Part shown: piece by piece, positions 1 to 64,000 of the stretch
Layout of the letters: each line of letters starts with the position of its first letter
How positions within the stretch are numbered: position 1 is the stretch's first letter
Assembly: GCA_944389295.1 (NCBI GenBank)
Contig: CALXLV010000031.1
Coordinates: 1 to 64,000, forward strand
Length of the DNA stretch: 64,000 nt
Reading direction: 5' to 3'
DNA from: an uncultured Spirochaetaceae bacterium
Lineage (GTDB): Bacteria > Spirochaetota > Spirochaetia > Sphaerochaetales > Sphaerochaetaceae
The notes under the pieces: model-generated
The model's input: only the letters and a program-made list of their open reading frames with translations
Told to the model about the DNA's origin: nothing
Database searches by the model: none
Made by a program: the position numbers and the translations under genes

Positions 1-53
1 GAAATGAGAGCCTTCCTTTCTGGACTCAGCTTCTTCACTGGCTTCTTTGCCAT
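1..53 (-). CDS. Partial lysine-rich CDS, 5' end only
   Basis: Reading leftwards, an ATG at 53 opens a frame that runs off the window edge. The visible start is rich in Lys (MAKKPVKKLSPERKAL). An AGGAG-like ribosome site lies about 7 bases upstream. It follows the nitroreductase remnant on the same strand and could be its downstream neighbour. Too little is visible to name it, and in this decayed stretch it may be chance. Confidence 0.3.
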   Translation of the reverse strand, partial: MAKKPVKKLSPERKALI

Positions 54-135
54 AACAAAAACTCCTATGCCTTCTTCCTTCCAGCTTAGGAGCTTTTTCA
101 AATGTCCACAAACTTATTTACAGTCTCGAGAATTT

Positions 136-761
136 TCATTTCCAGCTTCCATAGTGCAGTTGTTTATCAAGATCAGCGACATTCTGCTCCAATGCAGTCT
201 CGTTCGGATCAGCATATCTGATTCCAATAAATACAGGAATCATATATGTTTGTGGTACTTTCAATTTCTTTTTTACTATGTCATGTTCTTCGTTAAGCGG
301 TATCCGCATGGAGCAGGCCAGTCCTTCTGCTGTAGCCGCAAGAAATATGTTCTCAATCACACACCAGATTGTTGAAAACGAATTTAGCTTGGACACATAT
401 TCTCCGTTCAATTCTTTGCATTTGAATACAGGGATGACTACATATGGTGCATTTTTGAGCATAGTATATTGCCGTGGCATCGCATAGCCGTACATTTTCT
501 GCGCAAGTGTCGTCGGATACGGCCGTGGTGCATTCAGATATTTTTCCGCATCGAATTTATCGGCAATCTTCTTCGCATATTCAAAGGCATATTCTTTTTC
601 CTCATCTGTTCTCAAGACAATATAACTCCAGTTGCGGTTGTGGTTCCATGTAGGAGCCAGATTACCAGCCTCCAGAATCCGCTTGATTGCTTCAAAATCA
701 ACCGCTTTATCCAGAAACTCCCGTACCGTTCTTCTTTTCTGATTACTTCATAAAACTCCAT
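136..761 (-). pseudogene. Nitroreductase family protein, broken by a 1-base frameshift
   Basis: An FMN-dependent nitroreductase-fold oxidoreductase by sequence. The first part (MEFYEVIRK) and the rest (FLDKAVDF, LAPTWNHNRNW, then a long C-terminal part ending YGSWK) lie in different frames. Restoring one A in the A4 run at 735-738 joins them into about 208 residues, normal for the family. The start at 761 has GGAGG 8 bases upstream; a second ATG at 767 is less well spaced. The substrate cannot be read from the sequence. It could be a true pseudogene or a single-base sequence error, but the neighbouring remnant favours decay. Confidence 0.75.
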
Positions 762-783
762 TTGCATATCCTCCATTTCTTGA

Positions 784-882
784 TTAATCAGCATAGCCCT
801 GGAACCACTTATCAAGGGCAGCCTTCTCCAGACTGATGATGTAATCAACCAGTTCATTTTCATTATTGGATGTTTCTTTCAT
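784..882 (-). pseudogene. N-terminal remnant of a SnoaL/NTF2-like (DUF4440-type) gene
   Basis: A 32-codon frame with a good ribosome site (AGGAGAG, start at 882) encodes a helix with NELVDYIISLEKAALDKWF, which resembles the first helix of SnoaL/DUF4440-like small enzymes. It stops at once and the nitroreductase gene begins 22 bases later on the same strand. I read it as a gene truncated by deletion. It could also be a leader peptide. The family assignment rests on one helix and is tentative. Confidence 0.4.
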
Positions 883-891
883 ATTACTCTC

Positions 892-1782
892 CTAACTAAT
901 AGAATTTTCCTTCGTCGCATTCCTTTTCACTTCCTCGTGGAAGAAGTAATTTACGATAATCGGCGGGGCATCGAATGGCCGACTCATTGAATCATCATCA
1001 CGTATATACTCAAGACCTTCTTCCTGGCAGAAATCCTTCAGTTCTTCGTTGAGTGTGAACCAGTATCGTCTATCACCTTTGCTGTATATATCCGCATACA
1101 GTGGATAAAGCTCAGGATGATTTTCCTTTATATATCCAAGGATGATGGGCTTATAAGCACCTCTCAGATTGAGGTTCTCAAGCCAGACAAGATTGCATTT
1201 GTCACGGCATTCGCAGATTATTGCCTTGCAGTCTGTGAGGCCCGGGAATATCGGGGAGATGAAGCAGGTTGTCCTTATTCCCGCCTCATGCATCTTTCTC
1301 ATTGCCTCAATCTTTCTCTCAATAGGGACAGAGTTATCCATATCTTTCCTGAAATTCTCATCCAGTGTGTTGATTGAAAATGATACCCTTGCATTTGGAA
1401 ATGTCTTTATAAGATCAATATCACGGAGAACAAGATCTGATTTCGTTGCGATACCTATTCTGCATCCGCTTCCCCGCATTTGCTTAAGAAGCTCTCTTGT
1501 CCGTCCATACTTCTCTTCAAGCGGCTGATAGGGATCGGTGACAGAACCGATGAAAAGCTCTTTTCCGGCATACCTCTCTGGATGTTTTATCTCAGGCCAG
1601 AACTTCACATCTACAAAGCTTCCCCAAGGCTCTGTATGCCCTGTGAATCTCTTCATGAATGAGGCATAGCAGTATCTGCATCCATGAGTGCAGCCGACAT
1701 ATGGATTCACTGAATAATCCGCGACAGGCAGATTCGATTTAGTGAGAATGCTTTTGACTTCTATCTGGTTCTCTGTAATCAT
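892..1782 (-). CDS. Radical SAM protein, SPL / mobile-pair protein B type
   Basis: A 296-residue radical SAM enzyme. The CxxxCxxC cluster motif is near residue 31 (CTHGCRYCYASFMKRF), followed by SVTDPYQP and IATKSDLVLRD motifs typical of the spore-photoproduct-lyase-like family. The motif set and the C-terminal NYFFHEEV recall the family named radical SAM mobile pair protein B, usually found beside a partner A. No partner A is visible here. The start at 1782 has GGAG 7 bases upstream. A HxlR regulator is divergent 104 bases away. The natural substrate is unknown. Its AT-rich codon use matches the local accessory region, which suggests transfer. Confidence 0.8.
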   Translation of the reverse strand: MITENQIEVKSILTKSNLPVADYSVNPYVGCTHGCRYCYASFMKRFTGHTEPWGSFVDVKFWPEIKHPERYAGKELFIGSVTDPYQPLEEKYGRTRELLKQMRGSGCRIGIATKSDLVLRDIDLIKTFPNARVSFSINTLDENFRKDMDNSVPIERKIEAMRKMHEAGIRTTCFISPIFPGLTDCKAIICECRDKCNLVWLENLNLRGAYKPIILGYIKENHPELYPLYADIYSKGDRRYWFTLNEELKDFCQEEGLEYIRDDDSMSRPFDAPPIIVNYFFHEEVKRNATKENSIS

Positions 1783-1886
1783 AAATTGCTCCGATTGATA
1801 TATATGTTATTTGGTATAAAATATGTAGTAAATACACATTCTGATAGTACTAAGTATCATGGAACGTACCAGTAAGGAGAAACGAA
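1783..1886. promoter_or_regulatory. Divergent control region, radical SAM / HxlR
   Basis: AT-rich 104-base gap between divergent genes. It holds a short perfect palindrome TACTAAGTA at 1848-1856. HxlR/YodB-type regulators bind TACT...AGTA half-sites, so this is a possible autoregulatory operator, though the half-site spacing is shorter than in known cases. The HxlR gene has an AAGGAG site 8 bases before its ATG. Confidence 0.3.
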
Positions 1887-2282
1887 ATGAAAGAACCGAT
1901 GACTTATGAGGAATATCTGAGAGATGTGAAGAAAGGTATTGTGACAGATCTGGGGAATTGTCCTGTGACACCGCTGCTTCTGATGCTACAGGGAAAGTGG
2001 AAAACACAGATACTATATGAACTCTGTATTCATGATACTGTCAGATTTGGACTGCTTAAAAAAGAACTGCCAGGCATAACTAATACAATGCTCACGAAAT
2101 CGCTTAGAGAGCTGGAGGATGATGGTTTCATAAACAGAATCCAGTACAATGAGATTCCACCCCACGTTGAATATTCATTCACAGAAAAGGGAAGGGATCT
2201 TATGCCGATCTTCTATCAGATAATGCTCTGGGGTTTCAAACATGAATCGGATACGATGAAGGGTGATGAGAGAAAACTATGA
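1887..2282 (+). CDS. HxlR family winged-helix regulator
   Basis: A 131-residue HxlR-type winged-helix DNA-binding protein. Diagnostic motifs are LQGKWKTQILYEL, FGLLKKELPGITNTMLTKSLREL and the wing ending VEYSFTEKGRDLMPI. There is one Cys (residue 31) near the N terminus; redox sensing through such a Cys occurs in YodB/HypR-type members and is only a possibility here. Members often control adjacent divergent oxidoreductases, which fits the radical SAM gene opposite. The last about 15 residues extend beyond the domain. Confidence 0.85.
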   Translation: MKEPMTYEEYLRDVKKGIVTDLGNCPVTPLLLMLQGKWKTQILYELCIHDTVRFGLLKKELPGITNTMLTKSLRELEDDGFINRIQYNEIPPHVEYSFTEKGRDLMPIFYQIMLWGFKHESDTMKGDERKL

Positions 2283-2656
2283 AACGAAATTCACATTATA
2301 AAACGAAAATACCTATAGGGGTGGCTAAAGAATCTGGAAGCACATAAGAGGGCTGGTTGCCTTCATCTGCATCTTCTTGTTAATCACTATAGTGGTGCTT
2401 GTCTAAAGATAATGTCTGATTTGTAATTTCTCTTATTAGAAAGAATAAAATCAACAAGCGCAATGCTTCTTATAAAGGATAATGACATATCCGGATCAAA
2501 CTCATTCTGCTAATGGCATGAGGCTGCATTGATTGTATTTGCTGTAGTTTTATCTGGTACGCTTTTGGAAAGAAACAGCTTGTATTCCTTTGTCATGTAC
2601 ATGCATGATTGTATCCGGGATAACCTTTGCAGATTAAATTGCGGGCAAGAATAAAG
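2283..2656. other. AT-rich non-coding stretch
   Basis: About 370 bases with no supportable gene. It has a 10-base palindrome CACTATAGTG near 2386 and, at 2554-2592, a repeat copy listed separately. It looks like decayed sequence at the edge of an acquired segment. Confidence 0.5.
2554..2592 (+). repeat. Short dispersed repeat, left copy
   Basis: CTGGTACG followed by a T-rich stretch, AAAGAAACAGCTT and TATTCCTTT. The same ordered blocks recur at 6971-7006, and the AAACAGCTTG...ATTCCTTT part recurs at 7059-7080. All are in the same orientation and lie on both sides of the ABC exporter/TetR module. Confidence 0.5.
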
Positions 2657-2693
2657 ATTGGGAGCGACCCGCAAAATGCAGATTGCTCCCAAT
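2657..2693 (-). terminator. Terminator-like hairpin after the ABC exporter operon
   Basis: Perfect 9-base inverted repeat (ATTGGGAGC / GCTCCCAAT) with a 19-base loop, 11 bases past the stop codon of the exporter's second gene. It is followed on the transcript strand by CTTTATTCTTG. The loop is long and the T tract is interrupted. Confidence 0.55.
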
Positions 2694-2704
2694 ATTTTGG
2701 ATGC

Positions 2705-4432
2705 TTAGATTTTCCACTCGCTGCTTTCTTTCTGCAAGGCAACCATATGAGAAAAGATGCCGTTTCGCTTCAGCAATTCCTCTGGACTGCCTTCCTCTGC
2801 AACATGGCCGCCGGAGAGAACAACGATCTTGTCCGCATTCTCAACTGTCCGCATTCTGTGAGCAATGACAAGAACGGTCTTGTTCCTGATAAGTTTCGAG
2901 AGTGCCTTCTGGATCTCGGTCTCGTTCTCAGCATCCAGTGATGCAGTAGCCTCATCAAGCAGGATTATAGGGGAGTCCTTCAGGAATGCTCGGGCGATTG
3001 ATATGCGCTGTCTCTCTCCGCCTGAAAGCTCGCATCCGTTCTCTCCGATCATCGTGTTCCAGCCATCGGCAAGTTTCTCCACAAAAGGAAGGCACTGCGC
3101 CATATTCCCGGCTTCGATCACTTCCTCATCTGTCGCATCCCGCCGTCCTATCCTGATGTTCTCCATGATGGTGTTGTCAAAGAGAGTCACGTCCTGGAAT
3201 ACGATTGAATAGAGTGATAACAATGACTCTGGATCTGTCTTGGTGACATCCATTCCTCCGACTGTTATTCTCCCTGAATCGGAATCCCAGAAGCGGGCTG
3301 CAAGCCTTGAGACTGTCGTCTTTCCGCCGCCTGATGGCCCGACAAGCGCTGTCACCTCTCCCTGTTTTGCCGTGAATGTAACATTCGATAGGACTTCCTC
3401 TCCATTACCATAACCGAAGCGCACATCCTTGAATGCGATATCATAGCCACTGTTCGTAAGCTCAGATTTACCTTCCTGAAGAGGATGAAAGAGTATCTCA
3501 TCCATCCTTTCGACATTCGTCCTGAGTGAGATAACTGCCGCAAGATTCTGCAGCGAGCTCTGCAGAGGATCATAAAGCCTGGAGGCAATCAGAAGATACA
3601 TGAAGAGCGTGAGCACATCGATCTCACCGGATGCAAGCAGAACGGAGCCCGCCAGTGCGACTGTTCCGATTCCCATCTTCAGTATGAATGAAGCGGAGAC
3701 GACGAATACTGCCGTACCGACTTCCGAGATGATAGCTCTCTTCTCCACCTTGTCTATCTTTCTGAAGAGTCCTTTGAGATACTGCTGCTCTGCATTGCAG
3801 CTCTTGAGATCCCTCATCGTCTCTATGCATTCCTGGATGCCATCGGCCACTTCCATCTTCGCGTTCATTGAGCGCTTCGAGAGTCTGTACTGCACGTTTC
3901 TTGAAAGGATGACTATCAGGATGGAGACAGGAACCGGCCAGAGAGCAGCAAGCCCCATCCTCCAGTCGAAGAACAGAATCGAGAGAGCTGCGATCGTGGT
4001 GGAGATGACTGCGCCTATAAGCTCAGGAACCCAATGGGAGAGCCCAGTCTCAAGTGTTGCGGCATCAGCCATGATCGTACTCGTTATGTCCGCTAGATCC
4101 TTCCTGCCGAAATATGAGAGAGGTATCTTCCTCAGCTTCTCGGCAAGACTCACTCTTCTCACGCCGCTTTCGACATAGGTTGAGAAATATGTTGCCTTGT
4201 AGACACATCGGTAGGAAATCATGATGAGGGCAACTGAGATAATGCATAAGACGGCATAGAGTATTCCACGCCCGGCAAGAGTGTTCATCAGCATATCGGA
4301 TGCAAGAAGATAGAGAATACCGACAGGCACGAAGAGCGTAAGATTATGCACAGCACAGGCAATGAAGCCCTTTACCAGATCCCTTGCACCCTTTTCAGAG
4401 AGTGCGAATATTCTTTCAAGTCTCTTTATCAT
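2705..4432 (-). CDS. ABC exporter half-transporter, subunit 2 (permease-ATPase fusion)
   Basis: 575 residues: a six-helix transmembrane domain, then an ATPase domain with Walker A GPSGGGKTT, signature LSGGERQR, Walker B IILLDEATASLD and H-loop IAHRM. I start it at ATG 4432, which overlaps the upstream stop by one base (TGATG); a longer frame from 4459 would intrude into the previous gene. With its partner it forms a heterodimeric exporter of the IrtAB/YbtPQ or multidrug type. The direction and substrate are not certain: some YbtPQ-like pairs import siderophores. Regulation by the TetR protein upstream is likely. Confidence 0.9.
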   Translation of the reverse strand: MIKRLERIFALSEKGARDLVKGFIACAVHNLTLFVPVGILYLLASDMLMNTLAGRGILYAVLCIISVALIMISYRCVYKATYFSTYVESGVRRVSLAEKLRKIPLSYFGRKDLADITSTIMADAATLETGLSHWVPELIGAVISTTIAALSILFFDWRMGLAALWPVPVSILIVILSRNVQYRLSKRSMNAKMEVADGIQECIETMRDLKSCNAEQQYLKGLFRKIDKVEKRAIISEVGTAVFVVSASFILKMGIGTVALAGSVLLASGEIDVLTLFMYLLIASRLYDPLQSSLQNLAAVISLRTNVERMDEILFHPLQEGKSELTNSGYDIAFKDVRFGYGNGEEVLSNVTFTAKQGEVTALVGPSGGGKTTVSRLAARFWDSDSGRITVGGMDVTKTDPESLLSLYSIVFQDVTLFDNTIMENIRIGRRDATDEEVIEAGNMAQCLPFVEKLADGWNTMIGENGCELSGGERQRISIARAFLKDSPIILLDEATASLDAENETEIQKALSKLIRNKTVLVIAHRMRTVENADKIVVLSGGHVAEEGSPEELLKRNGIFSHMVALQKESSEWKI

Positions 4433-6189
4433 CACATAGCCTCCTTGCCGACCTTCCACTCCACGGAACTCTGATAATCATTCCACATCTGGCTGAAGAG
4501 CCTGTTCTTACCCAGAAGCTCATTGAATGTTCCATCTTCTCTGATATCTCCGCCGGACAGCACATATATCCTGTCGGCATTAGTAATAGATGAGAGGCGA
4601 TGAGCAATCATGATGACAGTGCGGCCATCAAGCATTGAGGAAAATGCCTTCTGCACCTTCACCTCGTTATCGGGATCAGCGAATGCCGTCGCCTCATCAA
4701 GTATGATCACAGGGGAGTTCTTGAGTATTGTGCGTGCAATCGCTATGCGCTGTGTCTCTCCGCCTGAGAGGTATATCCCTCCGCTGCCAAGTACTGTGTT
4801 TATGCCATCAGGGAGCTTCTCGATGATATCCAAGCATTCTGCTTTTCTCAGCGCTTCAAGCACCTCTTCGTCGCTTGCATCCGGCTTGGCCAGCTTCACA
4901 TTGTCCTTTATCGTTCCCTTTATCAGATGGCTGTCCTGGAAAACGAAGGAAACATACTGCATGAGCCGTTCCTTCGGGATATCCCTGATATCCAGTCCGC
5001 CGATCCTGATTGTTCCTTCCTGCGGATCGAAGAAACGGGCGATAAGGGAAGCAAGCGTCGTCTTTCCTCCTCCCGAAGGCCCGACGAATGCGGCAAGTGA
5101 ACCGGAAGGGATATCAAGCGAGATATCATGAACTGCCTCCTTCTTGCCGTCATAGCTGAATGCAACATGTTCCAGCTTCACAGAGCTGTCATAAGGAGTA
5201 AGGCCGTTATGGGCATCGCTCTGCGGCTTTTCATCCATTATGGTATCGACCCGCATGAAAGCGTCATGAACGATCATTGCCTCCTCGCTTTTGAACATTA
5301 TCTTCGTAAGCGTTATCGAGATGATAGGCGTGATGATTACATAGAAAAGCACGTTCAGGATGATCTCCGGAGTGATTCCGCCAGCTGCAAGAATGAATGC
5401 TCCTGCTGTTATGAAGGCGAACGAGCTGTTTATCGCTCCGGTGTAGATGATCATCGGTCTCATAAGTTCTTTCGTGTATTCAATCACCCATTTCTCGTAG
5501 CGGTCGATTGAATCCTTGAAGAGGCGGAATGAGTATATAGTCTGTCCGAATGTCTTTACGACAGGAATTCCCCTTACATACTCGACAGCCTGATTCGACA
5601 TATCCGCAAGCGCATCCTGATACTGCTTCATCCTTTCCTGCATCCTCTCTCCAGTCATTCTCATCATGATCAGGAAACCAAGCGCGACAGGAAGAATGGA
5701 AAGAAGCCCGAGTCTCCAGTCGAACCACAGAAGCATTGTGATGAGTCCTGCCGGAGTAGCAATTGCTGCAGCTCTGTCCGGCAGCTGATGCGCAAGATAT
5801 GTCTCGGTAGCGGCACTTGAATCGTTGATGATTTTCCTCATCTTCCCGCTCCCGAAGCGGTATTCCACACCGAGCGGCAGTCCGATTACATGGGAAAGCA
5901 TCTCCTTCCTCATGTTCGCCGCAACACGGAATGCAGCAATATGCGAGCACATCAGGGCCGCAATGTAGACAAGCATCGAGATTATTGCCAGGACCACGGC
6001 ATAAGCGCCGTAGCGGGCTATCATCCCATATTCCGATGCAAGCACATCACGGATTATCAGCCAGATGCAGATGAACGGGAGAAGCGCAAGGAGTGCCGAA
6101 ATTGCTGACAATATCCACGAGAGATACGTCAGAGCCTTATATCTGCCTGCATATCTGAGCAGGCGTTCAAGGTCATTGTTCTTTGACAT
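4432..6189 (-). CDS. ABC exporter half-transporter, subunit 1 (permease-ATPase fusion)
   Basis: 585 residues with an N-terminal six-helix domain and a C-terminal ATPase (Walker A GPSGGGKTT, signature LSGGETQR, Walker B VIILDEATAFADPDNE). The signature and the DEATAFADPDNE block are characteristic of the YbtPQ/IrtAB branch. GGAGG lies 4 bases before ATG 6189. Its stop overlaps the start of subunit 2, so the two are translationally coupled. An 18-base perfect palindrome sits in its promoter region. Confidence 0.9.
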   Translation of the reverse strand: MSKNNDLERLLRYAGRYKALTYLSWILSAISALLALLPFICIWLIIRDVLASEYGMIARYGAYAVVLAIISMLVYIAALMCSHIAAFRVAANMRKEMLSHVIGLPLGVEYRFGSGKMRKIINDSSAATETYLAHQLPDRAAAIATPAGLITMLLWFDWRLGLLSILPVALGFLIMMRMTGERMQERMKQYQDALADMSNQAVEYVRGIPVVKTFGQTIYSFRLFKDSIDRYEKWVIEYTKELMRPMIIYTGAINSSFAFITAGAFILAAGGITPEIILNVLFYVIITPIISITLTKIMFKSEEAMIVHDAFMRVDTIMDEKPQSDAHNGLTPYDSSVKLEHVAFSYDGKKEAVHDISLDIPSGSLAAFVGPSGGGKTTLASLIARFFDPQEGTIRIGGLDIRDIPKERLMQYVSFVFQDSHLIKGTIKDNVKLAKPDASDEEVLEALRKAECLDIIEKLPDGINTVLGSGGIYLSGGETQRIAIARTILKNSPVIILDEATAFADPDNEVKVQKAFSSMLDGRTVIMIAHRLSSITNADRIYVLSGGDIREDGTFNELLGKNRLFSQMWNDYQSSVEWKVGKEAM

Positions 6190-6203
6190 AAAACCTCCAA
6201 ATA

Positions 6204-6221
6204 AGTTAGCTTAAGCTAACT
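6204..6221. promoter_or_regulatory. 18-base perfect palindrome, operator of the ABC operon
   Basis: AGTTAGCTTAAGCTAACT reads identically on both strands. It lies 15-32 bases before the ABC start and overlaps the spacer of a possible promoter (TTGAAC at 6227-6232 on the minus strand). It is too A/T-balanced and lacks a following T tract, so an operator is likelier than a terminator. Binding by the adjacent TetR is an inference. Confidence 0.6.
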
Positions 6222-6245
6222 ATTATGTTCAAAAAAAAAGAGACA

Positions 6246-6857
6246 TCAAAGCCTCAGGCCGAAAAGACGTTCCCATCCAGCCTTGTAGAAGGCTTGAAGG
6301 TTCTGGATATAGATCCTTGCATCTTCCCGGGGGACAGAGTGCCTCACCACCTCGAAGAAGGAGGTGAAATAGCCCGATGTGACCATATGCTCAATAAGGG
6401 GATCAATCTCTGGTATCTCCATTCCATTCTTCCGCATGAGGGCGATGAATTCCTCTGTGGATTCCTCCTCAACCTTCATCATCTCATCGACCATGTTGGA
6501 ATAACGGGTGCCTTCAGAACACATCAGAATCAGCTGGAACTCGTCAAGATGGTCATAGATATATTCCAGGCACCACTCAACGCATTTGGCTGTTATATCT
6601 CCCATCCCTGAGACTTGGGTATCATAGGGAAGGGCAGCAAACTCCTCATGGGCACCTTTATAGGCATCCATCACGGTCTCATATGCATCTTTCACGAGTG
6701 AGTCGAAAATGTCTCCTTTTGAGGCGAAATAGCCATAGAGGGCCCCTGTAGTGACACCTGCGAGGGCTGCGATGCGTCTCATCGATGTTCCCTGGAATCC
6801 TCTTTCAAGAAATTCTTTCTTGGCTGTTTCAAGTATTCTTCTTTCTGTCTCACTCAT
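6246..6857 (-). CDS. TetR/AcrR family regulator of the ABC exporter
   Basis: 203 residues. The N-terminal helix-turn-helix is clear (RRILETAKKEF, GTSMRRIAALAGVTTGALYGYFASKGDIFDSL), followed by a variable ligand-binding domain. It is the first gene of TetR-ABC-ABC, with 56 bases to the exporter. The promoter TTGACC-N17-TATAAC overlaps two tandem 13-base palindromes, so it is probably autorepressed. There is no Shine-Dalgarno: the -10 ends 10 bases before ATG, giving a nearly leaderless message. Confidence 0.9.
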   Translation of the reverse strand: MSETERRILETAKKEFLERGFQGTSMRRIAALAGVTTGALYGYFASKGDIFDSLVKDAYETVMDAYKGAHEEFAALPYDTQVSGMGDITAKCVEWCLEYIYDHLDEFQLILMCSEGTRYSNMVDEMMKVEEESTEEFIALMRKNGMEIPEIDPLIEHMVTSGYFTSFFEVVRHSVPREDARIYIQNLQAFYKAGWERLFGLRL

Positions 6858-6859
6858 GG

Positions 6860-6896
6860 ATAACGCTGTTATATAACACTGTTATAATATGGTCAA
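6860..6896 (-). promoter_or_regulatory. TetR promoter with tandem operators
   Basis: On the minus strand: -35 TTGACC at 6896-6891, 17-base spacer, -10 TATAAC at 6873-6868. Two abutting inverted repeats, ATAACGCTGTTAT (6860-6872) and ATAACACTGTTAT (6873-6885), differ at one base and cover the -10 and part of the spacer. TetR-type autoregulation explains this layout. Confidence 0.7.
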
Positions 6897-6970
6897 TATA
6901 TGGTGCTGCATTTATGTTTCCTATCTGGGCGTATCTTCTTTGATGATAATTTTTTTTTCGATTGATATTA

Positions 6971-7006
6971 CTGGTACGTTTTTTGTAAAGAAACAGCTTA
7001 TTTCTT
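6971..7006 (+). repeat. Short dispersed repeat, right copies
   Basis: CTGGTACG, a T-rich block, AAAGAAACAGCTT and ATTTCTTA match the copy at 2554-2592 with few differences. A shorter copy (AAACAGCTTG then ATTCCTTT) lies at 7059-7080. Nothing else is evident between the TetR promoter and arcC except two direct TCTGTTGCAT copies at 7081-7100. Confidence 0.45.
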
Positions 7007-7128
7007 ACATAGCATAAATAGTGCATAGAAAATAACTTCTTGCAGGGTAATGGAATGCGAAAACAGCTTGAAATTCCTTTTCTGTTGCATTCTGTTGCAT
7101 CTGTGGTAAGCTCTGATTGGAGGATGAT

Positions 7129-8073
7129 ATGGAATCCAAACTCATAGTAATAGCGATCGGGGGAAATTCGCTTATAGAGGACCCGAAAAAGGTCACGGTC
7201 GATGCCCAGTACCACGCTGCCGAGAAAACAGCGCATCACATCGCTTCGATAATAGAGAAGGGGCACAGAGTCGTCATTGCCCACGGCAACGGTCCTCAGG
7301 TTGGGTACATACTCCTCAGATCTGAGTATGCGAGAAAGATACTCCATGCCGTTCCTCTGGATTCCTGTGTCGCGGACACGCAGGGTGCCATCGGCTATCA
7401 GCTGCAGAAGGCGCTGGACAATGAGTTCATGAGAAGGGGAATAGAAAGGAAGGCGGTGACCGTCGTCACTCAGGTGGAGGTCAGAGCAGACGATCCTTCA
7501 TTCGGGAATCCCACGAAGCCGATAGGCTCATTCATGACCGCAGAGGATGCTGAGGAGCACAGGAAGAACTTCGGATGGTCAGTTGCAGAGGATGCCGGAA
7601 GAGGATGGAGGAGGGTGGTCCCCTCGCCGAAGCCTGTATCGATAATCGAGCTTGATACAATACGCTATCTTTCCGCAGGCGGTGCTGTCGTGATCGCAGC
7701 AGGAGGCGGAGGCATCCCTGTCGTGAGAGGAGAGGACGGTACGCTTGAAGGAAGGGAGGCCGTGATAGACAAGGACCTTGCCGCAGCGATACTCGCGAAA
7801 TCCCTCGGTGCAGATATGTTTATCATCTCCACTGCCGTGGAGAAGGTTGCCCTTGATTACGGAAAGCCGACGCAGCGCAATATCGATTCAATGAGCGTCA
7901 GCGAAGCCCGGAAATACATAGGCGAGAAGCAGTTTGCTCCGGGTTCCATGCTGCCGAAGGTTGAAGCGCTGATAGACTATGCCGAGGCGACGGGGAATAT
8001 CGGGATGATCACCGATCCTGAGCATCTTTCCCTTGCTGTTGAGGGGCTCGGCGGCACGCGTATCGTGCGGTGA
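7129..8073 (+). CDS. arcC: Carbamate kinase
   Basis: 314 residues of the amino-acid-kinase fold. It makes ATP and carbamate from carbamoyl phosphate and ADP. Seen motifs are AIGGNSL near the N terminus, HGNGPQVGYILLRSE, the ADDPSFGNPTKPIG block and GGGGIPVV. The ATG at 7129 has GGAGG 5 bases upstream. No arginine deiminase or ornithine transcarbamylase gene is near, so it may serve a distant pathway (arginine, purine or agmatine breakdown). Its last 65 bases overlap the 3' end of the opposite gene. Confidence 0.93.
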   Translation: MESKLIVIAIGGNSLIEDPKKVTVDAQYHAAEKTAHHIASIIEKGHRVVIAHGNGPQVGYILLRSEYARKILHAVPLDSCVADTQGAIGYQLQKALDNEFMRRGIERKAVTVVTQVEVRADDPSFGNPTKPIGSFMTAEDAEEHRKNFGWSVAEDAGRGWRRVVPSPKPVSIIELDTIRYLSAGGAVVIAAGGGGIPVVRGEDGTLEGREAVIDKDLAAAILAKSLGADMFIISTAVEKVALDYGKPTQRNIDSMSVSEARKYIGEKQFAPGSMLPKVEALIDYAEATGNIGMITDPEHLSLAVEGLGGTRIVR

Positions 8074-9325
8074 GGTATTCTGCGGCATATGCAGTAATGG
8101 CGAGTATGTAGTAGGCAATGTCGTCCTGCACGGCTGTTCCCATAAGGCAGCCCTTTGCCGCAAGCAGTACGGATACTGCAGCAAGAAGCGTACGGGAGAG
8201 GAGCATTAAGGCTCTTCTCCTTTCTTTTTTCCCTATCGATGCGAAGTGGAGGAAAGCGTTTGCGAGTACAAGCGGCGATATCACCAGCACATTCGCGTTC
8301 CAGTACGTCACATCGTGGTTAGTAGCCGTCATCATGAAAAGCAGTACGGCCGAAAGCACTCCCAGAAAGAGCCATACAACTCCAGAGGCAAGATCAGAGA
8401 GAACCCTTGCAGCCTTGTATCTTGATGATGCGAGGCAGATGATTATGGCGAACACTATTGCCGCGGCCGCAGTGCGGAGAGTCAAACTGTAGTTTTCTGA
8501 AACGGGTTTCCTGGTCTCGCTCTGATGCAGCGTATCTGCGGTCCTTCCTTCATATTCCTCGATTGAGGAAAGAAGCACATCAGGCAGAAAGCATGCCTCA
8601 TAGAGATTCACAGGTCTGTCGACCTCTGGACCCTGCAGATAATTGAGGAGGAAGGCGAAGAAAAATGACGGCGCCATGTACGGTGTCGACCAGTCCCTGA
8701 AGCTCCTCCCTGTCTCAATGTTTTCCGCCCACTTCCTGAACTCTCCGCCTGTTGTGGCGTTGTAGATATCCCTTATCCTCGTCGCGCAGTTGTCTTTGTA
8801 GTAGTGGTAGAGATATGTGCTGTTCTCCGGCTCCGCGTTGAATGTGAGGAATGCTATGACAGCGCGTTTCTCTTCCGCCGTCAGCTCAAGTTCCAGACGC
8901 CTCACCGTTCTGTCATCGCTGATGAAATCATCAAGACGGAAGTCTGCATAGCTCTCGTTCAGGCTGTAGTAGAGGAGCCCGAGAGCGAAGTTCAGGTAGA
9001 ATCCGTCGCCGAATGCGAATGTGCCGTAGTCGAACATCACGGGAGCGGAACCTGGAGCCTCTACCTCTATTCCGGCATGGCCGAAGTATGCATACACAGG
9101 TTCCGTTGCCGATGCCGTGACGATGTATATGCGGCATTCCTCATAGTATGAACGCTCCGATGATGAGAGCGGAGCGCTGAAATCCACCTTGCAGAGCTCT
9201 TCCTCGCTGTAGAAAAGCCCTTCGCGCACAGGTATTCCTCCCGAGACCGAAGCCGCCCCGAGCGCGGAGGCTGCGGTGAGGAGTATGAGCAAAGGAAGGA
9301 TTTTCCTGAGGATATTCCTGAACAT
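8009..9325 (-). CDS. DUF4105 membrane protein
   Basis: 438 residues: signal segment (about 1-25), an exported DUF4105 domain with HAGIEVE, MFDYGTF and the conserved YYKDNCATRIRDIYN, then four or five membrane helices from about residue 285. DUF4105 (Lnb-like N-terminal) has a papain/NlpC-like Cys-His arrangement, so a peptidase or acyltransferase role is possible but not shown. No SD: TAAACA-N17-TATCAT ends 6 bases before ATG 9325, predicting a leaderless mRNA. The 3' end overlaps arcC by 65 bases. Confidence 0.85.
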   Translation of the reverse strand: MFRNILRKILPLLILLTAASALGAASVSGGIPVREGLFYSEEELCKVDFSAPLSSSERSYYEECRIYIVTASATEPVYAYFGHAGIEVEAPGSAPVMFDYGTFAFGDGFYLNFALGLLYYSLNESYADFRLDDFISDDRTVRRLELELTAEEKRAVIAFLTFNAEPENSTYLYHYYKDNCATRIRDIYNATTGGEFRKWAENIETGRSFRDWSTPYMAPSFFFAFLLNYLQGPEVDRPVNLYEACFLPDVLLSSIEEYEGRTADTLHQSETRKPVSENYSLTLRTAAAAIVFAIIICLASSRYKAARVLSDLASGVVWLFLGVLSAVLLFMMTATNHDVTYWNANVLVISPLVLANAFLHFASIGKKERRRALMLLSRTLLAAVSVLLAAKGCLMGTAVQDDIAYYILAITAYAAEYLTARYACRRAPQQQGKDAQDR

Positions 9326-9331
9326 AGCGCG

Positions 9332-9360
9332 ATGATAGCATTTTCAGCATGAAGTGTTTA
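9332..9360 (-). promoter_or_regulatory. Promoter of the DUF4105 gene (leaderless type)
   Basis: Minus strand: -35 TAAACA (9360-9355), N17, -10 TATCAT (9337-9332), then 6 bases to ATG. It diverges from the recO promoter 22 bases away. Confidence 0.6.
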
Positions 9361-9381
9361 GACGCGCATGCCGGCCATTAA

Positions 9382-9410
9382 TTGACAACATTTCCGCCTC
9401 TTCCTATCTT
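9382..9410 (+). promoter_or_regulatory. recO promoter (leaderless type)
   Basis: Consensus -35 TTGACA (9382-9387), N17, -10 TATCTT (9405-9410), then CGGAGT and ATG 9417. Transcription should start at about the A of ATG. The GGAG between -10 and ATG would not be transcribed. Confidence 0.7.
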
Positions 9411-9416
9411 CGGAGT

Positions 9417-10160
9417 ATGGACAGGGAGCAGAAGGGACTTGCTATTGTCATCAGGAGTATGAACATCAGGGAGAATGACCGCCTCCTGACGCTTTTCTCT
9501 CCATCCTTCGGGCTTGTCGATATTGTATCGTACGGGGCAAGAAAGAGCATACGCACAGTCAAGGCGCCGCTCTACACGGAGGGGAATTTCTCCATAGAGA
9601 AAGGAAGAAGAGGCTGGACGCTCAAGGACATTGATGTCATCTCCACGCATGAATGCATACATGATGATCTCATGAGAAGCCAGATCGCGATGCTCTTTTC
9701 AGACCTTGTCATAACAGGTAGGAACGCCGATCCTGCTCTCTACACGCTCTATACCGATGCTCTCGACCTTCTTGAGACGGAGGATGCAGAAAAAGTCGCC
9801 GTCGAGTTCATCGTGCACTTCCTTTCAGGAGAGGGCCTCTCCGGTGACTACTGCTCATGCCCTGTCTGCGGACGCGGATACGGCGACGGCGAGATACTGG
9901 GATTCTCCTCTGCCGAGGGTGTTGCCGTATGCCATGACTGTGATACTATGGATGGTGCGCTTCCGCTGCCTCCCAATGCGAGGGCATATCTCCGGAGATC
10001 GCTGGAGATGGGGATGAGGGAATCTATGTCCCTTCTTGTCTCGGAGGCGCAGGAACACAGGATATTCAGGTATCTTCTCCGCACTCTGCCATATTCTTTT
10101 CCCGGCAGGCTCCGGAGCCTTGAGTACGGTATCTGGGATTCTGTGCAGGGGATGATATGA
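9417..10160 (+). CDS. recO: DNA repair protein RecO
   Basis: 247 residues, the usual RecO length. N-terminal OB fold (GLAIVIRSMNIRENDRLLTLFS, GLVDIVSYGARK), helical middle, and a zinc motif with CSCPVCGRGYG and CHDC. RecO loads RecA on SSB-coated DNA with RecR. The start at 9417 fits the family; an upstream in-frame codon would precede the promoter. It overlaps recJ by ATGA, so the two repair genes form one operon. Confidence 0.92.
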   Translation: MDREQKGLAIVIRSMNIRENDRLLTLFSPSFGLVDIVSYGARKSIRTVKAPLYTEGNFSIEKGRRGWTLKDIDVISTHECIHDDLMRSQIAMLFSDLVITGRNADPALYTLYTDALDLLETEDAEKVAVEFIVHFLSGEGLSGDYCSCPVCGRGYGDGEILGFSSAEGVAVCHDCDTMDGALPLPPNARAYLRRSLEMGMRESMSLLVSEAQEHRIFRYLLRTLPYSFPGRLRSLEYGIWDSVQGMI

Positions 10161-12274
10161 AAATAAGGATACCTGTCTCTGATCCAGGGAAGGTGCGCCG
10201 TCTGAAAGACCGCTTCTCCCTCGATCTTCTCTCCGCCACAATACTTGAACGCCGCGGCCTTGAACGGACCGAGGATGCTGTTTTCTATCTTGAGACGGAT
10301 ACAATTTACCAGCATTCGCCGCTAGAGTGCGATGATGTCCATACTGCCGTGGAGAGAATAAACGACGCGATAGAGGAGGATGAGAGCATTTTCATCTTCG
10401 GAGACAGAGACGTTGACGGCGTCACGGGAGCTGCGATCCTCTGCCGCGGTCTGAAGAAACTGGGAGCGAAGAATATCACGGTGCGGCTTCCGGAGGGCGA
10501 TGAGCCGTACGGACTTACGGATGACATCGTCAGGGAGATACTCGATGGAAAGCACACTCTTGTCATAACCGTTGACAATGGAATTTCCGCGATCGATGAG
10601 ATCAGGGAACTCGGCAGGAACGGCGTCGATACGATAGTCCTCGACCACCATCTTCCCGGGGAAAACCTTCCTCCAGCAGTTGCGATCTTCGATCCTAAGG
10701 TTGAAGGTTCCGGATATGCGTTCGACGGACTCTCCGGCTGCGCTGTGGCCGCCAAGATGATATGGGCGCTCTCGTTCTCGCGCACTCCTCTCTACGGAAG
10801 CGAGTGCATCGTCCTTCACGCGGAGCCGCGCAACAGCTCGATAAGGATAAACGCGGTAAGGCTTGAGAACATCATCGAGATAGGCAGGATAACCGAGGAG
10901 ATAGCCGAGGGCGGCGCAGCCTCACGTGAGAAGGACCGCCTGATGGAGTTCCTTGCAGTGGGGCTTCCTGTGATGGTCCTTGATGCCGATACAGAGAAGA
11001 AGATGCTCCGCAGGGCGTTCGGAAACGGCGTTGATATCTCTCTTGTGGATATAAGGGAGAGACTCGAGGCGCTGATGCCGGTTGTCCGCTCGCACTCTCT
11101 CTTTGATCTCTCGATGCTCAGCCGTGCAGCCCGCTACAAGGACGGAGACAGGGAGATAGAGACGCTTGTCTCGCTCTTCCGCTCGCTTTCGATACACTCC
11201 TATCCGTCGCTCTCAACGGAGTATGACGAGGTGATGGAGCTTGCGGCTATAGGTACTGTGGCCGATCTCATGCCGATGAAGGACGAGAACAGGATGATCG
11301 TGAAGCGCGGTCTAAGGATGCTCTCTGAGAAACCTGTGCTCTTCCTGCGCTCGCTGCTGGGCAGACAGAATCTTGCGGGAAAGAAGATAAGCACGAGGGA
11401 TGTCTCTTTCTACATCGCGCCGGTTCTCAATGCAGCAGGTAGGCTGGGGCATCCGATGGATGCGCTTGCTCTGCTCCTCTCAGATGATGCTGCGGAGGCT
11501 GACGGACTGACCGACAACCTTCTTGCGATGAACAGGCAGAGGCAGGGAAACGAGGAGAATGCCCTCTCGCTCGTCAGGGATAAGGCTAAGGAGAGCTTCG
11601 AGAAACTCGGGGAGAGGTTCGTGATAATCGACGACGAGTCTGTGCCCCGCGGCCTTACCGGAGCCATCGCCGCAAAACTTTCCAAGGAATATTCCGTTCC
11701 CGTTCTGGTCATGGCATCGGTGGGGGAGAGAATATCGGCTTCCGTAAGATGTCCGGAGAGCTTCAATGCGAAGTCATTCCTCTCGTCTTTCAGCTCTCTT
11801 TTCGATGATTACGGCGGACACAGGTGCGCCGCAGGATTCTCGATGCCTGCGGCGAACAAGGAGATGCTGCTGCAGATGATGGAGAATGTGATTCTCTCCA
11901 TGGATGGCAGCGGGGCGGAGGATGAGGAGATAACGGCAGATGCCGATATACCTTCAGAGTACATGACGACAGGACTATGGCGGCTTTCATCGATGCTTGA
12001 GCCCTACGGACAGGGGAATGAGGCGCTCAGGCTCTACATACGCGGCGCTGTGATCTCGGACATGATGCCTGAGAAGAGCGATCAGAAATTCATGCGCTTT
12101 TCGCTCCGCTTCGGCGCCTACGCATGGCCTGCCGTCTGGTGGACGCCCCATAACAGAGAGACATTTAAAAAGGGAATGCGCGTCAATGCGGTGTTCACTC
12201 CCGATATGAACTACTGGAAGGGTACGGAGAAGGAGCAGTTACTCATTGTGGATATGGAAGCTGCTGAGAACTGA
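10157..12274 (+). CDS. recJ: Single-strand-specific exonuclease RecJ
   Basis: 705 residues. DHH phosphoesterase motifs are in order: FGDRDVDGVTG (motif I), VDNGISA, LDHHLPGE (DHH), NAAGRLGHPMDA and the DHHA1 motif [10 protein letters not shown], with a C-terminal OB domain. RecJ degrades ssDNA 5' to 3' in RecFOR recombination and mismatch repair. It is coupled to recO by a 4-base overlap. It is longer than E. coli RecJ (577) because of an insertion around residues 210-330 between motifs. Confidence 0.94.
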   Translation: MKIRIPVSDPGKVRRLKDRFSLDLLSATILERRGLERTEDAVFYLETDTIYQHSPLECDDVHTAVERINDAIEEDESIFIFGDRDVDGVTGAAILCRGLKKLGAKNITVRLPEGDEPYGLTDDIVREILDGKHTLVITVDNGISAIDEIRELGRNGVDTIVLDHHLPGENLPPAVAIFDPKVEGSGYAFDGLSGCAVAAKMIWALSFSRTPLYGSECIVLHAEPRNSSIRINAVRLENIIEIGRITEEIAEGGAASREKDRLMEFLAVGLPVMVLDADTEKKMLRRAFGNGVDISLVDIRERLEALMPVVRSHSLFDLSMLSRAARYKDGDREIETLVSLFRSLSIHSYPSLSTEYDEVMELAAIGTVADLMPMKDENRMIVKRGLRMLSEKPVLFLRSLLGRQNLAGKKISTRDVSFYIAPVLNAAGRLGHPMDALALLLSDDAAEADGLTDNLLAMNRQRQGNEENALSLVRDKAKESFEKLGERFVIIDDESVPRGLTGAIAAKLSKEYSVPVLVMASVGERISASVRCPESFNAKSFLSSFSSLFDDYGGHRCAAGFSMPAANKEMLLQMMENVILSMDGSGAEDEEITADADIPSEYMTTGLWRLSSMLEPYGQGNEALRLYIRGAVISDMMPEKSDQKFMRFSLRFGAYAWPAVWWTPHNRETFKKGMRVNAVFTPDMNYWKGTEKEQLLIVDMEAAEN

Positions 12275-12282
12275 CTGAGAGC

Positions 12283-12966
12283 TCAGAGGAAGAGCAGCGA
12301 TATTATCGCAGTGATGATTCCCGTGAAGGAGAGGGCGATTCCGGATATAGCTCCGATGTCCTCTCCGAGTTCCATCGCCTTCGACGTCCCTATGACGTGG
12401 CTTGCCGTTCCAATGGCCACTCCCTGAGCTATCCTGCTCTTTATCCGGAAGAGCTTGATCATAAAAGGGGCGAACATGTTGCCGAGCACTCCTGTGAGTA
12501 TCAGGGAGGTAACTGTCAGCGATTTTACTCCTCCGATGGCCTCTGATATCGCTATGGCGATCGGGGTAGTGACGCTCTTGGGCACAAGGGATGCGGAAAG
12601 TGTGTCATCCAGTCCGAGAAGGGAAGCGAGGAGGAGTATCACGGCAACTGCGGAGATGCTTCCCGCGATCGTACCGGCAAGAATCGAGACGAAATGCGCT
12701 TTCACAGTCTCTCTCTGCCTGTATATAGAGTAAGCGAGCACCGCTGTCACCGGGCCTAGAAAGAGGTTTATGAACACGCCTCCTTCCTCATACGCCGAGA
12801 AGGGAATGTCGAAGATGAAGAGTATCGCTATGATGATGAGAACTGTGATCAGGAAGGGATTGCAGATAGCCTTGCCTGTTTTCTTTCCTATTACCATTCC
12901 TGCTTTGTAGCAGAGGATTGTCAGCGTGATCCCGAAAAGGGGATTTGTGGTTATCAGCTCCTTCAT
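12283..12966 (-). CDS. lrgB: LrgB family membrane protein
   Basis: 227 residues, about seven membrane helices. The family motif region LVPKSVTTPIAIAISEAIGG and IGTASHVIGTSKAMELGE are clear. LrgB/CidB with LrgA/CidA forms a holin-antiholin-like pair; in plants and some bacteria it moves glycolate or pyruvate. It overlaps lrgA by ATGA. Which role applies here is unknown. Confidence 0.9.
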   Translation of the reverse strand: MKELITTNPLFGITLTILCYKAGMVIGKKTGKAICNPFLITVLIIIAILFIFDIPFSAYEEGGVFINLFLGPVTAVLAYSIYRQRETVKAHFVSILAGTIAGSISAVAVILLLASLLGLDDTLSASLVPKSVTTPIAIAISEAIGGVKSLTVTSLILTGVLGNMFAPFMIKLFRIKSRIAQGVAIGTASHVIGTSKAMELGEDIGAISGIALSFTGIITAIISLLFL

Positions 12967-13325
12967 TCAGCGTTTCTCCTCTTAATGATCCTGTCCGTTA
13001 TCTCTACGGCCTTTGCCGTGATGAAGAATGTCGTGACGAGGGAGACTGCGGATATGAATACAAGAGGCAGCCATGAGCTTCTGAGAAGTTCGAGGTTCTC
13101 TATTATCTCCACGCTTGGCGGAACGAAGAACATTGCCATGTACCTGAGAAGGAAGTCGGCTGTACCTTCGAGGTGGTGTTCCTTGATCACTCCCGTACCC
13201 AAAAGGAGGAGAAGCAGGAACATGGCTATCAATGTTCCGGGAAATGTGAACGGAAGCACTGCCGATATGGCCTCGCCAATGAGCGTAAGCGCGAATAACA
13301 GTGACAGCTGAAGCAGAATTCTCAT
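12963..13325 (-). CDS. lrgA: LrgA/CidA family membrane protein
   Basis: 120 residues with four membrane helices and LPFTFPGTLIAMFLLLLLL, GVIKEHHLEGTADFLLRYMAMFFVPP motifs of the CidA/LrgA family. I start it at ATG 13325 (MRILLQLSLL); a longer frame from 13352 overlaps the promoter. No SD: GTGACA-N17-TATCAT ends 8 bases before ATG. First gene of an lrgAB operon, divergent from rpsU. Confidence 0.88.
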   Translation of the reverse strand: MRILLQLSLLFALTLIGEAISAVLPFTFPGTLIAMFLLLLLLGTGVIKEHHLEGTADFLLRYMAMFFVPPSVEIIENLELLRSSWLPLVFISAVSLVTTFFITAKAVEITDRIIKRRNAE

Positions 13326-13333
13326 GATGCAGG

Positions 13334-13362
13334 ATGATAAGCCGCAGGGCATTCTTTGTCAC
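13334..13362 (-). promoter_or_regulatory. lrgAB promoter (leaderless type)
   Basis: Minus strand: -35 GTGACA (13362-13357), N17, -10 TATCAT (13339-13334), 8 bases to ATG 13325. Confidence 0.6.
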
Positions 13363-13371
13363 TATCCGTTA

Positions 13372-13400
13372 TTGACAGAGACGCCTCAAAATGATAGTTT
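13372..13400 (+). promoter_or_regulatory. rpsU promoter
   Basis: -35 TTGACA (13372-13377), N17, -10 TAGTTT (13395-13400). Start near 13407 gives a normal 5' leader with the strong SD GGAGGTGAT. It is back to back with the lrgA promoter. Confidence 0.65.
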
Positions 13401-13442
13401 TGCACAGGATTCTGACCCTGGTGGGAGAGGAGGTGATTAAGT

Positions 13443-13652
13443 ATGGCATATGTAAAAGTAGATGAGAACGAGCCGCTCGAGAAGTCGATCAAGCGCTTCA
13501 AGAGAATGGTCGAGAAGGAAGGCATCATCCGTGAGTGGAAGAAGCGCGAGTACTACGAGAAGCCCTCTACCATCCAGAACCGCAAGAACAAGGCTCTTGC
13601 GCGCAAGCAGATGAAGAAGGTAAGGAAGATGCACGCTTCCAAGGCATACTGA
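13443..13652 (+). CDS. rpsU: 30S ribosomal protein S21
   Basis: 69 residues, highly basic, with [23 protein letters not shown] typical of bS21 and a Lys/Arg-rich tail. A near-perfect SD (GGAGGTGAT) lies 5 bases before ATG. It is monocistronic, with its own promoter and a strong terminator. S21 sits near the anti-SD in the 30S platform, of interest given the many SD-less genes nearby. Confidence 0.96.
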
Positions 13653-13684
13653 TTAATAACAAAAAGTTTGCAATTTCTTTTAAT

Positions 13685-13723
13685 ATGGCGAAATATCTTT
13701 GATAAGTATTTCGCCATTTTTTA
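13685..13723 (+). terminator. rpsU intrinsic terminator
   Basis: Perfect 11-base stem ATGGCGAAATA / TATTTCGCCAT with an 11-base loop, followed by a run of T. It lies 32 bases after the rpsU stop. Confidence 0.9.
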
Positions 13724-13803
13724 CAATTTGTACACTCTTGTGTATCGTTTCGTGTACTATTCTTTAATACTTTGTTGAAGATCCCCGTAGTCTAGAAAAT
13801 GCG

Positions 13804-14257
13804 TCAATTCTGATTTGCTGGATAATAGATGTATGTATCTGTTCCTCCATATGAATTGGGCTCTGTTAGTTTAAGTTTTCCATCATCCTGTATTTCAAAT
13901 TGCTCAGATATATTTATGGTCTGTCCGTTGATTTCTACTCTTGCATAGATGGAATAATAATTTTCTCCGGTTCGCTCCACGAACTCTTTTACATTTGCTC
14001 CGTATGAATTGACTAGATTCACATATGGAATGCCGCCTATATAAATTTCATGCTGTTCGATTTCGATCCGATCGATTATCGATGTTGTTGGCGAACTCTC
14101 ATCAAGCAACCAAACACCTCTGAATTCCTCTGGGACATTGATGCTGATTTTGTCTGGTGTATCATTCGAGCATGACGTGATAACAGCAACTGCCATTACC
14201 AGAACGATTGCAAGCAGGGTATATATCTTACCCCCCCCCCGTAAGCCTTTTCTTCAT
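13804..14257 (-). CDS. Lipoprotein with poly-G tract in the signal peptide (phase OFF)
   Basis: From ATG 14257 (SD AGGAGG 5 bases upstream) the frame reads MKKRLTGGG and then TAA, because the tract at 14231-14240 has ten G. With nine G the frame becomes open: MKKRLTGGGKIY, a hydrophobic stretch (TLLAIVLVMAVAV) and lipobox ITSC, then about 120 residues (SNDTPDKISINVPEEFRGVW... to YYPANQN). The whole is then about 150 residues, a textbook lipoprotein. The start codon, SD, signal peptide and lipobox are all intact, which argues for a slipped-strand switch rather than decay. The mature part looks like a small beta-rich domain; I do not recognise it. Codons are AT-rich. Confidence 0.75.
14231..14240 (-). 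repeat. Homopolymeric G10 (C10 on +), likely phase-variation tract
   Basis: Ten C on the plus strand within codons 6-9 of the lipoprotein. It is the longest G/C homopolymer I noticed in the window. Nine or twelve would put the gene in frame; ten gives a stop right after the tract. Confidence 0.85.
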
Positions 14258-14276
14258 ATTTTCCTCCTAAAACATA

Positions 14277-14486
14277 TTATATTTTATAATAAAATAATAT
14301 AATATGGCTATCAACGTAATATCGTACAGCCTTTAGATATGAGGACAGATTGTCGTTATCCATATACCCATTCATTAAATTTGTCATAATGTAATGTTTT
14401 GAAACAATTCCTAGTATTTCCATTGTTATATTCCGTGGATCATTTTGCTTTGAGGAGTGTTCTTGTTGATATTTTCTATTCTTCAT
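14277..14486 (-). CDS. Possible small AT-rich ORF, unknown
   Basis: A 69-codon frame rich in Asn, Tyr and Lys (starts MKNRKYQQEHSSKQN). It ends just before the lipoprotein's ribosome site on the same strand. No convincing SD, no recognised motif. Its end lies in a strong AT hairpin (14273-14304). It may be a gene remnant. Confidence 0.2.
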   Translation of the reverse strand: MKNRKYQQEHSSKQNDPRNITMEILGIVSKHYIMTNLMNGYMDNDNLSSYLKAVRYYVDSHIILFYYKI

Positions 14487-14753
14487 AAATACCGGAAGGA
14501 TACATCCATCAATGATCCCAGTTCTGGGATGAATTTCGCTGCTGATATGACGCTTTTCAGTCTGAATATGTATGGACGGCTTGCCGTTGATTTCACGGTT
14601 ATCGGCTGCCTTGGAATTGATGTCGGCATGATGCTTGGCGGCCCTGTTTATTCCAGCGCTGATGTAAGCGCTTCTGGTGTCAGCGTTTCAGCTGATATCG
14701 ACATCGGAGGTTTCTACGCAGCCCCCTATGTCGGAGTCTCTTATCTCTACTGA
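14457..14753 (+). pseudogene. C-terminal fragment of an outer-membrane beta-barrel protein
   Basis: From about 14502 the frame shows alternating amphipathic strands: NFAADMTLFSLNMYGRL, LGIDVGMMLGGPVYSS, ASGVSVSADIDIG and the end GFYAAPYVGVSYLY with a terminal aromatic. This is the pattern of the last strands of a spirochaetal porin-like barrel. It lacks a signal peptide and the first 35 codons are unrelated. I read it as the 3' remnant of a larger gene. A terminator follows. Confidence 0.55.
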
Positions 14754-14762
14754 TTATGTTTT

Positions 14763-14793
14763 CCGGCCTGCTTTTGCATAGCGGGCCGGTTTC
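14763..14793 (+). terminator. Terminator after the outer-membrane fragment
   Basis: CCGGCC (14763-14768) pairs with GGCCGG (14784-14789), followed by TTTCAT. The T tract is short. Confidence 0.5.
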
Positions 14794-14840
14794 ATACTGT
14801 CTGAATGAAATCATGTCCCCTGTGTGCTATCATCACACAC

Positions 14841-15569
14841 ATGCCGGAGTTTTTCAGGACTGTATATACGATCGCGGACGGAAGGGGAATGGGGACTTTC
14901 TCTCCCGGGCACTTTCTCTGGCTAGCCCTGACTGTCTTTCTGATCATTACGCTCGGCAGATCGTACGGAAAGTCTGATCAGGAAAGACGGAAAAGAATGC
15001 GCCTGATTCTCGGCATTATGATAATCCTCGATGAGATCGCGAAGGATGTCATGACGGTCTCTACGGGACAATGGGCGTATAATTTCCTTCCGCTGCATCT
15101 CTGTTCCATCTCTGTATTCGTGTCGTTCTTCCATTCACTTACGGATAACCGGACTGCGGCCGAGTATCTCTACGCAGTCACGCTTCCCACGGCATCGATG
15201 GCACTGGTCTTTCCTGACTGGACGGGACGGCTCCCTTTTCTCAGCTTCATGTGCATCCACTCATTCTCGATACACATGCTCCTCGTGGTCTATTCCGCCC
15301 TGCAGCTCTTTGCGGGGTTTGTTCCTTCATGGAAATACCTCAGAAGGCTCATCGTTCCCATTGTCATTTACTGGTGTGCGATGTACGGTGTGAACAGGGT
15401 GCTCGGAACGAATTTCGCATTCATGAACGGCGGAGCATCGGGCAGTCCTCTCTCGTTTCTTGAAGGGTATATAGGCGGATGGTACAGGCTTGCGTTCCCT
15501 GTCATCGCACTGATCTGCTGGCTTCCGATGTATCTGATTCCGCGGAAAATCAGGAATAAGAAGATATAG
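14841..15569 (+). CDS. YwaF family (TIGR02206) integral membrane protein
   Basis: 242 residues, about six membrane helices, with LPLHLCSISVF, the Pro-rich loop TLPTASMALVFPDWTGRLPF and YGVNRVLGTNFAFMNGGASGSPLSFL typical of TIGR02206/YwaF proteins. Function of the family is unknown. No SD: ATGAAA-N17-TATCAT ends 7 bases before ATG 14841, so leaderless. It stands alone. Confidence 0.85.
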   Translation: MPEFFRTVYTIADGRGMGTFSPGHFLWLALTVFLIITLGRSYGKSDQERRKRMRLILGIMIILDEIAKDVMTVSTGQWAYNFLPLHLCSISVFVSFFHSLTDNRTAAEYLYAVTLPTASMALVFPDWTGRLPFLSFMCIHSFSIHMLLVVYSALQLFAGFVPSWKYLRRLIVPIVIYWCAMYGVNRVLGTNFAFMNGGASGSPLSFLEGYIGGWYRLAFPVIALICWLPMYLIPRKIRNKKI

Positions 15570-15661
15570 CTTTACCGATTACATCAGATTCTACGATTAT
15601 CTTTGACAGCTTCCGCAATACATGGGATACTGATTACGCAGAACATAAAAAGGAGTGTCCT

Positions 15662-16543
15662 ATGCTGATACTGATTTCAGATGCTTTCGACAAGAGCCTT
15701 CCCTCAAAGCTCTCCGCATTCGGAGAGGTGACGGAGGACAAGGCCAGGCTTGGTGAGGCCGATGTCGTCCTCATCAGATCAAAGACCAAGGCCACGAAGG
15801 AGTACATAGACAGTGCTCCCAACCTCAAGCTCATAATACGCGGAGGCGTCGGCATGGACAATATCGACAGGGAGTACTGCGAGAAGAAAGGCATAATAGC
15901 CTGCAACACTCCGCGCTCTTCCGCTGTTGCCGTAGCCGAACTTGCTTTCGCCCTGATGATCTCCGTCCCCTGCCATATTCCGTTCTATGACAGCACGATG
16001 AAGAAAGGGGAGTGGCAGAAGAGCGTTAAGCGCACTGAGCTTTGCGGAAAGCGCCTCTGCCTTCTCGGAATGGGAAACATAGCAAGGAAGGTTGCAGAGA
16101 GGGCGAGGGCGTTCGGAATGGATGTTGTCGCCTATGACAAATATGTTGAGACATCCGATCTTGCGCGCATGCTTCCTCTTGAGGAGGCCGTGCGGGAGGC
16201 AGATTACATCTCGATGCATCTTCCCTTTACGCCTGAGACGGACAAGATGGTGAATGCCGCCCTTATCGCGAAGATGGAGCATCACCCTGTGCTTATAAAC
16301 ACAGGCCGCGGAAAGTGCATAGATGAGAAGGATGTGGCGGAGGCGCTCTCAAGCGGCGCGCTCTCATGGTTCTGCACGGATGTCTACTCCTCTGAGCCTC
16401 CGGCCGCGGATAATCCTCTTCTCGGATGCGAGAATGCAACGTTCACTCCCCATGTGGGAGCCAACACCACCGAGAACCTTCTCAGAATTGGAGATGAGGT
16501 CGTCGAGACGATAGAGAAATACAGGAAGGAGGGAAAGATATGA
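15662..16543 (+). CDS. serA: D-3-phosphoglycerate dehydrogenase
   Basis: 293 residues, a short SerA without C-terminal ACT domain. The Rossmann motif LGMGNIARKVAERARAFGMDVVAYD is mid-protein; catalytic Arg (LIIRGGVGMDN), Glu and His (FTPHVGANTTEN) are present. It oxidises 3-phosphoglycerate in the first step of serine synthesis. AAGGAG lies 7 bases before ATG; promoter TTGACA-N17-GATACT at 15609-15637. Operon serA-serC-Lrp by ATGA and 8-base overlaps. The serC neighbour makes serA the best call among D-2-hydroxyacid dehydrogenases. Confidence 0.88.
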   Translation: MLILISDAFDKSLPSKLSAFGEVTEDKARLGEADVVLIRSKTKATKEYIDSAPNLKLIIRGGVGMDNIDREYCEKKGIIACNTPRSSAVAVAELAFALMISVPCHIPFYDSTMKKGEWQKSVKRTELCGKRLCLLGMGNIARKVAERARAFGMDVVAYDKYVETSDLARMLPLEEAVREADYISMHLPFTPETDKMVNAALIAKMEHHPVLINTGRGKCIDEKDVAEALSSGALSWFCTDVYSSEPPAADNPLLGCENATFTPHVGANTTENLLRIGDEVVETIEKYRKEGKI

Positions 16544-17619
16544 GGAAGATGAATTTCGGCGCGGGCCCTTCCGTACTTCCGCTGGAAGTGCTTGAGGAGG
16601 TCCAGAAGAATATCGTTGACTACCACAAGCAGGGGCTTTCGATGATCGAGGCTTCGCATCGCGGCGGAATGTTCGAGGAGATGTATGATGAGTGCCTCTC
16701 TGATTTCAGGAAGGTATTTTCCATTCCCGATAATTACGATGTCTACTTCCTCGGCGGCGGCGCGACGCTGCAGTTCACGATGATTCCGATGAACTTCCTG
16801 CTCAAAGGCACTCATGCAGATTACACCAGAACCGGTTCATGGTCGAACAAGGCTGCAGATGATGCCGCGAAGCTGGGTGAGGTGAATGTGATCTTCGACG
16901 GAAAGGAGAGCGGCTACTCGACACTCCCTGATCCTGCATCCGTGAAACCTTCCGAGGGTGCGTCATACCTCTACCTCTGCTCAAACGAGACTATCGGAGG
17001 AATTGAGTGGCAGGACTTCCCTGATACAGGCAGCGTTCCTCTCATTGCCGACATGTCCTCGGACTTCCTCTCCCGCCCTGTGGATGTGAGCCGCTTCGCG
17101 ATGATATACGGCGGAGTGCAGAAGAACCTCGGTCCTGCCGGAGCCACCGTGATAATCATGAGGAAGGATATGCTTGATAGGCGCAACTCCGGGCTCACCG
17201 CATATATGGATTACGCAAAGCATGCGAAGGAGAAGGGACTTTATAATACTCCTCCTGTATTCTCCATCTGGGTGGTCGGGCTTGTTCTCAAGTGGATCAT
17301 GCAGAACGGAGGAGTTGAAGGCATGCTTCACAATGCCAGGATGAAGTCGGGATACATCTACGATGTCATCGATTCCTCCTCATTCTACCGCTCTCCTGTG
17401 GACAAGAACTTCCGCTCGAGGATGAACGTTGTGTTCAGATGTCCGACTGAGGAGCTTGAGGCAAAATTCGTTGAGGAGTCCAAGAAAGAGGGAATGATCG
17501 GGCTGAAGGGCCACAGATCCGTCGGAGGACTCAGAGCGAGCCTCTACAATGCCCTTCCTATGGAAGATGCCGCGTCTCTTGCAGAGTTCATGAAGGAATT
17601 CGAGCGCAGGAATGGCTAG
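16540..17619 (+). CDS. serC: Phosphoserine aminotransferase
   Basis: 359 residues. Starts MNFGAGPSVLPLEVLEE, with SHRGGMFEEM, GGGATLQF, the PLP region ADMSSDFLSRPVDVSRF followed by YGGVQKNLGPAG with the catalytic Lys, and the C-terminal GHRSVGGLRASLYNALP. It makes 3-phosphoserine from 3-phosphohydroxypyruvate and glutamate; the same enzyme can serve pyridoxal phosphate synthesis. It overlaps serA by ATGA. Confidence 0.96.
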   Translation: MRKMNFGAGPSVLPLEVLEEVQKNIVDYHKQGLSMIEASHRGGMFEEMYDECLSDFRKVFSIPDNYDVYFLGGGATLQFTMIPMNFLLKGTHADYTRTGSWSNKAADDAAKLGEVNVIFDGKESGYSTLPDPASVKPSEGASYLYLCSNETIGGIEWQDFPDTGSVPLIADMSSDFLSRPVDVSRFAMIYGGVQKNLGPAGATVIIMRKDMLDRRNSGLTAYMDYAKHAKEKGLYNTPPVFSIWVVGLVLKWIMQNGGVEGMLHNARMKSGYIYDVIDSSSFYRSPVDKNFRSRMNVVFRCPTEELEAKFVEESKKEGMIGLKGHRSVGGLRASLYNALPMEDAASLAEFMKEFERRNG

Positions 17620-18064
17620 GCTCGACGAGACGAACAAGGCCATCATAAAGGCCCTTCATGATGGCCGCCGCCCGTACTCGGCTATAGCGGAGGATCTTGG
17701 GATAACCGAAAACACCGTGCGCTCAAGGGTGAACCGCATGTGCGATGACGGTATCCTCTCGATCTCCGCTCTGATCGACCCGGAGAAGATTCCTGGTGTT
17801 CAGATAGTGATGATGGGCGTGAAGCTTAAGACGATGGAGCTGGAGGAGAAGGCGAAGGAGTTCTGTTCTCTCCGCGGCGTGTTCTCCGCATCCGTCGTCA
17901 CAGGACGATACGATCTCATTGTCCAGCTGATGCTCTCGGAGAACGAGGGACTCTCGCTCCTCGATTTCTTCCGTTCGGAGCTGGTGAGGATAGACGATGT
18001 TCAGGAGGTCGAGACCTTTGTCGTCTACCAGTCGCACAGTCTCTGGGTGCCTTACTGCATATGA
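17612..18064 (+). CDS. Lrp/AsnC family regulator
   Basis: 150 residues: N-terminal helix-turn-helix (RPYSAIAEDLGITENTVRSRVNRM) and a C-terminal RAM effector domain (VVTGRYDLIVQLML). It begins inside the last codons of serC (ATGGCTAG), so it is made with the serine enzymes and likely senses an amino acid, possibly serine, to control this operon. The ligand is an inference from position. Confidence 0.9.
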   Translation: MARLDETNKAIIKALHDGRRPYSAIAEDLGITENTVRSRVNRMCDDGILSISALIDPEKIPGVQIVMMGVKLKTMELEEKAKEFCSLRGVFSASVVTGRYDLIVQLMLSENEGLSLLDFFRSELVRIDDVQEVETFVVYQSHSLWVPYCI

Positions 18065-18068
18065 AAAT

Positions 18069-18087
18069 GCCCTCTCCGGAGGGCTTT
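18069..18087 (+). terminator. Terminator of the serA-serC-lrp operon
   Basis: GCCCTC-TCCG-GAGGGC stem-loop, then TTTGCCTTTCTT, 5 bases after the stop codon. Confidence 0.7.
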
Positions 18088-18150
18088 GCCTTTCTTGCGG
18101 GTGGAACATTGCGCTTTCTGCGTTTATAATCGCATGAAGGAGAGTTGCAA

Positions 18151-19125
18151 ATGCTTAGAACTGAATATATGGGTCTCGAGCTCAGATCGCCCGTGATCGT
18201 CTCGTCCGGCCCACTTACGCAGAATATTGTATCGCTTGAGAAGTGCGAGGAGGCCGGTGCCGGCGCAGTGGTGCTGAAATCGATCTTCGAAGAACAGATA
18301 GAGAAGGATGTCTCCAGTGACATGGAGAAGAACGAGGAATACCTTGCCCATTCATCTGCAGATGAGTTCTTTGCCGCATCTTCCCGCGATTACTACATAG
18401 ACCGCTATATGAAGCTGCTTACGGAGGCGAAGAAGAAGCTCTCGATTCCTGTGATCGCCTCGGTCTGCGCAAAGACGATGGACAACTGGATGGAGTACTG
18501 CGAGCGCTTCGTGAAGTGCGGAGCTGACGGAATCGAGCTTGACTACTATCCTATATCCTCCGATGCATCGGTCTCCGGCGAGGAGGTCGACAGAAGGCTC
18601 ATAGCTTTTGCGGAGAAGGCGAGAAAGACCATCGATGCCCCTCTCTCGATAAAGCTGGGATACAAGTACTCATCGCTTGCATGGGTGATTGCAGAGCTGG
18701 ACAGGATTGGCATTGACGGCATTGTTCTCTTCAACCGCTTCTTCCGTCCCGATATCGACATCGAGAAAATCGAGATATCGTCAGGCAGCCCCGTGTCATC
18801 CGCATCGGAGTACGGCGAGGCGCTTAGGTGGATAGGCCTGATGAGCGGCGAGATGAAGAGGGCGACGCTCTGCGGCAACACGGGAATACATGACGGAGAG
18901 ACTGCGGTGAAGCTCCTCCTTTCAGGTGCGAAGGCCGTAGAGGTCTGCACTGCCGTAATCCAGCAGGGTTTTCCTGTGATCGGGAAGATGAATGCCTTCA
19001 TAGAGAACTGGATGGAGAAACACGGCTTCTCAGAGCCAGGTGATTTCATCGGGCGCCTTTCACAGGAGCATATCGATGACGGATGGAAGTGGGAGAGAAC
19101 CCAGTTCCTGAAAACCATTAACTGA
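18151..19125 (+). CDS. Dihydroorotate dehydrogenase-like flavoprotein
   Basis: 324 residues, TIM-barrel of the DHOD family. LRSPVIVSSGPLT at the start, VIASVCAKTMDNW, GIELDYYP, PLSIKLGYKYS and GNTGIHDGETAVKLLLSGAKAVEVCTA (FMN phosphate site). This matches the DHOD-like group common in Bacteroidetes and spirochaetes. It has no electron-transfer partner gene here, and pyrimidine synthesis is not proven. The start at 18151 has AAGGAG 9 bases upstream; TATAAT at 18125-18130 is the likely -10. Confidence 0.8.
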   Translation: MLRTEYMGLELRSPVIVSSGPLTQNIVSLEKCEEAGAGAVVLKSIFEEQIEKDVSSDMEKNEEYLAHSSADEFFAASSRDYYIDRYMKLLTEAKKKLSIPVIASVCAKTMDNWMEYCERFVKCGADGIELDYYPISSDASVSGEEVDRRLIAFAEKARKTIDAPLSIKLGYKYSSLAWVIAELDRIGIDGIVLFNRFFRPDIDIEKIEISSGSPVSSASEYGEALRWIGLMSGEMKRATLCGNTGIHDGETAVKLLLSGAKAVEVCTAVIQQGFPVIGKMNAFIENWMEKHGFSEPGDFIGRLSQEHIDDGWKWERTQFLKTIN

Positions 19126-19133
19126 GGGTGACG

Positions 19134-20261
19134 ATGGATTTCAGCAAATACAGGGATATAGCACCATACAGGGGAGCGGATGTCGATGCCGCGATAAAGA
19201 GGATAATGGACAAGAGAGAGTATCTCGGAGCGTTCATCTCTGTCCTCGCGGGCGGCAGCGATATCCAGGCGATCTACGGATATCTCGATGCGATTCTGAA
19301 AAACATCAGCAGCGTCAAGTCGTACACAGATTTCCTTACGAAGATAACGGCGGGGTTCTTCATCCCCACTGTCATCCAGAGGACTATAAAGGAGTTCTCC
19401 GTATCAGGCGCAGAGGCTCTCGATCCGGAGAAGGGTTATCTCTTCATCTCAAACCACAGGGATATCATCCTCGACTGCGCTCTTCTCGATTACGCGCTTC
19501 TCAACAATAACAGGCCTCTCTGCGAGATGGCTTTCGGAGACAACCTCATCGGCAGCCAGTTCATAGAGGACCTCTTCCGCCTCAACGGAGGAATCATCGT
19601 GAAGCGCGCCCTCGGAATGAGGGAGAAGTACCAGGCGACGCTTGAGCTCTCATCGTACTTTGTCGAAGTTGTGACGGAGGAGAATGTCTGCGTATGGCTT
19701 GCGCAGCGTTCCGGACGTTCGAAGGACGGACTCGACATAACCCAGCCCTCGATCATCAAGATGCTGCACATGTCGCAGAGGCCTAAGGGAGTTCCTTTCA
19801 CAGAGCTTGTAAACCGCATGAACATTGTTCCTGTCGCGATAAGCTACGAGTACGACCCCAATGACATCAACAAGGGCAGGGAAGAAGTCCTCAGAGAGCA
19901 CAACAACGGCGAATACGAGAAGAAGAAGTACGAGGATCTTATCTCAATGGCCCGCGGAATGAAGGAGTGGAAGGGAAGGGTGCACCTCTCCATCGGCACG
20001 CCTGTAAAGGGCGATTACGCCACTCCTGAGGAGGTCGCGAGGGAGGTTGACCGCCAGATACACCTCGGATACAGGCTCTGGGACACCAACTATTTCGCCT
20101 ATGATTATCTGGAAAATACAAACAGGTTCAGCACCAGAACTGCAGATTTCGACGGAGATGCGTTCCTTTCAAGATTCAGCCATCTCTCTCCGGGCGTGAG
20201 GGATTTCGTCCTCAACAGCTATGCGAACCCTGTCCGTTCGATGCTTAAGGAGACTGAATGA
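19134..20261 (+). CDS. Phospholipid acyltransferase (PlsC/PlsB-like)
   Basis: 375 residues. The acyltransferase motif FISNHRDIILD is near residue 107, with GGIIVKRAL and WLAQRSGRSKDGLD as later blocks, and IVPVAISYEYDP. It probably acylates glycerol- or lysophosphatidate-type acceptors at the inner membrane. His-Asp spacing (HX5D) is one longer than the usual HX4D. It starts at ATG 19134 with GAGGGTG upstream, 8 bases after the DHOD-like gene, and is coupled to the next gene by ATGA. Confidence 0.8.
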   Translation: MDFSKYRDIAPYRGADVDAAIKRIMDKREYLGAFISVLAGGSDIQAIYGYLDAILKNISSVKSYTDFLTKITAGFFIPTVIQRTIKEFSVSGAEALDPEKGYLFISNHRDIILDCALLDYALLNNNRPLCEMAFGDNLIGSQFIEDLFRLNGGIIVKRALGMREKYQATLELSSYFVEVVTEENVCVWLAQRSGRSKDGLDITQPSIIKMLHMSQRPKGVPFTELVNRMNIVPVAISYEYDPNDINKGREEVLREHNNGEYEKKKYEDLISMARGMKEWKGRVHLSIGTPVKGDYATPEEVAREVDRQIHLGYRLWDTNYFAYDYLENTNRFSTRTADFDGDAFLSRFSHLSPGVRDFVLNSYANPVRSMLKETE

Positions 20262-20611
20262 GGAAGCTCTTTCCTCTGCTCATTCTTGCTTTGATGATCT
20301 CCTCCTGCACTCAGGAGGAGTTCTCTGTCTCTGATGAAAGACTTGAGCTTTCGTCTGATGCTCTTGTTTTCACGGCGCTGTTCTCAGCGCCTGAGAGCAC
20401 ATACACATTCAGAGCCTCTTCTCCGTACGGCGGACTTGTCTGGGAAGGTTCAATGAACGGAGAGGGGGAGATGAAGAGCTCCGACAGTCTTGAGATAACG
20501 GACGGAGCTTCCTTCCCCGAGGGTGATTACACTTTCACCATTTACTCGGACAGCGGCACGGAACTTACTCTTTCGGTGCCGTTTGAATCGCCGCTCCTCC
20601 CGACCATCTGA
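20258..20611 (+). CDS. Small lipoprotein, unknown function
   Basis: 117 residues with a clear lipoprotein signal (MRKLFPLLILALMISSC). The mature part looks like one beta-sandwich domain (TYTFRASSPYGGLVWEG, GDYTFTIYSDSGTELTLSV). Coupled to the acyltransferase by ATGA. Its last 70 bases overlap mutL on the other strand. Confidence 0.75.
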   Translation: MRKLFPLLILALMISSCTQEEFSVSDERLELSSDALVFTALFSAPESTYTFRASSPYGGLVWEGSMNGEGEMKSSDSLEITDGASFPEGDYTFTIYSDSGTELTLSVPFESPLLPTI

Positions 20612-22383
20612 CGCAGTTCCTTCTCTTTGAGCTTTATCAGGAAGGTGCGTCCGTGCGGGCATGCAGGCTCATCAAGCTGGAATACCTTTTTCAGAAGTTC
20701 CTCTGCGCTCCATCTGTCGATGCTGTCCCCGGCTTTTATTGCGGCGCGGCAGGCAATTACGGCAAAGAGTTTTGACTCAAGCTCCTTCTCGTCATAGCGC
20801 GCGGAAGAGATGAAATCCGTTATCTCCGTCTCTATCTGCCGGCAGGCGGAGGGGAGGGCTGTTATCTCCCATATCCCGTCTGAGCGGCGGGAGAGCATTA
20901 TTCCCATCTTCGTATAGACCTCGCTGTGGCCGGAGAGGAACTCATCGAGAATCGCATCAGCCTCTATTCTGATCGGCACAAGAAGCGGCTGCACAGTTTT
21001 CTGCGAGAGAAGCTCGTCATAGAGGATTCTCTCATGCGCCGCATGCTGGTCGACTAGGTAGAGCTCATCGCCGCGCTCACAGATGAGGAAGAGTTTGAAC
21101 GCCTGTCCGATATAGCGGATGGGGATATCCTCCGTTTCCTCCTTCTCTGCAGGTTCCGGAACTTTCTCCGACAGCTTTTTCCTGCTTTCGCTCAGGGCCT
21201 TTGCCTTTTCAAGCCATCTGCTGTCGCGCTCACGGTATGTGCTCACGCGCTCTGAGAGCGTTTCCGGCATTTCCTTCATCTGCGGAGAGTGCATCTGGGA
21301 GGGGTTTCCGGATTGAGGGCTGAACACGCTCTCCCTTCTCTCCGCCTTGCCGAGATAGAACTCCGGCTGCAGCGGGGAAATCTCCGGAATCTTCCGCTTT
21401 ATGCCGTTCTGGAGCATCACCGTTATCGCATGATGAATCTCTGCCGCGTTTCTTATCTTGACCTCGCGCTTTGCAGGATGGATGTTGAAGTCCACAAGTT
21501 CGGGATTATCGTGGATGAATACGGCTGCATATGGGAACGATCCTCCCGGAAGCAGCTCGCCGTAGCCGTAGCATACTGCCTGCACTATGGAATACTCATC
21601 AACCGGCCTGTTGTTGACGTATATCCTTATTCCTTTCCTGTCAGAGCGTTTGACTGCGGAGTTGCCTGCGATGATATCGATTGAGTAGTCGCCGCTTTCG
21701 TAATGGAGCTCCTCTGTGTCGGCCTCTGCTATTCCTTCGCTTCTGTAGAGGAACATCACCCGCTCCTTGAGCGTAGCGCAAATAGGCCAGTCGAGGCGGA
21801 GCGCGCTGTCGACGGTGAGAGAGAAGTGTATGGAGGGGAAGGCGAGGGCTTTCGCAACCAGTATGCTGCGGCACATTGAGGCCTCGGTTGAGGCTCTTTT
21901 CAGGAACGCCCTCCTTGCGGGAATATCGCCGAAGAGATTTTCGGATGAGACGACAGTCCCAGCGTCAGGCGCTGCGGAGGTTATCTCCTCCCTCCTGCCG
22001 TTGTCTATTGTCAGCGTTGAGCCTTCTCTTGTTGATCTGTCCCTCGATGATATCGTCAGCCTGGAGACAGCACCGACAGAATAAAGGGCTTCGCCTCGGA
22101 AGCCCAGTGTTTCGATCGAGTAGAGATCATCCTGCGTGTGTATCTTACTCGTAGCGTGGCGTGAGCCTATCAGGGCGATATCCTCACGGCTGATGCCGCT
22201 TCCGTTATCCGCTACTGAAAGCCTGTCTATTCCTCCGTTGTCGAGCGAAACCCTTATCTCCGTGGCTCCTGCATCGATGGCGTTGTCCAGAAGCTCCCTT
22301 AGGACCGACTGCGGTCTCTCAATAACCTCTCCCGCGGCAATGCGCGAGGAGAGGAGCGGGTCAAGAAGGTTTATGCATCCCAT
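20542..22383 (-). CDS. mutL: DNA mismatch repair protein MutL
   Basis: 613 residues. GHKL ATPase: ELLDNAIDAGATEI, VADNGSGI, TLGFRGEAL. The C-terminal dimerisation/endonuclease domain has VDQHAAHERILYDE, ACRAAIKAG and CPHGRTF, so it is the MutH-independent endonuclease type; in the DQHA motif the last acidic residue is shifted or replaced (YDE). It starts within the stop of the upstream outer membrane gene (TGATG), an odd operon partner. Its C terminus overlaps a lipoprotein gene on the opposite strand by 70 bases. Confidence 0.94.
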   Translation of the reverse strand: MGCINLLDPLLSSRIAAGEVIERPQSVLRELLDNAIDAGATEIRVSLDNGGIDRLSVADNGSGISREDIALIGSRHATSKIHTQDDLYSIETLGFRGEALYSVGAVSRLTISSRDRSTREGSTLTIDNGRREEITSAAPDAGTVVSSENLFGDIPARRAFLKRASTEASMCRSILVAKALAFPSIHFSLTVDSALRLDWPICATLKERVMFLYRSEGIAEADTEELHYESGDYSIDIIAGNSAVKRSDRKGIRIYVNNRPVDEYSIVQAVCYGYGELLPGGSFPYAAVFIHDNPELVDFNIHPAKREVKIRNAAEIHHAITVMLQNGIKRKIPEISPLQPEFYLGKAERRESVFSPQSGNPSQMHSPQMKEMPETLSERVSTYRERDSRWLEKAKALSESRKKLSEKVPEPAEKEETEDIPIRYIGQAFKLFLICERGDELYLVDQHAAHERILYDELLSQKTVQPLLVPIRIEADAILDEFLSGHSEVYTKMGIMLSRRSDGIWEITALPSACRQIETEITDFISSARYDEKELESKLFAVIACRAAIKAGDSIDRWSAEELLKKVFQLDEPACPHGRTFLIKLKEKELRQMVGRSGDSNGTERVSSVPLSE

Positions 22384-25300
22384 CAGAACGAGAACCTTGT
22401 CTTCACTGTCAGCGACACGACGCTTGTGCCGGAGAGAGCAGGAATGTTCACATAGCTTCCTTCTGCGGCGTCAGGCAGATATTCGGTTCTGAGCTCTGCG
22501 CTGAATCCGGCATGACCGAACGAGAAGTCAAGTCCGACGGAGAAGAGCGTACCGTTCTTCATGTAATCCATGAAGTCATCGGCATCGGTGAATGATGTCG
22601 AGAAGCTGTCCTTCGCGAATGCGGCATAGAGCGTCGTGTTCCCGCTGATCTCCGCACTGAGGCCGAGGCTGAGGATGTCGAGCGCGCTGTCTCCGCTGAT
22701 GAGCGCTTCAATATCGCCGACCGCATATCCGGCTCCTATGGAGAGGATATCGCTGCTGTAGGCGATGAAGAGCTCTCCGAAGGTTCTCATCGGAGCTCCG
22801 CTTTCACCTGTCAGGTCGGAAAGTTCTTCGATTGTAGACGCTGCGACTGTATGCTGTGCGGCCGTAAATGCGTTGAACATCGCGGGCCTGAGCTTGCCGC
22901 TGTTGATTCCTCCCTTTGCAGTGACCGTGAATCCGCCGGCCTTGACCTCTATCTCAGCACCTGTCATGTAGTCATACATAGCCTTCTTGTCGAAGTCATA
23001 TATGACCTTGCTGCTCTCCATCAGGCCATTCTGGTAGATCGTGGACACCTCTCCGAGAGCGAAGAGCGAGAGCGTGAAGTGGTTGCGCACGAACGGGATG
23101 TCGATCCTGAACTCAGGATAGAAGAGCAGGGCGTAGTTGTCCTCGTCCTTCATGAGCAGCTCGCCGGGGAAGCTGAGCCTGAATGCAAGGTCATAATCCT
23201 CCGTCGGGAAGAAGCTGAGCGACATCTCCGAGATATGCGGCGCTTCCGCGTTGTCGGAGTAGATGGAGAGCGAGAGGTTCGGGAAGTTGAATCCTGCTCT
23301 TACGCTCAGCGCATCCTCAGAGCCGAAGAACGAGAAGAGCGTGCCTGACTTGTAGTAGCCGCGTTCAGCCTCAAGGTAGAGGATGCTTGAATCCGCATCG
23401 CCGAGCTTTATCCTGTCGATAAGAGCCGCGGTGTCGGTCAGGACATGGAATGACTTGGTCATTCCGCTCTCGTCAGCACCGAAGTTCCATTCATCCCTGC
23501 CGCTGAATCCTGCAAGGACGAAGTCTCTTTCAGCTCCGCTCTCGGAGAATGTCATCTGCAGAGGAGCGCGGAGTGCGATGAGGTAATCGCCTTCACCGAT
23601 AGTCACTCTCGGCGTGACGAGGAACACAGGCATCATATCCTCTCCGACATAGTGCCTGATTCCTGTCTCGATATCGAATGATACAGGAATTGAAGGTTCG
23701 TATCCGCTATTTTCCTTGCCGTTTCCGAATGTGGATACCGTTCCCGCGAATGTGAGCGAGAACTTATCCGCATTGTTGTAGCCGAGCTGGAGGCGTGCTG
23801 CCACAGGGCCTATCGCGGAAGAGAGACCTGCATAGTATTCGCTTCTCTCCTTTACGTCGCTGAACTGCGTCCTGTAGCCTCCGAAGAGCCTTATGCCGTA
23901 AAGGTCGATGTATGCTGAACCGTCGAACCAGCTGTTGTCCTCGACAATGCTGAGTCCGTCTGTGGTGAGATCGAACCAGCCTTCTGCCTCAAGTCCGAAC
24001 CACCTGCCCTCATATCCGGCCTTCATGCTGAGAGTTATGAGGTCATCGCCGGTGGATGGCACATAAGGCGATGAGAGCATGCCGTAATGCATCTTTTTAG
24101 TGGAGTAGGCCGCACCTGCTTCGATCGTGATTCCCTTGTACTCAATGGGAAGCATGAACGAGAGAAGCATGCCGTTCTCTGTGAAGGGGTTCACATCCAT
24201 GTTCTTTCCATCGAGGAATGTGGCGGCGCCTGCTCTGAATCCGAATGAGAGATCTCCGGAGAAGATGAAGGGCAGATAGAGAGAAGCCTCGGGGAACAGC
24301 ATGTAGCTATCTATCTCGTCAGGATTTATCGCGGCAAGCGTTCCCACAGAGAACGTGAGCGGGTAGGCATCTCCTGCCGATATCGCTATCTCCGCGCCTC
24401 CCAGCCCGTAGCCGGAATCTGCGGAGAAGAGATCAGACCTGAACGAAAGATCGCTGAACCACACTCTGTGCGCGTAGTATTCAGAACTGAATGTATGGTT
24501 GAGCGAGAGTGCACTGTGCATGCCGTCCCAGGCATGATTGCGTCCGGAGAAGAGTCCTGCGCTGTCGCCGTCAAGTCCTGTGTATCTGTCAATAGTCAGC
24601 ATCGTGCTCTCATCGAGCGATCTGAACCTGATTTCCGAGATGAAGTCAGAGGCGAAGCCTATCCAGTCTGCGATCGAGTTGTCGTCGGCATCGAGCGTGT
24701 CATAGATCGAGAAGGGATCGATATTGAGGCCGAGGACGAACGATCCGTATGTCAGGTACGGCTGCACCGAAGCCCTGACGAGGCTGTTTCCTCTCTGATC
24801 GGCATATGCACGCGCTGCAAGATGGATATCGAAGCCGAGCTTGTTCTTGATTCTCTCTCCTGTGATCACAGGAGCGGCTGTGCTTTCCTTAGCCTCCGTG
24901 CTCTGCATTTCGCTGCTTTCAGCGCTCTCTGCCGGCATCTCTGCTGCGGGCTCTTCCTCCGTCTCAGTCACTGTGCCGGTAAACTGCGGAGCTTCTGGAA
25001 CACTCGCTTCCTCTTCCGGCGCACCGGTGATCACTGTGATTACAGGTTCCTTGAATGATGGGACAGAGGGGATCTCCGCCGCATCCTCAACGATTTCCGC
25101 TGAATATGAGAGGGTAGGTGCGGAAGGAACCGCAGGTCCTTCTCCTATTGTGATCACAGGCGAGATTATGAACGGAGCATCGGGCACTTCCGCCATCTCT
25201 TCGGGCTCCTCTGTCTCGGTAATTGCCGGAGCAGAGAGATATGCGATGAGATCCTCGACAAGGAGATCAAGCTCCGCTGCCGCAGTCTCGTTGCTGTACT

Positions 25301-26495
25301 CTGCGGGATAGCTTATCGTCGCGCTTCCGTTTCCATTGAGGACATAAGACACGCCGAGATCAGCAAGACCGTATTTTTCGTTCTCAGCTGCGAAGAACTC
25401 TATAACATCGCTGTCTGCGATGAAAGCAGGATACTCAAGCTCCGCCTTGCCGCTGTCAATTACTGCCGTGAGGGTGTATCCGGCATACTCATATACTCTT
25501 GTGACAGGCTCTTCAGCAGGCTCCGCAGCCGGTTCTTCCTCAGGTTCCGTGACAGGTTCTTCTTCTGCAGTCTCGGTAATTGCCGGAGCAGAGAGATATG
25601 CGATGAGGTCCTCGACGAGGAGATCGAGTTCCGCTGCCGCAGTCTCGTTGCTGTACTCTGCGGGATAGCTTATCGTTGCCTTTCCGTTTCCATTGAGGAC
25701 ATAAGACACTCCGAGATCAGCAAGACCGTACTTTTCGTTCTCAGCTGCGAAGAACGCTTCTGTATCGCTGTCTGCGATGAAGGCAGGATACTCAAGCTCC
25801 GCCTTGCCGCTGTCAATTACTGCCGTGAGGGTGTATCCGGCGTATTCATATACTCTTGTGACAGGCTCCTCTGCAGGTTCAGTGATGGGTTCTTCCGCAG
25901 GCACTGTCTCTTCGGCAGCGGAAGCTGTCATCGAGAGTGAGTAATACTCTTCAGCTGAGACTGCCTTTGTGGTTCTCGGCCACTCCATCAGGCTGACAGA
26001 TTCCATCGGGGAAAGATTTTCCTCTACGCCTCTGAGTCCGTCATATACCGTGACATCCTTTTCTGAGAAGTTGAAAACGCTTTCGTCAGCGTCTGTCGAA
26101 ACGATCCTGTACTCGCCGCTTCCCGGGAGGACGGCCATCATCGACGGCGTATAGAGGCTTACGGGGAAGTCCGTCCTGAGATCGATGCTCATCTCGCCGT
26201 AGAGGAGGTAGAGCGAGGGCTCCGCGGCATCAAAACCTGTTACCGCAAGCATTGACTCGTTCTGGAGGTAGATGTCCCCGAAGTCGGAGACAAACTTCTT
26301 TGTCTCTCCCTCCGTCCTTATGACCATCCCGCTCTCTCCGACTTCCGACATGGAATCGATTCTGCTGCCGTCCGGCGAGTAGAGCTCGACTTCGTCGGTA
26401 TCGCCTTCCTGGAGAACGAAGAACTGAGAGGCTGACAGCACGGTCACAGCCGATACCGCCAGCAGTATCATAAGCATCGATAGGATCTTCTTCAT
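22383..26495 (-). CDS. Large FecR-like / beta-barrel outer membrane protein with internal repeats
   Basis: 1370 residues. Signal peptide (1-22), a FecR-like N-terminal region (LYLLYGEMSIDLRTDFPVSL, VTVYDGLRG), two nearly identical about 100-residue modules (about 208-310 and 327-430, starting VTRVYEYAGYT), a Pro/Glu/Ala-rich linker to about 560, then about 800 residues of alternating strands ending VVSLTVKTRFSF. The last Phe is typical of outer membrane barrels. It may be a surface porin or adhesin; no ligand can be inferred. The start at 26495 is preferred over 26516 because GAGGGTG and the signal peptide fit it. The modules carry YPAEYSNETAAAEL and end in acidic TE repeats. Confidence 0.75.
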   Translation of the reverse strand: MKKILSMLMILLAVSAVTVLSASQFFVLQEGDTDEVELYSPDGSRIDSMSEVGESGMVIRTEGETKKFVSDFGDIYLQNESMLAVTGFDAAEPSLYLLYGEMSIDLRTDFPVSLYTPSMMAVLPGSGEYRIVSTDADESVFNFSEKDVTVYDGLRGVEENLSPMESVSLMEWPRTTKAVSAEEYYSLSMTASAAEETVPAEEPITEPAEEPVTRVYEYAGYTLTAVIDSGKAELEYPAFIADSDTEAFFAAENEKYGLADLGVSYVLNGNGKATISYPAEYSNETAAAELDLLVEDLIAYLSAPAITETAEEEPVTEPEEEPAAEPAEEPVTRVYEYAGYTLTAVIDSGKAELEYPAFIADSDVIEFFAAENEKYGLADLGVSYVLNGNGSATISYPAEYSNETAAAELDLLVEDLIAYLSAPAITETEEPEEMAEVPDAPFIISPVITIGEGPAVPSAPTLSYSAEIVEDAAEIPSVPSFKEPVITVITGAPEEEASVPEAPQFTGTVTETEEEPAAEMPAESAESSEMQSTEAKESTAAPVITGERIKNKLGFDIHLAARAYADQRGNSLVRASVQPYLTYGSFVLGLNIDPFSIYDTLDADDNSIADWIGFASDFISEIRFRSLDESTMLTIDRYTGLDGDSAGLFSGRNHAWDGMHSALSLNHTFSSEYYAHRVWFSDLSFRSDLFSADSGYGLGGAEIAISAGDAYPLTFSVGTLAAINPDEIDSYMLFPEASLYLPFIFSGDLSFGFRAGAATFLDGKNMDVNPFTENGMLLSFMLPIEYKGITIEAGAAYSTKKMHYGMLSSPYVPSTGDDLITLSMKAGYEGRWFGLEAEGWFDLTTDGLSIVEDNSWFDGSAYIDLYGIRLFGGYRTQFSDVKERSEYYAGLSSAIGPVAARLQLGYNNADKFSLTFAGTVSTFGNGKENSGYEPSIPVSFDIETGIRHYVGEDMMPVFLVTPRVTIGEGDYLIALRAPLQMTFSESGAERDFVLAGFSGRDEWNFGADESGMTKSFHVLTDTAALIDRIKLGDADSSILYLEAERGYYKSGTLFSFFGSEDALSVRAGFNFPNLSLSIYSDNAEAPHISEMSLSFFPTEDYDLAFRLSFPGELLMKDEDNYALLFYPEFRIDIPFVRNHFTLSLFALGEVSTIYQNGLMESSKVIYDFDKKAMYDYMTGAEIEVKAGGFTVTAKGGINSGKLRPAMFNAFTAAQHTVAASTIEELSDLTGESGAPMRTFGELFIAYSSDILSIGAGYAVGDIEALISGDSALDILSLGLSAEISGNTTLYAAFAKDSFSTSFTDADDFMDYMKNGTLFSVGLDFSFGHAGFSAELRTEYLPDAAEGSYVNIPALSGTSVVSLTVKTRFSF
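25214..25886 (-). repeat. Tandem 357-bp repeat, two copies
   Basis: The block starting TCTCGGTAATTGCCGG at 25214 recurs at 25571, an offset of 357 bases or 119 codons, so the frame is kept. About 300 bases of each unit are nearly identical at DNA level; differences are mostly silent. This is a recent duplication inside the outer membrane protein gene. Confidence 0.85.
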
Positions 26496-26571
26496 ATGTT
26501 GCACCCTCTGAGGCAAATCTGCCTGACTAAAGGTAGTTTAGCACATGAAGATAACTCACGACCACATATTT

Positions 26572-27387
26572 TCAGGCGTGACGGGAATCTATGTCCCCGC
26601 CGTCATCCGTTTGCCCCTCCGCTGTGCGGTCTTCCATAAGGCACATCGAGAAATCATGGGCGTTGTAGATATGCTCCCTCGTCAGCTTGTCTATATGCGA
26701 GAGCTCCGAGATCACGGGTTTCAGCCTCGCCCTCACGTTGGTCTGGTCATAGGGGCATACGGGCTTGACTACAGGAAGAGTGTAGACCTCCGCAAGCCGC
26801 CTTGTGATGCTCTCCCTTGTCTCTATCAGCGGCCGGATGATATGCATCTTCCCGCCGAAGAACTCCTGCACGGGCAGCATTGTCGAGAATGAGGCTCGGA
26901 AGCAGAGATTCATCATCGTTGTCTCCGCAAGATCGTCGAGATGGTGGCCCATCGCTATGAGGCGCGTTCCTGTCTTTTCCGCATGCTGGAAGAGTATCCT
27001 CCTGCGGTTGCGGGCACAGAGATAGCAGTTGAAGTCGCCGTCGAAAGAGTCGGGAAACTGCTTTTCGTCCATGATCATGAAATCTATGCCGAGGGCATCG
27101 AAATACTCTGCGAGCTTATCCCTGTACTCCTCCGGAATCGGGTGTTCCGTCCAGTTTATCATCAGGGCCCTGAGGGAGTAGTCCACAGGAAGCCACTTTC
27201 TTCTTATCGAGAGGGCGAGGGCAAGAGCGAGGGAGTCCTTGCCGCCTGATGCCGCGATGAGCACGTCATCTCCGCCCTGTATCATCCTGTAGCGGTTTAT
27301 CGCCTTTCCTGCTCCTTTGATGAATCTCATCACCCATGGAGGGATGTCGCCCTTTATGAGTTCAGTGTATGGAATGCGGTCATCCAC
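26572..27387 (-). CDS. TtcA/TilS-type tRNA thiolation ATPase
   Basis: 271 residues. PP-loop AASGGKDSLALALAL near residue 47, the CYLC pair (CxxC), GHHLDDLAETTMMNL and CPYDQTN. This is the TtcA layout: adenylation of a tRNA base and transfer of sulfur with Fe-S help. The tRNA target (C32 in TtcA) is inferred. Start chosen at GTG 27387, which has GGGAGGTG 4 bases upstream and overlaps the HD gene by 8 bases. Confidence 0.85.
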   Translation of the reverse strand: MDDRIPYTELIKGDIPPWVMRFIKGAGKAINRYRMIQGGDDVLIAASGGKDSLALALALSIRRKWLPVDYSLRALMINWTEHPIPEEYRDKLAEYFDALGIDFMIMDEKQFPDSFDGDFNCYLCARNRRRILFQHAEKTGTRLIAMGHHLDDLAETTMMNLCFRASFSTMLPVQEFFGGKMHIIRPLIETRESITRRLAEVYTLPVVKPVCPYDQTNVRARLKPVISELSHIDKLTREHIYNAHDFSMCLMEDRTAEGQTDDGGDIDSRHA

Positions 27388-28648
27388 GCTGCACCTCCCT
27401 GAAAGCCTCTTCCGCATCCTCCTTCTTCACATACTGGGGAAGATACAGCGCCATCTTTCTCAGGCTTGAGGAGAAGAGACTGCCGGCTTTCTGGAAGATC
27501 ATTCCGGCCTCATCTGCCGTTGTGAGCTCTCCGGAAGGAAGAAGCACTGGAATTGCCGATTCAAAGCTCACCGGTTCGGGAATGTCTATTATCACCTCAT
27601 AGCTTCTGAGGTCTGGATAGAGATGGGAGAGATGCGAGAATATTTGTTCTTCCGCCACCCAGCGCGTTTCAAGATCAGATGTTTTCTTTTCGAGGATTCC
27701 CTCCCCGTCATAGTCCTTGACGGCTTTTCTTTCCAGCAGATGCCCGTGCTCGACGTTCCATATGAGCGAGAACGGCCTGTAGTCAGGGAAGCGCGAGCAG
27801 AGAGCGGTGAACTCGCCGTCATCTTTCAGATAGAGGTCATCAAACGATATAAGCTCATCACGCAGCGCGGAGAGCACGGCTTTCTTTATCATGCATGTGG
27901 CGCCTCTCACTCCTTTATGCCAGTAGAGGTTGCGGTACATCATGTATTTGGAGAAAAGAACCTGCTCCACCAGTGAGATCGCATCGTATTCGAGGGCAAG
28001 GCATCCATCTTCCAGGGTGAGCGAGGAAATTATGAATCCTGTGTCCTGCGTCCCATAGGGTATCCCGGCAAAGAACGCATCCCTTGAGAGATAATCCAGC
28101 TTGTCCGGGTCGAGCGTTCCCGAGAGCACCGATCTGTAGAAATCTGTCTCGGCTGAGGCGGATGCGGCATCCGTGTCTATTATCGCGGCGGTCATCTCAG
28201 GATTAGCGCCGGCATTCTTTACTGCTTTTCTCAGTCCCGGAGATGTGAGTATGAGACTTCCCGCTATCTCCTCGTGCTTCCTCATCGAGAGCTCTTTGAG
28301 AGAGTGAGCGTAGGGGAAGTGTCCGATATCATGCAAAAGACATGCTGCGAGGAAGCTCCTTATGCCTGTCTCCGTAAACGGAAGCTCTGCTTTCTTCCGC
28401 GAGAGAGTAAGGAGGATTTCCCTGCCGAGGTAGTAGACGCCGAGAGAGTGGCTGAGGCGTGTGTGCACAGCTCCGGGATAGATATGGAACGCGGGGCCGT
28501 TCTGCTTTATCCTGGAGAGTTTCTCCACCTCATCTGTGTCCAGAAGCGCCTTCATGCCAGCTGTCATCGGAATGTTCCCCCACAGTGGGTCCTTCACGGA
28601 GTGCACGAAACCTATGCTCAATATCGCCAATGCATCTTTTCCAGTCAC
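27380..28648 (-). CDS. HD-domain phosphohydrolase
   Basis: 422 residues of the YwfO / dGTPase-like HD family: IHTRLSHSLGVYYLGREIL is represented by HTRLSHSLGVY, then LLHDIGHFPYAHSLE-like (HDIGHFPYAHSLKEL), and LDPDKLDYLSRDAFFAGIPYG. It hydrolyses nucleotide phosphates; the substrate is unknown. The start is GTG 28648, with no SD: TTGTGA-N17-TACTCT ends 6 bases before it. The longer frame to 28681 would start upstream of the predicted promoter start site. Confidence 0.82.
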   Translation of the reverse strand: MTGKDALAILSIGFVHSVKDPLWGNIPMTAGMKALLDTDEVEKLSRIKQNGPAFHIYPGAVHTRLSHSLGVYYLGREILLTLSRKKAELPFTETGIRSFLAACLLHDIGHFPYAHSLKELSMRKHEEIAGSLILTSPGLRKAVKNAGANPEMTAAIIDTDAASASAETDFYRSVLSGTLDPDKLDYLSRDAFFAGIPYGTQDTGFIISSLTLEDGCLALEYDAISLVEQVLFSKYMMYRNLYWHKGVRGATCMIKKAVLSALRDELISFDDLYLKDDGEFTALCSRFPDYRPFSLIWNVEHGHLLERKAVKDYDGEGILEKKTSDLETRWVAEEQIFSHLSHLYPDLRSYEVIIDIPEPVSFESAIPVLLPSGELTTADEAGMIFQKAGSLFSSSLRKMALYLPQYVKKEDAEEAFREVQRG

Positions 28649-28654
28649 AGGGAG

Positions 28655-28705
28655 AGAGTAGCACAGCGGCGGGCACTTCACAAAGAGTTCCTTTGATGGG
28701 AGAAT
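28655..28705. promoter_or_regulatory. Divergent leaderless promoters sharing one -35 site
   Basis: Plus strand: TTCACA (28677-28682)-N17-GAGAAT (28700-28705), 6 bases to ATG 28712. Minus strand: TTGTGA (28683-28678)-N17-TACTCT (28660-28655), 6 bases to GTG 28648. The two -35 hexamers lie on the same base pairs, so polymerase can engage only one at a time. Confidence 0.6.
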
Positions 28706-28711
28706 CTGGGC

Positions 28712-29074
28712 ATGGGACGGATTATCGCTCTGGCGCTTCTTTCACTGACGCTTTCATCTCTCTCCGCCGCTGCGCCAGTGTCTGACACGATAGGAAGGAT
28801 ACAGACGGATGTAAGGGAGGGATCGATAACTGAGATCGCCCTTGAGGCAGTTTCATCTCCATATACTGAGGAGTGGCTTGATTCCTGGACATGCGACAAG
28901 ATCGCGTTCGGGGAGGCTTATTCCCCGATCCTCTCAGAACTCCTCCCTTTTGATAACCCCGTCGCATCGGAGGAGAAGAACGGCGCCGTCACAATAATGG
29001 ACCTTTCGGACGGAACCGTTCTCTCATTCATTTTCCGCAACGGATGCATCTGGGCGCTCTCTACAGCCCCCTGA
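28712..29074 (+). CDS. Small secreted protein, unknown
   Basis: 120 residues with a signal peptide (MGRIIALALLSLTLSSLSAAAPVS). The mature part contains two short segments (SSPYTEEWLDSWTCDKIAFGE, VTIMDLSDGTVLSFIF region) and one Cys; no known family seen. Leaderless start predicted from the promoter. Its 3' end overlaps pepF by 14 bases, convergent. Confidence 0.6.
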   Translation: MGRIIALALLSLTLSSLSAAAPVSDTIGRIQTDVREGSITEIALEAVSSPYTEEWLDSWTCDKIAFGEAYSPILSELLPFDNPVASEEKNGAVTIMDLSDGTVLSFIFRNGCIWALSTAP

Positions 29075-30839
29075 TCCTCTTAAACTCGTCAAGCAGCTTC
29101 CCGAAGTGCTCCGCCGCCGCCTTCACGGGTTCCGGCGTGCTCATATCCACTCCCGCCAGCTTCAGCGCCTGTATCGGATATCTCGATCCTCCTGATTTCA
29201 GGAACGAAAGATAATCGTTTCTTTCCTTATCTCCGCCGGAGAGAACTCTCTCTGACAGAGCGATTGATGCGGAGATTCCCGTCGCGTACTTGTAGCAGTA
29301 GAAGGCGTTGTAGAAGTGCGGAATCCTCAGTCCTTCAAGGTCGCTGACATCCTCGAATTCCATCATCGGCCCGAAGTATGCCTCAAGAAGCTTCCTGTAT
29401 TCACTTCTCATCACATCCAGCGTTACAGCCTCGCGGTTCTCTGCTTTTCTGTGCATTATCAGCTCGAACTCGGCGAACATCGTCTGCCTGAAAAGAGTGG
29501 CAACTTCGTCGTCAAGGTTCTTGCCGATGATATATGCTCTCTCCTCATCCGAGGAGGCGCTGCTGAGAAGATACTGTGTCAGCAGGTTCTCGTTGAATGT
29601 CGATGCAACCTCTGCCTCGAAGATGGAGTAGCTCCAGTTCATATACGGATTGTTCCTGACTGAATACCATGTATGCATCGAGTGCCCGCCCTCGTGTATG
29701 AGCGTGAATACGGAGTCCAGCACATCTTCCTCGAAGTTTGTGAGTATGTAGGGATTTCCTATGTATCCGCCTGCAGAGAAGGCGCCGCTTCTCTTTCCCT
29801 TGTTCTCATAGCGGTCGACCCATCTTTCTTCTGTCAGTCCTTTTATGAGTGTCCTGACATATTCCTCTCCGAGAGGGGCGGCGGCTTTCTCTATTATGCT
29901 GACAGCCTCGTCGTATGTGCGGCGCGAGGAGTATCCGCTGACCATCGGCATGTAGCAGTCCCAGTGACGGAGCTTCTCCTTTCCAAGCACTCGGGCTTTC
30001 ACCCTGTAGTACTCGTGCAGCACGGGGAAGGCATCATGCACTGCGCTTATGAGCGATGTGTAGACCTTTACCGGTATCCTGTCAGGGAAGAGCGCCGCCT
30101 CCAGCGATGATGAGAATCCTCTTGCCTTTGAGGTGAAGATATCCTCGTTTATCGAGGCCGCGTAGAGGTCAGCGATCGTGTGCTTGTGGCTGTCGTATCC
30201 TTTGTAATACGCCCTGTATGCCTTTTCCCTTACAGCTTCATTCTCATTTCTGAGAAAGACTGCATATGTGCTGTGCGTCAGCTTGCTGCCGTCAACTTCT
30301 CCGAAATCGAGATCGGCGTTGTTGAGATCCATGAACGCTTTCTGAGCTGAGCCGGAGACGGGCGAGAAGAGGCTCATGATCCTCTCTTCCTTCTCTGAGA
30401 GCACATGTTCCTTCTCCCTCAGCGTCTTTTTCATCCAGATGCGGTACTCTTTGAATCTCGGTTCCTTCATCCATTGCTTTACCATTTCCGTATCAATGGA
30501 GAGAAGTTCAGGGGTGAAGTAGGAGAACGCCTCGGAGAATGCGGAAGCCTCCGCCTCATATGCGGCAAGACGTCTCATGTTTTCCGGGTCGGTGCTGTCC
30601 GCTTCGTACATCAGGTATGCCCAGTTCCCGATTCTCTCCGCTTCCATTGAGACTGTCTTGTAGTAGGAGAGGGCTTCGTACAGCTGGTCCGGCCCGCCAG
30701 AGAGTGTTCCGCGGAATTTTCCTGCCTTCCTGAAAAGCCCTGAGAGCTTTTTCATTCCCTTGTCCCACTCCGCAGGCGTTTTAACCAGTCCGGAGAGATC
30801 CCATGTGTTCTCACTCTTCTGTTCGCTTCTTGCTATCAT
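29061..30839 (-). CDS. pepF: Oligoendopeptidase F (M3 family)
   Basis: 592 residues, the usual PepF length. Zinc site HEGGHSMHTWYS (HExxH) near residue 384 and FEAEVASTFNENL with the third ligand. It cleaves cytosolic oligopeptides of roughly 7-17 residues. It overlaps rdgB by ATGA, so both are read from the rdgB promoter. Confidence 0.94.
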   Translation of the reverse strand: MIARSEQKSENTWDLSGLVKTPAEWDKGMKKLSGLFRKAGKFRGTLSGGPDQLYEALSYYKTVSMEAERIGNWAYLMYEADSTDPENMRRLAAYEAEASAFSEAFSYFTPELLSIDTEMVKQWMKEPRFKEYRIWMKKTLREKEHVLSEKEERIMSLFSPVSGSAQKAFMDLNNADLDFGEVDGSKLTHSTYAVFLRNENEAVREKAYRAYYKGYDSHKHTIADLYAASINEDIFTSKARGFSSSLEAALFPDRIPVKVYTSLISAVHDAFPVLHEYYRVKARVLGKEKLRHWDCYMPMVSGYSSRRTYDEAVSIIEKAAAPLGEEYVRTLIKGLTEERWVDRYENKGKRSGAFSAGGYIGNPYILTNFEEDVLDSVFTLIHEGGHSMHTWYSVRNNPYMNWSYSIFEAEVASTFNENLLTQYLLSSASSDEERAYIIGKNLDDEVATLFRQTMFAEFELIMHRKAENREAVTLDVMRSEYRKLLEAYFGPMMEFEDVSDLEGLRIPHFYNAFYCYKYATGISASIALSERVLSGGDKERNDYLSFLKSGGSRYPIQALKLAGVDMSTPEPVKAAAEHFGKLLDEFKRIRGL

Positions 30840-31432
30840 CTTCCTGTCTCCCTGTCGAGAATGAGCTTCATAAGCCTTGCGGCCTTTCCTCTGTGTGAAT
30901 ACTTATCCTTGTCGCCTTCCGGAAGGTCCGCGCTTATCATGCCGGCTTCTTTTATCACAAACACCGGGTCATAGCCGAATCCGTTTGTGCCGGAGGGAGC
31001 AAGGGCGATGCTGCCTTCGCATGTCTCCTGTATTATGATACGTCTGTCCTTTGAAAGAATCAGGCAGAGCGCAGTAGTAAAATGTGCATTCCTATCTTCA
31101 GCTCCCTCCATGTTCCTGAGAAGAAGCATGTACTTCTCCCTGTCTGAGAGCTTCCTTCCCGCCTCTTCCTCACCGTAGCGGGCCGTGTGTATTCCAGGCG
31201 CTCCTCCGAGAGCATCTACGGAGAGTCCGGAGTCATCTGCTATCACAGGCGCATGGACGATGGAGTAGAGCGCCTCAGCCTTTATGACTGCGTTCTCTAT
31301 GAACGTACTCCCGGTCTCCTCAGGATCGAAGTCTATTCCCTCATCCTTAGGCAGTGTGAGCTCATATCCTCCCAGAAGTCTTGAGAGCTCCTTTCTTTTA
31401 TGGTCATTTCCAGATGCGAAGTAAAGTTTCAT
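30836..31432 (-). CDS. rdgB: dITP/XTP pyrophosphatase (RdgB/HAM1)
   Basis: 198 residues. FASGNDHKRKEL at the start, VIADDSGLSVDALGGAPGIHTARYG and a C-terminal SHRGKAARLM. It hydrolyses dITP, XTP and ITP to monophosphates, keeping deaminated purines out of DNA. No SD: -10 TATATT (31444-31439) ends 6 bases before ATG; the -35 (TAGCAT) is weak. Leaderless start is likely. Confidence 0.94.
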   Translation of the reverse strand: MKLYFASGNDHKRKELSRLLGGYELTLPKDEGIDFDPEETGSTFIENAVIKAEALYSIVHAPVIADDSGLSVDALGGAPGIHTARYGEEEAGRKLSDREKYMLLLRNMEGAEDRNAHFTTALCLILSKDRRIIIQETCEGSIALAPSGTNGFGYDPVFVIKEAGMISADLPEGDKDKYSHRGKAARLMKLILDRETGR

Positions 31433-31502
31433 GGAATGAATATAACCCTAAGGGAGTGCTTATGCTACTCACCTGAATTATGTCATTGATTTTCCTGACA
31501 GG

Positions 31503-32483
31503 TCACTCTCTTTTCTCCCTGGCAATTTTCTCCAGAGCCTTCCTCATTGAATGTATGTCATGCGTGACGGAGGAGCGGGGTATGCCGAGTATTCCTGCTA
31601 TCTCTGTCTGAGTGAATCCGGAGTAGGTGCGCCTGAGCTCGGAAAGACGCCTTCTGTATGTCTTTTCAAGGCGCATGTACTTCTCCTTCATCTCATCGCT
31701 CTTCTCAGCATCGCCCCCTGCCGCTATCTTCTGCCTTAGCCGCACAAGCACCTTCCAGTGACGCCCTGCTTTATCCTCCAGTTTTCTTCTGTTCTCCTCT
31801 GAGGCTTTCAGAAGCATTTCATGACGCAGCATGTAGAAGCGCGCCACAGCCGAGATATCGGTGCAGAGCACTCTTGAGATATCCGCGATGAAGCCGGGAC
31901 TCTCCACTTCCGGAAGCGAGAGAATGAATGATATGAACTGCCTGCGCTTCTTCGGATTACGGAGAAGTTCCGCGATCTTCCTCTCCGCTGCTGAAAGGCA
32001 TGCGTCCGTCTTTCCGGGATTTCTGATGATGAAGTCTATCAGGTCAGGCATGTCCATCGCGTCGCTTCCTGTTTCTTTGCCTGCGGAGTAGGGGATGTAC
32101 GCTTCCCTGACTTCCTCGAATACCGAGAGATCGGAGAAAGTCATTCCCGTCTCCGTGTTCTGCTCCTGCATCTTCTTCCGGCCATATCGCATGCATCTGT
32201 ATCTGCAGATTTTGGTGAGGTAGCCGTTGTATGTGAGGCCGGAGAGACGGAATGAGGTTATCATCCGCCAGATATCATTCTCCACGGAGAGCAGGAATGC
32301 TCCCGCGTCCTCTGCAGGCAGATCAAGGCTGCGCTGCGGAATGAGATAGAGGAGGATCATAGTGCGTTCCCTTATTTTCTCCGCAAGTTCTCGTTTCCTT
32401 GCAGCATCTTCTCCGAGTGCATTGTATTCGAGCACTAGGCGTGTGAATGCCTCGTCCTCCGTCCTGCTGAAATAGCTTTCCAT
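31503..32483 (-). CDS. Sigma-factor-like regulator with long linker
   Basis: 326 residues. The N-terminal third (ENDIWRMITSFRLSGLTYNGYLTKICRYRC) resembles sigma-70 region 2, and the C-terminal 60 residues (SGFTQTEIAGILGIPRSSVTHDIHSM) form a region-4-type helix-turn-helix. About 150 residues separate them, far more than in ECF sigma factors. It could be a divergent sigma factor or a regulator built from its parts. AAGGAGAG lies 4 bases before ATG. It follows the tig-clp-nrnA operon, separated by a terminator. Confidence 0.5.
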   Translation of the reverse strand: MESYFSRTEDEAFTRLVLEYNALGEDAARKRELAEKIRERTMILLYLIPQRSLDLPAEDAGAFLLSVENDIWRMITSFRLSGLTYNGYLTKICRYRCMRYGRKKMQEQNTETGMTFSDLSVFEEVREAYIPYSAGKETGSDAMDMPDLIDFIIRNPGKTDACLSAAERKIAELLRNPKKRRQFISFILSLPEVESPGFIADISRVLCTDISAVARFYMLRHEMLLKASEENRRKLEDKAGRHWKVLVRLRQKIAAGGDAEKSDEMKEKYMRLEKTYRRRLSELRRTYSGFTQTEIAGILGIPRSSVTHDIHSMRKALEKIAREKRE

Positions 32484-32579
32484 CTGACTCTCCTTTTCTG
32501 TCTGAATGCATGTTCCATGCCATTTCCGCAGAAAGGAAAATCATCAGATTATCTTCATGTTGCGAAACGAAAAAGAAAA

Positions 32580-32603
32580 GGTGAGCTTTTTACTCACCTG
32601 TGC
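32580..32603 (-). terminator. Terminator of tig-clpP-clpX-nrnA
   Basis: Minus strand: GGTGAG-TAAAAAG-CTCACC followed by TTTTCTTTTT. The left arm overlaps the nrnA stop codon, so the stem begins inside the coding sequence. Confidence 0.85.
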
Positions 32604-33582
32604 AATTCAGTTCCTTTGCCATCATTGAAAGAAGCATTTTCCCGGCTTCTTCGGCTGTATATCCCGTTATTGTAGCGCCGGCTGCGCATCTGTGCCCGCC
32701 GCCTCCGAGAGCGGCAGCGATCTTTCCGACATCGAGGAGCGATTTGTTCTTTGCTCTGAACCCTATTTCCAGAGCATCTCCTTTGTCCTTTATGAGGATT
32801 ATGCCCTCAACTCCGCTTGTCTGCAGCAGTGAGCCGTAGACGCTGTCAGAAAGTCCCGCATTTGTCATTTCCGCAGGCTGATATGCAAGCAGAACCTTTC
32901 CGCCGAGCTCTGATCTGGCAGCGGCTATTATCGAAGCGGCGTTCTTGATGTCGTCGAGCTTCCTTCCGTCGTGCATCTCATCGAATACATCATACGGAGA
33001 GATACCTGTTTCAGTGAATGCAGCTGCGCGCCTGAGGCATTCGGGAGCCTGTCTTTCATTGAGGAAGTGATAGAACCCTGTGTCAGTGGCGAATCCTCTG
33101 TAGAGGTAATCAGCCATCGTCTTTGTGAGGGGAACGCCGAGCGCCTCCCGTACGACATCTACAAGCATTGTCGTCGACGGGGACTCAGGCACAATGTAGC
33201 TCATACCCTCATCTGCAAACGGAACGCCCGCCGAGTGGTGGTCGATCACAATGCGCCTGAGTTCTTTCAGCGGTACAAGGGGAGTACCCGGCCTGTCCTC
33301 GGTCGAACAGTCAAGGATAATGACAAGGGGACTGCGCTCGATGAAATCCTTTCCCGCTTCCTTTGCGAAAAGCGCTTCCAGCGGCTTTATATCGTCCCTG
33401 AGGAACGGCCCTTCATTCAGGAGAAGGGTTTCCTTTCCCATCGCTGAGAGGACTTCCTTCATCGCAAGTGAGGAGTAGAGCGCGTCGCCGTCAGGATTGC
33501 GGTGTGCGATCACAATGGCGGCGGCAGTGCTTTCAATGGCTTCTATGAGCCTTGGCTCACACGGCGGGAATATACTGCCCAT
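32590..33582 (-). CDS. nrnA: DHH-DHHA1 phosphoesterase, NrnA-like
   Basis: 330 residues: [16 protein letters not shown] (motif I), [18 protein letters not shown] (DHH), [10 protein letters not shown] and C-terminal [13 protein letters not shown] (DHHA1). NrnA degrades nanoRNA to mononucleotides and pAp to AMP. It begins 26 bases before the clpX stop, so it is translated in another frame over the clpX end. Short SD (AAGGA) 2 bases before ATG. Last gene of the operon. Confidence 0.88.
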
Positions 33583-34807
33583 CGTCCTTCACGATCCTCG
33601 GTTCCGTTCTCTTCTCGACATTCTCCCTGTCAACTATGACTTCCTTGACGCCTGTCATAGAGGGAATCTCATAGCTTATGCCGAGCATCAGATTCTCGAC
33701 TATCGACCTGAGGCCTCTCGCTCCCGTTTTCTGCTCGAAAGACTTCTCCGCTATGGCGTTTATCGCATCGTCCGTGAACGTGAGCTTTATGCCGTCGAGG
33801 GCGAATGATGTCTCATACTGCCTGAGTATTGAGTTCTTGGGCTCGGTGATGATGCGCCTCAGATCGCTCTCCGTGAGATTGTTGAGCGTGACGTGCACGG
33901 GCAGACGTCCGATGAACTCGGGAATGAGCCCGAATTTGATCAGATCATCGGGATGCAGCTCCTTGTAGAGCGAGGCGAGATCCTTTTCCTCGCTGGAGCG
34001 TATCTCTGCGCCGAATCCCATCGACGAGACTGCGACTCTCTTCTCGATTATCTTGTCCAGCCCGACGAATGCGCCTCCGCATATGAAGAGGATGTTGGAT
34101 GTGTCGATCTTCAGCATTTCCTGATTGGGATGCTTCCTGCCTCCCTGGGGAGGAACGGATGCGACTGTACCCTCTATTATCTTGAGAAGCGCCTGCTGCA
34201 CGCCCTCTCCGGAGACATCGCGCGTGATCGAGACGTTCTCTCCCTTCTTTGAGATCTTGTCAATCTCATCGATGAAGATGATGCCCCTCTCCGCTCTGGG
34301 AATATCGAAATCCGCGGCCTCGATGAGCTTGAGGAGGCTGTTCTCTACATCCTCACCGACGTATCCGGCCTCTGTGAGCGTTGTGGCATCGGCGATTGCG
34401 AACGGCACGTCCAGCTTCTTCGCAAGCGTTCTCGCAAGCAGCGTCTTTCCAGTTCCGGTTGGGCCGATCATCAGGATGTTGGACTTGTCGATCTCGACTC
34501 CCGACTCCTCGATCTCCTTGCGGAACTTCACTCTCTTGTAGTGGTTGTAGACGGCGACGGAGAGGACGCGCTTGGCGGCATCCTGACCGATGACATACTG
34601 GTCAAGGTAGGCTTTCAGCTCCGCCGGGGTAGGAATCTCCCTGATCTCTGTATCGCTCTCGCTGCCGCCGTCCGAGCCTTTGCTGAGGATATCCGAACAG
34701 GTGTGTACGCATTCCTCGCAGATCGCGACGCCGGGACCTGAGACATATCTCACTGTCCCGTCGAACGGACGTCCGCAGAATGAGCAGTATTTCGCGTTTC
34801 TTGCCAT
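33557..34807 (-). CDS. clpX: Clp protease ATP-binding subunit ClpX
   Basis: 416 residues. N-terminal zinc finger ([10 protein letters not shown] then ICEECVHTC), Walker A GPTGTGKT, pore loop GYVGEDVE, Walker [11 protein letters not shown], and RGVQQ-like [15 protein letters not shown]. It unfolds substrates for ClpP. Placed after clpP with a 1-base gap. Its final bases also encode the start of nrnA. Confidence 0.97.
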
Positions 34808-34808
34808 G

Positions 34809-35390
34809 TTATCTTCTCATCACCTTATCAACGATGCCGTACTCGAGCGCGGCATCGGCATCCATGTAGCAGTCGCGGAGGATGTCCTTCTTTATCTCCT
34901 CAGCGCTTCTTGAAGTGTGGAGGGCGAGGAGCTTAGTCGTCACCTCGTAAATCCTCTGGAGTTCCCTTGAGGAGACGATGATGTCGGAAGCCTGCCCTTC
35001 GGCGCCGCCTGACGGCTGGTGTATCATGACCCTGGCATTGGGAAGTATCGATCTCTTTCCTTTCTCGCCTGCGGCAAGGAGAATCGCAGCCATCGAGCAC
35101 GCCTGTCCCATGCATATCGTCTGCACAGGGCACTGCACATACTGCATCGTGTCGTAGATCGCAAGCCCGGCCGTGACGCTTCCTCCGGGGCTGTTTATAT
35201 AGAGGCTTATCTCCTTCTCAGGATTCTCGCTTTCAAGGAAGATAAGCTGCGCCACTGCAAGGTCTGCGGTGGCGTCCGTGATTTCCCCGTCTATGAAGAT
35301 TATCCTGTCCTTCAGCAGGCGGGAGAAGATATCATACTGTCTTTCACCTGTCCCCGACTGCTCAACGACATAAGGGACAAGCGTGTTCAT
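34809..35390 (-). CDS. clpP: ATP-dependent Clp protease proteolytic subunit
   Basis: 193 residues from ATG 35390 ([11 protein letters not shown]); a 4-codon upstream start is less likely. Catalytic Ser in [16 protein letters not shown], His in VMIHQPSGG, Asp in [22 protein letters not shown] replaces the usual GQAASM. It forms the barrel protease with ClpX, its neighbour. 15 bases after trigger factor. Confidence 0.97.
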
Positions 35391-35405
35391 TCTCTCTTTC
35401 AACTA

Positions 35406-36752
35406 TCAGTCCTCTGAGCCATGCTCCATGTACTCGCCGTAGCTCTTCTTTCCGTTCTCCTTGAAGGTGTTGTTCTCAAGAAGGTAGGGGAGTACCTTTG
35501 CATACTGCATTTCGTTCCTGATCATATCCTTGTAGGAGTCCCTGTCCTCTTCGGGGATGTTCTTGAGCTGCTCGTCGCACGCCTTCTTGAACTCCTCTTC
35601 ATCGACCTCGAAGTTCTCCTTCTCGCGGATCTTGTCGAGTATGAGCTCGGTTCTGATCTCCTTCTCCGTGCCCTCTCTCCAGTCCTTCTGGATGGATTCC
35701 TTCGTCGAACCCTGCATCTCCATGAACTTCGTGATCTGCTCCTCAGTCAGTCCGGACTGCCTTACGAAGTTCCTCCACTGGCTGTCAAGCTGCGCCTGAA
35801 CCATCGACTCGGGGAGCGGGAAGGAGACTTCCGCTATGATCTTGTCAAGAAGGAGATTGGACTTCTCGTTCTTGAGAGCGTTCTCAAGCCTCTTCTCGAG
35901 GTCCTCCCTGATTCCCTTCTTCAGATCATCGACGGTCTTGTACTCTTCCTTGATATCCTGTGCAAGATCATCATCGACGGCGGGAAGCTCCCTTACCTTG
36001 ACCTCTGTGACCTTGACGTGGAGCTTCACGGTCTTTCCTGCGTAGCCGGGGATGTTGTCAGCTTCTGTGTAGCTCTTCTCGATGTCCTTCTCATCGCCCT
36101 TTGCCATTCCCTCGACTTCGCTGTCGATCTTGTAGAAGTTGTAGCCTGTGCCGAGCGTGAATGTGAAATCCTCGCGCTTTGTGGACTCGATGGGGTTTCC
36201 GTCCTCTCCGATCTCATAGTAGGAGACTGTGACGATATCTCCCTTCTCAGCCTTGCCGTCCTTTGTCTTGACGACAGCGTTCTGCTCGCGGTATCTCTCG
36301 ACTTCCTTCTCGATGTCTGCATCCGTGACCTCAACAGAGGGAACCTCTACCTCAAGGCCTGTGTACTGCGGAAGATCGAAGCGTGGGAGGACATCATAGA
36401 CTACCGTGAAGGTGATATCGCTGTCCTTCTTGAACGGGACGAGCTTCTCCTCATCCTGAAGCACCGGTGTGGAGAAAGCGATCGGTCTGTCCTTCTCGTC
36501 GAGATCCTTGTATGCCTCCTTGAGAGCATCTTCCATCGCATCGAATGTGCTTTCAGTGCGGATATCCTCGCCGAACTTCCTCTCGATGACGTTTGCCGGA
36601 ACCTTTCCCTTCCTGAAGCCGGGAATCTGGAGTTCCTTTGCGTACTTCTGAATCCTCTTGCTGTAGGCATCCTCGATCGATGCCGTGTCCAGTGTCAGCG
36701 TAAGAGCTGCCTGTGAGTTCTCAAGTTCCTTGATGCTCTTCTCGGTAATCAT
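35406..36752 (-). CDS. tig: Trigger factor
   Basis: 448 residues. Ribosome-docking loop with GFRKGKVP near residue 46, the FKBP prolyl isomerase domain (KAEKGDIVTVSYYE) and a long charged helical C-terminal domain ending SYGEYMEHGSED. It binds nascent chains at the ribosome exit. First gene of tig-clpP-clpX-nrnA; AAGGATG lies 6 bases before ATG. Its promoter lies in 36,753-36,866. Confidence 0.96.
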   Translation of the reverse strand: MITEKSIKELENSQAALTLTLDTASIEDAYSKRIQKYAKELQIPGFRKGKVPANVIERKFGEDIRTESTFDAMEDALKEAYKDLDEKDRPIAFSTPVLQDEEKLVPFKKDSDITFTVVYDVLPRFDLPQYTGLEVEVPSVEVTDADIEKEVERYREQNAVVKTKDGKAEKGDIVTVSYYEIGEDGNPIESTKREDFTFTLGTGYNFYKIDSEVEGMAKGDEKDIEKSYTEADNIPGYAGKTVKLHVKVTEVKVRELPAVDDDLAQDIKEEYKTVDDLKKGIREDLEKRLENALKNEKSNLLLDKIIAEVSFPLPESMVQAQLDSQWRNFVRQSGLTEEQITKFMEMQGSTKESIQKDWREGTEKEIRTELILDKIREKENFEVDEEEFKKACDEQLKNIPEEDRDSYKDMIRNEMQYAKVLPYLLENNTFKENGKKSYGEYMEHGSED

Positions 36753-36866
36753 AAGTCCATCCTTCTATTTACTTCTTGATTAATGCAAACTATGCAACCT
36801 CTGTAATATAACCATTTTGCTGTGTTAAGTCACTACCTGCCCGGAAAGCATGGAAAGGGCAGGGTT

Positions 36867-36883
36867 GGAATTGTGGCAATTCC
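36867..36883. promoter_or_regulatory. 17-base palindrome between tig and the ABC operon end
   Basis: GGAATTG-TGG-CAATTCC, a perfect inverted repeat upstream of tig and beyond the terminator of the ABC operon. It could be an operator for tig or a second hairpin. It does not match CIRCE. Confidence 0.35.
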
Positions 36884-36889
36884 TTCCGG

Positions 36890-36922
36890 CAAAAGAAAGA
36901 GGGCTGCGCTCTGCAGCCCTCT
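36890..36922 (-). terminator. Terminator of the nucleoside/sugar ABC operon
   Basis: Minus strand: AGAGGGCTGC-AGAGC-GCAGCCCTCT followed by TTCTTTT. A 10-base perfect stem, 18 bases past the last stop codon. Confidence 0.9.
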
Positions 36923-36939
36923 CCTGAAAGCGGATTTCC

Positions 36940-37437
36940 TCAGAAATCCATTGACATGTCGCCGAACTCGTCGACAGCAGGTTCCTCCGCCGCCGTATCC
37001 GATGCCTGCACCGGGGACGGCTCAGGAATGAACTCCTGTATGGCCTTATCGGCGGGAAGTCCCGCAACGAGCGCCGGCAGCGAGATTATCGACTGGTCGG
37101 CGGGGAGGGTGAACTCCACAGGATCGAGGACGATCTCGTTGAAGTCGTCATCCTCTGTCGTGATGTAGATCGTGTGCGTCGTGCCTCTGAGCGCGATGCC
37201 CCTTCTCTGCCTGGGGGAGTACTCCTGATCGCCGAGATCATCGACCTCCACCATCGCCCAGTCAACGGCCTTGTACGACTTTCCGTCAATCTCCGTAGAC
37301 CAGTTGTCAACATAGAGCGTGCGCTGCTTTCCGAAGAAGTAGAGGAAAACCGCGAGCGCGATTATCACGATGATGCAGCCGAGGCGCACGAAGAACCTTA
37401 TATCGAAGATTTCCTTTGCTGTCTTGCCCTTGATCAT
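36940..37437 (-). CDS. Single-pass membrane protein of the ABC operon (DUF6672-like)
   Basis: 165 residues: a cytosolic start, one membrane helix (CIIVIIALAVFLYFFG, about 20-36) and an outer domain (LYVDNWSTEIDGKSYKAVDWAMVEVDD, FTLPADQSIISLPALV), with an acidic tail. I recall a DUF6672 family next to such permeases in spirochaetes, but the label is from memory. It overlaps the permease by ATGA, so it is likely an accessory of the transporter. Confidence 0.6.
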   Translation of the reverse strand: MIKGKTAKEIFDIRFFVRLGCIIVIIALAVFLYFFGKQRTLYVDNWSTEIDGKSYKAVDWAMVEVDDLGDQEYSPRQRRGIALRGTTHTIYITTEDDDFNEIVLDPVEFTLPADQSIISLPALVAGLPADKAIQEFIPEPSPVQASDTAAEEPAVDEFGDMSMDF

Positions 37438-38573
37438 GCCTGTGCCTCCTGCATCTGGCTGAGAGCGAGCGTCTTTGCCGATTCAGCCTTCTCACGTCTT
37501 GTCCTGATCTCGTAGAGCACGAGCGCGAGCGTGATGACTCCGTAGGATACGAATACGCGGAAGAACTCGCCGATCTGTGCCTGTCCGATGAGGTTCTTTC
37601 CTGCCTGCGGCGTGAGAATGAACATCAGGTGGAAGAGCACGATTCCGAGGAACACGTTCTTGATCGATGCCTTCGATACCGACGCGCCTCCTACAAGAAG
37701 TGCCGCGATGCTGAACATTCCTATCTGCGAATGGGAGTTGTATGTGTTGAGCGTTCCCATGTTGGAGAGGTAGATGACCATTCCGTATGCGGCGAATACC
37801 GTGGAGATCACAATGGCGAGAACTCTTGTCCTCTCCACCTTGATTCCGGCTTCCCTTGCCACTTCCATATCCTGTCCGACAGCCCTCATGTCCTGTCCGA
37901 TCTTCGTCTTTCTGAACCAGATTATCACTACGCAGAGAAGCGCGATGAGAATGATTGTCAGGATGGGGATGTTTATTCCTCCGACGCCGTTCTCGTCAGC
38001 GAAGAGCTTTATCGACCAGAAGTTGTCTATGCTCTTGCGGACATTGAGAAGGTCGATCGTGTTCCTCACGCCGTATCCTCTGGGGAGTATTACCTGGTCG
38101 GAGTGAATCGGGATCACAGGGCCCATTCCGTAGAGGACGACGAGCTGATAGACGCCGTTCATGAAGAACGAGATCATGTAGCTTGTGATCATCTCGCGGC
38201 CGCGGGCCATGTTGAGCATCTTGCCGCAGAACCAACCGAGCAGCACCGCGATCGGGGTGGCTATGATGGCAGCAAGCAGAAGTCCCGGTATTCCCACGAC
38301 GTTCCACGCTGTGATGAAGATTATGCCGATCTGTCCTGCCATGGCGCCCAGCGTCATTCCGAAATTCAGTCCCATTCCCGCCATGATAGGGATGAGAAGG
38401 GAGAGAACGAGGAAGCTGTTGCGCATTATTCTCGTGATGATCTGGTCTGCAAGGTACTCCGGCGAGTATCCCGCGACCGGGAAGCATGCCGCGCAGAGCA
38501 CGATGAAGATTATCGGTACTATGTTGTTCGAGAGGAAATTCCTCACGTCTTTGCTGTTTATCTCTCTTTTCAT
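37434..38573 (-). CDS. ABC uptake permease, BMP/nucleoside (BPD_transp_2) type, subunit 2
   Basis: 379 residues, about nine or ten membrane helices. GMTLGAMAGQIGII, ATPIAVLLGWFCGKMLNMARGREMITSYM and GASVSKASIKNVFLGIVLFHLMF are typical of the branched permease family shared by nucleoside and ribose systems. ATGA overlaps at both ends couple it to its neighbours. It pairs with the next permease as a heterodimer. Confidence 0.85.
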   Translation of the reverse strand: MKREINSKDVRNFLSNNIVPIIFIVLCAACFPVAGYSPEYLADQIITRIMRNSFLVLSLLIPIMAGMGLNFGMTLGAMAGQIGIIFITAWNVVGIPGLLLAAIIATPIAVLLGWFCGKMLNMARGREMITSYMISFFMNGVYQLVVLYGMGPVIPIHSDQVILPRGYGVRNTIDLLNVRKSIDNFWSIKLFADENGVGGINIPILTIILIALLCVVIIWFRKTKIGQDMRAVGQDMEVAREAGIKVERTRVLAIVISTVFAAYGMVIYLSNMGTLNTYNSHSQIGMFSIAALLVGGASVSKASIKNVFLGIVLFHLMFILTPQAGKNLIGQAQIGEFFRVFVSYGVITLALVLYEIRTRREKAESAKTLALSQMQEAQA

Positions 38574-39613
38574 CTTGAAGCCCCCGATTTCCTTGTCAGA
38601 GCGTAGAGGATCATACCGTTGGAGACGATGATCCTGAGAACCTCGGACATATCGGTGTGAATCAGGTTATTCATGACGGAAGGCGTCATGGACACGATGC
38701 CCTGATAAAGTATCGTTCCGATGATGACGTTGGTTATCGTTGCCTTGTTGACCGATGCGCCTCCGATGAGAATTGCGGAGACTGCGGGCATTGCCATGTA
38801 CATCGGTCCCTGGTAGAGCTGGATGAATCCGTATCCCTGCTGGTAGCAGAGGATTCCGAGCGCTCCGAGCCACGTCGACATTATGACTGAGAGAGTTCTC
38901 TGCTTGTCGATGTTGATGCCTGATGCTCTCGCGAATACAGCGTTCGATCCTACAGCGGTCATCGCCGTACCAGTCTTCGTGTGAAGGAAGGCCCAGATGA
39001 TGAACGCGAAGAGCGCGAAGAAGATGATCTCCCCGAATGATATCGAGAAGCTGCCTATCGAGAGCGAGAGCGTGTCGCGGAGAACATGGTAGTAGAATCC
39101 CTCCGTGGAGATCGTTGTCCTCAGGCCCTGTCCCGTATAGCCCCAGACCATCGTAGGAGACTTGTAGGGGAGGATGAGCCACATGATCGACATGAACGCG
39201 ACAGAGGAGAATCCGACATATGTCGCGATCATCATTTCGCTTCCCTTGACCCTGTTGAGGAGCTTGCCGTAGCCCCATCCGAAGATGATTGCGAACGGAG
39301 TGGAGTAGAGTATGGCGAGAAGGAACGATACAGGTCCCTGTATTCCTGTCTCTATCGCCATCGTCGCTCCGAGAAGTCCCGAGATGATTCCGAGCGGAAG
39401 TCCGAAGTTGAGACCGCAGCCTGAGTGGATCATCGGAACCATTGCAAGAACCATTATCGCGTTCTGTCCGAAGCGTCCGAGAACGTCCGAAAGCGATGCT
39501 CCGACATTGATGTCCGCAAACGGCGCGATCACGAAAAGCGCAAGCAGGAATCCCGTGATTATAAGACGCGGAAGCCCGAATGACTTCAGAAGTGATACTG
39601 CTTTTTCCATCAC
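38570..39613 (-). CDS. ABC uptake permease, BMP/nucleoside type, subunit 1
   Basis: 347 residues, about nine membrane helices. GLNFGLPLGIISGLLGA, FGWGYGKLLNRVKGSEMMIATYVGFSSV and GGASVNKATITNVIIGTILYQGIV are conserved with subunit 2. Together the two differ more than a homodimer would, as in YufPQ-type guanosine and lipoprotein-dependent nucleoside systems. Coupled by ATGA. Confidence 0.85.
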   Translation of the reverse strand: MMEKAVSLLKSFGLPRLIITGFLLALFVIAPFADINVGASLSDVLGRFGQNAIMVLAMVPMIHSGCGLNFGLPLGIISGLLGATMAIETGIQGPVSFLLAILYSTPFAIIFGWGYGKLLNRVKGSEMMIATYVGFSSVAFMSIMWLILPYKSPTMVWGYTGQGLRTTISTEGFYYHVLRDTLSLSIGSFSISFGEIIFFALFAFIIWAFLHTKTGTAMTAVGSNAVFARASGINIDKQRTLSVIMSTWLGALGILCYQQGYGFIQLYQGPMYMAMPAVSAILIGGASVNKATITNVIIGTILYQGIVSMTPSVMNNLIHTDMSEVLRIIVSNGMILYALTRKSGASR

Positions 39614-41217
39614 ATAGCCTCCTTTGCTGTCTTTCCGACCATGAGGATTCCGAAATCCTCGCTCGGCGAGGATGCCGGAAGTATTCCGGATACGGCACCG
39701 TCGGTGATGATGGCTATGCGGTCACAGCACTGTCTCAGCTCCTCGAGCTCCGACGAGATCATCACGATCGTGACTCCGAAGTTCCTGTTGTACTCCCTCA
39801 GAGCCTTGAGCACGAGAGCTTTGGCGCCGATATCGATGCCTCTTGTCGGCTCAGAGACGAAGAGGAGCTTAGGCTCGAGCGCGAATGCCTTGGCAAGACA
39901 CACTTTCTGCTGGTTTCCGCCTGAGAGCTCCTTTGCCTTCTGCTTTGAGGAGGTGCACTTTATCTGCAGCTGCTCTATGTACTTGTCTGTTACCTTCTTG
40001 ATTCCGCTCTGGTCTCTCCACTTCACAAGTCCGCCGAGATAAGGCTTGAGGAACTTGTTCTGTATCTGCATCGCGGGGAAGGCAATGTTCCACTCGAGCG
40101 ACTCGTCCAAAAGGAGGCCGACGCCTCTTCTGTCCTCGGAGACGAACGCAAGCGAGGAATCAAGGCAGGCGCGCGGGTTGTTGAGAGGAATCTCGCTGCC
40201 GTTGAGTACGACCTTTCCTCCGGCGGGGAAGAGCCCCATTATTCCGTTGGGGATTCCGAGCTTTCCCTGTCCTGCAAGACCACCGATTCCGAGTATCTCG
40301 CCGTCATGCACCTCGAGATTGACATCGCGCACGGTCTCGCCGGGCATGTCGACCCAGAGATTCTTCACGGAAAGCACGACCTTGTCAGAGATCGGCCTTG
40401 CCTCCTGCTTCTCCGAATCGGGCGTGGCCACTTCTCTTCCGACCATCAGCTTTGCCATCTCGCTGATCGATGTCTTAGCGGCATCGAGCTCATTGACGAT
40501 GCGTCCGTCGCGCATGACGATGACCTTATTGCAGACGTCGAGGATTTCCTGCAGACGGTGGGTGATGAATATTACGGATATTCCCTGTGCGGAAAGGTTC
40601 CTGATGGCCTTCAGAAGCATCTCTGCCTCTTTCTCCGTGAGAACGGCCGTAGGCTCATCGAGAACCAGAAGCCTTATCGCACTCTTGGAAATTTCTCTAG
40701 AAATCTCCGTGAACTGCTTGTGGCCTACCGGCATCTCAGCGACCAGCATGTCAGGATCAAGTTCGACGCCGAGCTTTGTGATGGCTGCGATCGCCTGTTT
40801 CTGGAGTTCCTTTCTATCTATCGTATTTGCCCTGTCCCCGAATACCAGAGACAGAACGCTTCTGTTCTGCGGTTCACGATTCAGGAGGATGTTCTCTGCC
40901 GCGGTGAATCCCGGAAGAAGGGAGAATTCCTGATGCACCATTCCGATTCCGGACTTGAGGGCATCAAGCGGAGATGTGAACTTAACCTCTTTTCCGTCAA
41001 TGAGGACCTTGCCCCCATAACCGCCCGTCTGATGAATGACGTCCATGCCGAACAGGATGTTCATGAGCGTGCTCTTACCAGCGCCGTTTTCTCCGACGAG
41101 GCCAAGCACCTCTCCCTGTCCGAGCGTGAAGTTGACGTCCTTCAGCACGGGATTGCCGTTGTATTCCTTGCTCACGTTCTTCATTTCAAGCAAGGGCTTA
41201 GTCATTTCACTGCTCAT
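39610..41217 (-). CDS. ABC uptake ATPase with two nucleotide-binding domains
   Basis: 535 residues. Domain 1 has GENGAGKSTLMNILFG and LDEPTAVLTEKEAEML; domain 2 has LSGGNQQKVCLAKAFA and FVSEPTRGIDIGAKA. This is the RbsA/YufO-type duplicated ATPase. The start at 41217 (MSSEMTKPLLEMKN) has AAAGGA upstream; the longer frame to 41316 would span the hairpin and the previous gene. A terminator-like hairpin separates it from the binding protein gene. Confidence 0.88.
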   Translation of the reverse strand: MSSEMTKPLLEMKNVSKEYNGNPVLKDVNFTLGQGEVLGLVGENGAGKSTLMNILFGMDVIHQTGGYGGKVLIDGKEVKFTSPLDALKSGIGMVHQEFSLLPGFTAAENILLNREPQNRSVLSLVFGDRANTIDRKELQKQAIAAITKLGVELDPDMLVAEMPVGHKQFTEISREISKSAIRLLVLDEPTAVLTEKEAEMLLKAIRNLSAQGISVIFITHRLQEILDVCNKVIVMRDGRIVNELDAAKTSISEMAKLMVGREVATPDSEKQEARPISDKVVLSVKNLWVDMPGETVRDVNLEVHDGEILGIGGLAGQGKLGIPNGIMGLFPAGGKVVLNGSEIPLNNPRACLDSSLAFVSEDRRGVGLLLDESLEWNIAFPAMQIQNKFLKPYLGGLVKWRDQSGIKKVTDKYIEQLQIKCTSSKQKAKELSGGNQQKVCLAKAFALEPKLLFVSEPTRGIDIGAKALVLKALREYNRNFGVTIVMISSELEELRQCCDRIAIITDGAVSGILPASSPSEDFGILMVGKTAKEAM

Positions 41218-41239
41218 TCTTATCCTTTTAAACATAAAC

Positions 41240-41270
41240 AAAGGGGAGGTCAACCTCCCCTTTGCAGGAT
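41240..41270 (-). terminator. Intra-operon attenuator hairpin
   Basis: AAAGGGGAGGT-CA-ACCTCCCCTTT, an 11-base perfect stem, 20 bases past the binding-protein stop. On the minus strand a T-rich stretch follows. Such hairpins let the binding protein be made in excess of permease and ATPase by ending most transcripts. Confidence 0.75.
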
Positions 41271-41282
41271 TTGAGGAAGGAA

Positions 41283-42500
41283 TCAGTTGAATTCCTTTCC
41301 TGTCATGGAGAAGCACCAGTCTGGAACTTCTACGTCCGTGTTGCCCATGTAATATCCCGGATCACCCATGATGTAGGTGTCCTGATATACGAGCACGAAG
41401 TTGTCATATGTCTCCTTCGTTGTGGCGTTGACATAGTTCGATCCGTTCCAGTTTGCACCCGGTGTGTACTTCGAGAAGTTCTTCCTGATGTTCCTTATGG
41501 AGTGGATGTCATAGTCCTCGCCGTTCATCTCAGCAGTAACAGCCTCGATGGCAAGAGAGCCAAGACCAGCTGTTGTCGTGTAGCCGTAGCTGTATGCCCA
41601 TGTGCCGAAGCGTCCTGCGCCGCCCTGCTCAACGATGGCCTGCTCAACCTTTGCAAGAATTGCGGGGAAGTCGCCAGCCTCAGCGGAGAGGTCGATTCCG
41701 AGAGCTCCAGGATATCCCATGAGCGGTGAGGGGAGGTCAGCCTCTACGAAGTAGCCGCCATATGTCAGGAGCTGCTTGAGAAGCGGCTCTGTATGAGCGT
41801 CGTTCGTGCAGAAGAAAGCTGTGTTCTCGCCGTACTGCTTGATCCACTCGGGAGTTCTCTCGAGGATGTACTGCTGTGCGCCTGCGATGCCAACGTCGGA
41901 TGTCGGATCAGGAGCGGATACATCGACGAACTGCATTCCGAGCTCGTTGCATGTCTGGATCATAATAGCTCTTCTTCTCTGCATCTTCTCCATTGCGAGG
42001 TGGCGCGGGAAGGAGATGTGGACGAATGTCTGGCATCCGAGCTCGTGAGCTGTTCTGATCATCAGGTAGCCGCGGGCCACGAAGTCGTTGGATGTCGCGA
42101 GGTCTGCAGATCCTGCGATGAGGTACGGCTCCTCGTGTGCCTCGCCTGCGAAGCAGAGGATGTCAGGGCGTACTTCCTTGATCTGGCGGAAAGCCTCAGC
42201 GGTTCCGGGAACAGCCTGGTTGACGATGACAGCCTTCATGAGAGGATCATCTGCGAGACCGCGGATAACGGAGATTGTCGTCTCCTGCTCTTCCATGAAG
42301 TTGTCAGGGTATGTCATGTGCTGGATGTAGCCGCCGTCAGCAACTGCACCGTACTCAGCAATGAGAGCCTCCGCACCGCGGAGATCGTCCTCAGACTGAG
42401 AGACTGTACCTGTGACTACACCAATGTGGAATGGTGCATCTGCAAATGCTGCAGAAGAAATCACAGCAAGTACCAAAAGTGCTGTCAAGAGTTTCTTCAT
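41283..42500 (-). CDS. DUF3798 periplasmic solute-binding protein
   Basis: 405 residues. Signal peptide (MKKLLTALLVLAVISSAAFA), then a DUF3798 type 1 periplasmic fold: IGVVTGTVSQSEDDLRG, QHMTYPDNFMEEQETT, CFAGEAHEEPYLIAGSADLATSNDF and TNDAHTEPLLKQLLTYGGYFVEADLPSPLMGYPGALGI region. The ligand is not known to me. It heads the ABC operon, so it is the receptor for the two permeases. GGGAG lies 7 bases before ATG 42500; promoter TTGCAA-N17-TAATGT. Confidence 0.8.
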   Translation of the reverse strand: MKKLLTALLVLAVISSAAFADAPFHIGVVTGTVSQSEDDLRGAEALIAEYGAVADGGYIQHMTYPDNFMEEQETTISVIRGLADDPLMKAVIVNQAVPGTAEAFRQIKEVRPDILCFAGEAHEEPYLIAGSADLATSNDFVARGYLMIRTAHELGCQTFVHISFPRHLAMEKMQRRRAIMIQTCNELGMQFVDVSAPDPTSDVGIAGAQQYILERTPEWIKQYGENTAFFCTNDAHTEPLLKQLLTYGGYFVEADLPSPLMGYPGALGIDLSAEAGDFPAILAKVEQAIVEQGGAGRFGTWAYSYGYTTTAGLGSLAIEAVTAEMNGEDYDIHSIRNIRKNFSKYTPGANWNGSNYVNATTKETYDNFVLVYQDTYIMGDPGYYMGNTDVEVPDWCFSMTGKEFN

Positions 42501-42634
42501 ATACACTCCCTAATAGTTAGTATTGGATTAACATTACCTTTTAAGGGCCTTTTTTGCAAGCTGATTGCATATTTTTCCACTGTTTTGTATGAATATTCCG
42601 GATACCCGGAACAATGCCGGAAGGAGGCCGTCAG

Positions 42635-43114
42635 ATGGTCAGAAAAGCTGATGAGAATGACATCTCTGAGATAATGATTATTTACGATGCCGCACGCGCT
42701 TTCATGAGGCGGAACGGCAACCTGCGGCAGTGGATAAACGGCTATCCGTCGCGCGGAATGATTGAAGAGGATATCAGAGCGGGGCGGCTCTATGTCCTTG
42801 CGGACGGAGAGGGAATATACGGTGTCTTCATGATGCAGCTAGGCCCCGACAGAACCTATCTGTCCATCCGTGACGGCGCGTGGCGGGATGATTCTGATTA
42901 CGCCGTCATCCACCGCATCGCCTCTTCCGGGCGGAAAGGTGGAGTGCTTCATGAGACGCTGGAATTTGTCAGCCTTCATTGTCCGCATATAAGGATAGAC
43001 ACGCACGCGGACAACATTCCCATGCAGAGGGCGCTTCTGCGCGAGAATTTCGTCAGATGCGGCATTATAGTCTGCAGCGACGGTACGGACAGAATCGCAT
43101 TTGAGCGCTCATGA
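42635..43114 (+). CDS. GNAT family N-acetyltransferase
   Basis: 159 residues. VRKADENDISEIMIIYDAARAFM at the start and IRIDTHADNIPMQRALLRENFVRCGI at the end give the GNAT fold, with a weak acetyl-CoA loop at SSGRKGGVLHETL. The acceptor is unknown. ATG 42635 has AAGGAGG 7 bases upstream. The preceding inverted repeat TTCCGG-ATAC-CCGGAA lies near 42593-42608. Divergent from the ABC operon. Confidence 0.75.
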   Translation: MVRKADENDISEIMIIYDAARAFMRRNGNLRQWINGYPSRGMIEEDIRAGRLYVLADGEGIYGVFMMQLGPDRTYLSIRDGAWRDDSDYAVIHRIASSGRKGGVLHETLEFVSLHCPHIRIDTHADNIPMQRALLRENFVRCGIIVCSDGTDRIAFERS

Positions 43115-43194
43115 CGTGCTGTGCTGAATCAGGAAGCTGAGCGGGGGAGCGGCGGGAATCACTGGTTAAAGTCTGTTTTTCGGCCGGTGCGGAC

Positions 43195-43246
43195 TTGCAT
43201 TGACACGTGAGTGTGCTATACTTCAGAAAATTGAAACAATGTTTCA
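43195..43246 (+). promoter_or_regulatory. Promoter and KdgR-like operator of the sugar kinase
   Basis: -35 TTGCAT (43195-43200), N16, -10 TATACT (43217-43222). TGAAACAATGTTTCA at 43232-43246, a 15-base palindrome just past the predicted start, fits the KdgR-type consensus TRAAAYRNYRTTTYA known from enterobacteria. A repressor there would block the next gene, a KDG-kinase homologue. Confidence 0.55.
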
Positions 43247-43265
43247 TTTCTGGAGGCGAGAGTAT

Positions 43266-44351
43266 ATGTCCATCATTGTTACGTTCGGAGAGATCATGGC
43301 ACGCATAAGCACGGAAGGGTATTACACTCTCCGCCAGTCACTGCCCGGCAGTGTGACACTCTGTTTTGCCGGTGCGGAGGCCAATGTCGCCGCCTCTGTC
43401 GCTCTCCTCGGCGGGAAGGCGAGATACGTAACGGTGCTTCCCGGCAATGACATTACTGACGCCTGCATGGGCAATCTCCGCAATCTCGGCATCGATACCT
43501 CGTACATCCTGACGAAAGACAGCGGCAGGCTCGGTATCTATTTCGTGCAGGCGGGGGCAGACCAGCGTCCGGGCAAGGTGATCTACGACCGGGACGGTTC
43601 GGCATTCTCCCAGACCGGCGGTGAGGAATATGACTGGGACAGCATCTTCTCAGGAGCCTCGATGCTTCATGTTTCCGGCATCACGCCGGCAGTCTCACGC
43701 AAAGCCGCCGAGGCACAGCTGTTCTGCATGCGGAAAGCGAAGGAGCATGGCATGACTGTCTCTTTTGACTGCAATTTCCGCTCTAAGCTGTGGAACTGGG
43801 AGCCGGGAACCCCCAAGGAAGTGCTGGCCGGCCGCGTGATCCGGGAGATGATGCAGTATGTGGACATCCTTTTCGCTGCCCGCATCGATGCAGAAACTCT
43901 GCTGGATGTGAATGTCGGCTGTCCTGAAAGCTACTCCAGAATAGATGAGCAGCCTTATATCGCGGAGGCTATCAGCAGGAAGTATCCGTCCGTCACCATG
44001 CTGGCCACCACCATGAGACAGTCAATCAGCGCCACATACAACAAGTGGGGTGCCGCGCTTTACGATGTCTCTAACGGGCTTCAGTATGTATCTCCCTGCA
44101 TAGACGGCAAATATGTGCCTTATGACATCACGGCCATCGTGGACAGGATAGGAGCAGGCGACAGTTTCGCGGCAGGCATCCTCTATGCCCTGCAGGACGA
44201 GAAGCTGGGCAGTGACCTGCAGACAGTCGTTGATTTCGCGACGGCCTCTTCCTGCCTCTCGCATTCCATCATGCAGGATATAAACTATGTCACGCGGGAA
44301 GATGTCATTTCTCTGATGCGTACAGGCGGTCACAGCACAGTTTCACGGTGA
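43266..44351 (+). CDS. PfkB family sugar kinase, probably 2-keto-3-deoxygluconate kinase
   Basis: 361 residues. FGEIMARIS near the start, FAGAEANVAASVALLGGKARYVTVLPGN, LGIYFVQAGADQRPGKVIYDR, and the PfkB signature DRIGAGDSFAAGILYAL. The GAxxANVA core and the AGADQRPGKVIYDRDGSAFS loop are usual in KDG kinases. A KdgR-like operator upstream supports a role in pectin/uronate breakdown; fructokinase or other ribokinase-like activity is possible. GGAGG lies 9 bases before ATG 43266. Confidence 0.75.
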   Translation: MSIIVTFGEIMARISTEGYYTLRQSLPGSVTLCFAGAEANVAASVALLGGKARYVTVLPGNDITDACMGNLRNLGIDTSYILTKDSGRLGIYFVQAGADQRPGKVIYDRDGSAFSQTGGEEYDWDSIFSGASMLHVSGITPAVSRKAAEAQLFCMRKAKEHGMTVSFDCNFRSKLWNWEPGTPKEVLAGRVIREMMQYVDILFAARIDAETLLDVNVGCPESYSRIDEQPYIAEAISRKYPSVTMLATTMRQSISATYNKWGAALYDVSNGLQYVSPCIDGKYVPYDITAIVDRIGAGDSFAAGILYALQDEKLGSDLQTVVDFATASSCLSHSIMQDINYVTREDVISLMRTGGHSTVSR

Positions 44352-44490
44352 TACAGCAATCATTCTGACTATTGCCTGATATCCATCTGACCAGTGCATA
44401 ATGTGCGGTGATCTTCCGATGAGGAGAAGGCATTGCATTTCGCAGGTTAATTCTGCGCATCTGCATTCAGCATTCTTGTGCCGCGTGTCG
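44352..44490. other. Intergenic, nothing recognised
   Basis: A 139-base spacer between the kinase and the lipoprotein promoter. I see no strong hairpin, motif or frame in it. Confidence 0.4.
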
Positions 44491-44519
44491 TTGCAGATGC
44501 GGCGATTGTCGGCTAAACT
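44491..44519 (+). promoter_or_regulatory. Promoter of the lipoprotein-rarA operon (leaderless type)
   Basis: -35 TTGCAG (44491-44496), N17, -10 TAAACT (44514-44519), then CAGGCC and ATG 44526. Confidence 0.6.
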
Positions 44520-44525
44520 CAGGCC

Positions 44526-45215
44526 ATGAGACGTTTCCTTCCCCTCTTGATGCTGATTATCCTCCTCTCATCCTGTGCGAGTACGGAGAAGGGAGAGTTT
44601 TCCACGGAGGAGAAGCGCCATGCGCTCGGAGTGCTCGGAAACGACATGATTGCGTATGCATCCGTCATGGGAGAAATTCCCGAAGAGACAATGGCGGCGT
44701 ACCTTCCCGCATCATACACCGCATACAGGGAATATGTTCCTCTCTACGATGAACTTACTTCAGATTATCTCTCGTCGCTTTCAGCGATAATCTCCCCGCT
44801 CGCCGGTGATGCTCTTGAGATCGCAGGTTCCCATCTTGAGGAGGCAGTGTCCCTTTCTGATGATGATACCCTTGATAACCCCGAGGGGCTTACATCGCTT
44901 CTGCAGGAGGCTGCTGCGCGCGATGTCTACTCATCGCTTCTTGAACACTCGGAGGCGGCATCTGCAGAGGCTGAGGATGCATTCAGAGTTCCTTATGACA
45001 GCTTCACATCAGTCCGCGATGCCTATCTCAATCTTGCTTCCGTCGGAATAGATGTTTCCCTGCCTGTTCCGGAGCCTCTCTCTCCTCAGGCGCTTGCCTT
45101 CATCGCGGATGACGTGCTCTTCTCGCGTCTTGCGGATGCAGAGAGATCTCTCAGGGAAAGAATGCCTGAGTCCGAGGATTCCCCATATCTCGTTTTCTGG
45201 GAGGCAATGCCTTGA
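44526..45215 (+). CDS. Lipoprotein, unknown, cotranscribed with rarA
   Basis: 229 residues with lipobox LLSSC at residue 17 (MRRFLPLLMLIILLSSC). Mostly acidic helical sequence with several EEA/SEAASAEAEDAF blocks and LRERMPES near the end. No known family. Leaderless promoter predicted. Its stop (TGA) overlaps the TTG start of the next gene. Confidence 0.7.
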   Translation: MRRFLPLLMLIILLSSCASTEKGEFSTEEKRHALGVLGNDMIAYASVMGEIPEETMAAYLPASYTAYREYVPLYDELTSDYLSSLSAIISPLAGDALEIAGSHLEEAVSLSDDDTLDNPEGLTSLLQEAAARDVYSSLLEHSEAASAEAEDAFRVPYDSFTSVRDAYLNLASVGIDVSLPVPEPLSPQALAFIADDVLFSRLADAERSLRERMPESEDSPYLVFWEAMP

Positions 45216-47416
45216 ATCTCTTTGAGGATGCGGCGCGCACAATGCCTGACGAGCCTCTTGCCGCGCGGATGAGGCCGCGTACTCTCGACGAGTACATCGG
45301 ACAGGAGCACATTCTGGGAAAGGGAAGACTGCTGAGGCGTGCGATACAGGCCGACCAGCTTTCGTCCGTTATCTTCTACGGTCCGCCGGGAACCGGAAAG
45401 ACAACGCTTGCACGCGTCATCGCGAACACGACTAAAAGTCATTTCTCGACGCTAAATGCGGTTCTTTCCGGCGTAAAGGAGCTCAGAAGCGAGATCGATG
45501 CGGCCAAGGAGAGGCGCGAAGTCTACGGCATGCGCACAATACTCTTCATCGATGAGGTGCACAGGTGGAACAAGAGCCAGCAGGATGCGCTTCTGCCGTG
45601 GGTTGAAAACGGTACGTTCATACTCATAGGCGCAACGACGGAGAACCCTTACTTCGAGGTAAACGCTGCGCTTGTATCACGTTCACGCATCTTCCAGCTC
45701 AGGAAGCTCTCCGACGAGAATCTTCATGATATAGCGATGCAGGCAGTTCATGACAGGGAAAGGGGATACGGCAGATTCCGCGTCACATTCGAAGATGGCG
45801 CGCTTGAGCATCTCGTCTCAGTTGCCAACGGAGATGCCCGCTCCCTTCTGAACGCTCTCGAGCTTGCGGTTGAGACTACGCCTGACTCGTTCCCGCCGCC
45901 TGACGGAACGGAGATCGTCATTTCAAAGGAGACTGCTGAGGAGTCAATACAGAAGAAGGCTGTCCTCTATGACAAGGAGGGGGATTACCACTTTGACGTC
46001 ATCTCCGCCTTCATAAAGTCCCTCCGCGGCTCCGATCCAGATGCCGCGCTTTACTGGCTTGCCAGAATGGTTGCCGCAGGGGAGGACCCGCGCTTCATCT
46101 TCCGCCGCATGGAGATACTCGCAGCTGAGGATGTCGGCATGGCTGACCCGTATGCTGTGGCGGTCATTGAGGCTGATGCCTCCGCTTTTGACCGCATAGG
46201 ACTTCCTGAGGGAAGATTTCATCTTGCCCATTCCGCGATATATCTTTCTACAGCGCCTAAGAGCAACAGCGCGCTCGGCTTCTTCGATGCCCTTGCGGAT
46301 GTCGAGAAGGAGAAGGCAGAGGAGGTTCCGAACCACCTCCGCGATCCCAGCAGGGACAGCAAGGGCTTCGGCCACGGAGAAGGGTATATGTATCCCCATT
46401 CCTACCGCGATCACTGGGTCGCGCAGCAGTACCTTCCCACGGGACTGCAGGGCAAGGTCTACTACAAACCCACCGATATGGGCTATGAGGCGGCAATAAA
46501 GGATGAGGTCATGCTCCGCCGCGAGGCGCAGCTTGAGGCTGTGACTGAGGATCTCTATAAGGAGAACCTGACGTTCTCCCCCGGCGACAGGGCGAGGGAC
46601 AAGTGGGTCGAGAGGGCGCTCTCGGGAAGATCTGAGAGTCTCCTTGCGCTGATGCGGAAGCTCTACAGCGGCCTTGAGCTCCTGAGGTATGAGAACGTGA
46701 TGGTTCTGAACGCATCGCACGGACTCCTCTTATGGCCGCTGATGAAGAAGAATCCAGAGGGATATTCGCTTGCCGTAGTCAGGAGCGAGGAGCAGAAGGA
46801 GATAATCGAGCATTTCTCATCATCACTTGATGCGCTTCTCCGTCCATCGGTAATCGTCTCCGATCCCTGCGGGGCTTTCTCACATCTTGAGGACGGCCTG
46901 ATGTTCTCCGTGATCTCAGGGAGAAATGTGCTCTCGCGACTTGAGAGCGACAGGAAAATACTTCCGCTGATGAAGTCAAGGCTTGAGAAGGACGGGAAGA
47001 TCGCGCTTCTCGAGTCCGTGCCCGTCCTCTCTTCACGCCTCTCGGATTTTGCAGACGGAAGCGCTGCGGATGCGATGAGGGAAGCGGAGAAGCGCATATA
47101 CTCTGAATCGAATCCTCTCACCGCATGGAGGGAGAAGGAGCTTGATGAGGCTGTCAGGGAGGTATTTCCCGATGCAGCCATCACATACGAGAGAGAATGC
47201 GAGGAGAGGCTTCTTTCCGATGAGGCGCTCCGAAGTTTCTACAGGCAGAGCTACTCAGACTGCGGCCTTACAGAGAGTGAATTCCTTGCAGCGTTTCCGC
47301 GCCGCTCTGTCAGATGGTCGAACACAGTTGCCGTCATACGCTCCGGATTCGTAGAGGCTGCAGGAAAAGATAAATCCGGAGAATGGGGTGAGGTTGTCAG
47401 GAAAACGCGTCAGTAA
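45212..47416 (+). CDS. rarA: RarA/MgsA AAA ATPase fused to a C-terminal domain
   Basis: 734 residues. Residues 1-430 are RarA: RPRTLDEYIGQEHILG, Walker A YGPPGTGKTT, Walker B LFIDEVHRWNKSQQD, ATTENPYFEVNAALVSRSRIF, and C-terminal helical domain with YMYPHSYRDHWV. Residues about 440-734 form an extra domain (LRYENVMVLNASHGLLLWP, FSHLEDGLMFSVISGR) resembling a methyltransferase-like fold; cyanobacteria have a similar RarA-plus-unknown-domain fusion. RarA works at stalled forks. The start is TTG 45212, overlapping the previous stop; GGGAGG lies 7 bases upstream. Confidence 0.85.
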   Translation: MNLFEDAARTMPDEPLAARMRPRTLDEYIGQEHILGKGRLLRRAIQADQLSSVIFYGPPGTGKTTLARVIANTTKSHFSTLNAVLSGVKELRSEIDAAKERREVYGMRTILFIDEVHRWNKSQQDALLPWVENGTFILIGATTENPYFEVNAALVSRSRIFQLRKLSDENLHDIAMQAVHDRERGYGRFRVTFEDGALEHLVSVANGDARSLLNALELAVETTPDSFPPPDGTEIVISKETAEESIQKKAVLYDKEGDYHFDVISAFIKSLRGSDPDAALYWLARMVAAGEDPRFIFRRMEILAAEDVGMADPYAVAVIEADASAFDRIGLPEGRFHLAHSAIYLSTAPKSNSALGFFDALADVEKEKAEEVPNHLRDPSRDSKGFGHGEGYMYPHSYRDHWVAQQYLPTGLQGKVYYKPTDMGYEAAIKDEVMLRREAQLEAVTEDLYKENLTFSPGDRARDKWVERALSGRSESLLALMRKLYSGLELLRYENVMVLNASHGLLLWPLMKKNPEGYSLAVVRSEEQKEIIEHFSSSLDALLRPSVIVSDPCGAFSHLEDGLMFSVISGRNVLSRLESDRKILPLMKSRLEKDGKIALLESVPVLSSRLSDFADGSAADAMREAEKRIYSESNPLTAWREKELDEAVREVFPDAAITYERECEERLLSDEALRSFYRQSYSDCGLTESEFLAAFPRRSVRWSNTVAVIRSGFVEAAGKDKSGEWGEVVRKTRQ

Positions 47417-47417
47417 C

Positions 47418-47951
47418 TTATTCTTCCTGATCTGTCGATCTGAACACCAGCGTGGCTATGAATGAGGATATGCGCTCCACAGGCCACTGGAAGCCGCCGT
47501 CCATCCACTCCTTGACGATTCCGGAAACCCCGTTGATGCAGAATATGAGCTCCATGCGTCCCTCTTCTTTGTCGCTGCTGAACACAATTCCTGAATACTT
47601 GTCCATAACAGCGGAGATGAGCTCTTCTGCGAAGAAGCTGTCCACAGAGGCGGACATCAGGACTCGGAAGGTATCGCCGTTGTCCTTTATGTACTGCATG
47701 AACGGTATGAGCGAATCCAGAAAGGACTTGTGCGATGGATCGAACTCCGGCAGCTGTGAGAGTATGTCTTTCTCGATCTCGTCTATGAGATCACGGCGGC
47801 AGGAGTAGTATGCGTAGAAGGTGCTTCTGTTGACATCGGCCTTGGCGCAGATTGCCTTTATCGTTATATCCTCGAATGGCTGCGTCCTGAGAAGCTCCGT
47901 CATCGCTTTCTTGAGATAGCCTTTCGTCCTTGCTGTTCTCTTGTTATCCAT
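47418..47951 (-). CDS. TetR family regulator
   Basis: 177 residues. Helix-turn-helix FEDITIKAICAKADVNRSTFYAYYSCRRDLIDEIE; C-terminal helical domain similar to the TetR_C_8 type (FRVLMSASVDSFFAEE). Target unknown: neighbours are convergent rarA and divergent guaD. No SD; TTGACA-N17-TACCAT ends 6 bases before ATG (leaderless). It converges with rarA, one base apart. Confidence 0.88.
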   Translation of the reverse strand: MDNKRTARTKGYLKKAMTELLRTQPFEDITIKAICAKADVNRSTFYAYYSCRRDLIDEIEKDILSQLPEFDPSHKSFLDSLIPFMQYIKDNGDTFRVLMSASVDSFFAEELISAVMDKYSGIVFSSDKEEGRMELIFCINGVSGIVKEWMDGGFQWPVERISSFIATLVFRSTDQEE

Positions 47952-47957
47952 ACGGAG

Positions 47958-47986
47958 ATGGTAGATGCCCTCTGGTGGAGTGTCAA
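47958..47986 (-). promoter_or_regulatory. TetR promoter (leaderless type)
   Basis: Minus strand: -35 TTGACA (47986-47981), N17, -10 TACCAT (47963-47958), CTCCGT, ATG 47951. The clearest example of the pattern. Confidence 0.75.
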
Positions 47987-48015
47987 CAAAATGGAGGCAT
48001 TTCCTCTTTCCTTGT

Positions 48016-48098
48016 GCTATAATGCATCCGAGGACTGTATAAGCCTGCGATATGGGCGGGCGTATCTACAGGCTGCCGTCAACACCTAACTACAGTCC
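48016..48098 (+). ncRNA. Guanine-class purine riboswitch with extended -10 promoter
   Basis: Extended -10 TGCTATAAT at 48015-48023. P1 is GGACTGT (48032-48038) with ACAGTCC (48092-48098). P2 is GCCTGC / GCGGGC around loop GATATGG, which is identical to the family consensus. J2/3 is GTATCTAC (consensus GTTTCTAC). P3 loop is CCGTCAA. J3/1 AACTAC places C at the base-discriminating position, so the ligand should be guanine or hypoxanthine. P3 appears to have a bulged C, and J2/3 has A where most members have U. It ends 11 bases before guaD ATG, so SD masking is the likely mechanism. Confidence 0.85.
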
Positions 48099-48109
48099 CG
48101 GAGGTGATT

Positions 48110-49366
48110 ATGGCGGCTTATTCTGTGCATGGCGATCTTATCTGGACGGAGAGTGCGGGAGAGTTCCGCACCATGGAAGGCGGTTATCTTACTGTCGACG
48201 GCGGGAAGATCATCTCTGTTTCCCAAGACCGTCCCTCGTGTCCCGTGATCGATATGGCGGGAAAACTGGTGATTCCCGGTCTTTCCGATCTCCATCTGCA
48301 TGCGCCGCAGTACGCTTTCGCAGGCCTTTATATGGATGAGGAGCTCCTTGAATGGCTTGAGAAGCATACATTCCCGGAGGAGGCGAAGTACGGGGATATG
48401 GAGTATGCAGATAAAGCCTATTCAATCCTCGCTGACGATCTGCGGCGCGGTGCAACGACGAGAGTGTCGGTTTTCGGCACTATACATACCGATTCGGTGC
48501 TTCTCCTTATGAAAAAACTCGAGGAGGCGGGACTTTCAGGTTATGCCGGCAAGGTCAACATGGACCGCAATTCTCCCGACATTCTCCGCGAGGAAACTGA
48601 GGAGTCGATACGCGAAACAGAGCGTTTCCTCAGAGCCGCCGCATCATTCAGGGAGATACGTCCGATAATAACTCCCCGTTTCATCCCCTCATGCTCCGAT
48701 GAACTGATGGAAGCGCTTGGCAGGATCGTGCTCCGCGATTCACTTCCCGTACAGACGCATCTTGACGAGAACCTCTCGGAAGTTGAGTGGGTGAGGGAAC
48801 TCTGCCCATTTTCATCAAGCTATGCGGATGCCTACAAACATTTCCACATGCTTGGAGAGACTCCCGCGATAATGGCGCACTGTGTCTGGCCCGTTGAGAG
48901 CGAGATGGAAATGATGAGAGAGGGCGGCGTGTTCGTCGCGCACGCTCCGTCATCCAATACGAATCTCGCCTCAGGCATCGCCCCTGTCAGGAAGTTCATG
49001 GAGAAGGGCATCCATGTAGGCCTCGCTACCGATGTCGCAGGAGGCTCGTCGCTCTCGATGTTCCAGATGATCCACGACGCGGTCTCTGTAAGCAAGCTCA
49101 GGTGGAGACTTGTCGACAGCAGTGAGAAGCCCCTTCTGTTCTCGGAGGCCTTCTATCTTGCCAGCAAGGGCGGCGGTGCGTTCTTCGGCAGGACAGGTTC
49201 ATTTGAGCCGGGCTATGATGCGGATATTGTCGTGATAGATGACAGCCGCTGCCGCACTGTCCTTCACGATCAGCTTTCTCCTGCAGAGCGCCTTGAGTTC
49301 TACACATACAGGCATCCCGATGAATTTGTGACTGCGAAATTCGTGAAGGGTAGGCGGCTCTTCTGA
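48110..49366 (+). CDS. guaD: Guanine deaminase
   Basis: 418 residues, amidohydrolase of the guanine deaminase family: metal motif SDLHLHAPQYAFAG, FIPSCSDELM, QTHLDENLSEVEW, HCVWP and THLASGIAPV-type SSNTNLASGIAPVRKF and GLATDVAGGSSLSMF. It converts guanine to xanthine and ammonia. ATG 48110 follows SD GGAGGTG. The riboswitch just upstream supports the substrate. The next gene begins 29 bases after its stop. Confidence 0.93.
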   Translation: MAAYSVHGDLIWTESAGEFRTMEGGYLTVDGGKIISVSQDRPSCPVIDMAGKLVIPGLSDLHLHAPQYAFAGLYMDEELLEWLEKHTFPEEAKYGDMEYADKAYSILADDLRRGATTRVSVFGTIHTDSVLLLMKKLEEAGLSGYAGKVNMDRNSPDILREETEESIRETERFLRAAASFREIRPIITPRFIPSCSDELMEALGRIVLRDSLPVQTHLDENLSEVEWVRELCPFSSSYADAYKHFHMLGETPAIMAHCVWPVESEMEMMREGGVFVAHAPSSNTNLASGIAPVRKFMEKGIHVGLATDVAGGSSLSMFQMIHDAVSVSKLRWRLVDSSEKPLLFSEAFYLASKGGGAFFGRTGSFEPGYDADIVVIDDSRCRTVLHDQLSPAERLEFYTYRHPDEFVTAKFVKGRRLF

Positions 49367-49395
49367 TAAACCGTAGAATGGAGGCGGAGGCAGAG

Positions 49396-49650
49396 ATGGA
49401 GAGTGACGGCAGCCGCGTGGCTGTTATAGGAATAATAGTTGAGAACGGGGATATGGTGGAGAATGTGAACAGCCTCCTCCATCAGTACAGCCAGTATGTG
49501 ATCGGAAGGATGGGGCTGCCGTACCGCAGGCGCGGCATCAGTATCATAAGCGTTGTCGTGGATGCCCCCTCCGATGTGATCTCAGGCCTTTCCGGCAAGC
49601 TCGGAAGGCTCAGCGGCGTTACAAGTCAGGTTCTCTACACAAAGAAATGA
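49396..49650 (+). CDS. TM1266-family iron-only hydrogenase regulator
   Basis: 84 residues from ATG 49396 (an earlier ATG at 49378 lacks a site; GGAGGCGGAGG is before the second). RVAVIGIIVENGDMVENVNSLLHQYSQYVIGRMGLPYR matches the small TM1266-type putative iron-only hydrogenase system regulator, an ACT-like fold. It overlaps hydE by ATGA, as in other organisms. Confidence 0.8.
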   Translation: MESDGSRVAVIGIIVENGDMVENVNSLLHQYSQYVIGRMGLPYRRRGISIISVVVDAPSDVISGLSGKLGRLSGVTSQVLYTKK

Positions 49651-50687
49651 GCTGCGGAAACCTTTTGAAGCGTCTCCGCAGCGGAGCGATGCTGGACAAG
49701 AGTGAGTGGGCAGCTTTCATAGACTGTGATGATGAAGGCTTTGATGAAGAGCTTTTCTCCGCTGCAGCGGAGATCCGCGACAGAGTGTACGGGCGGAAAG
49801 TCTTTGCCCGCGGACTTGTGGAGTTCACGTCTTTCTGCCGCAATGACTGCTTTTACTGCGGTCTCAGACGCAGCAACAAGAATGCAGAGCGTTACCGCCT
49901 TTCAGAGAATGAAATCGTAGAAACGTGCCGAAATGGGTATGAAACTGGATTCAGAACTTTTGTGCTGCAGGGCGGCGAGGATTTGCATTTCACCGATGAT
50001 CGCATGGTCTCCATCATCAGAGCGATAAAGAAGAACTGTCCTGAAGCAGCTGTGACAATAAGCATCGGAGAGAGGAGTGCAGAGAGCTACAGGCTGATGA
50101 AAGAGGCCGGAGCCGACAGATATCTCCTCCGTCACGAGACTGCGGACCATGACCACTACTCAATACTTCATCCCTCATCGATGTCGCTGGACAAACGCAT
50201 CAGCTGCCTCAGAACTCTCAAGGCACTTGGCTATCAGACGGGAGCCGGGATGATGACAGGTTCTCCTGGTTCATCAGCGCTGACTCTTGCCGAGGATATG
50301 GTGTTCCTGCAGGATCTCCGGCCGGAGATGGTCGGAATCGGGCCGTTCATACCTCATCATGACACTCCCTTCAGAGAGATGAAGCGAGGCAGCGTCGCAC
50401 TTACTCTGAGAATGCTTGCTCTCGTGCGCATCGCGCTTCCGCGTGTGCTTCTTCCTGCAACAACAGCTCTTGGAACAGCGGAGGAGGGCGGAGAGATAAA
50501 GGGATTTAATGCCGGCGCCAATGTCGTGATGCCGAATCTTACTCCTGTGAGCGTGCGGAAGAAGTATCTTCTCTATGACAACAAGAAGATAACCGGAGCC
50601 GAGGCTGCCGAGAACATCGATTTAATTCGCGAGAAATTCAGAGCGGCAGGATATGAACTCTCGCTCTCCCGCGGCGATGCCCTCTGA
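49647..50687 (+). CDS. hydE: [FeFe] hydrogenase maturase HydE
   Basis: 346 residues. Radical SAM cluster CRNDCFYCGLR near residue 67, FVLQGGEDLHFTDDRMV, LLRHETADHDHYS, GAGMMTGSPG and GIGPFIPHHDTPF. HydE acts on the [Fe(CO)2(CN)(Cys)] synthon made by HydG. It is coupled to the TM1266 gene and probably shares the transcript that starts at the guanine riboswitch. Confidence 0.93.
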   Translation: MSCGNLLKRLRSGAMLDKSEWAAFIDCDDEGFDEELFSAAAEIRDRVYGRKVFARGLVEFTSFCRNDCFYCGLRRSNKNAERYRLSENEIVETCRNGYETGFRTFVLQGGEDLHFTDDRMVSIIRAIKKNCPEAAVTISIGERSAESYRLMKEAGADRYLLRHETADHDHYSILHPSSMSLDKRISCLRTLKALGYQTGAGMMTGSPGSSALTLAEDMVFLQDLRPEMVGIGPFIPHHDTPFREMKRGSVALTLRMLALVRIALPRVLLPATTALGTAEEGGEIKGFNAGANVVMPNLTPVSVRKKYLLYDNKKITGAEAAENIDLIREKFRAAGYELSLSRGDAL

Positions 50688-50983
50688 GCCATTATTTTCT
50701 GATAGCTTTTATATCATCATTATTCACTGCTGTATCGTGATGCTGCGGAAACAATATCATACCACTCATAAACACAGACTGAACGATACGGCATCAAAGT
50801 GATATCATTCGCTTATTGACATTTATGATACTGCTTCACATTGAATTCATCATATTCATGATAATAGTTATATAATTTAACATGTAATAAATATAATAAA
50901 TAGTATCATAACTAAATTATTATTGTGCAAATATTCTGTAAGCACCATTTCATTCTCATTTGTGGTGATCAATGCTGTGAAAT
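50688..50983. promoter_or_regulatory. AT-rich 296-bp region with repeated TATCAT motifs
   Basis: No gene seen. TATCAT or its complement occurs at 50712, 50755, 50803, 50825, 50858 and 50904, and again at 50996 in the next feature. It is far more AT-rich than its flanks. TATCAT is also the -10 used by nearby leaderless genes, so it may hold several promoters or a binding-site array for hydG-hydF. Confidence 0.45.
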
Positions 50984-51064
50984 CTGTTATCCTCATATCA
51001 TCCTGAGTCGAGGATACGTTCCGGGACGTGGGAAATCATAACAGCCGAAGGGGAAGCGGTGCTG
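50984..51064 (+). ncRNA. Candidate structured leader RNA of hydG-hydF
   Basis: Nested pairing: CTGTTAT (50984-50990) with ATAACAG (51038-51044) encloses ATCCTC/GAGGAT (50989-50994 with 51010-51015) and ACGT/ACGT (51016-51019 with 51026-51029). A second hairpin pairs CAG/CTG and CCG/CGG (51042-51064), sharing CAG with the first closing stem. The two are mutually exclusive at that CAG, as in riboswitch or attenuator switches. It sits just before the hydG ribosome site. I cannot match it to a known class. Confidence 0.35.
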
Positions 51065-51080
51065 ACCCTGTGGAGGAATC

Positions 51081-52499
51081 ATGTACGACAAATATTCCAT
51101 GGTCGCTGATGATTTCATCAATGACGATGAAATCAAGGAGACGCTGAGGTATGCCGATGAGAACAGGCATAACGAGACTCTGATCCACTCTATAATAGAG
51201 AAGGCCAGGCTGAGGAAGGGACTTGACCACAGGGATGCTTCTGTACTTCTCGCATGCGACATTCCTGAGCTCAATGAGGAAGTCTACAGACTTGCCGGCG
51301 AGATAAAGAGGGATTTCTACGGCGACAGAATCGTCATGTTCGCACCCCTCTACCTCTCCAACTACTGCGTGAACGGATGCGTCTACTGTCCATATCATGC
51401 GAAGAACAAGCATATCGCAAGGAAAAAGCTGACGCAGGAGGAGATCGTGACTGAGGTGCTCGCACTGCAGGACATGGGACACAAGAGGCTTGCGATCGAG
51501 ACTGGCGAGGACCCCGTGAACTGTCCGATAGAGTATGTGCTTGAGTCGATAAAGACGATCTACTCGATAAAGCACCGCAACGGAGCGATAAGGCGCGTAA
51601 ACGTCAACATAGCTGCCACTACCGTTGAAAATTACCGCAGGCTCAAGGAAGCAGGGATTGGCACATATATTCTGTTTCAGGAGACATACCATAAGGAGAG
51701 CTACCTCAAGCTCCATCCGACAGGCCCCAAGCATGACTACAACTACCACACTGAAGCTATGGACAGGGCCATGGAGGGAGGAATCGACGATGTTGGCTGC
51801 GGCGTTCTCTTCGGACTTGAGCTCTACCGCTATGAGTTTGCCGGCCTTTTGATGCACGCGGAGCATCTCGAAGCTGTCCACGGCGTAGGCCCGCATACCA
51901 TCTCAGTGCCGCGCGTCAGGCATGCCGACGACATCGATCCCGATGAGTTCGACAACGGCATCGACGACGAGACATTCTGTAAGATCGTCGCCTGCATCCG
52001 CGTCGCCGTCCCGTACACCGGCATGATAATCTCCACTCGCGAGAATAAGAGCGTGAGGGAAAAGGTGCTCAAGCTCGGCGTCTCGCAGATCTCCGGAGGG
52101 TCGAGGACCAGCGTCGGAGGCTATGCCGTGCCTGAGGAAGAGGATGAGAACTCCGCCCAGTTCGACGTCAGCGACAACCGCACGCTCGACGAGGTTGTGA
52201 GGTGGCTGATAGAACTCGGCTATGTACCGTCGTTCTGCACGGCGTGCTACAGGGAAGGCCGCACAGGCGACAGATTCATGTCGCTCTGCAAATCAGGGCA
52301 GATACAGAACTGCTGCCTTCCCAACGCCCTCCTGACGCTCAAGGAGTATCTCATTGATTACGCCTCTCCCGAGACGAGGAAAAAGGGCGAGGAGCTCATA
52401 GAACGCCAGCTTCTCGACATACCTAACGAGAAAACGAGAGCGACCGCTGCGAAGTATCTTGCCGCCATAGAGGAGGGCAGGAGAGATTTCCGCTTCTAG
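51081..52499 (+). CDS. hydG: [FeFe] hydrogenase maturase HydG
   Basis: 472 residues. Radical SAM motif CVNGCVYCPYHAKN near residue 96, LAIETGEDPVNCPIEYV, ATTVENYRRLKEAGIGTYILFQETYH, SGGSRTSVGGYAVPEEEDENSAQF, and the C-terminal second cluster CTACYREGRTG...C. It cleaves tyrosine to make CO and CN for the H-cluster. GGAGG lies 5 bases before ATG. hydF follows 8 bases later. Confidence 0.95.
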   Translation: MYDKYSMVADDFINDDEIKETLRYADENRHNETLIHSIIEKARLRKGLDHRDASVLLACDIPELNEEVYRLAGEIKRDFYGDRIVMFAPLYLSNYCVNGCVYCPYHAKNKHIARKKLTQEEIVTEVLALQDMGHKRLAIETGEDPVNCPIEYVLESIKTIYSIKHRNGAIRRVNVNIAATTVENYRRLKEAGIGTYILFQETYHKESYLKLHPTGPKHDYNYHTEAMDRAMEGGIDDVGCGVLFGLELYRYEFAGLLMHAEHLEAVHGVGPHTISVPRVRHADDIDPDEFDNGIDDETFCKIVACIRVAVPYTGMIISTRENKSVREKVLKLGVSQISGGSRTSVGGYAVPEEEDENSAQFDVSDNRTLDEVVRWLIELGYVPSFCTACYREGRTGDRFMSLCKSGQIQNCCLPNALLTLKEYLIDYASPETRKKGEELIERQLLDIPNEKTRATAAKYLAAIEEGRRDFRF

Positions 52500-52507
52500 G
52501 AGGAGAG

Positions 52508-53737
52508 ATGTCTCTTAATTCCGCACCCTCATCCGAGAGGGTACATATTGCATTCTTCGGCATGAGAAACGCCGGGAAGTCAAGCCTGATGAACGCTGTG
52601 ATCAATCAGGATCTTTCCGTCGTCTCTCCCGTTGCCGGCACGACTACGGATATAGTCCGGAAGTCGATGGAGCTCCTGCCTGTCGGGCCTGTCGTCATGA
52701 TCGACACTCCCGGCCTTGATGACGAGGGAGAGCTCGGCGAACTGAGGAAGGGCAAGGCGGAGAGCATGATAGCCCGCTCCGATGCCGCTGTCATAGTGCT
52801 TGACAGCACAAAGCCAATTTCGGAGATGGAGCTCTCTCTGATCTCCCGTATCCTCTCGCTCCGCATTCCGTATGTCGTAGCAGTAAATAAATCTGATCTT
52901 GCTGGTGAGTATGATACTCAGCCTCTCATCTCCGCAGGCGTTGACAGACGTTTCATCGTCTCTGTAAGCGCTTTGGAGAAGAAGGGAATAAAAGAACTGA
53001 AGGAGAAGATTGCGGAGAGCATCGGGAGGGAGGAAGAGGAGAGGTTCATCGTCAGGGACCTCATCTCTCCCGGCGATCTTGTCATGCTCGTCATACCCGT
53101 GGATAAAGCGGCTCCGAAAGGGCGGCTTATTCTCCCGCAGCAGCAGACGATACGCGATATCCTTGACGGCGGCGGACGGTGCATTGCCGTGAAGGAGGAT
53201 GAGGTTGCCTCCACCATCTCGGAGCTGGGGAAGCACATACGTCTTGTCATCACTGACAGCCAGGTATTCGGGAAGGTATCAAAAGAGGTGCCTCCTTCCA
53301 TGCCGCTGACATCGTTCTCAATCCTTTTCGCGCGCTATAAAGGCAATCTGGAGCAGGCTGTTAAAGGCGTTGCCGCAATACGTACGCTTCCGGATGATGC
53401 GCGCATACTCATCTCCGAGGGGTGCACGCATCACAGGCAGTGCGGCGATATAGGCACAGAGAAGATTCCCAGCTGGCTGGAAGAGGCGGCGGGGCGGAAG
53501 CATGAGCTCTCATTCTCCTCTGGCACAGGATTTCCAGACGATCTTTCCCCTTATTCTCTTGTGATCCACTGCGGAGGCTGCATGCTTACAGAGAGAGAAA
53601 TGCGGAGACGGTACAGGAGCGCCGAGGACAGCGGAGTGCCGATGACGAACTACGGCATATTCATAGCCAGCGTCCACGGCATCCTCTCACGTGCTCTTGC
53701 CCCATTCCCTGAGATTCTCTCCTATCTGCAGCGGTAG
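52508..53737 (+). CDS. hydF: [FeFe] hydrogenase maturation GTPase HydF
   Basis: 409 residues. GTPase motifs GMRNAGKSSLMNAV (P-loop), SPVAGTTTDIVRKSMELLPVG (switch I) and DTPGLDDEG; the C-terminal [4Fe-4S] site has EGCTHHRQCGDIG and HCGGCML. It is the scaffold that delivers the di-iron unit to HydA. No hydA gene lies in this window. Its 3' end overlaps the NYN gene by 16 bases on the other strand. Confidence 0.94.
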   Translation: MSLNSAPSSERVHIAFFGMRNAGKSSLMNAVINQDLSVVSPVAGTTTDIVRKSMELLPVGPVVMIDTPGLDDEGELGELRKGKAESMIARSDAAVIVLDSTKPISEMELSLISRILSLRIPYVVAVNKSDLAGEYDTQPLISAGVDRRFIVSVSALEKKGIKELKEKIAESIGREEEERFIVRDLISPGDLVMLVIPVDKAAPKGRLILPQQQTIRDILDGGGRCIAVKEDEVASTISELGKHIRLVITDSQVFGKVSKEVPPSMPLTSFSILFARYKGNLEQAVKGVAAIRTLPDDARILISEGCTHHRQCGDIGTEKIPSWLEEAAGRKHELSFSSGTGFPDDLSPYSLVIHCGGCMLTEREMRRRYRSAEDSGVPMTNYGIFIASVHGILSRALAPFPEILSYLQR

Positions 53738-54534
53738 ACTATCGTATAGGAGTTCCCGCCGGTGCTGTATCTCTTCGCCTCGTAGAGCTCAGGAAAGGCT
53801 TTCACGAGGTCGGAGAGCTTTGAATAGCCGTATGTTTTCGGGTTGAACTCCGGCTTGACTCTCTTTATGTAGTTTCCTGCCGATGTGAGCGGTGTGAAGC
53901 CGTCGTCATCCTGGAATTTCTCGCATGCGATCCTCAGCAGGTTGTGTATCTCCGTGATGTCGGGGGTGAAGTAGCTGACGCGGAGCTTGACGGGTTCTTC
54001 CTGCCCGTTCTTCCTTGTATCCTTCTTCTTGCTGGATGTTTTATCGTTCTTGGGCGCGGTATCGCGCTTCTCCTGACGCGATGAGGGCGAGTCGAGATAC
54101 TCGAGATAGATGAAGTCGTCGCATGCGGAGCAGAACGCCTCGGGCGTTTTTTTCTCTCCGACGCCGATCACATATATTCCCGATTCCTTCAGCCTTACGG
54201 CCAGAGGGGTGAAATCGCTGTCGGAGGAGACGATGACGAACGCATCGTACATTCCGGTGTTCAGCATATCCATCGCATCGATCACGATAGCAATGTCAGT
54301 TGTGTTTTTTCCCGAGACGTAGTCGAACTGCTGCTCCGCCTTTATCGCAAGCCTCTTTATCTCATCTTCCCACTTTGAGAGAAGTCTCTTCTTCCAGTTT
54401 CCATAGGCTTTCTTCACGACGATGCGCCCGTATGCCGAGACCTCGTGCAGGACTTCCTCCAGCTTCGTGAGCTGCGTGTTGTCGGCATCTATGAGCACCA
54501 CCATCTTCTGAAATTCGCCTGATAACATATTCAT
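53722..54534 (-). CDS. NYN-domain protein with C-terminal OST-HTH/LOTUS domain
   Basis: 270 residues. N-terminal NYN/PIN-like nuclease: VVLIDADNTQL, KNTTDIAIVIDAMDML, FVIVSSDSDFTPLAVRLKE (acidic active-site residues). A Lys-rich linker (about 156-180), then a LOTUS domain (DDGFTPLTSAGNYIKRVKPEF, YGYSKLSDLVKAFPEL). This arrangement is linked to RNA binding and cleavage. Leaderless start predicted: TATCAT ends 6 bases before ATG 54534. Confidence 0.82.
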   Translation of the reverse strand: MNMLSGEFQKMVVLIDADNTQLTKLEEVLHEVSAYGRIVVKKAYGNWKKRLLSKWEDEIKRLAIKAEQQFDYVSGKNTTDIAIVIDAMDMLNTGMYDAFVIVSSDSDFTPLAVRLKESGIYVIGVGEKKTPEAFCSACDDFIYLEYLDSPSSRQEKRDTAPKNDKTSSKKKDTRKNGQEEPVKLRVSYFTPDITEIHNLLRIACEKFQDDDGFTPLTSAGNYIKRVKPEFNPKTYGYSKLSDLVKAFPELYEAKRYSTGGNSYTIVYRCR

Positions 54535-54586
54535 GGCACGATGATAGCACGAAAGGAGATGGCTTGCATAACGACAGAGAAGAGGA

Positions 54587-54608
54587 GAGCGGCCCGTCAG
54601 AGCCGCTC
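54587..54608 (-). terminator. pfp terminator
   Basis: Minus strand: GAGCGGC / GCCGCTC stem with an 8-base loop, then a CT-rich tail. It lies 9 bases past the stop codon. Confidence 0.7.
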
Positions 54609-54616
54609 CCTTTCAG

Positions 54617-56278
54617 TCAGTCCTCAAAGAGTCCGTTCTCAAGAAGAAGGGTTATGGACGGTCTGTCCGCAACCTCCGCAGGGCCGAAATACTGTATGGC
54701 TCCGGGATAGCAGTAGGCTGTCTCAGTTTTCCACTTGTTCCTGTGTTCTTCAAAGTACTTGAATGGCGCTCCGTCGAGTTCGACGAGAGCTTTCTTTATA
54801 ACGGGCTTGTCCTCGCCGGCGCGGCGCTCTATGTTCATCATCTTCGTGATGGGCATTCCGCCGGCTTTCCACTCCTCTGCGCTCTTTCCGAGTCCCCTGA
54901 CCGATGAGAGATATCCTGTGTATCCGTTCGCGATCAGAAGGAATGCGGTGTATCCGAGAGAGTAGCAGTAGTCTGCATCGAAGTTGGACGGGAACGCAGC
55001 TCTTCCCTCATAGCCGAAGAAGTGGTGCATCGGCGAGAACTTTCCGCTGTACTTTCCTTCCGCCTTGAGCTCCTTGAGTCTTGTATCGACGATGGAGGAG
55101 AGGAGCTTCTCCGTCTCGATTCTCGATACCTGCACGTTTCCGTGGGAATCCCTGTCCATCAGGAGCTGCTGCTGGATGTCGAGAGGAAGAAGGTTGAATA
55201 CGTTGATCGAATCAGCGGAGAGGGTAGCGGTGAGGAAGCCCAGCTTCTCATCCCATGTGGGAAGGTGCGAGAACTCCTTGCCGTGCTTGGCGAGCGTCTC
55301 GTTTATCTCGGCGATCAGCTTCTTGACCTCGGGGACGAACTCAATCAGTCCCTCGGGTATAACAACCATGCCGTAGTTGTATCCGAGTGCGGCGCGCGCA
55401 ACGACGCTTTCCGCGATCTGGTCAGCGATGTCGGAGAGGCTGAGCTGCTTCTTCTCGACCTCTTCGGAGATGAGGCAGACGTTGGGGTGGGTCTGCAGCG
55501 CGCACTCAAGCGCTATGTGGGAGGCCGAGCGTCCCATCAGCTTGACGAAGTGCCAGTATTTCCTTGCGCTGTTCGCATCGCGGGCGACATTGCCGATGAG
55601 CTCCGAGTAGACCTTTGTCGCTGTGTCAAAGCCGAATGAGACCTCGATGTCATCGTTTTTGAGATCGCCGTCGATCGTCTTGGGGCAGCCGATCACCTGG
55701 ATTCCCGTGTCATGCGCCTTGCAGTACTCCGCGAGGACGGCGGCGTTGGTGTTGGAATCATCTCCGCCGATTATGACGATGGCGGTCATTCCATGCTTCT
55801 TTGCCACCTCTGTGACAACTCTGAACTGCTCCTCTGTCTCCAGCTTGGTGCGTCCGGAGCCTATCATGTCGAATCCGCCGGTGTTGCGGTATCTGTCGAT
55901 TATATCGCCCGTGAGCGTGATGTAGTCATCATCGATAAGTCCTGACGGGCCTCCCTTGAAGCCGAGAAGGACGTTGTCAGGGTTCGCCTCCGTAAGGGCA
56001 TCGTAGAGGCCTGCGATTACATTGTGGCCTCCCGGAGCCTGTCCTCCTGAGAGTATCACGCCGACTACCTGCCTCCTCTTCTCCGCAGTGCTCGGTGCCT
56101 CTTCGAAGTAGACCTCGTTCATTCCATATGTGTTAGGGAAAAGCGCCTTTATCCTCTCATCGGCTGGAAGGGCTTTCTCTCCCTCTTTTGCCCTGATATT
56201 CGCAACTCCTGCCCTTATCATGCGGGGCATCTTCGGTTTGTAGTTGTAGCGTTCTTTCTGCAGAACTGAAATATCCAT
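54617..56278 (-). CDS. pfp: Diphosphate-dependent phosphofructokinase
   Basis: 553 residues, the long PfpB type. [32 protein letters not shown] (the Asp in GGDD marks PPi specificity), [11 protein letters not shown] and [15 protein letters not shown]. It interconverts fructose-6-phosphate + PPi and fructose-1,6-bisphosphate + Pi in glycolysis, reversibly. Common in spirochaetes. AAGGAGG lies 5 bases before ATG. Confidence 0.95.
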
Positions 56279-56360
56279 GGATTCCTCCTTTTTCCAAGAT
56301 AATCATAAGCAAAAGAAGCCTTAAATTCCATATTTTCCGCAGCTCTGCTAGAGTATTGCC

Positions 56361-56900
56361 ATGATAAAGCTCTACATTGATGCCGATTCCCTTCCGGTCA
56401 GGCACAGGGAGATAGTCCTCCGCCGCATAATAAAGCGCGGATATGAGGCTTGGTTCGCCGCCGACAGGAGCCTGCCGGATGTCATGAAAGCCATCGAGGA
56501 GGACAAGGCCGAACGCCGCCGTCCGTTCCGTGATACTCTCTCCCGTGAAGAGGCAAGGAAGATCGGTTCCGGAATCCACATGGTTGTTGTGGATACGGGA
56601 AGCGACAGCGCCGACGATGAGCTTGTCAGGATGGCGGAGCCTCCCGCGCTTGCGATAACACATGACGTGCCGCTCTCGGAGCGCCTGATAGAAAAGGGAC
56701 TTATAGTCATAGACGACAGGGGAAATGAATTCTCGGCGGAGAACATCAGGAAAAGGATGTCCGAGCGGGAGGCGATGCGGCACTTCCGCGAGATGGGAAT
56801 ATTTCCCGAAAAGCAGAAGCGCTTTGATGATAAAACAATAAGGCTCTTCTCCGATGCCTTCGACAAGGCGCTTTCAAGACTTGAACGGATGGAGAGCTGA
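56361..56900 (+). CDS. YaiI/YqxD family protein (DUF188)
   Basis: 179 residues. Begins IKLYIDADSLPVRHREIVLRRIIKRG, with VVVDTGSDSADDELVRMAEP and AITHDVPLSERLIEKG; PIN-like fold of unknown function. Leaderless pattern: TAGAGT ends 6 bases before ATG; the -35 is weak. Longer than usual (about 150) by a C-terminal helical tail. Confidence 0.88.
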   Translation: MIKLYIDADSLPVRHREIVLRRIIKRGYEAWFAADRSLPDVMKAIEEDKAERRRPFRDTLSREEARKIGSGIHMVVVDTGSDSADDELVRMAEPPALAITHDVPLSERLIEKGLIVIDDRGNEFSAENIRKRMSEREAMRHFREMGIFPEKQKRFDDKTIRLFSDAFDKALSRLERMES

Positions 56901-56938
56901 AAGATGGCGGATACGCCCGGACGGAGCGTACTGCTGTT

Positions 56939-57478
56939 ATGAAGAGAATAGTTGTCAGAAGGTGGAACACCGTTTTTCCGGAACTCTGCGAGGCAAATCC
57001 CGGTTATTCAGTGACGCTCCTTCCTCCCTGCGTATTCATCGGCAGGGCGGATGCGCTCATTCTCGAGAAGCCTTCGATCGGTGAGATCATAAGCGAGAGT
57101 ACAGCGGCGGCGGAGAGGGATGCGGAGACAGATGTGATAGTCTTTGCCGAGCCGTACAGGAAGGCGATGCTTGAGGCGCTCTTTCCCTCTGTTACGGTTG
57201 CGGATGCAGCAGAGATGGATGATGCGGGGAAACTTCTGCCGTATTTTGTTCAGGGCGGAAAGCGGTGTGATGAGATAGTGTTCAGCGAGAGGGAGGAGAG
57301 ATTCCTCAGAGAGCTTCCATACGGGCTTTCCAACGGCGAGCTTTCGCTGCGCCTCGGCATGAGCGAGAGAAGCGTCAGGCGGATGAAAGAAAAACTGCTG
57401 GCCCGAACGGGACTTCTCTCGTCAGGCCAGCTTATGCTCTATGCGGCGCTCCGCGGTATCAGAACTCGCAGCTCTTGA
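56939..57478 (+). CDS. LuxR-type HTH protein, orphan regulator
   Basis: 179 residues. An N-terminal half without recognised domain ([34 protein letters not shown]) and a C-terminal LuxR/GerE-type helix-turn-helix ([39 protein letters not shown]). No phosphoacceptor receiver is evident, so it is an atypical LuxR-like regulator. It follows YaiI by 38 bases and overlaps asnS by 20 bases at the 3' end. Confidence 0.65.
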
Positions 57479-58841
57479 CGTACCTCGGATAGGGGATGAC
57501 ATCGCGGATGTTAGCGACTCCCGTCACATACTGGACAGCACGCTCGAAACCGAGGCCGAAGCCTGCGTGCGGCACTGTGCCGTACTTTCTCAGGTCGAGA
57601 TACCACCAGTAGTCCTCCGGATTCATGCCGAGCTCCTTGAGCCTTGAGACGAGCACATCGTATCTGTACTCTCTCTCCGAACCTCCGATGATCTCTCCGA
57701 GCCTCGGCGCAAGCACATCCATCGCTCTGACTGTCTTTCCGTCCTCGTTCAGCTTCATGTAGAAAGCCTTTATATCCTTCGGGTAGTCGGTGACGATGAC
57801 AGGGCGCTTCGCGATCTCCTCCGTGAGGAATCTCTCGTGCTCGCTCTGTATCTCCACGCCCCACTTCACAGGGAACTCGAAGCGGTCGTTGTTCGGTTCG
57901 AGAACCTTTATGGCATCGGTGTATGTCATGTGCTCGAATGGACTCTCGATGACGTGGCGGAGGGTATCAACCACACCGTCAAGGACGAACTTGGAGAAGA
58001 ACTCCATATCCTCCTCATTCTTCTCAAGCACCGCGGAGAAGATGTATTTGAGGAACTTCTCAGCGCACTCCATATCTCCCTCGAGAGTGCAGAATGCCAT
58101 CTCCGGCTCGATCATCCAGAACTCGGCGAGGTGGCGCGCGGTGTTTGAGTTCTCTGCGCGGAATGTCGGTCCGAAGGTGTAGATGTCCTTCATCGCGGTC
58201 GCATACGTCTCGCCCTCAAGCTGTCCGGAGACTGTGAGGTTCGCCATCTTCCCGAAGAAATCCTTCGAGTAGTCGACCTTTCCGTCCTCCGTCTTAGGCA
58301 CGTTATTCAGATCGAGAGTCGTAACCTGGAACTGTGCTCCGGCGCCCTCGCAGTCAGATGCCGAGATAAGGGGAGTGTTGACGTATATGAATCCGTTCTC
58401 CTGGAAGAAGGAGTGTACAGCGTATGCCATCGTGTTCCTCACTCTCGCAATGGCTCCGAAGAGGTTGGTGCGCGGCCTGAGATATGCTTTCTCCCTCAGG
58501 AACTCGACTGTATGCCTCTTCTTCTGCAGGGGATAGTCCTGCGGACATGCTCCGACGAGCGTCAGCTTCTCCACCTGCATCTCCGTTTTCTGGCTGCCGC
58601 CCTGGGATGCCACGATCGGGCCCTCTGCCACGACGCTCGCTCCTGTTCCGATGCTGTCCAAGAGCGACTGGTCGAATTTTTCCTTGTCAACGACGGCCTG
58701 CAGTCCCTTGAGGCATGATCCGTCGTTTATCTCCAGAAACGATACGTTCTTGCTGTCTCTCTTGGTTCTTACCCATCCCTCGGCTCTTATCGGTTCCGGT
58801 GACGGCTCCATCTGGAGTATTGCCTTTATCCTCTCCTGCAT
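57459..58841 (-). CDS. asnS: Asparagine--tRNA ligase
   Basis: 460 residues from ATG 58841 (AAGGAGAG 8 bases upstream); a longer frame to 58967 lacks a site. N-terminal OB fold ([22 protein letters not shown]), class II motifs 2 ([21 protein letters not shown]) and 3 ([15 protein letters not shown]). It charges tRNA-Asn directly. Confidence 0.95.
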
Positions 58842-58993
58842 GCTCTTCACTCTCCTTGGAAGTATTGAGGAGATTATTGCCTTAATCGCGCTTTGATGCA
58901 ATGGAGAGAGGAGGTCAGGTTTATAGTAGTGAGATTTCACTATGCGTTCAAAATAGATCAAAAGCACTGTTGAAAACCATCCCTGCGCTGTCC
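58842..58993. promoter_or_regulatory. Divergent region asnS / ArsC-like
   Basis: Contains the plus-strand -35 TTGAAA (58970-58975) of the ArsC-like gene, 18 bases from TACCAT (58994-58999). No distinct asnS promoter could be settled; a T-rich stretch lies near 58910-58940. Confidence 0.4.
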
Positions 58994-59005
58994 TACCATT
59001 TCAAT

Positions 59006-59335
59006 ATGCTGCAGGTGATCGGAAGAAGGAAATCAAGGGAAACGCAGAAGGCAGTGCGCTATCTGAAGGAGAGGCGCATTGCATACCAGAGCATCGATCT
59101 GGACGAGAGGGACCTCTCAGAGAGGGAGTGGAAGAGCATCTTCTCCTCTCTTGATGCGGATGATCTCATAGACAGGGACTCTGCGTATTACAGAAAAAAC
59201 GGATATGAGTGGAGGGAGTTCTCGGCAGAGGAGGAGCTTGTGCTCCATCCGGAACTGCTCCGGCTTCCGATACTCCGGAGCGGACAGAAGGCGGTGCTGG
59301 GAACTGACGAGGCATTCATCAGGGAGAACTCCTGA
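59006..59335 (+). CDS. ArsC/Spx family protein
   Basis: 109 residues from ATG 59006. VIGRRKSRETQKAVRYLKERRIAYQSIDLDERDL, YRKNGYEW and LLRLPILRSGQKAVLG match the ArsC/Spx/YffB fold. The usual N-terminal CxxC or catalytic Cys is absent (GRRKSRETQK), so arsenate reductase activity is unlikely. Leaderless: TTGAAA-N18-TACCAT ends 6 bases before ATG. Coupled to the next gene by TGATG. Confidence 0.75.
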   Translation: MLQVIGRRKSRETQKAVRYLKERRIAYQSIDLDERDLSEREWKSIFSSLDADDLIDRDSAYYRKNGYEWREFSAEEELVLHPELLRLPILRSGQKAVLGTDEAFIRENS

Positions 59336-60117
59336 TGCATTACCTTGTGATAACCACGGGAAGCTGCGGCAACTGCTATGTATTCCATAATGGAAAAGAC
59401 AGCATCATCATCGACTGCGGAATAACGTTCACAAAACTCTCAAGAAGCCTTTCAGAGCATGGAATTCCGCTGGATTCTGTGAGGGCGCTTTTCCTGACGC
59501 ATCTCCATCCCGATCATTCCAAAGGCGTGGGCGTGGTGCAGAGAAAGCTCGGCATCCCGGTATATCTTTCAGACATCTCGCTTGAGATGAATGAGAGTGT
59601 TATGATCAGACAGAAGATAGAGACATCAGGACTTGTTTCCTACTCATTTGGGGAGATTGTCGATGTCCCGGGATTCTCAGTCGTGCCGTTCAGGACTTCT
59701 CATGATTCCGACGGGAGCGCAGGGTATATGTTCACATCTTCGGGAAGGAGGTTCTTCCTGATGACGGACACCGGGCTCATACCGGATGCGGCATGGGAGC
59801 TTGCCAGCGGCGCTGACGTCAAGTTCATAGAGTCGAATTACGATGAGGAGATGCTCGAGAGGGGGAGCTATCCCGCGTTTCTTAAGAAGAGGATAAGAGG
59901 GGAGTACGGGCATCTGCCCAACAGCGCGGCGGTTGATTTCGCGAAAAGGACGGCGAGGCACGGCGAGAGCCTGTACTTCGTCCATCTGAGCGCCAACAAC
60001 AACTCTCCCGAGGTTCTGAGAGAGCTCTGCAGGAAGGAGATTCCGTCGGGAATATTCTGTACAGTATGTGAAAGAGGGGGACTTTCGGAGGGATTCATAG
60101 ATGGGGAAGAAGAGTAA
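59335..60117 (+). CDS. Metallo-beta-lactamase-fold hydrolase, YycJ/WalJ-like
   Basis: 260 residues. TTGSCGNCYVFHNGKDSIIIDCG start, THLHPDHSKGV metal motif, TDTGLIPDAAW and FVHLSANNNSPEVL. Members are 5'-exonucleases or phosphodiesterase-like enzymes (YycJ/WalJ). The stop region overlaps the next gene by 17 bases. Its role here is not clear. Confidence 0.82.
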   Translation: MHYLVITTGSCGNCYVFHNGKDSIIIDCGITFTKLSRSLSEHGIPLDSVRALFLTHLHPDHSKGVGVVQRKLGIPVYLSDISLEMNESVMIRQKIETSGLVSYSFGEIVDVPGFSVVPFRTSHDSDGSAGYMFTSSGRRFFLMTDTGLIPDAAWELASGADVKFIESNYDEEMLERGSYPAFLKKRIRGEYGHLPNSAAVDFAKRTARHGESLYFVHLSANNNSPEVLRELCRKEIPSGIFCTVCERGGLSEGFIDGEEE

Positions 60118-61888
60118 AAGAAGGGTGATCAGAGAGAAGGACTGCCGGAAGATAAAACGTCCCGACGGTCTGAGGATGAAAACGGTGAAGGGCTACACCT
60201 TCCCGGATTTCATGGAGGCTGTATCCTCAAGATACGGCAGAAGGACATGCTACCGCGTATTTCGCTCGGGCGAGGAGAACGATATGTCCTACAGCCAGCT
60301 CGTGTGGTATGCCGAAGCTGCGGCATCATACATGCTCTCTCTGGGCATAAAGAAGGGAGACAGGATCGCGGTGATAGGCGAGAGCTGCCCCGAGTGGATG
60401 GTGATGTATCTCGCCATTGTTTCCATAGGCGCAGTCGCGGTTCCTGTTCTTCCAGATTTTCCGCCGCGTGATATGCTTTCGATAATCTCCGCAAGCGGGG
60501 CAATCGGAGCCGTCGTCAACACGAAGCAGTATCCGAAGATAGAGCCGGCCAAGAATGATCTGATTCTCTTCAGGATGGATGATATGGTCCACGTTCCTTC
60601 CGTGGCTGAGGGGGTGACCTTCAGCTCCGCTCCGGGGCACTCCCTCCGCAGCCAGAAGATAAGGAAGAGCGAGCTGGACGCTGTTAAGCCCGCGGAGGGC
60701 GATGCTGCATCGATCATATTCACATCCGGCACTACCGGGACTTCAAAAGGCGTGGAGCTTTCCCATAAGAACATTCTCAGATGCGCCGATCTCGCCACCG
60801 ATGTCTATGTGCGCCTCAAGCCGGGATACAAGGCTCTCTCGATTCTGCCGATGGCGCATGTGTACGAGTTCACGATAGGACAGGTCCTTACTATGATGAA
60901 GGGTCTTGAGATAACCTTCCTCGGCAGGCAGCCTGCCGTATCAATTCTCCTTCCTGCGCTTTCGGAGGTGCGTCCCCATGTGATGCTCTCCGTCCCGCTT
61001 CTGATAGAGAAGGTTTACAGGTCTGCGGTCCTTCCCGTCCTGCGCGGAGAGGGGAAGATCGCACGCCTTGCCGCGAAACCTTTGATCGGCACATTTGTCT
61101 ACATGACTATAGGCGGGAAACTGATGAAAACTTTCGGGCACAGGCTGAAGTTCTTCGGCATAGGAGGCGCGCCGCTTGACAGGGAAGTTGAGGATTTCCT
61201 CCACCGCGCCCATTTCCCGTATGCCATAGGCTACGGCCTTACTGAGACATCTCCGCTTGTAGCGGGATGCGGCTCCGCGCACAGGCGCCAGAAGCCGGGG
61301 TTCATCGGGCCTGTTGTCAGCGATGACGATGTCGTGCTTCTCGACAGGAACAGCGAGGGAGTGGGAGAGATAGCCGTGAAGGGACCGAATGTGATGAAGG
61401 GCTACTACGGCAGACCGGATCTGACAGCGGAGGTATTCACAGCAGACGGTTATTTTCGCACCGGTGATCTCGGTTTCCTGGACAGTAAGGGAAGGCTTTC
61501 GATCAGGGGCAGGGTAAAGACGATGATCCTCGGCCCGGGCGGAGAGAATATCTATCCCGAGATGATCGAGACGCTGATAAACAATCAGGATTTCGTCGAG
61601 GAGTCTCTCGTCGTTCCTGAGGACGGCGGCCTTCTTGCCCTGATACGCATCGACATAAAGCTGATGGCGGACAGGATGAGGATATCTGTGCAGGAGGCTC
61701 AGAAAGAGGCGGAGAAGTACATCGCAGCGATAAGGAAGGATGTGAACTCGCAGCTTGCCGCTTTCTCCAAGATTTCAGATGTGAAGCTGCAGGAAAAGCC
61801 TTTTGAGAGGACACCAACGCAGAAGATAAAGCGTTTTCTCTATCAGAGGAAGAAGGACGGAGGGGACAAAGACGGCGCTAAGCGCTAG
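60101..61888 (+). CDS. AMP-binding long-chain acyl-CoA/ACP synthetase
   Basis: 595 residues. IFTSGTTGTSKGVELSHKN (ATP motif), GYGLTETSPLVAGCG, YFRTGDLGFLDSKGRLSIRGRVKTMI and C-terminal KIKRFLYQ. It activates a fatty acid as acyl-AMP then thioester. GGAGGG lies about 9 bases before ATG 60101, inside the end of the previous gene. 10 bases separate it from the aromatic synthesis gene. Confidence 0.9.
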   Translation: MGKKSKRRVIREKDCRKIKRPDGLRMKTVKGYTFPDFMEAVSSRYGRRTCYRVFRSGEENDMSYSQLVWYAEAAASYMLSLGIKKGDRIAVIGESCPEWMVMYLAIVSIGAVAVPVLPDFPPRDMLSIISASGAIGAVVNTKQYPKIEPAKNDLILFRMDDMVHVPSVAEGVTFSSAPGHSLRSQKIRKSELDAVKPAEGDAASIIFTSGTTGTSKGVELSHKNILRCADLATDVYVRLKPGYKALSILPMAHVYEFTIGQVLTMMKGLEITFLGRQPAVSILLPALSEVRPHVMLSVPLLIEKVYRSAVLPVLRGEGKIARLAAKPLIGTFVYMTIGGKLMKTFGHRLKFFGIGGAPLDREVEDFLHRAHFPYAIGYGLTETSPLVAGCGSAHRRQKPGFIGPVVSDDDVVLLDRNSEGVGEIAVKGPNVMKGYYGRPDLTAEVFTADGYFRTGDLGFLDSKGRLSIRGRVKTMILGPGGENIYPEMIETLINNQDFVEESLVVPEDGGLLALIRIDIKLMADRMRISVQEAQKEAEKYIAAIRKDVNSQLAAFSKISDVKLQEKPFERTPTQKIKRFLYQRKKDGGDKDGAKR

Positions 61889-61891
61889 AAT
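61863..61891 (+). promoter_or_regulatory. aroF promoter (leaderless type)
   Basis: -35 GGGACA (61863-61868), N17, -10 TAGAAT (61886-61891), 7 bases to ATG 61899. It lies within the last codons of the acyl-CoA synthetase gene. Confidence 0.45.
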
Positions 61892-61898
61892 CTGCGGT

Positions 61899-62972
61899 AT
61901 GTCACAGGATGTAAGGATAGAATCTATTGAGCTTCTGAAAACTCCGTCGGAGATGGCGGCCGAGTGCCCGCTCTCCGATGAGATGAGGGAGCGCATATCT
62001 TCATACAGGAACGCAGTCGATGCGATTCTCAAAGGCAGGGACAGCAGGCTGCTTGCGATAATAGGGCCGTGTTCCATACATGACCCGAAGGCGGCGCTTG
62101 AATACGCATCCCGCCTGAAAGGTCTCGCCGATGAGCTTTCCGATGTCTTTCTCGTCGTCATGCGTACCTATTTTGAGAAGCCGCGCACGGCTCTGGGATG
62201 GAAGGGACTGATCACCGATCCCGATATGGACGAGAGCTGCAGCATGGAGAAGGGGCTGATGATCGCCAGGCGTCTCCTTCTCGATATAACCGAGATCGGA
62301 CTCCCGGTCGGATGCGAGGTTCTTGATCCGATAGTTCCTCAGTACATCGACGAGATGATGAGCTGGTCGTCGATAGGTGCGAGGACGACTGAGAGCCAGA
62401 CACACCGTTCTCTGGCATCCGGCCTCTCCGTTGCCGTCGGCTTCAAGAACAGTACCTCTGGAGATCTCACTGCCGCAGTCAATGCCGCAAAGAGCGCGTC
62501 AAGTCCTGCATCGTTCATCGGCGTGAGGCGCGACGGACGCCTTGCAGTATTCCGCTCACGCGGCAACGACGGCACCCATCTCATCCTCCGCGGCGGCGAT
62601 CACGGTCCGAACTACTATGAGGACGATGTGGAGGATGCAAGGAAGAAGATGCTCGCCCTCGGGCTTGAGCCGCGCATCATAATCGACTGCTCGCATCAGA
62701 ACAGCAGGAAGGACTACACAAGGCAGAAGCGCGTCCTCCGCGCCGTGATAGATCAGGTGAGATGGGGAGGAAAGGAGATAAAGGGATTCATGCTGGAGTC
62801 GAATCTCCGTGAGGGATGCCAGAAGATTCCCTCCGATCTCTCCAAGCTGGAATACGGAGTGTCCGTCACCGATGCCTGCATAGGGTGGGATGAGACGGAG
62901 CGCATAATGAGAAATGCCGCCGAACTTCTCAGGGAAGCCAACAGGAACGGCGGAAAGGTGGATATACTGTGA
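61899..62972 (+). CDS. aroF: 3-deoxy-7-phosphoheptulonate synthase (DAHP synthase, class I)
   Basis: 357 residues, AroF/G/H type. AIIGPCSIHDPKAALEYA, VMRTYFEKPRTALGWKGLI, IGARTTESQTHRSLASGLS, PVGFKNSTSG-like VGFKNSTSGD and IDCSHQNSRKD. It joins PEP and erythrose-4-phosphate in the first step of the shikimate path. Which feedback amino acid applies is unclear, so the letter in the symbol is arbitrary. Overlaps DJ-1 gene by GTGA. Confidence 0.93.
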   Translation: MSQDVRIESIELLKTPSEMAAECPLSDEMRERISSYRNAVDAILKGRDSRLLAIIGPCSIHDPKAALEYASRLKGLADELSDVFLVVMRTYFEKPRTALGWKGLITDPDMDESCSMEKGLMIARRLLLDITEIGLPVGCEVLDPIVPQYIDEMMSWSSIGARTTESQTHRSLASGLSVAVGFKNSTSGDLTAAVNAAKSASSPASFIGVRRDGRLAVFRSRGNDGTHLILRGGDHGPNYYEDDVEDARKKMLALGLEPRIIIDCSHQNSRKDYTRQKRVLRAVIDQVRWGGKEIKGFMLESNLREGCQKIPSDLSKLEYGVSVTDACIGWDETERIMRNAAELLREANRNGGKVDIL

Positions 62973-63514
62973 GCGTCATCGTTTTTCTTGCGGACGGTTT
63001 TGAGGAAGCGGAGGCTGTATGCCCTGTGGATGTGCTTCGCCGCGGCGGGGTCGAGGTTATCACCGCCGGTGTGGGAGGGGAGATCATAAAGTCATCGCAC
63101 GGTCTTTCTGTCAAAGCTGATTGTGTGCTTGATGAGCTTCCTGCCGCGGATTATGAGGCGGCTTTCTGCCCCGGTGGCATGCCCGGAAGCGTGAATCTCT
63201 CCCAGTCATGGAAGGTGAATGAGATTCTTGTTAAAACAGCCCAGACTGGTATCGTGGCGGCAATATGCGCCGCTCCGGCTGTAGTGCTCGCTCCTCTCGG
63301 GCTCCTTGCGGGTAAGAATGCGACGTGCTACCCCGGATGCGAGAGCTATGCCCCTGATCAGGTGTTCTCTTCAGATGGTGTTGTGGCTGATGGAAATATA
63401 ATTACCGCCAGAAGCGCGGGATGGGCCTTTGATCTCGGCCTCAGGCTTCTTGCGATGCTCCGCGGCGATGATGCTGCGGAAAAGGTAAGGGCCTCCATCC
63501 TTTACAAGATGTGA
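62969..63514 (+). CDS. DJ-1/PfpI family protein
   Basis: 181 residues. VFLADGFEEAEAVCPVDVLRRGGVEV (acidic Glu), AFCPGGMPGSVNLSQ, AAICAAPAVVLAPLGLL with the nucleophilic Cys in the elbow. The YajL/DJ-1 branch is linked to glyoxal/protein deglycase or chaperone activity. Starts at GTG 62969 inside the aroF stop. Confidence 0.9.
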   Translation: MSVIVFLADGFEEAEAVCPVDVLRRGGVEVITAGVGGEIIKSSHGLSVKADCVLDELPAADYEAAFCPGGMPGSVNLSQSWKVNEILVKTAQTGIVAAICAAPAVVLAPLGLLAGKNATCYPGCESYAPDQVFSSDGVVADGNIITARSAGWAFDLGLRLLAMLRGDDAAEKVRASILYKM

Positions 63515-63530
63515 GACCAGGAGTCCGGAC

Positions 63531-63905
63531 TCAGACGGCCCTGCTTGCTATTCTTGAGATGTGGCTTCTGAGTCCTGTGGACATCCTCAGTGCGACCATG
63601 CGCGCTATAGCGCTGTCAAACTCGAATCCTCTGTCCTCTATCAGGTAGAGCGAGGGGAAGAATACCGCGAAGCGGCTGTGTCCGAGCGCGAGGTTTATTA
63701 CCGCATCGTTCTTTATCTCGCTGATGAGCGGGGTGTATATGCGCTCCTTCCACTCGTTCAGGGCTTCCTGGAAAGAGACTTCGCGTCCTTCCTTCTTCTC
63801 CATGACCTTCCTGAAATTCTGTATGCTTCCGCAGAGGGCCGCATTCTCGCTGCTGAAAAGCCCGTCTGTGGCATCTTCGATCTGGATTCTCCTCTTATCC
63901 GTCAT
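63531..63905 (-). CDS. Hypothetical cytosolic protein
   Basis: 124 residues, no recognised family. It has a Glu/Lys-rich middle (NFRKVMEKKEGREVSFQEALNEWKERIY), then ALGHSRFAVFFPSLYLIEDRGFEFDSAIARMV and a basic end. The spacing suggests a compact alpha/beta fold or adaptor. AAGGAG lies 5 bases before ATG 63905. It converges with DJ-1 and appears to be alone. Confidence 0.6.
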   Translation of the reverse strand: MTDKRRIQIEDATDGLFSSENAALCGSIQNFRKVMEKKEGREVSFQEALNEWKERIYTPLISEIKNDAVINLALGHSRFAVFFPSLYLIEDRGFEFDSAIARMVALRMSTGLRSHISRIASRAV

Positions 63906-64000
63906 ATTGGCTCCTTGAATAAAGAATCCTGCCTTTTGTCGGCTGTAATATGATATATGGCATGAACATTGTCAATATCCAGAATGATTTTTCTTAATAT

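Follow-up and report, generated by a model that had tools for sequence, protein, structure and literature searches.

The window, a stretch of 64,000 nucleotides from an uncultured Spirochaetaceae bacterium of the gut, carries on its forward strand a gene encoding a 418-residue protein (48110..49366, +) directly behind a purine riboswitch aptamer (48032..48098, +). The best family for the protein by far is the guanine deaminase family TIGR02967, at 337.8 bits yet below the curated cut-off of 375.4; the next families score 291 bits (also guanine deaminase) and then 201. The protein aligns end to end with PDB 2i9u (371 bits, 412 residues, 7-418) and also matches human guanine deaminase (2uz9, 234 bits), and its HxH, MAHC/MAHG and TDVAGG metal-site regions align with those of the solved guanine deaminases. 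This homology points to guanine as the substrate. Eleven nucleotides past the deaminase lie genes for a TM1266-type regulator and the [FeFe]-hydrogenase maturation proteins HydE, HydG and HydF (49378-53737), and the deaminase-TM1266/HydE order is conserved in many relatives; the riboswitch mRNA may reach into this maturation cluster. Ahead of the deaminase, both here and in many relatives whether or not they have the riboswitch, sits a divergent TetR-type regulator (47418-47951, -), which might also regulate the deaminase promoter.

An earlier note on this DNA had read the leader as a guanine riboswitch in front of a guanine deaminase and had named a covariance-model search as the check. When the window was scanned against Rfam with cmscan, RF00167 (Purine) alone exceeded its threshold, with no second family, matching 48015-48112 (+) at 50.5 bits against a curated gathering score of 37 (E 1.4e-5), as expected of a guanine-I member; a search of the whole genome for purine riboswitches returned this single match. 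Together with the TIGR02967 and solved-enzyme matches, this bears out the pairing of riboswitch and enzyme. The boundaries of the aptamer follow from the RF00167 match, the placement of P1 and the Shine-Dalgarno sequence (SD), and the pocket positions. All the elements named in the note are found on the + strand: P1 (48032-48039/48091-48098) with eight perfect pairs, J1/2 (48040-48042), P2 (48043-48048/48056-48061) closed by L2 GATATGG (48049-48055), J2/3 GTATCTAC (48062-48069), P3 (48070-48075/48083-48087) closed by L3 CCGTCAA (48076-48082), and J3/1 (48088-48090), in which C74 is the C at 48090. The L2 and L3 sequences, the presumed partners of a kissing contact, are both present. Two irregularities described in the note are also real, namely a bulged C in P3, at 48073, and an A in place of the conserved U of J2/3, at 48064, which is position 48.

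The motif occurs in 34 of 139 genomes of the family, 25 of them in the genus of the window, six in genus g2 and three in genus g15. The gene that follows the motif in the window's genus and in g2 is homologous to guanine deaminase (43-69% identity), the exception being one extra match in G007; for L023 the contig ends early and the first codons match the deaminase. In all, 31 aptamers of this one spirochaete family directly precede guanine deaminase, and the switch is lineage-wide within the family. Every genome of the genus (48/48) matches the deaminase query, a few with a weak, paralogue-level match alone. At five riboswitch-less deaminase orthologues (L107, L108, L109, L113 and L114) some 6 nt separate an extended -10 element from the SD, as though the aptamer had been cut out exactly from between promoter and SD. 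In the riboswitch-less loci that were inspected, no purine motif was found except in L126, where the match fell below threshold. A deaminase tree of 36 rows requires two changes of the riboswitch label, fewer than any of 500 shuffles; the pattern is compatible with an ancient riboswitch that was lost two or more times, on a tree whose root is uncertain and whose six riboswitch-less rows are an incomplete sample.

Comparison of the 31 relatives defines the binding pocket. Positions 21-23, 46, 47, 49-53, 74 and 75 are invariant, partly by construction, since the collection anchors fixed J1/2, UCUA and the CUA of J3/1, and left positions 46, 47, 48, 53 and 73 free. The nucleotides that contact guanine are U22, U51 and C74 (PMC9295807), and all three are conserved in 31 of 31 relatives, although these letters too were partly fixed by the anchors. 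The window aptamer has U22, U51 and C74 and junctions without insertions, as guanine-I aptamers do, and every position checked in its J1/2, J2/3 and J3/1 is canonical with the sole exception of position 48. That position varies freely (16 C, 9 U and 6 A), so the suggestion in the note that the J2/3 A might tune the pocket is unsupported, and we set it aside. A further function of P3, pairing with the SD and start codon as described below, would better explain why it is bulged and weak. To judge from its letters, the window has an ordinary guanine aptamer pocket, and guanine is its probable ligand. That another purine (hypoxanthine, xanthine or 2'-deoxyguanosine) is sensed instead seems very improbable: the departure of position 48 from the common U, the weak P3 and the G found at position 73 in 21 of the 31 relatives might hint at it, whereas the guanine contacts are kept throughout and the product of the downstream gene acts on guanine by homology. 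The variation at position 73 (A73 of J3/1; A in 8/31 including the window, C in 2/31) is an oddity of the lineage. Other classes on the same scaffold can be told apart at defined positions. Adenine riboswitches have U74, and here 48090 is C, as in 31 of 31 relatives. Guanine-II and xanthine-II riboswitches carry a one- or two-nucleotide insertion in J2/3, xanthine-II also having U51G (PMC9295807); the window J2/3 is 8 nt long (GUAUCUAC), without such an insertion, and keeps U51.

Upstream of P1 lies a plausible promoter, recognisable as an extended -10 element, TGCTATAAT (48015..48023, +), with no notable -35. The earlier placement of a promoter just upstream is plausible for an extended -10 alone: a scan for a plain sigma-70 promoter called none on the + strand before the aptamer because the -35 is poor. 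The pattern TGnTAnnnT recurs 5-11 nt upstream of P1 in 24 of 31 relatives. Transcription therefore probably begins at P1 or immediately upstream of it (predicted start at about 48030, some 2 nt upstream), and the aptamer would make up nearly the whole 5' UTR. The SD, GGAGGTGA (48100..48107, +), follows P1 after a gap of 1 nt, just where the note had put it. The deaminase starts at ATG 48110; an alternative start in the ORF list, GTG 48104, falls within the SD. Terminator-based control was also considered and rejected: a search between aptamer and ATG found no transcriptional terminator, the window's subgroup likewise lacks one there, and a terminator-like site at 47993-48007 precedes the aptamer. 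The window's subgroup has no separate expression platform.

An unconstrained fold was computed for the leader plus 30 nt; the resulting energies are those of secondary structure, with ligand, kissing loops and co-transcriptional folding outside the calculation. In the predicted ligand-free fold and its pair probabilities, a sequestering arm is built from parts of the aptamer itself (48072-48079 + 48083-48087, +). GCUGCCGU (48072-48079, the P3 5' strand and L3) pairs with AUGGCGGC (48110-48117, +), which reaches from the start codon to the third codon; CACCU (48083-48087, the P3 3' strand) pairs with AGGUG (48102-48106) of the SD. The P1 5' strand is also diverted, CUGUA (48035-48039) pairing with UACAG (48067-48071) at the J2/3-P3 boundary and not with its P1 partner. 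As modelled, this free hairpin and the aptamer fold are mutually exclusive, and therefore guanine binding should free the SD. Across the predicted folds and family controls, SD and AUG are paired solely in the ligand-free state, as in a translational ON switch. Most of the window's subgroup likewise pairs SD and AUG with P3/L3 when folded freely, and a like fold, P3 5' strand with AUG and P3 3' strand with SD, is predicted for L006, L008, L016, L019, L020, L022-L025, L029 and L030. Other relatives seem, in the models, to reach a similar end by different pairing: in L013 and L018 through a CCUC/GGAGG hairpin that overlaps P1, in L007, L009 and L017 through a hairpin linked to P1, and in several members of g2 through pairing of P1 or the linker. 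A family-wide role of J2/3 (GUCUCU) as anti-SD was dropped, as it was not significant in the duplex permutation test described below.

Enforcing the aptamer lowered the median cost of opening the SD from 5.5 to 1.8 kcal/mol across 31 leaders (p=2e-8), a comparison that is biased on its own because enforcement removes pairing partners; tail-swap, duplex and shuffle controls were therefore added. For the window the calculated gap is 4.8 kcal/mol. In L012, L021, L027 and L028 the SD is predicted to become hardly more accessible, or not at all. When tails were swapped between species, matched pairs cost 5.99 kcal/mol and mismatched pairs 4.47 (p=5e-5 for all leaders, p=5e-4 for the 16-member subgroup and p=0.035 for the 11-member core, kinship ignored in each). 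Because the SD-AUG spacing differs and MAFFT misaligns the inner stem, covariation by alignment column did not work there, and a permutation test of duplexes was adopted in its place; among 24 element, target and species-set combinations, the P3 3' strand/tail duplex gave p=0.0035 in the window's subgroup, uncorrected for those combinations and for kinship. By the swap calculation, native combinations of aptamer and tail conceal the SD more fully, family-wide, than exchanged ones do.

The pairing of SD and AUG with P3 could nevertheless be fortuitous, a conserved L3 (CCGU) meeting AUGG and a strong SD while the aptamer works in some other way. The window alone does not reach significance against tail shuffles (p=0.12), the outer helix is nearly invariant and so shows almost no covariation, and the tests ignore kinship. 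At the level of the family, however, the swap and duplex tests speak against coincidence, as do the shuffles (Fisher p=2e-4, kinship again ignored), and the inner-stem sequences differ among species while staying complementary (AGAACC/GGUUCU in L030, AACCC/GGGUU in L016, UAACUCC/GGAGUU in L029). We regard coincidence as quite unlikely.

These data also bear on the direction of control. Most members of the window's subgroup have the SD within 0-2 nt of P1 or overlapping it, and guanine riboswitches are mostly OFF switches (PMC9295807); guanine might then stabilise P1 into a rigid helix that touches the SD and blocks the ribosome, so that deaminase synthesis falls. Such an OFF switch is unlikely, in that the aptamer fold leaves the SD open and the free fold pairs it, the swap and shuffle controls point to sequestration without ligand, and it would make little sense metabolically to repress an enzyme by the very ligand that it destroys. 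A riboswitch of guanine-I type that turns on translation of the guanine deaminase is instead what we consider likely from the models. The ON direction, which the note had thought more natural for a catabolic gene, gains computational support from the exclusive SD/AUG-sequestering fold predicted here and from coevolution at family level, and would be expected to hold in cells.

In such an ON switch, scarce guanine would leave the aptamer to open and its P3 arm to be reused: the more stable hairpin would take P3, placing its 5' strand with L3 on the start codon and its 3' strand on the SD, and ribosomes would be unable to start. Plentiful guanine would bind the junction through C74, U51 and U22 and lock P1, P3 and the L2-L3 contact; the aptamer being transcribed first, this could happen before the SD emerges. 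With SD and AUG free, deaminase would be made and guanine converted to xanthine. Nanomolar binding at micromolar guanine could plausibly pay for the 4.8 kcal/mol gap, tertiary contacts being outside the calculation, and that more guanine should call for more deaminase is metabolically sensible. On balance, we lean towards a self-contained translational ON switch in one spirochaete family, in which a standard guanine aptamer spans the gap from promoter to SD, the P3 arm and the conserved L3 double as anti-initiator without a separate platform, and the whole is dedicated to guanine breakdown.

The sensor type is well known; the unusual features are the gene, an ON direction (predicted) and the manner in which the start signal would be hidden. 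With RF00167 guanine-I riboswitches such as that of B. subtilis xpt-pbuX, the aptamer shares the three-way junction, the L2 and L3 sequences and all guanine-contacting nucleotides. Those riboswitches, however, usually lower the expression of purine biosynthesis, salvage and uptake genes, whereas here the gene is catabolic, no terminator is present and the switch is predicted to act by release of SD and AUG. The add riboswitch of V. vulnificus is an adenine-sensing (U74) translational ON switch before adenosine deaminase, its SD and AUG hidden without ligand. It has in common with the present locus the purine scaffold, the translational ON direction (here predicted) and a purine deaminase downstream, but in the spirochaete switch position 74 is C, the gene is guanine deaminase, and the sequestering arm would be made of L3 and both strands of P3. 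Guanine-II, xanthine-II and guanosine-sensing variants also use the purine scaffold and are predicted ON switches, the guanosine-sensing variant preceding a nucleoside hydrolase that degrades its ligand (PMC9295807); they have altered junctions, occur in Firmicutes and control other genes, whereas J2/3 here has the guanine-I length. Some NMT1-motif xanthine/uric acid riboswitches precede guanine-deaminase-like amidohydrolases (PMC7373994), with an unrelated RNA architecture and a different ligand. A search of open-access papers turned up no guanine riboswitch reported ahead of a guanine deaminase gene. Translational purine ON switches (add) and predicted ON guanine switches (guanine-II and guanosine variants; PMC9295807) are already known; the dedicated association with guanine deaminase and, if the models are right, an aptamer arm that doubles as anti-initiator are new. 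If true, this would be a natural, very compact guanine-activated translational switch, with the logic of the best-studied aptamer scaffold reversed, and a useful small ON part. Guanine riboswitches would also extend beyond the sparing of guanine synthesis to a feedback-driven breakdown of guanine, and would do so in a lineage in which purE is not seen in the window's own genome. Neither PurE (PF00731) nor XPRTase (TIGR01744) was matched in that genome, which is 87% complete, and most genomes of the subgroup likewise gave no strong PurE match; judging from these absent matches in draft genomes, the lineage may depend on salvaged purines.

In a sample of the phylum, purine riboswitches also precede other genes, some of which, by reading of their translations, appear to serve purine biosynthesis or uptake (purE-, purL-, purC- and permease-like). 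In one group, apparently Brachyspira (L075-L084 and L086), a purine riboswitch stands before a gene of the 8-oxoguanine deaminase family (590.9 bits, cut-off 532), and the predicted folds of L075 and L082 pair L3 with the SD. In an Oscillospiraceae locus (L052:2331-2501) a purine aptamer lies 5' of guanine deaminase together with a strong terminator that overlaps the 3' strand of P1 with its 5' arm, predicting a transcriptional ON switch. Finally, at G211:C2:224183-224449 (L073) two purine riboswitches form a divergent pair on opposite strands, about 70 nt apart.
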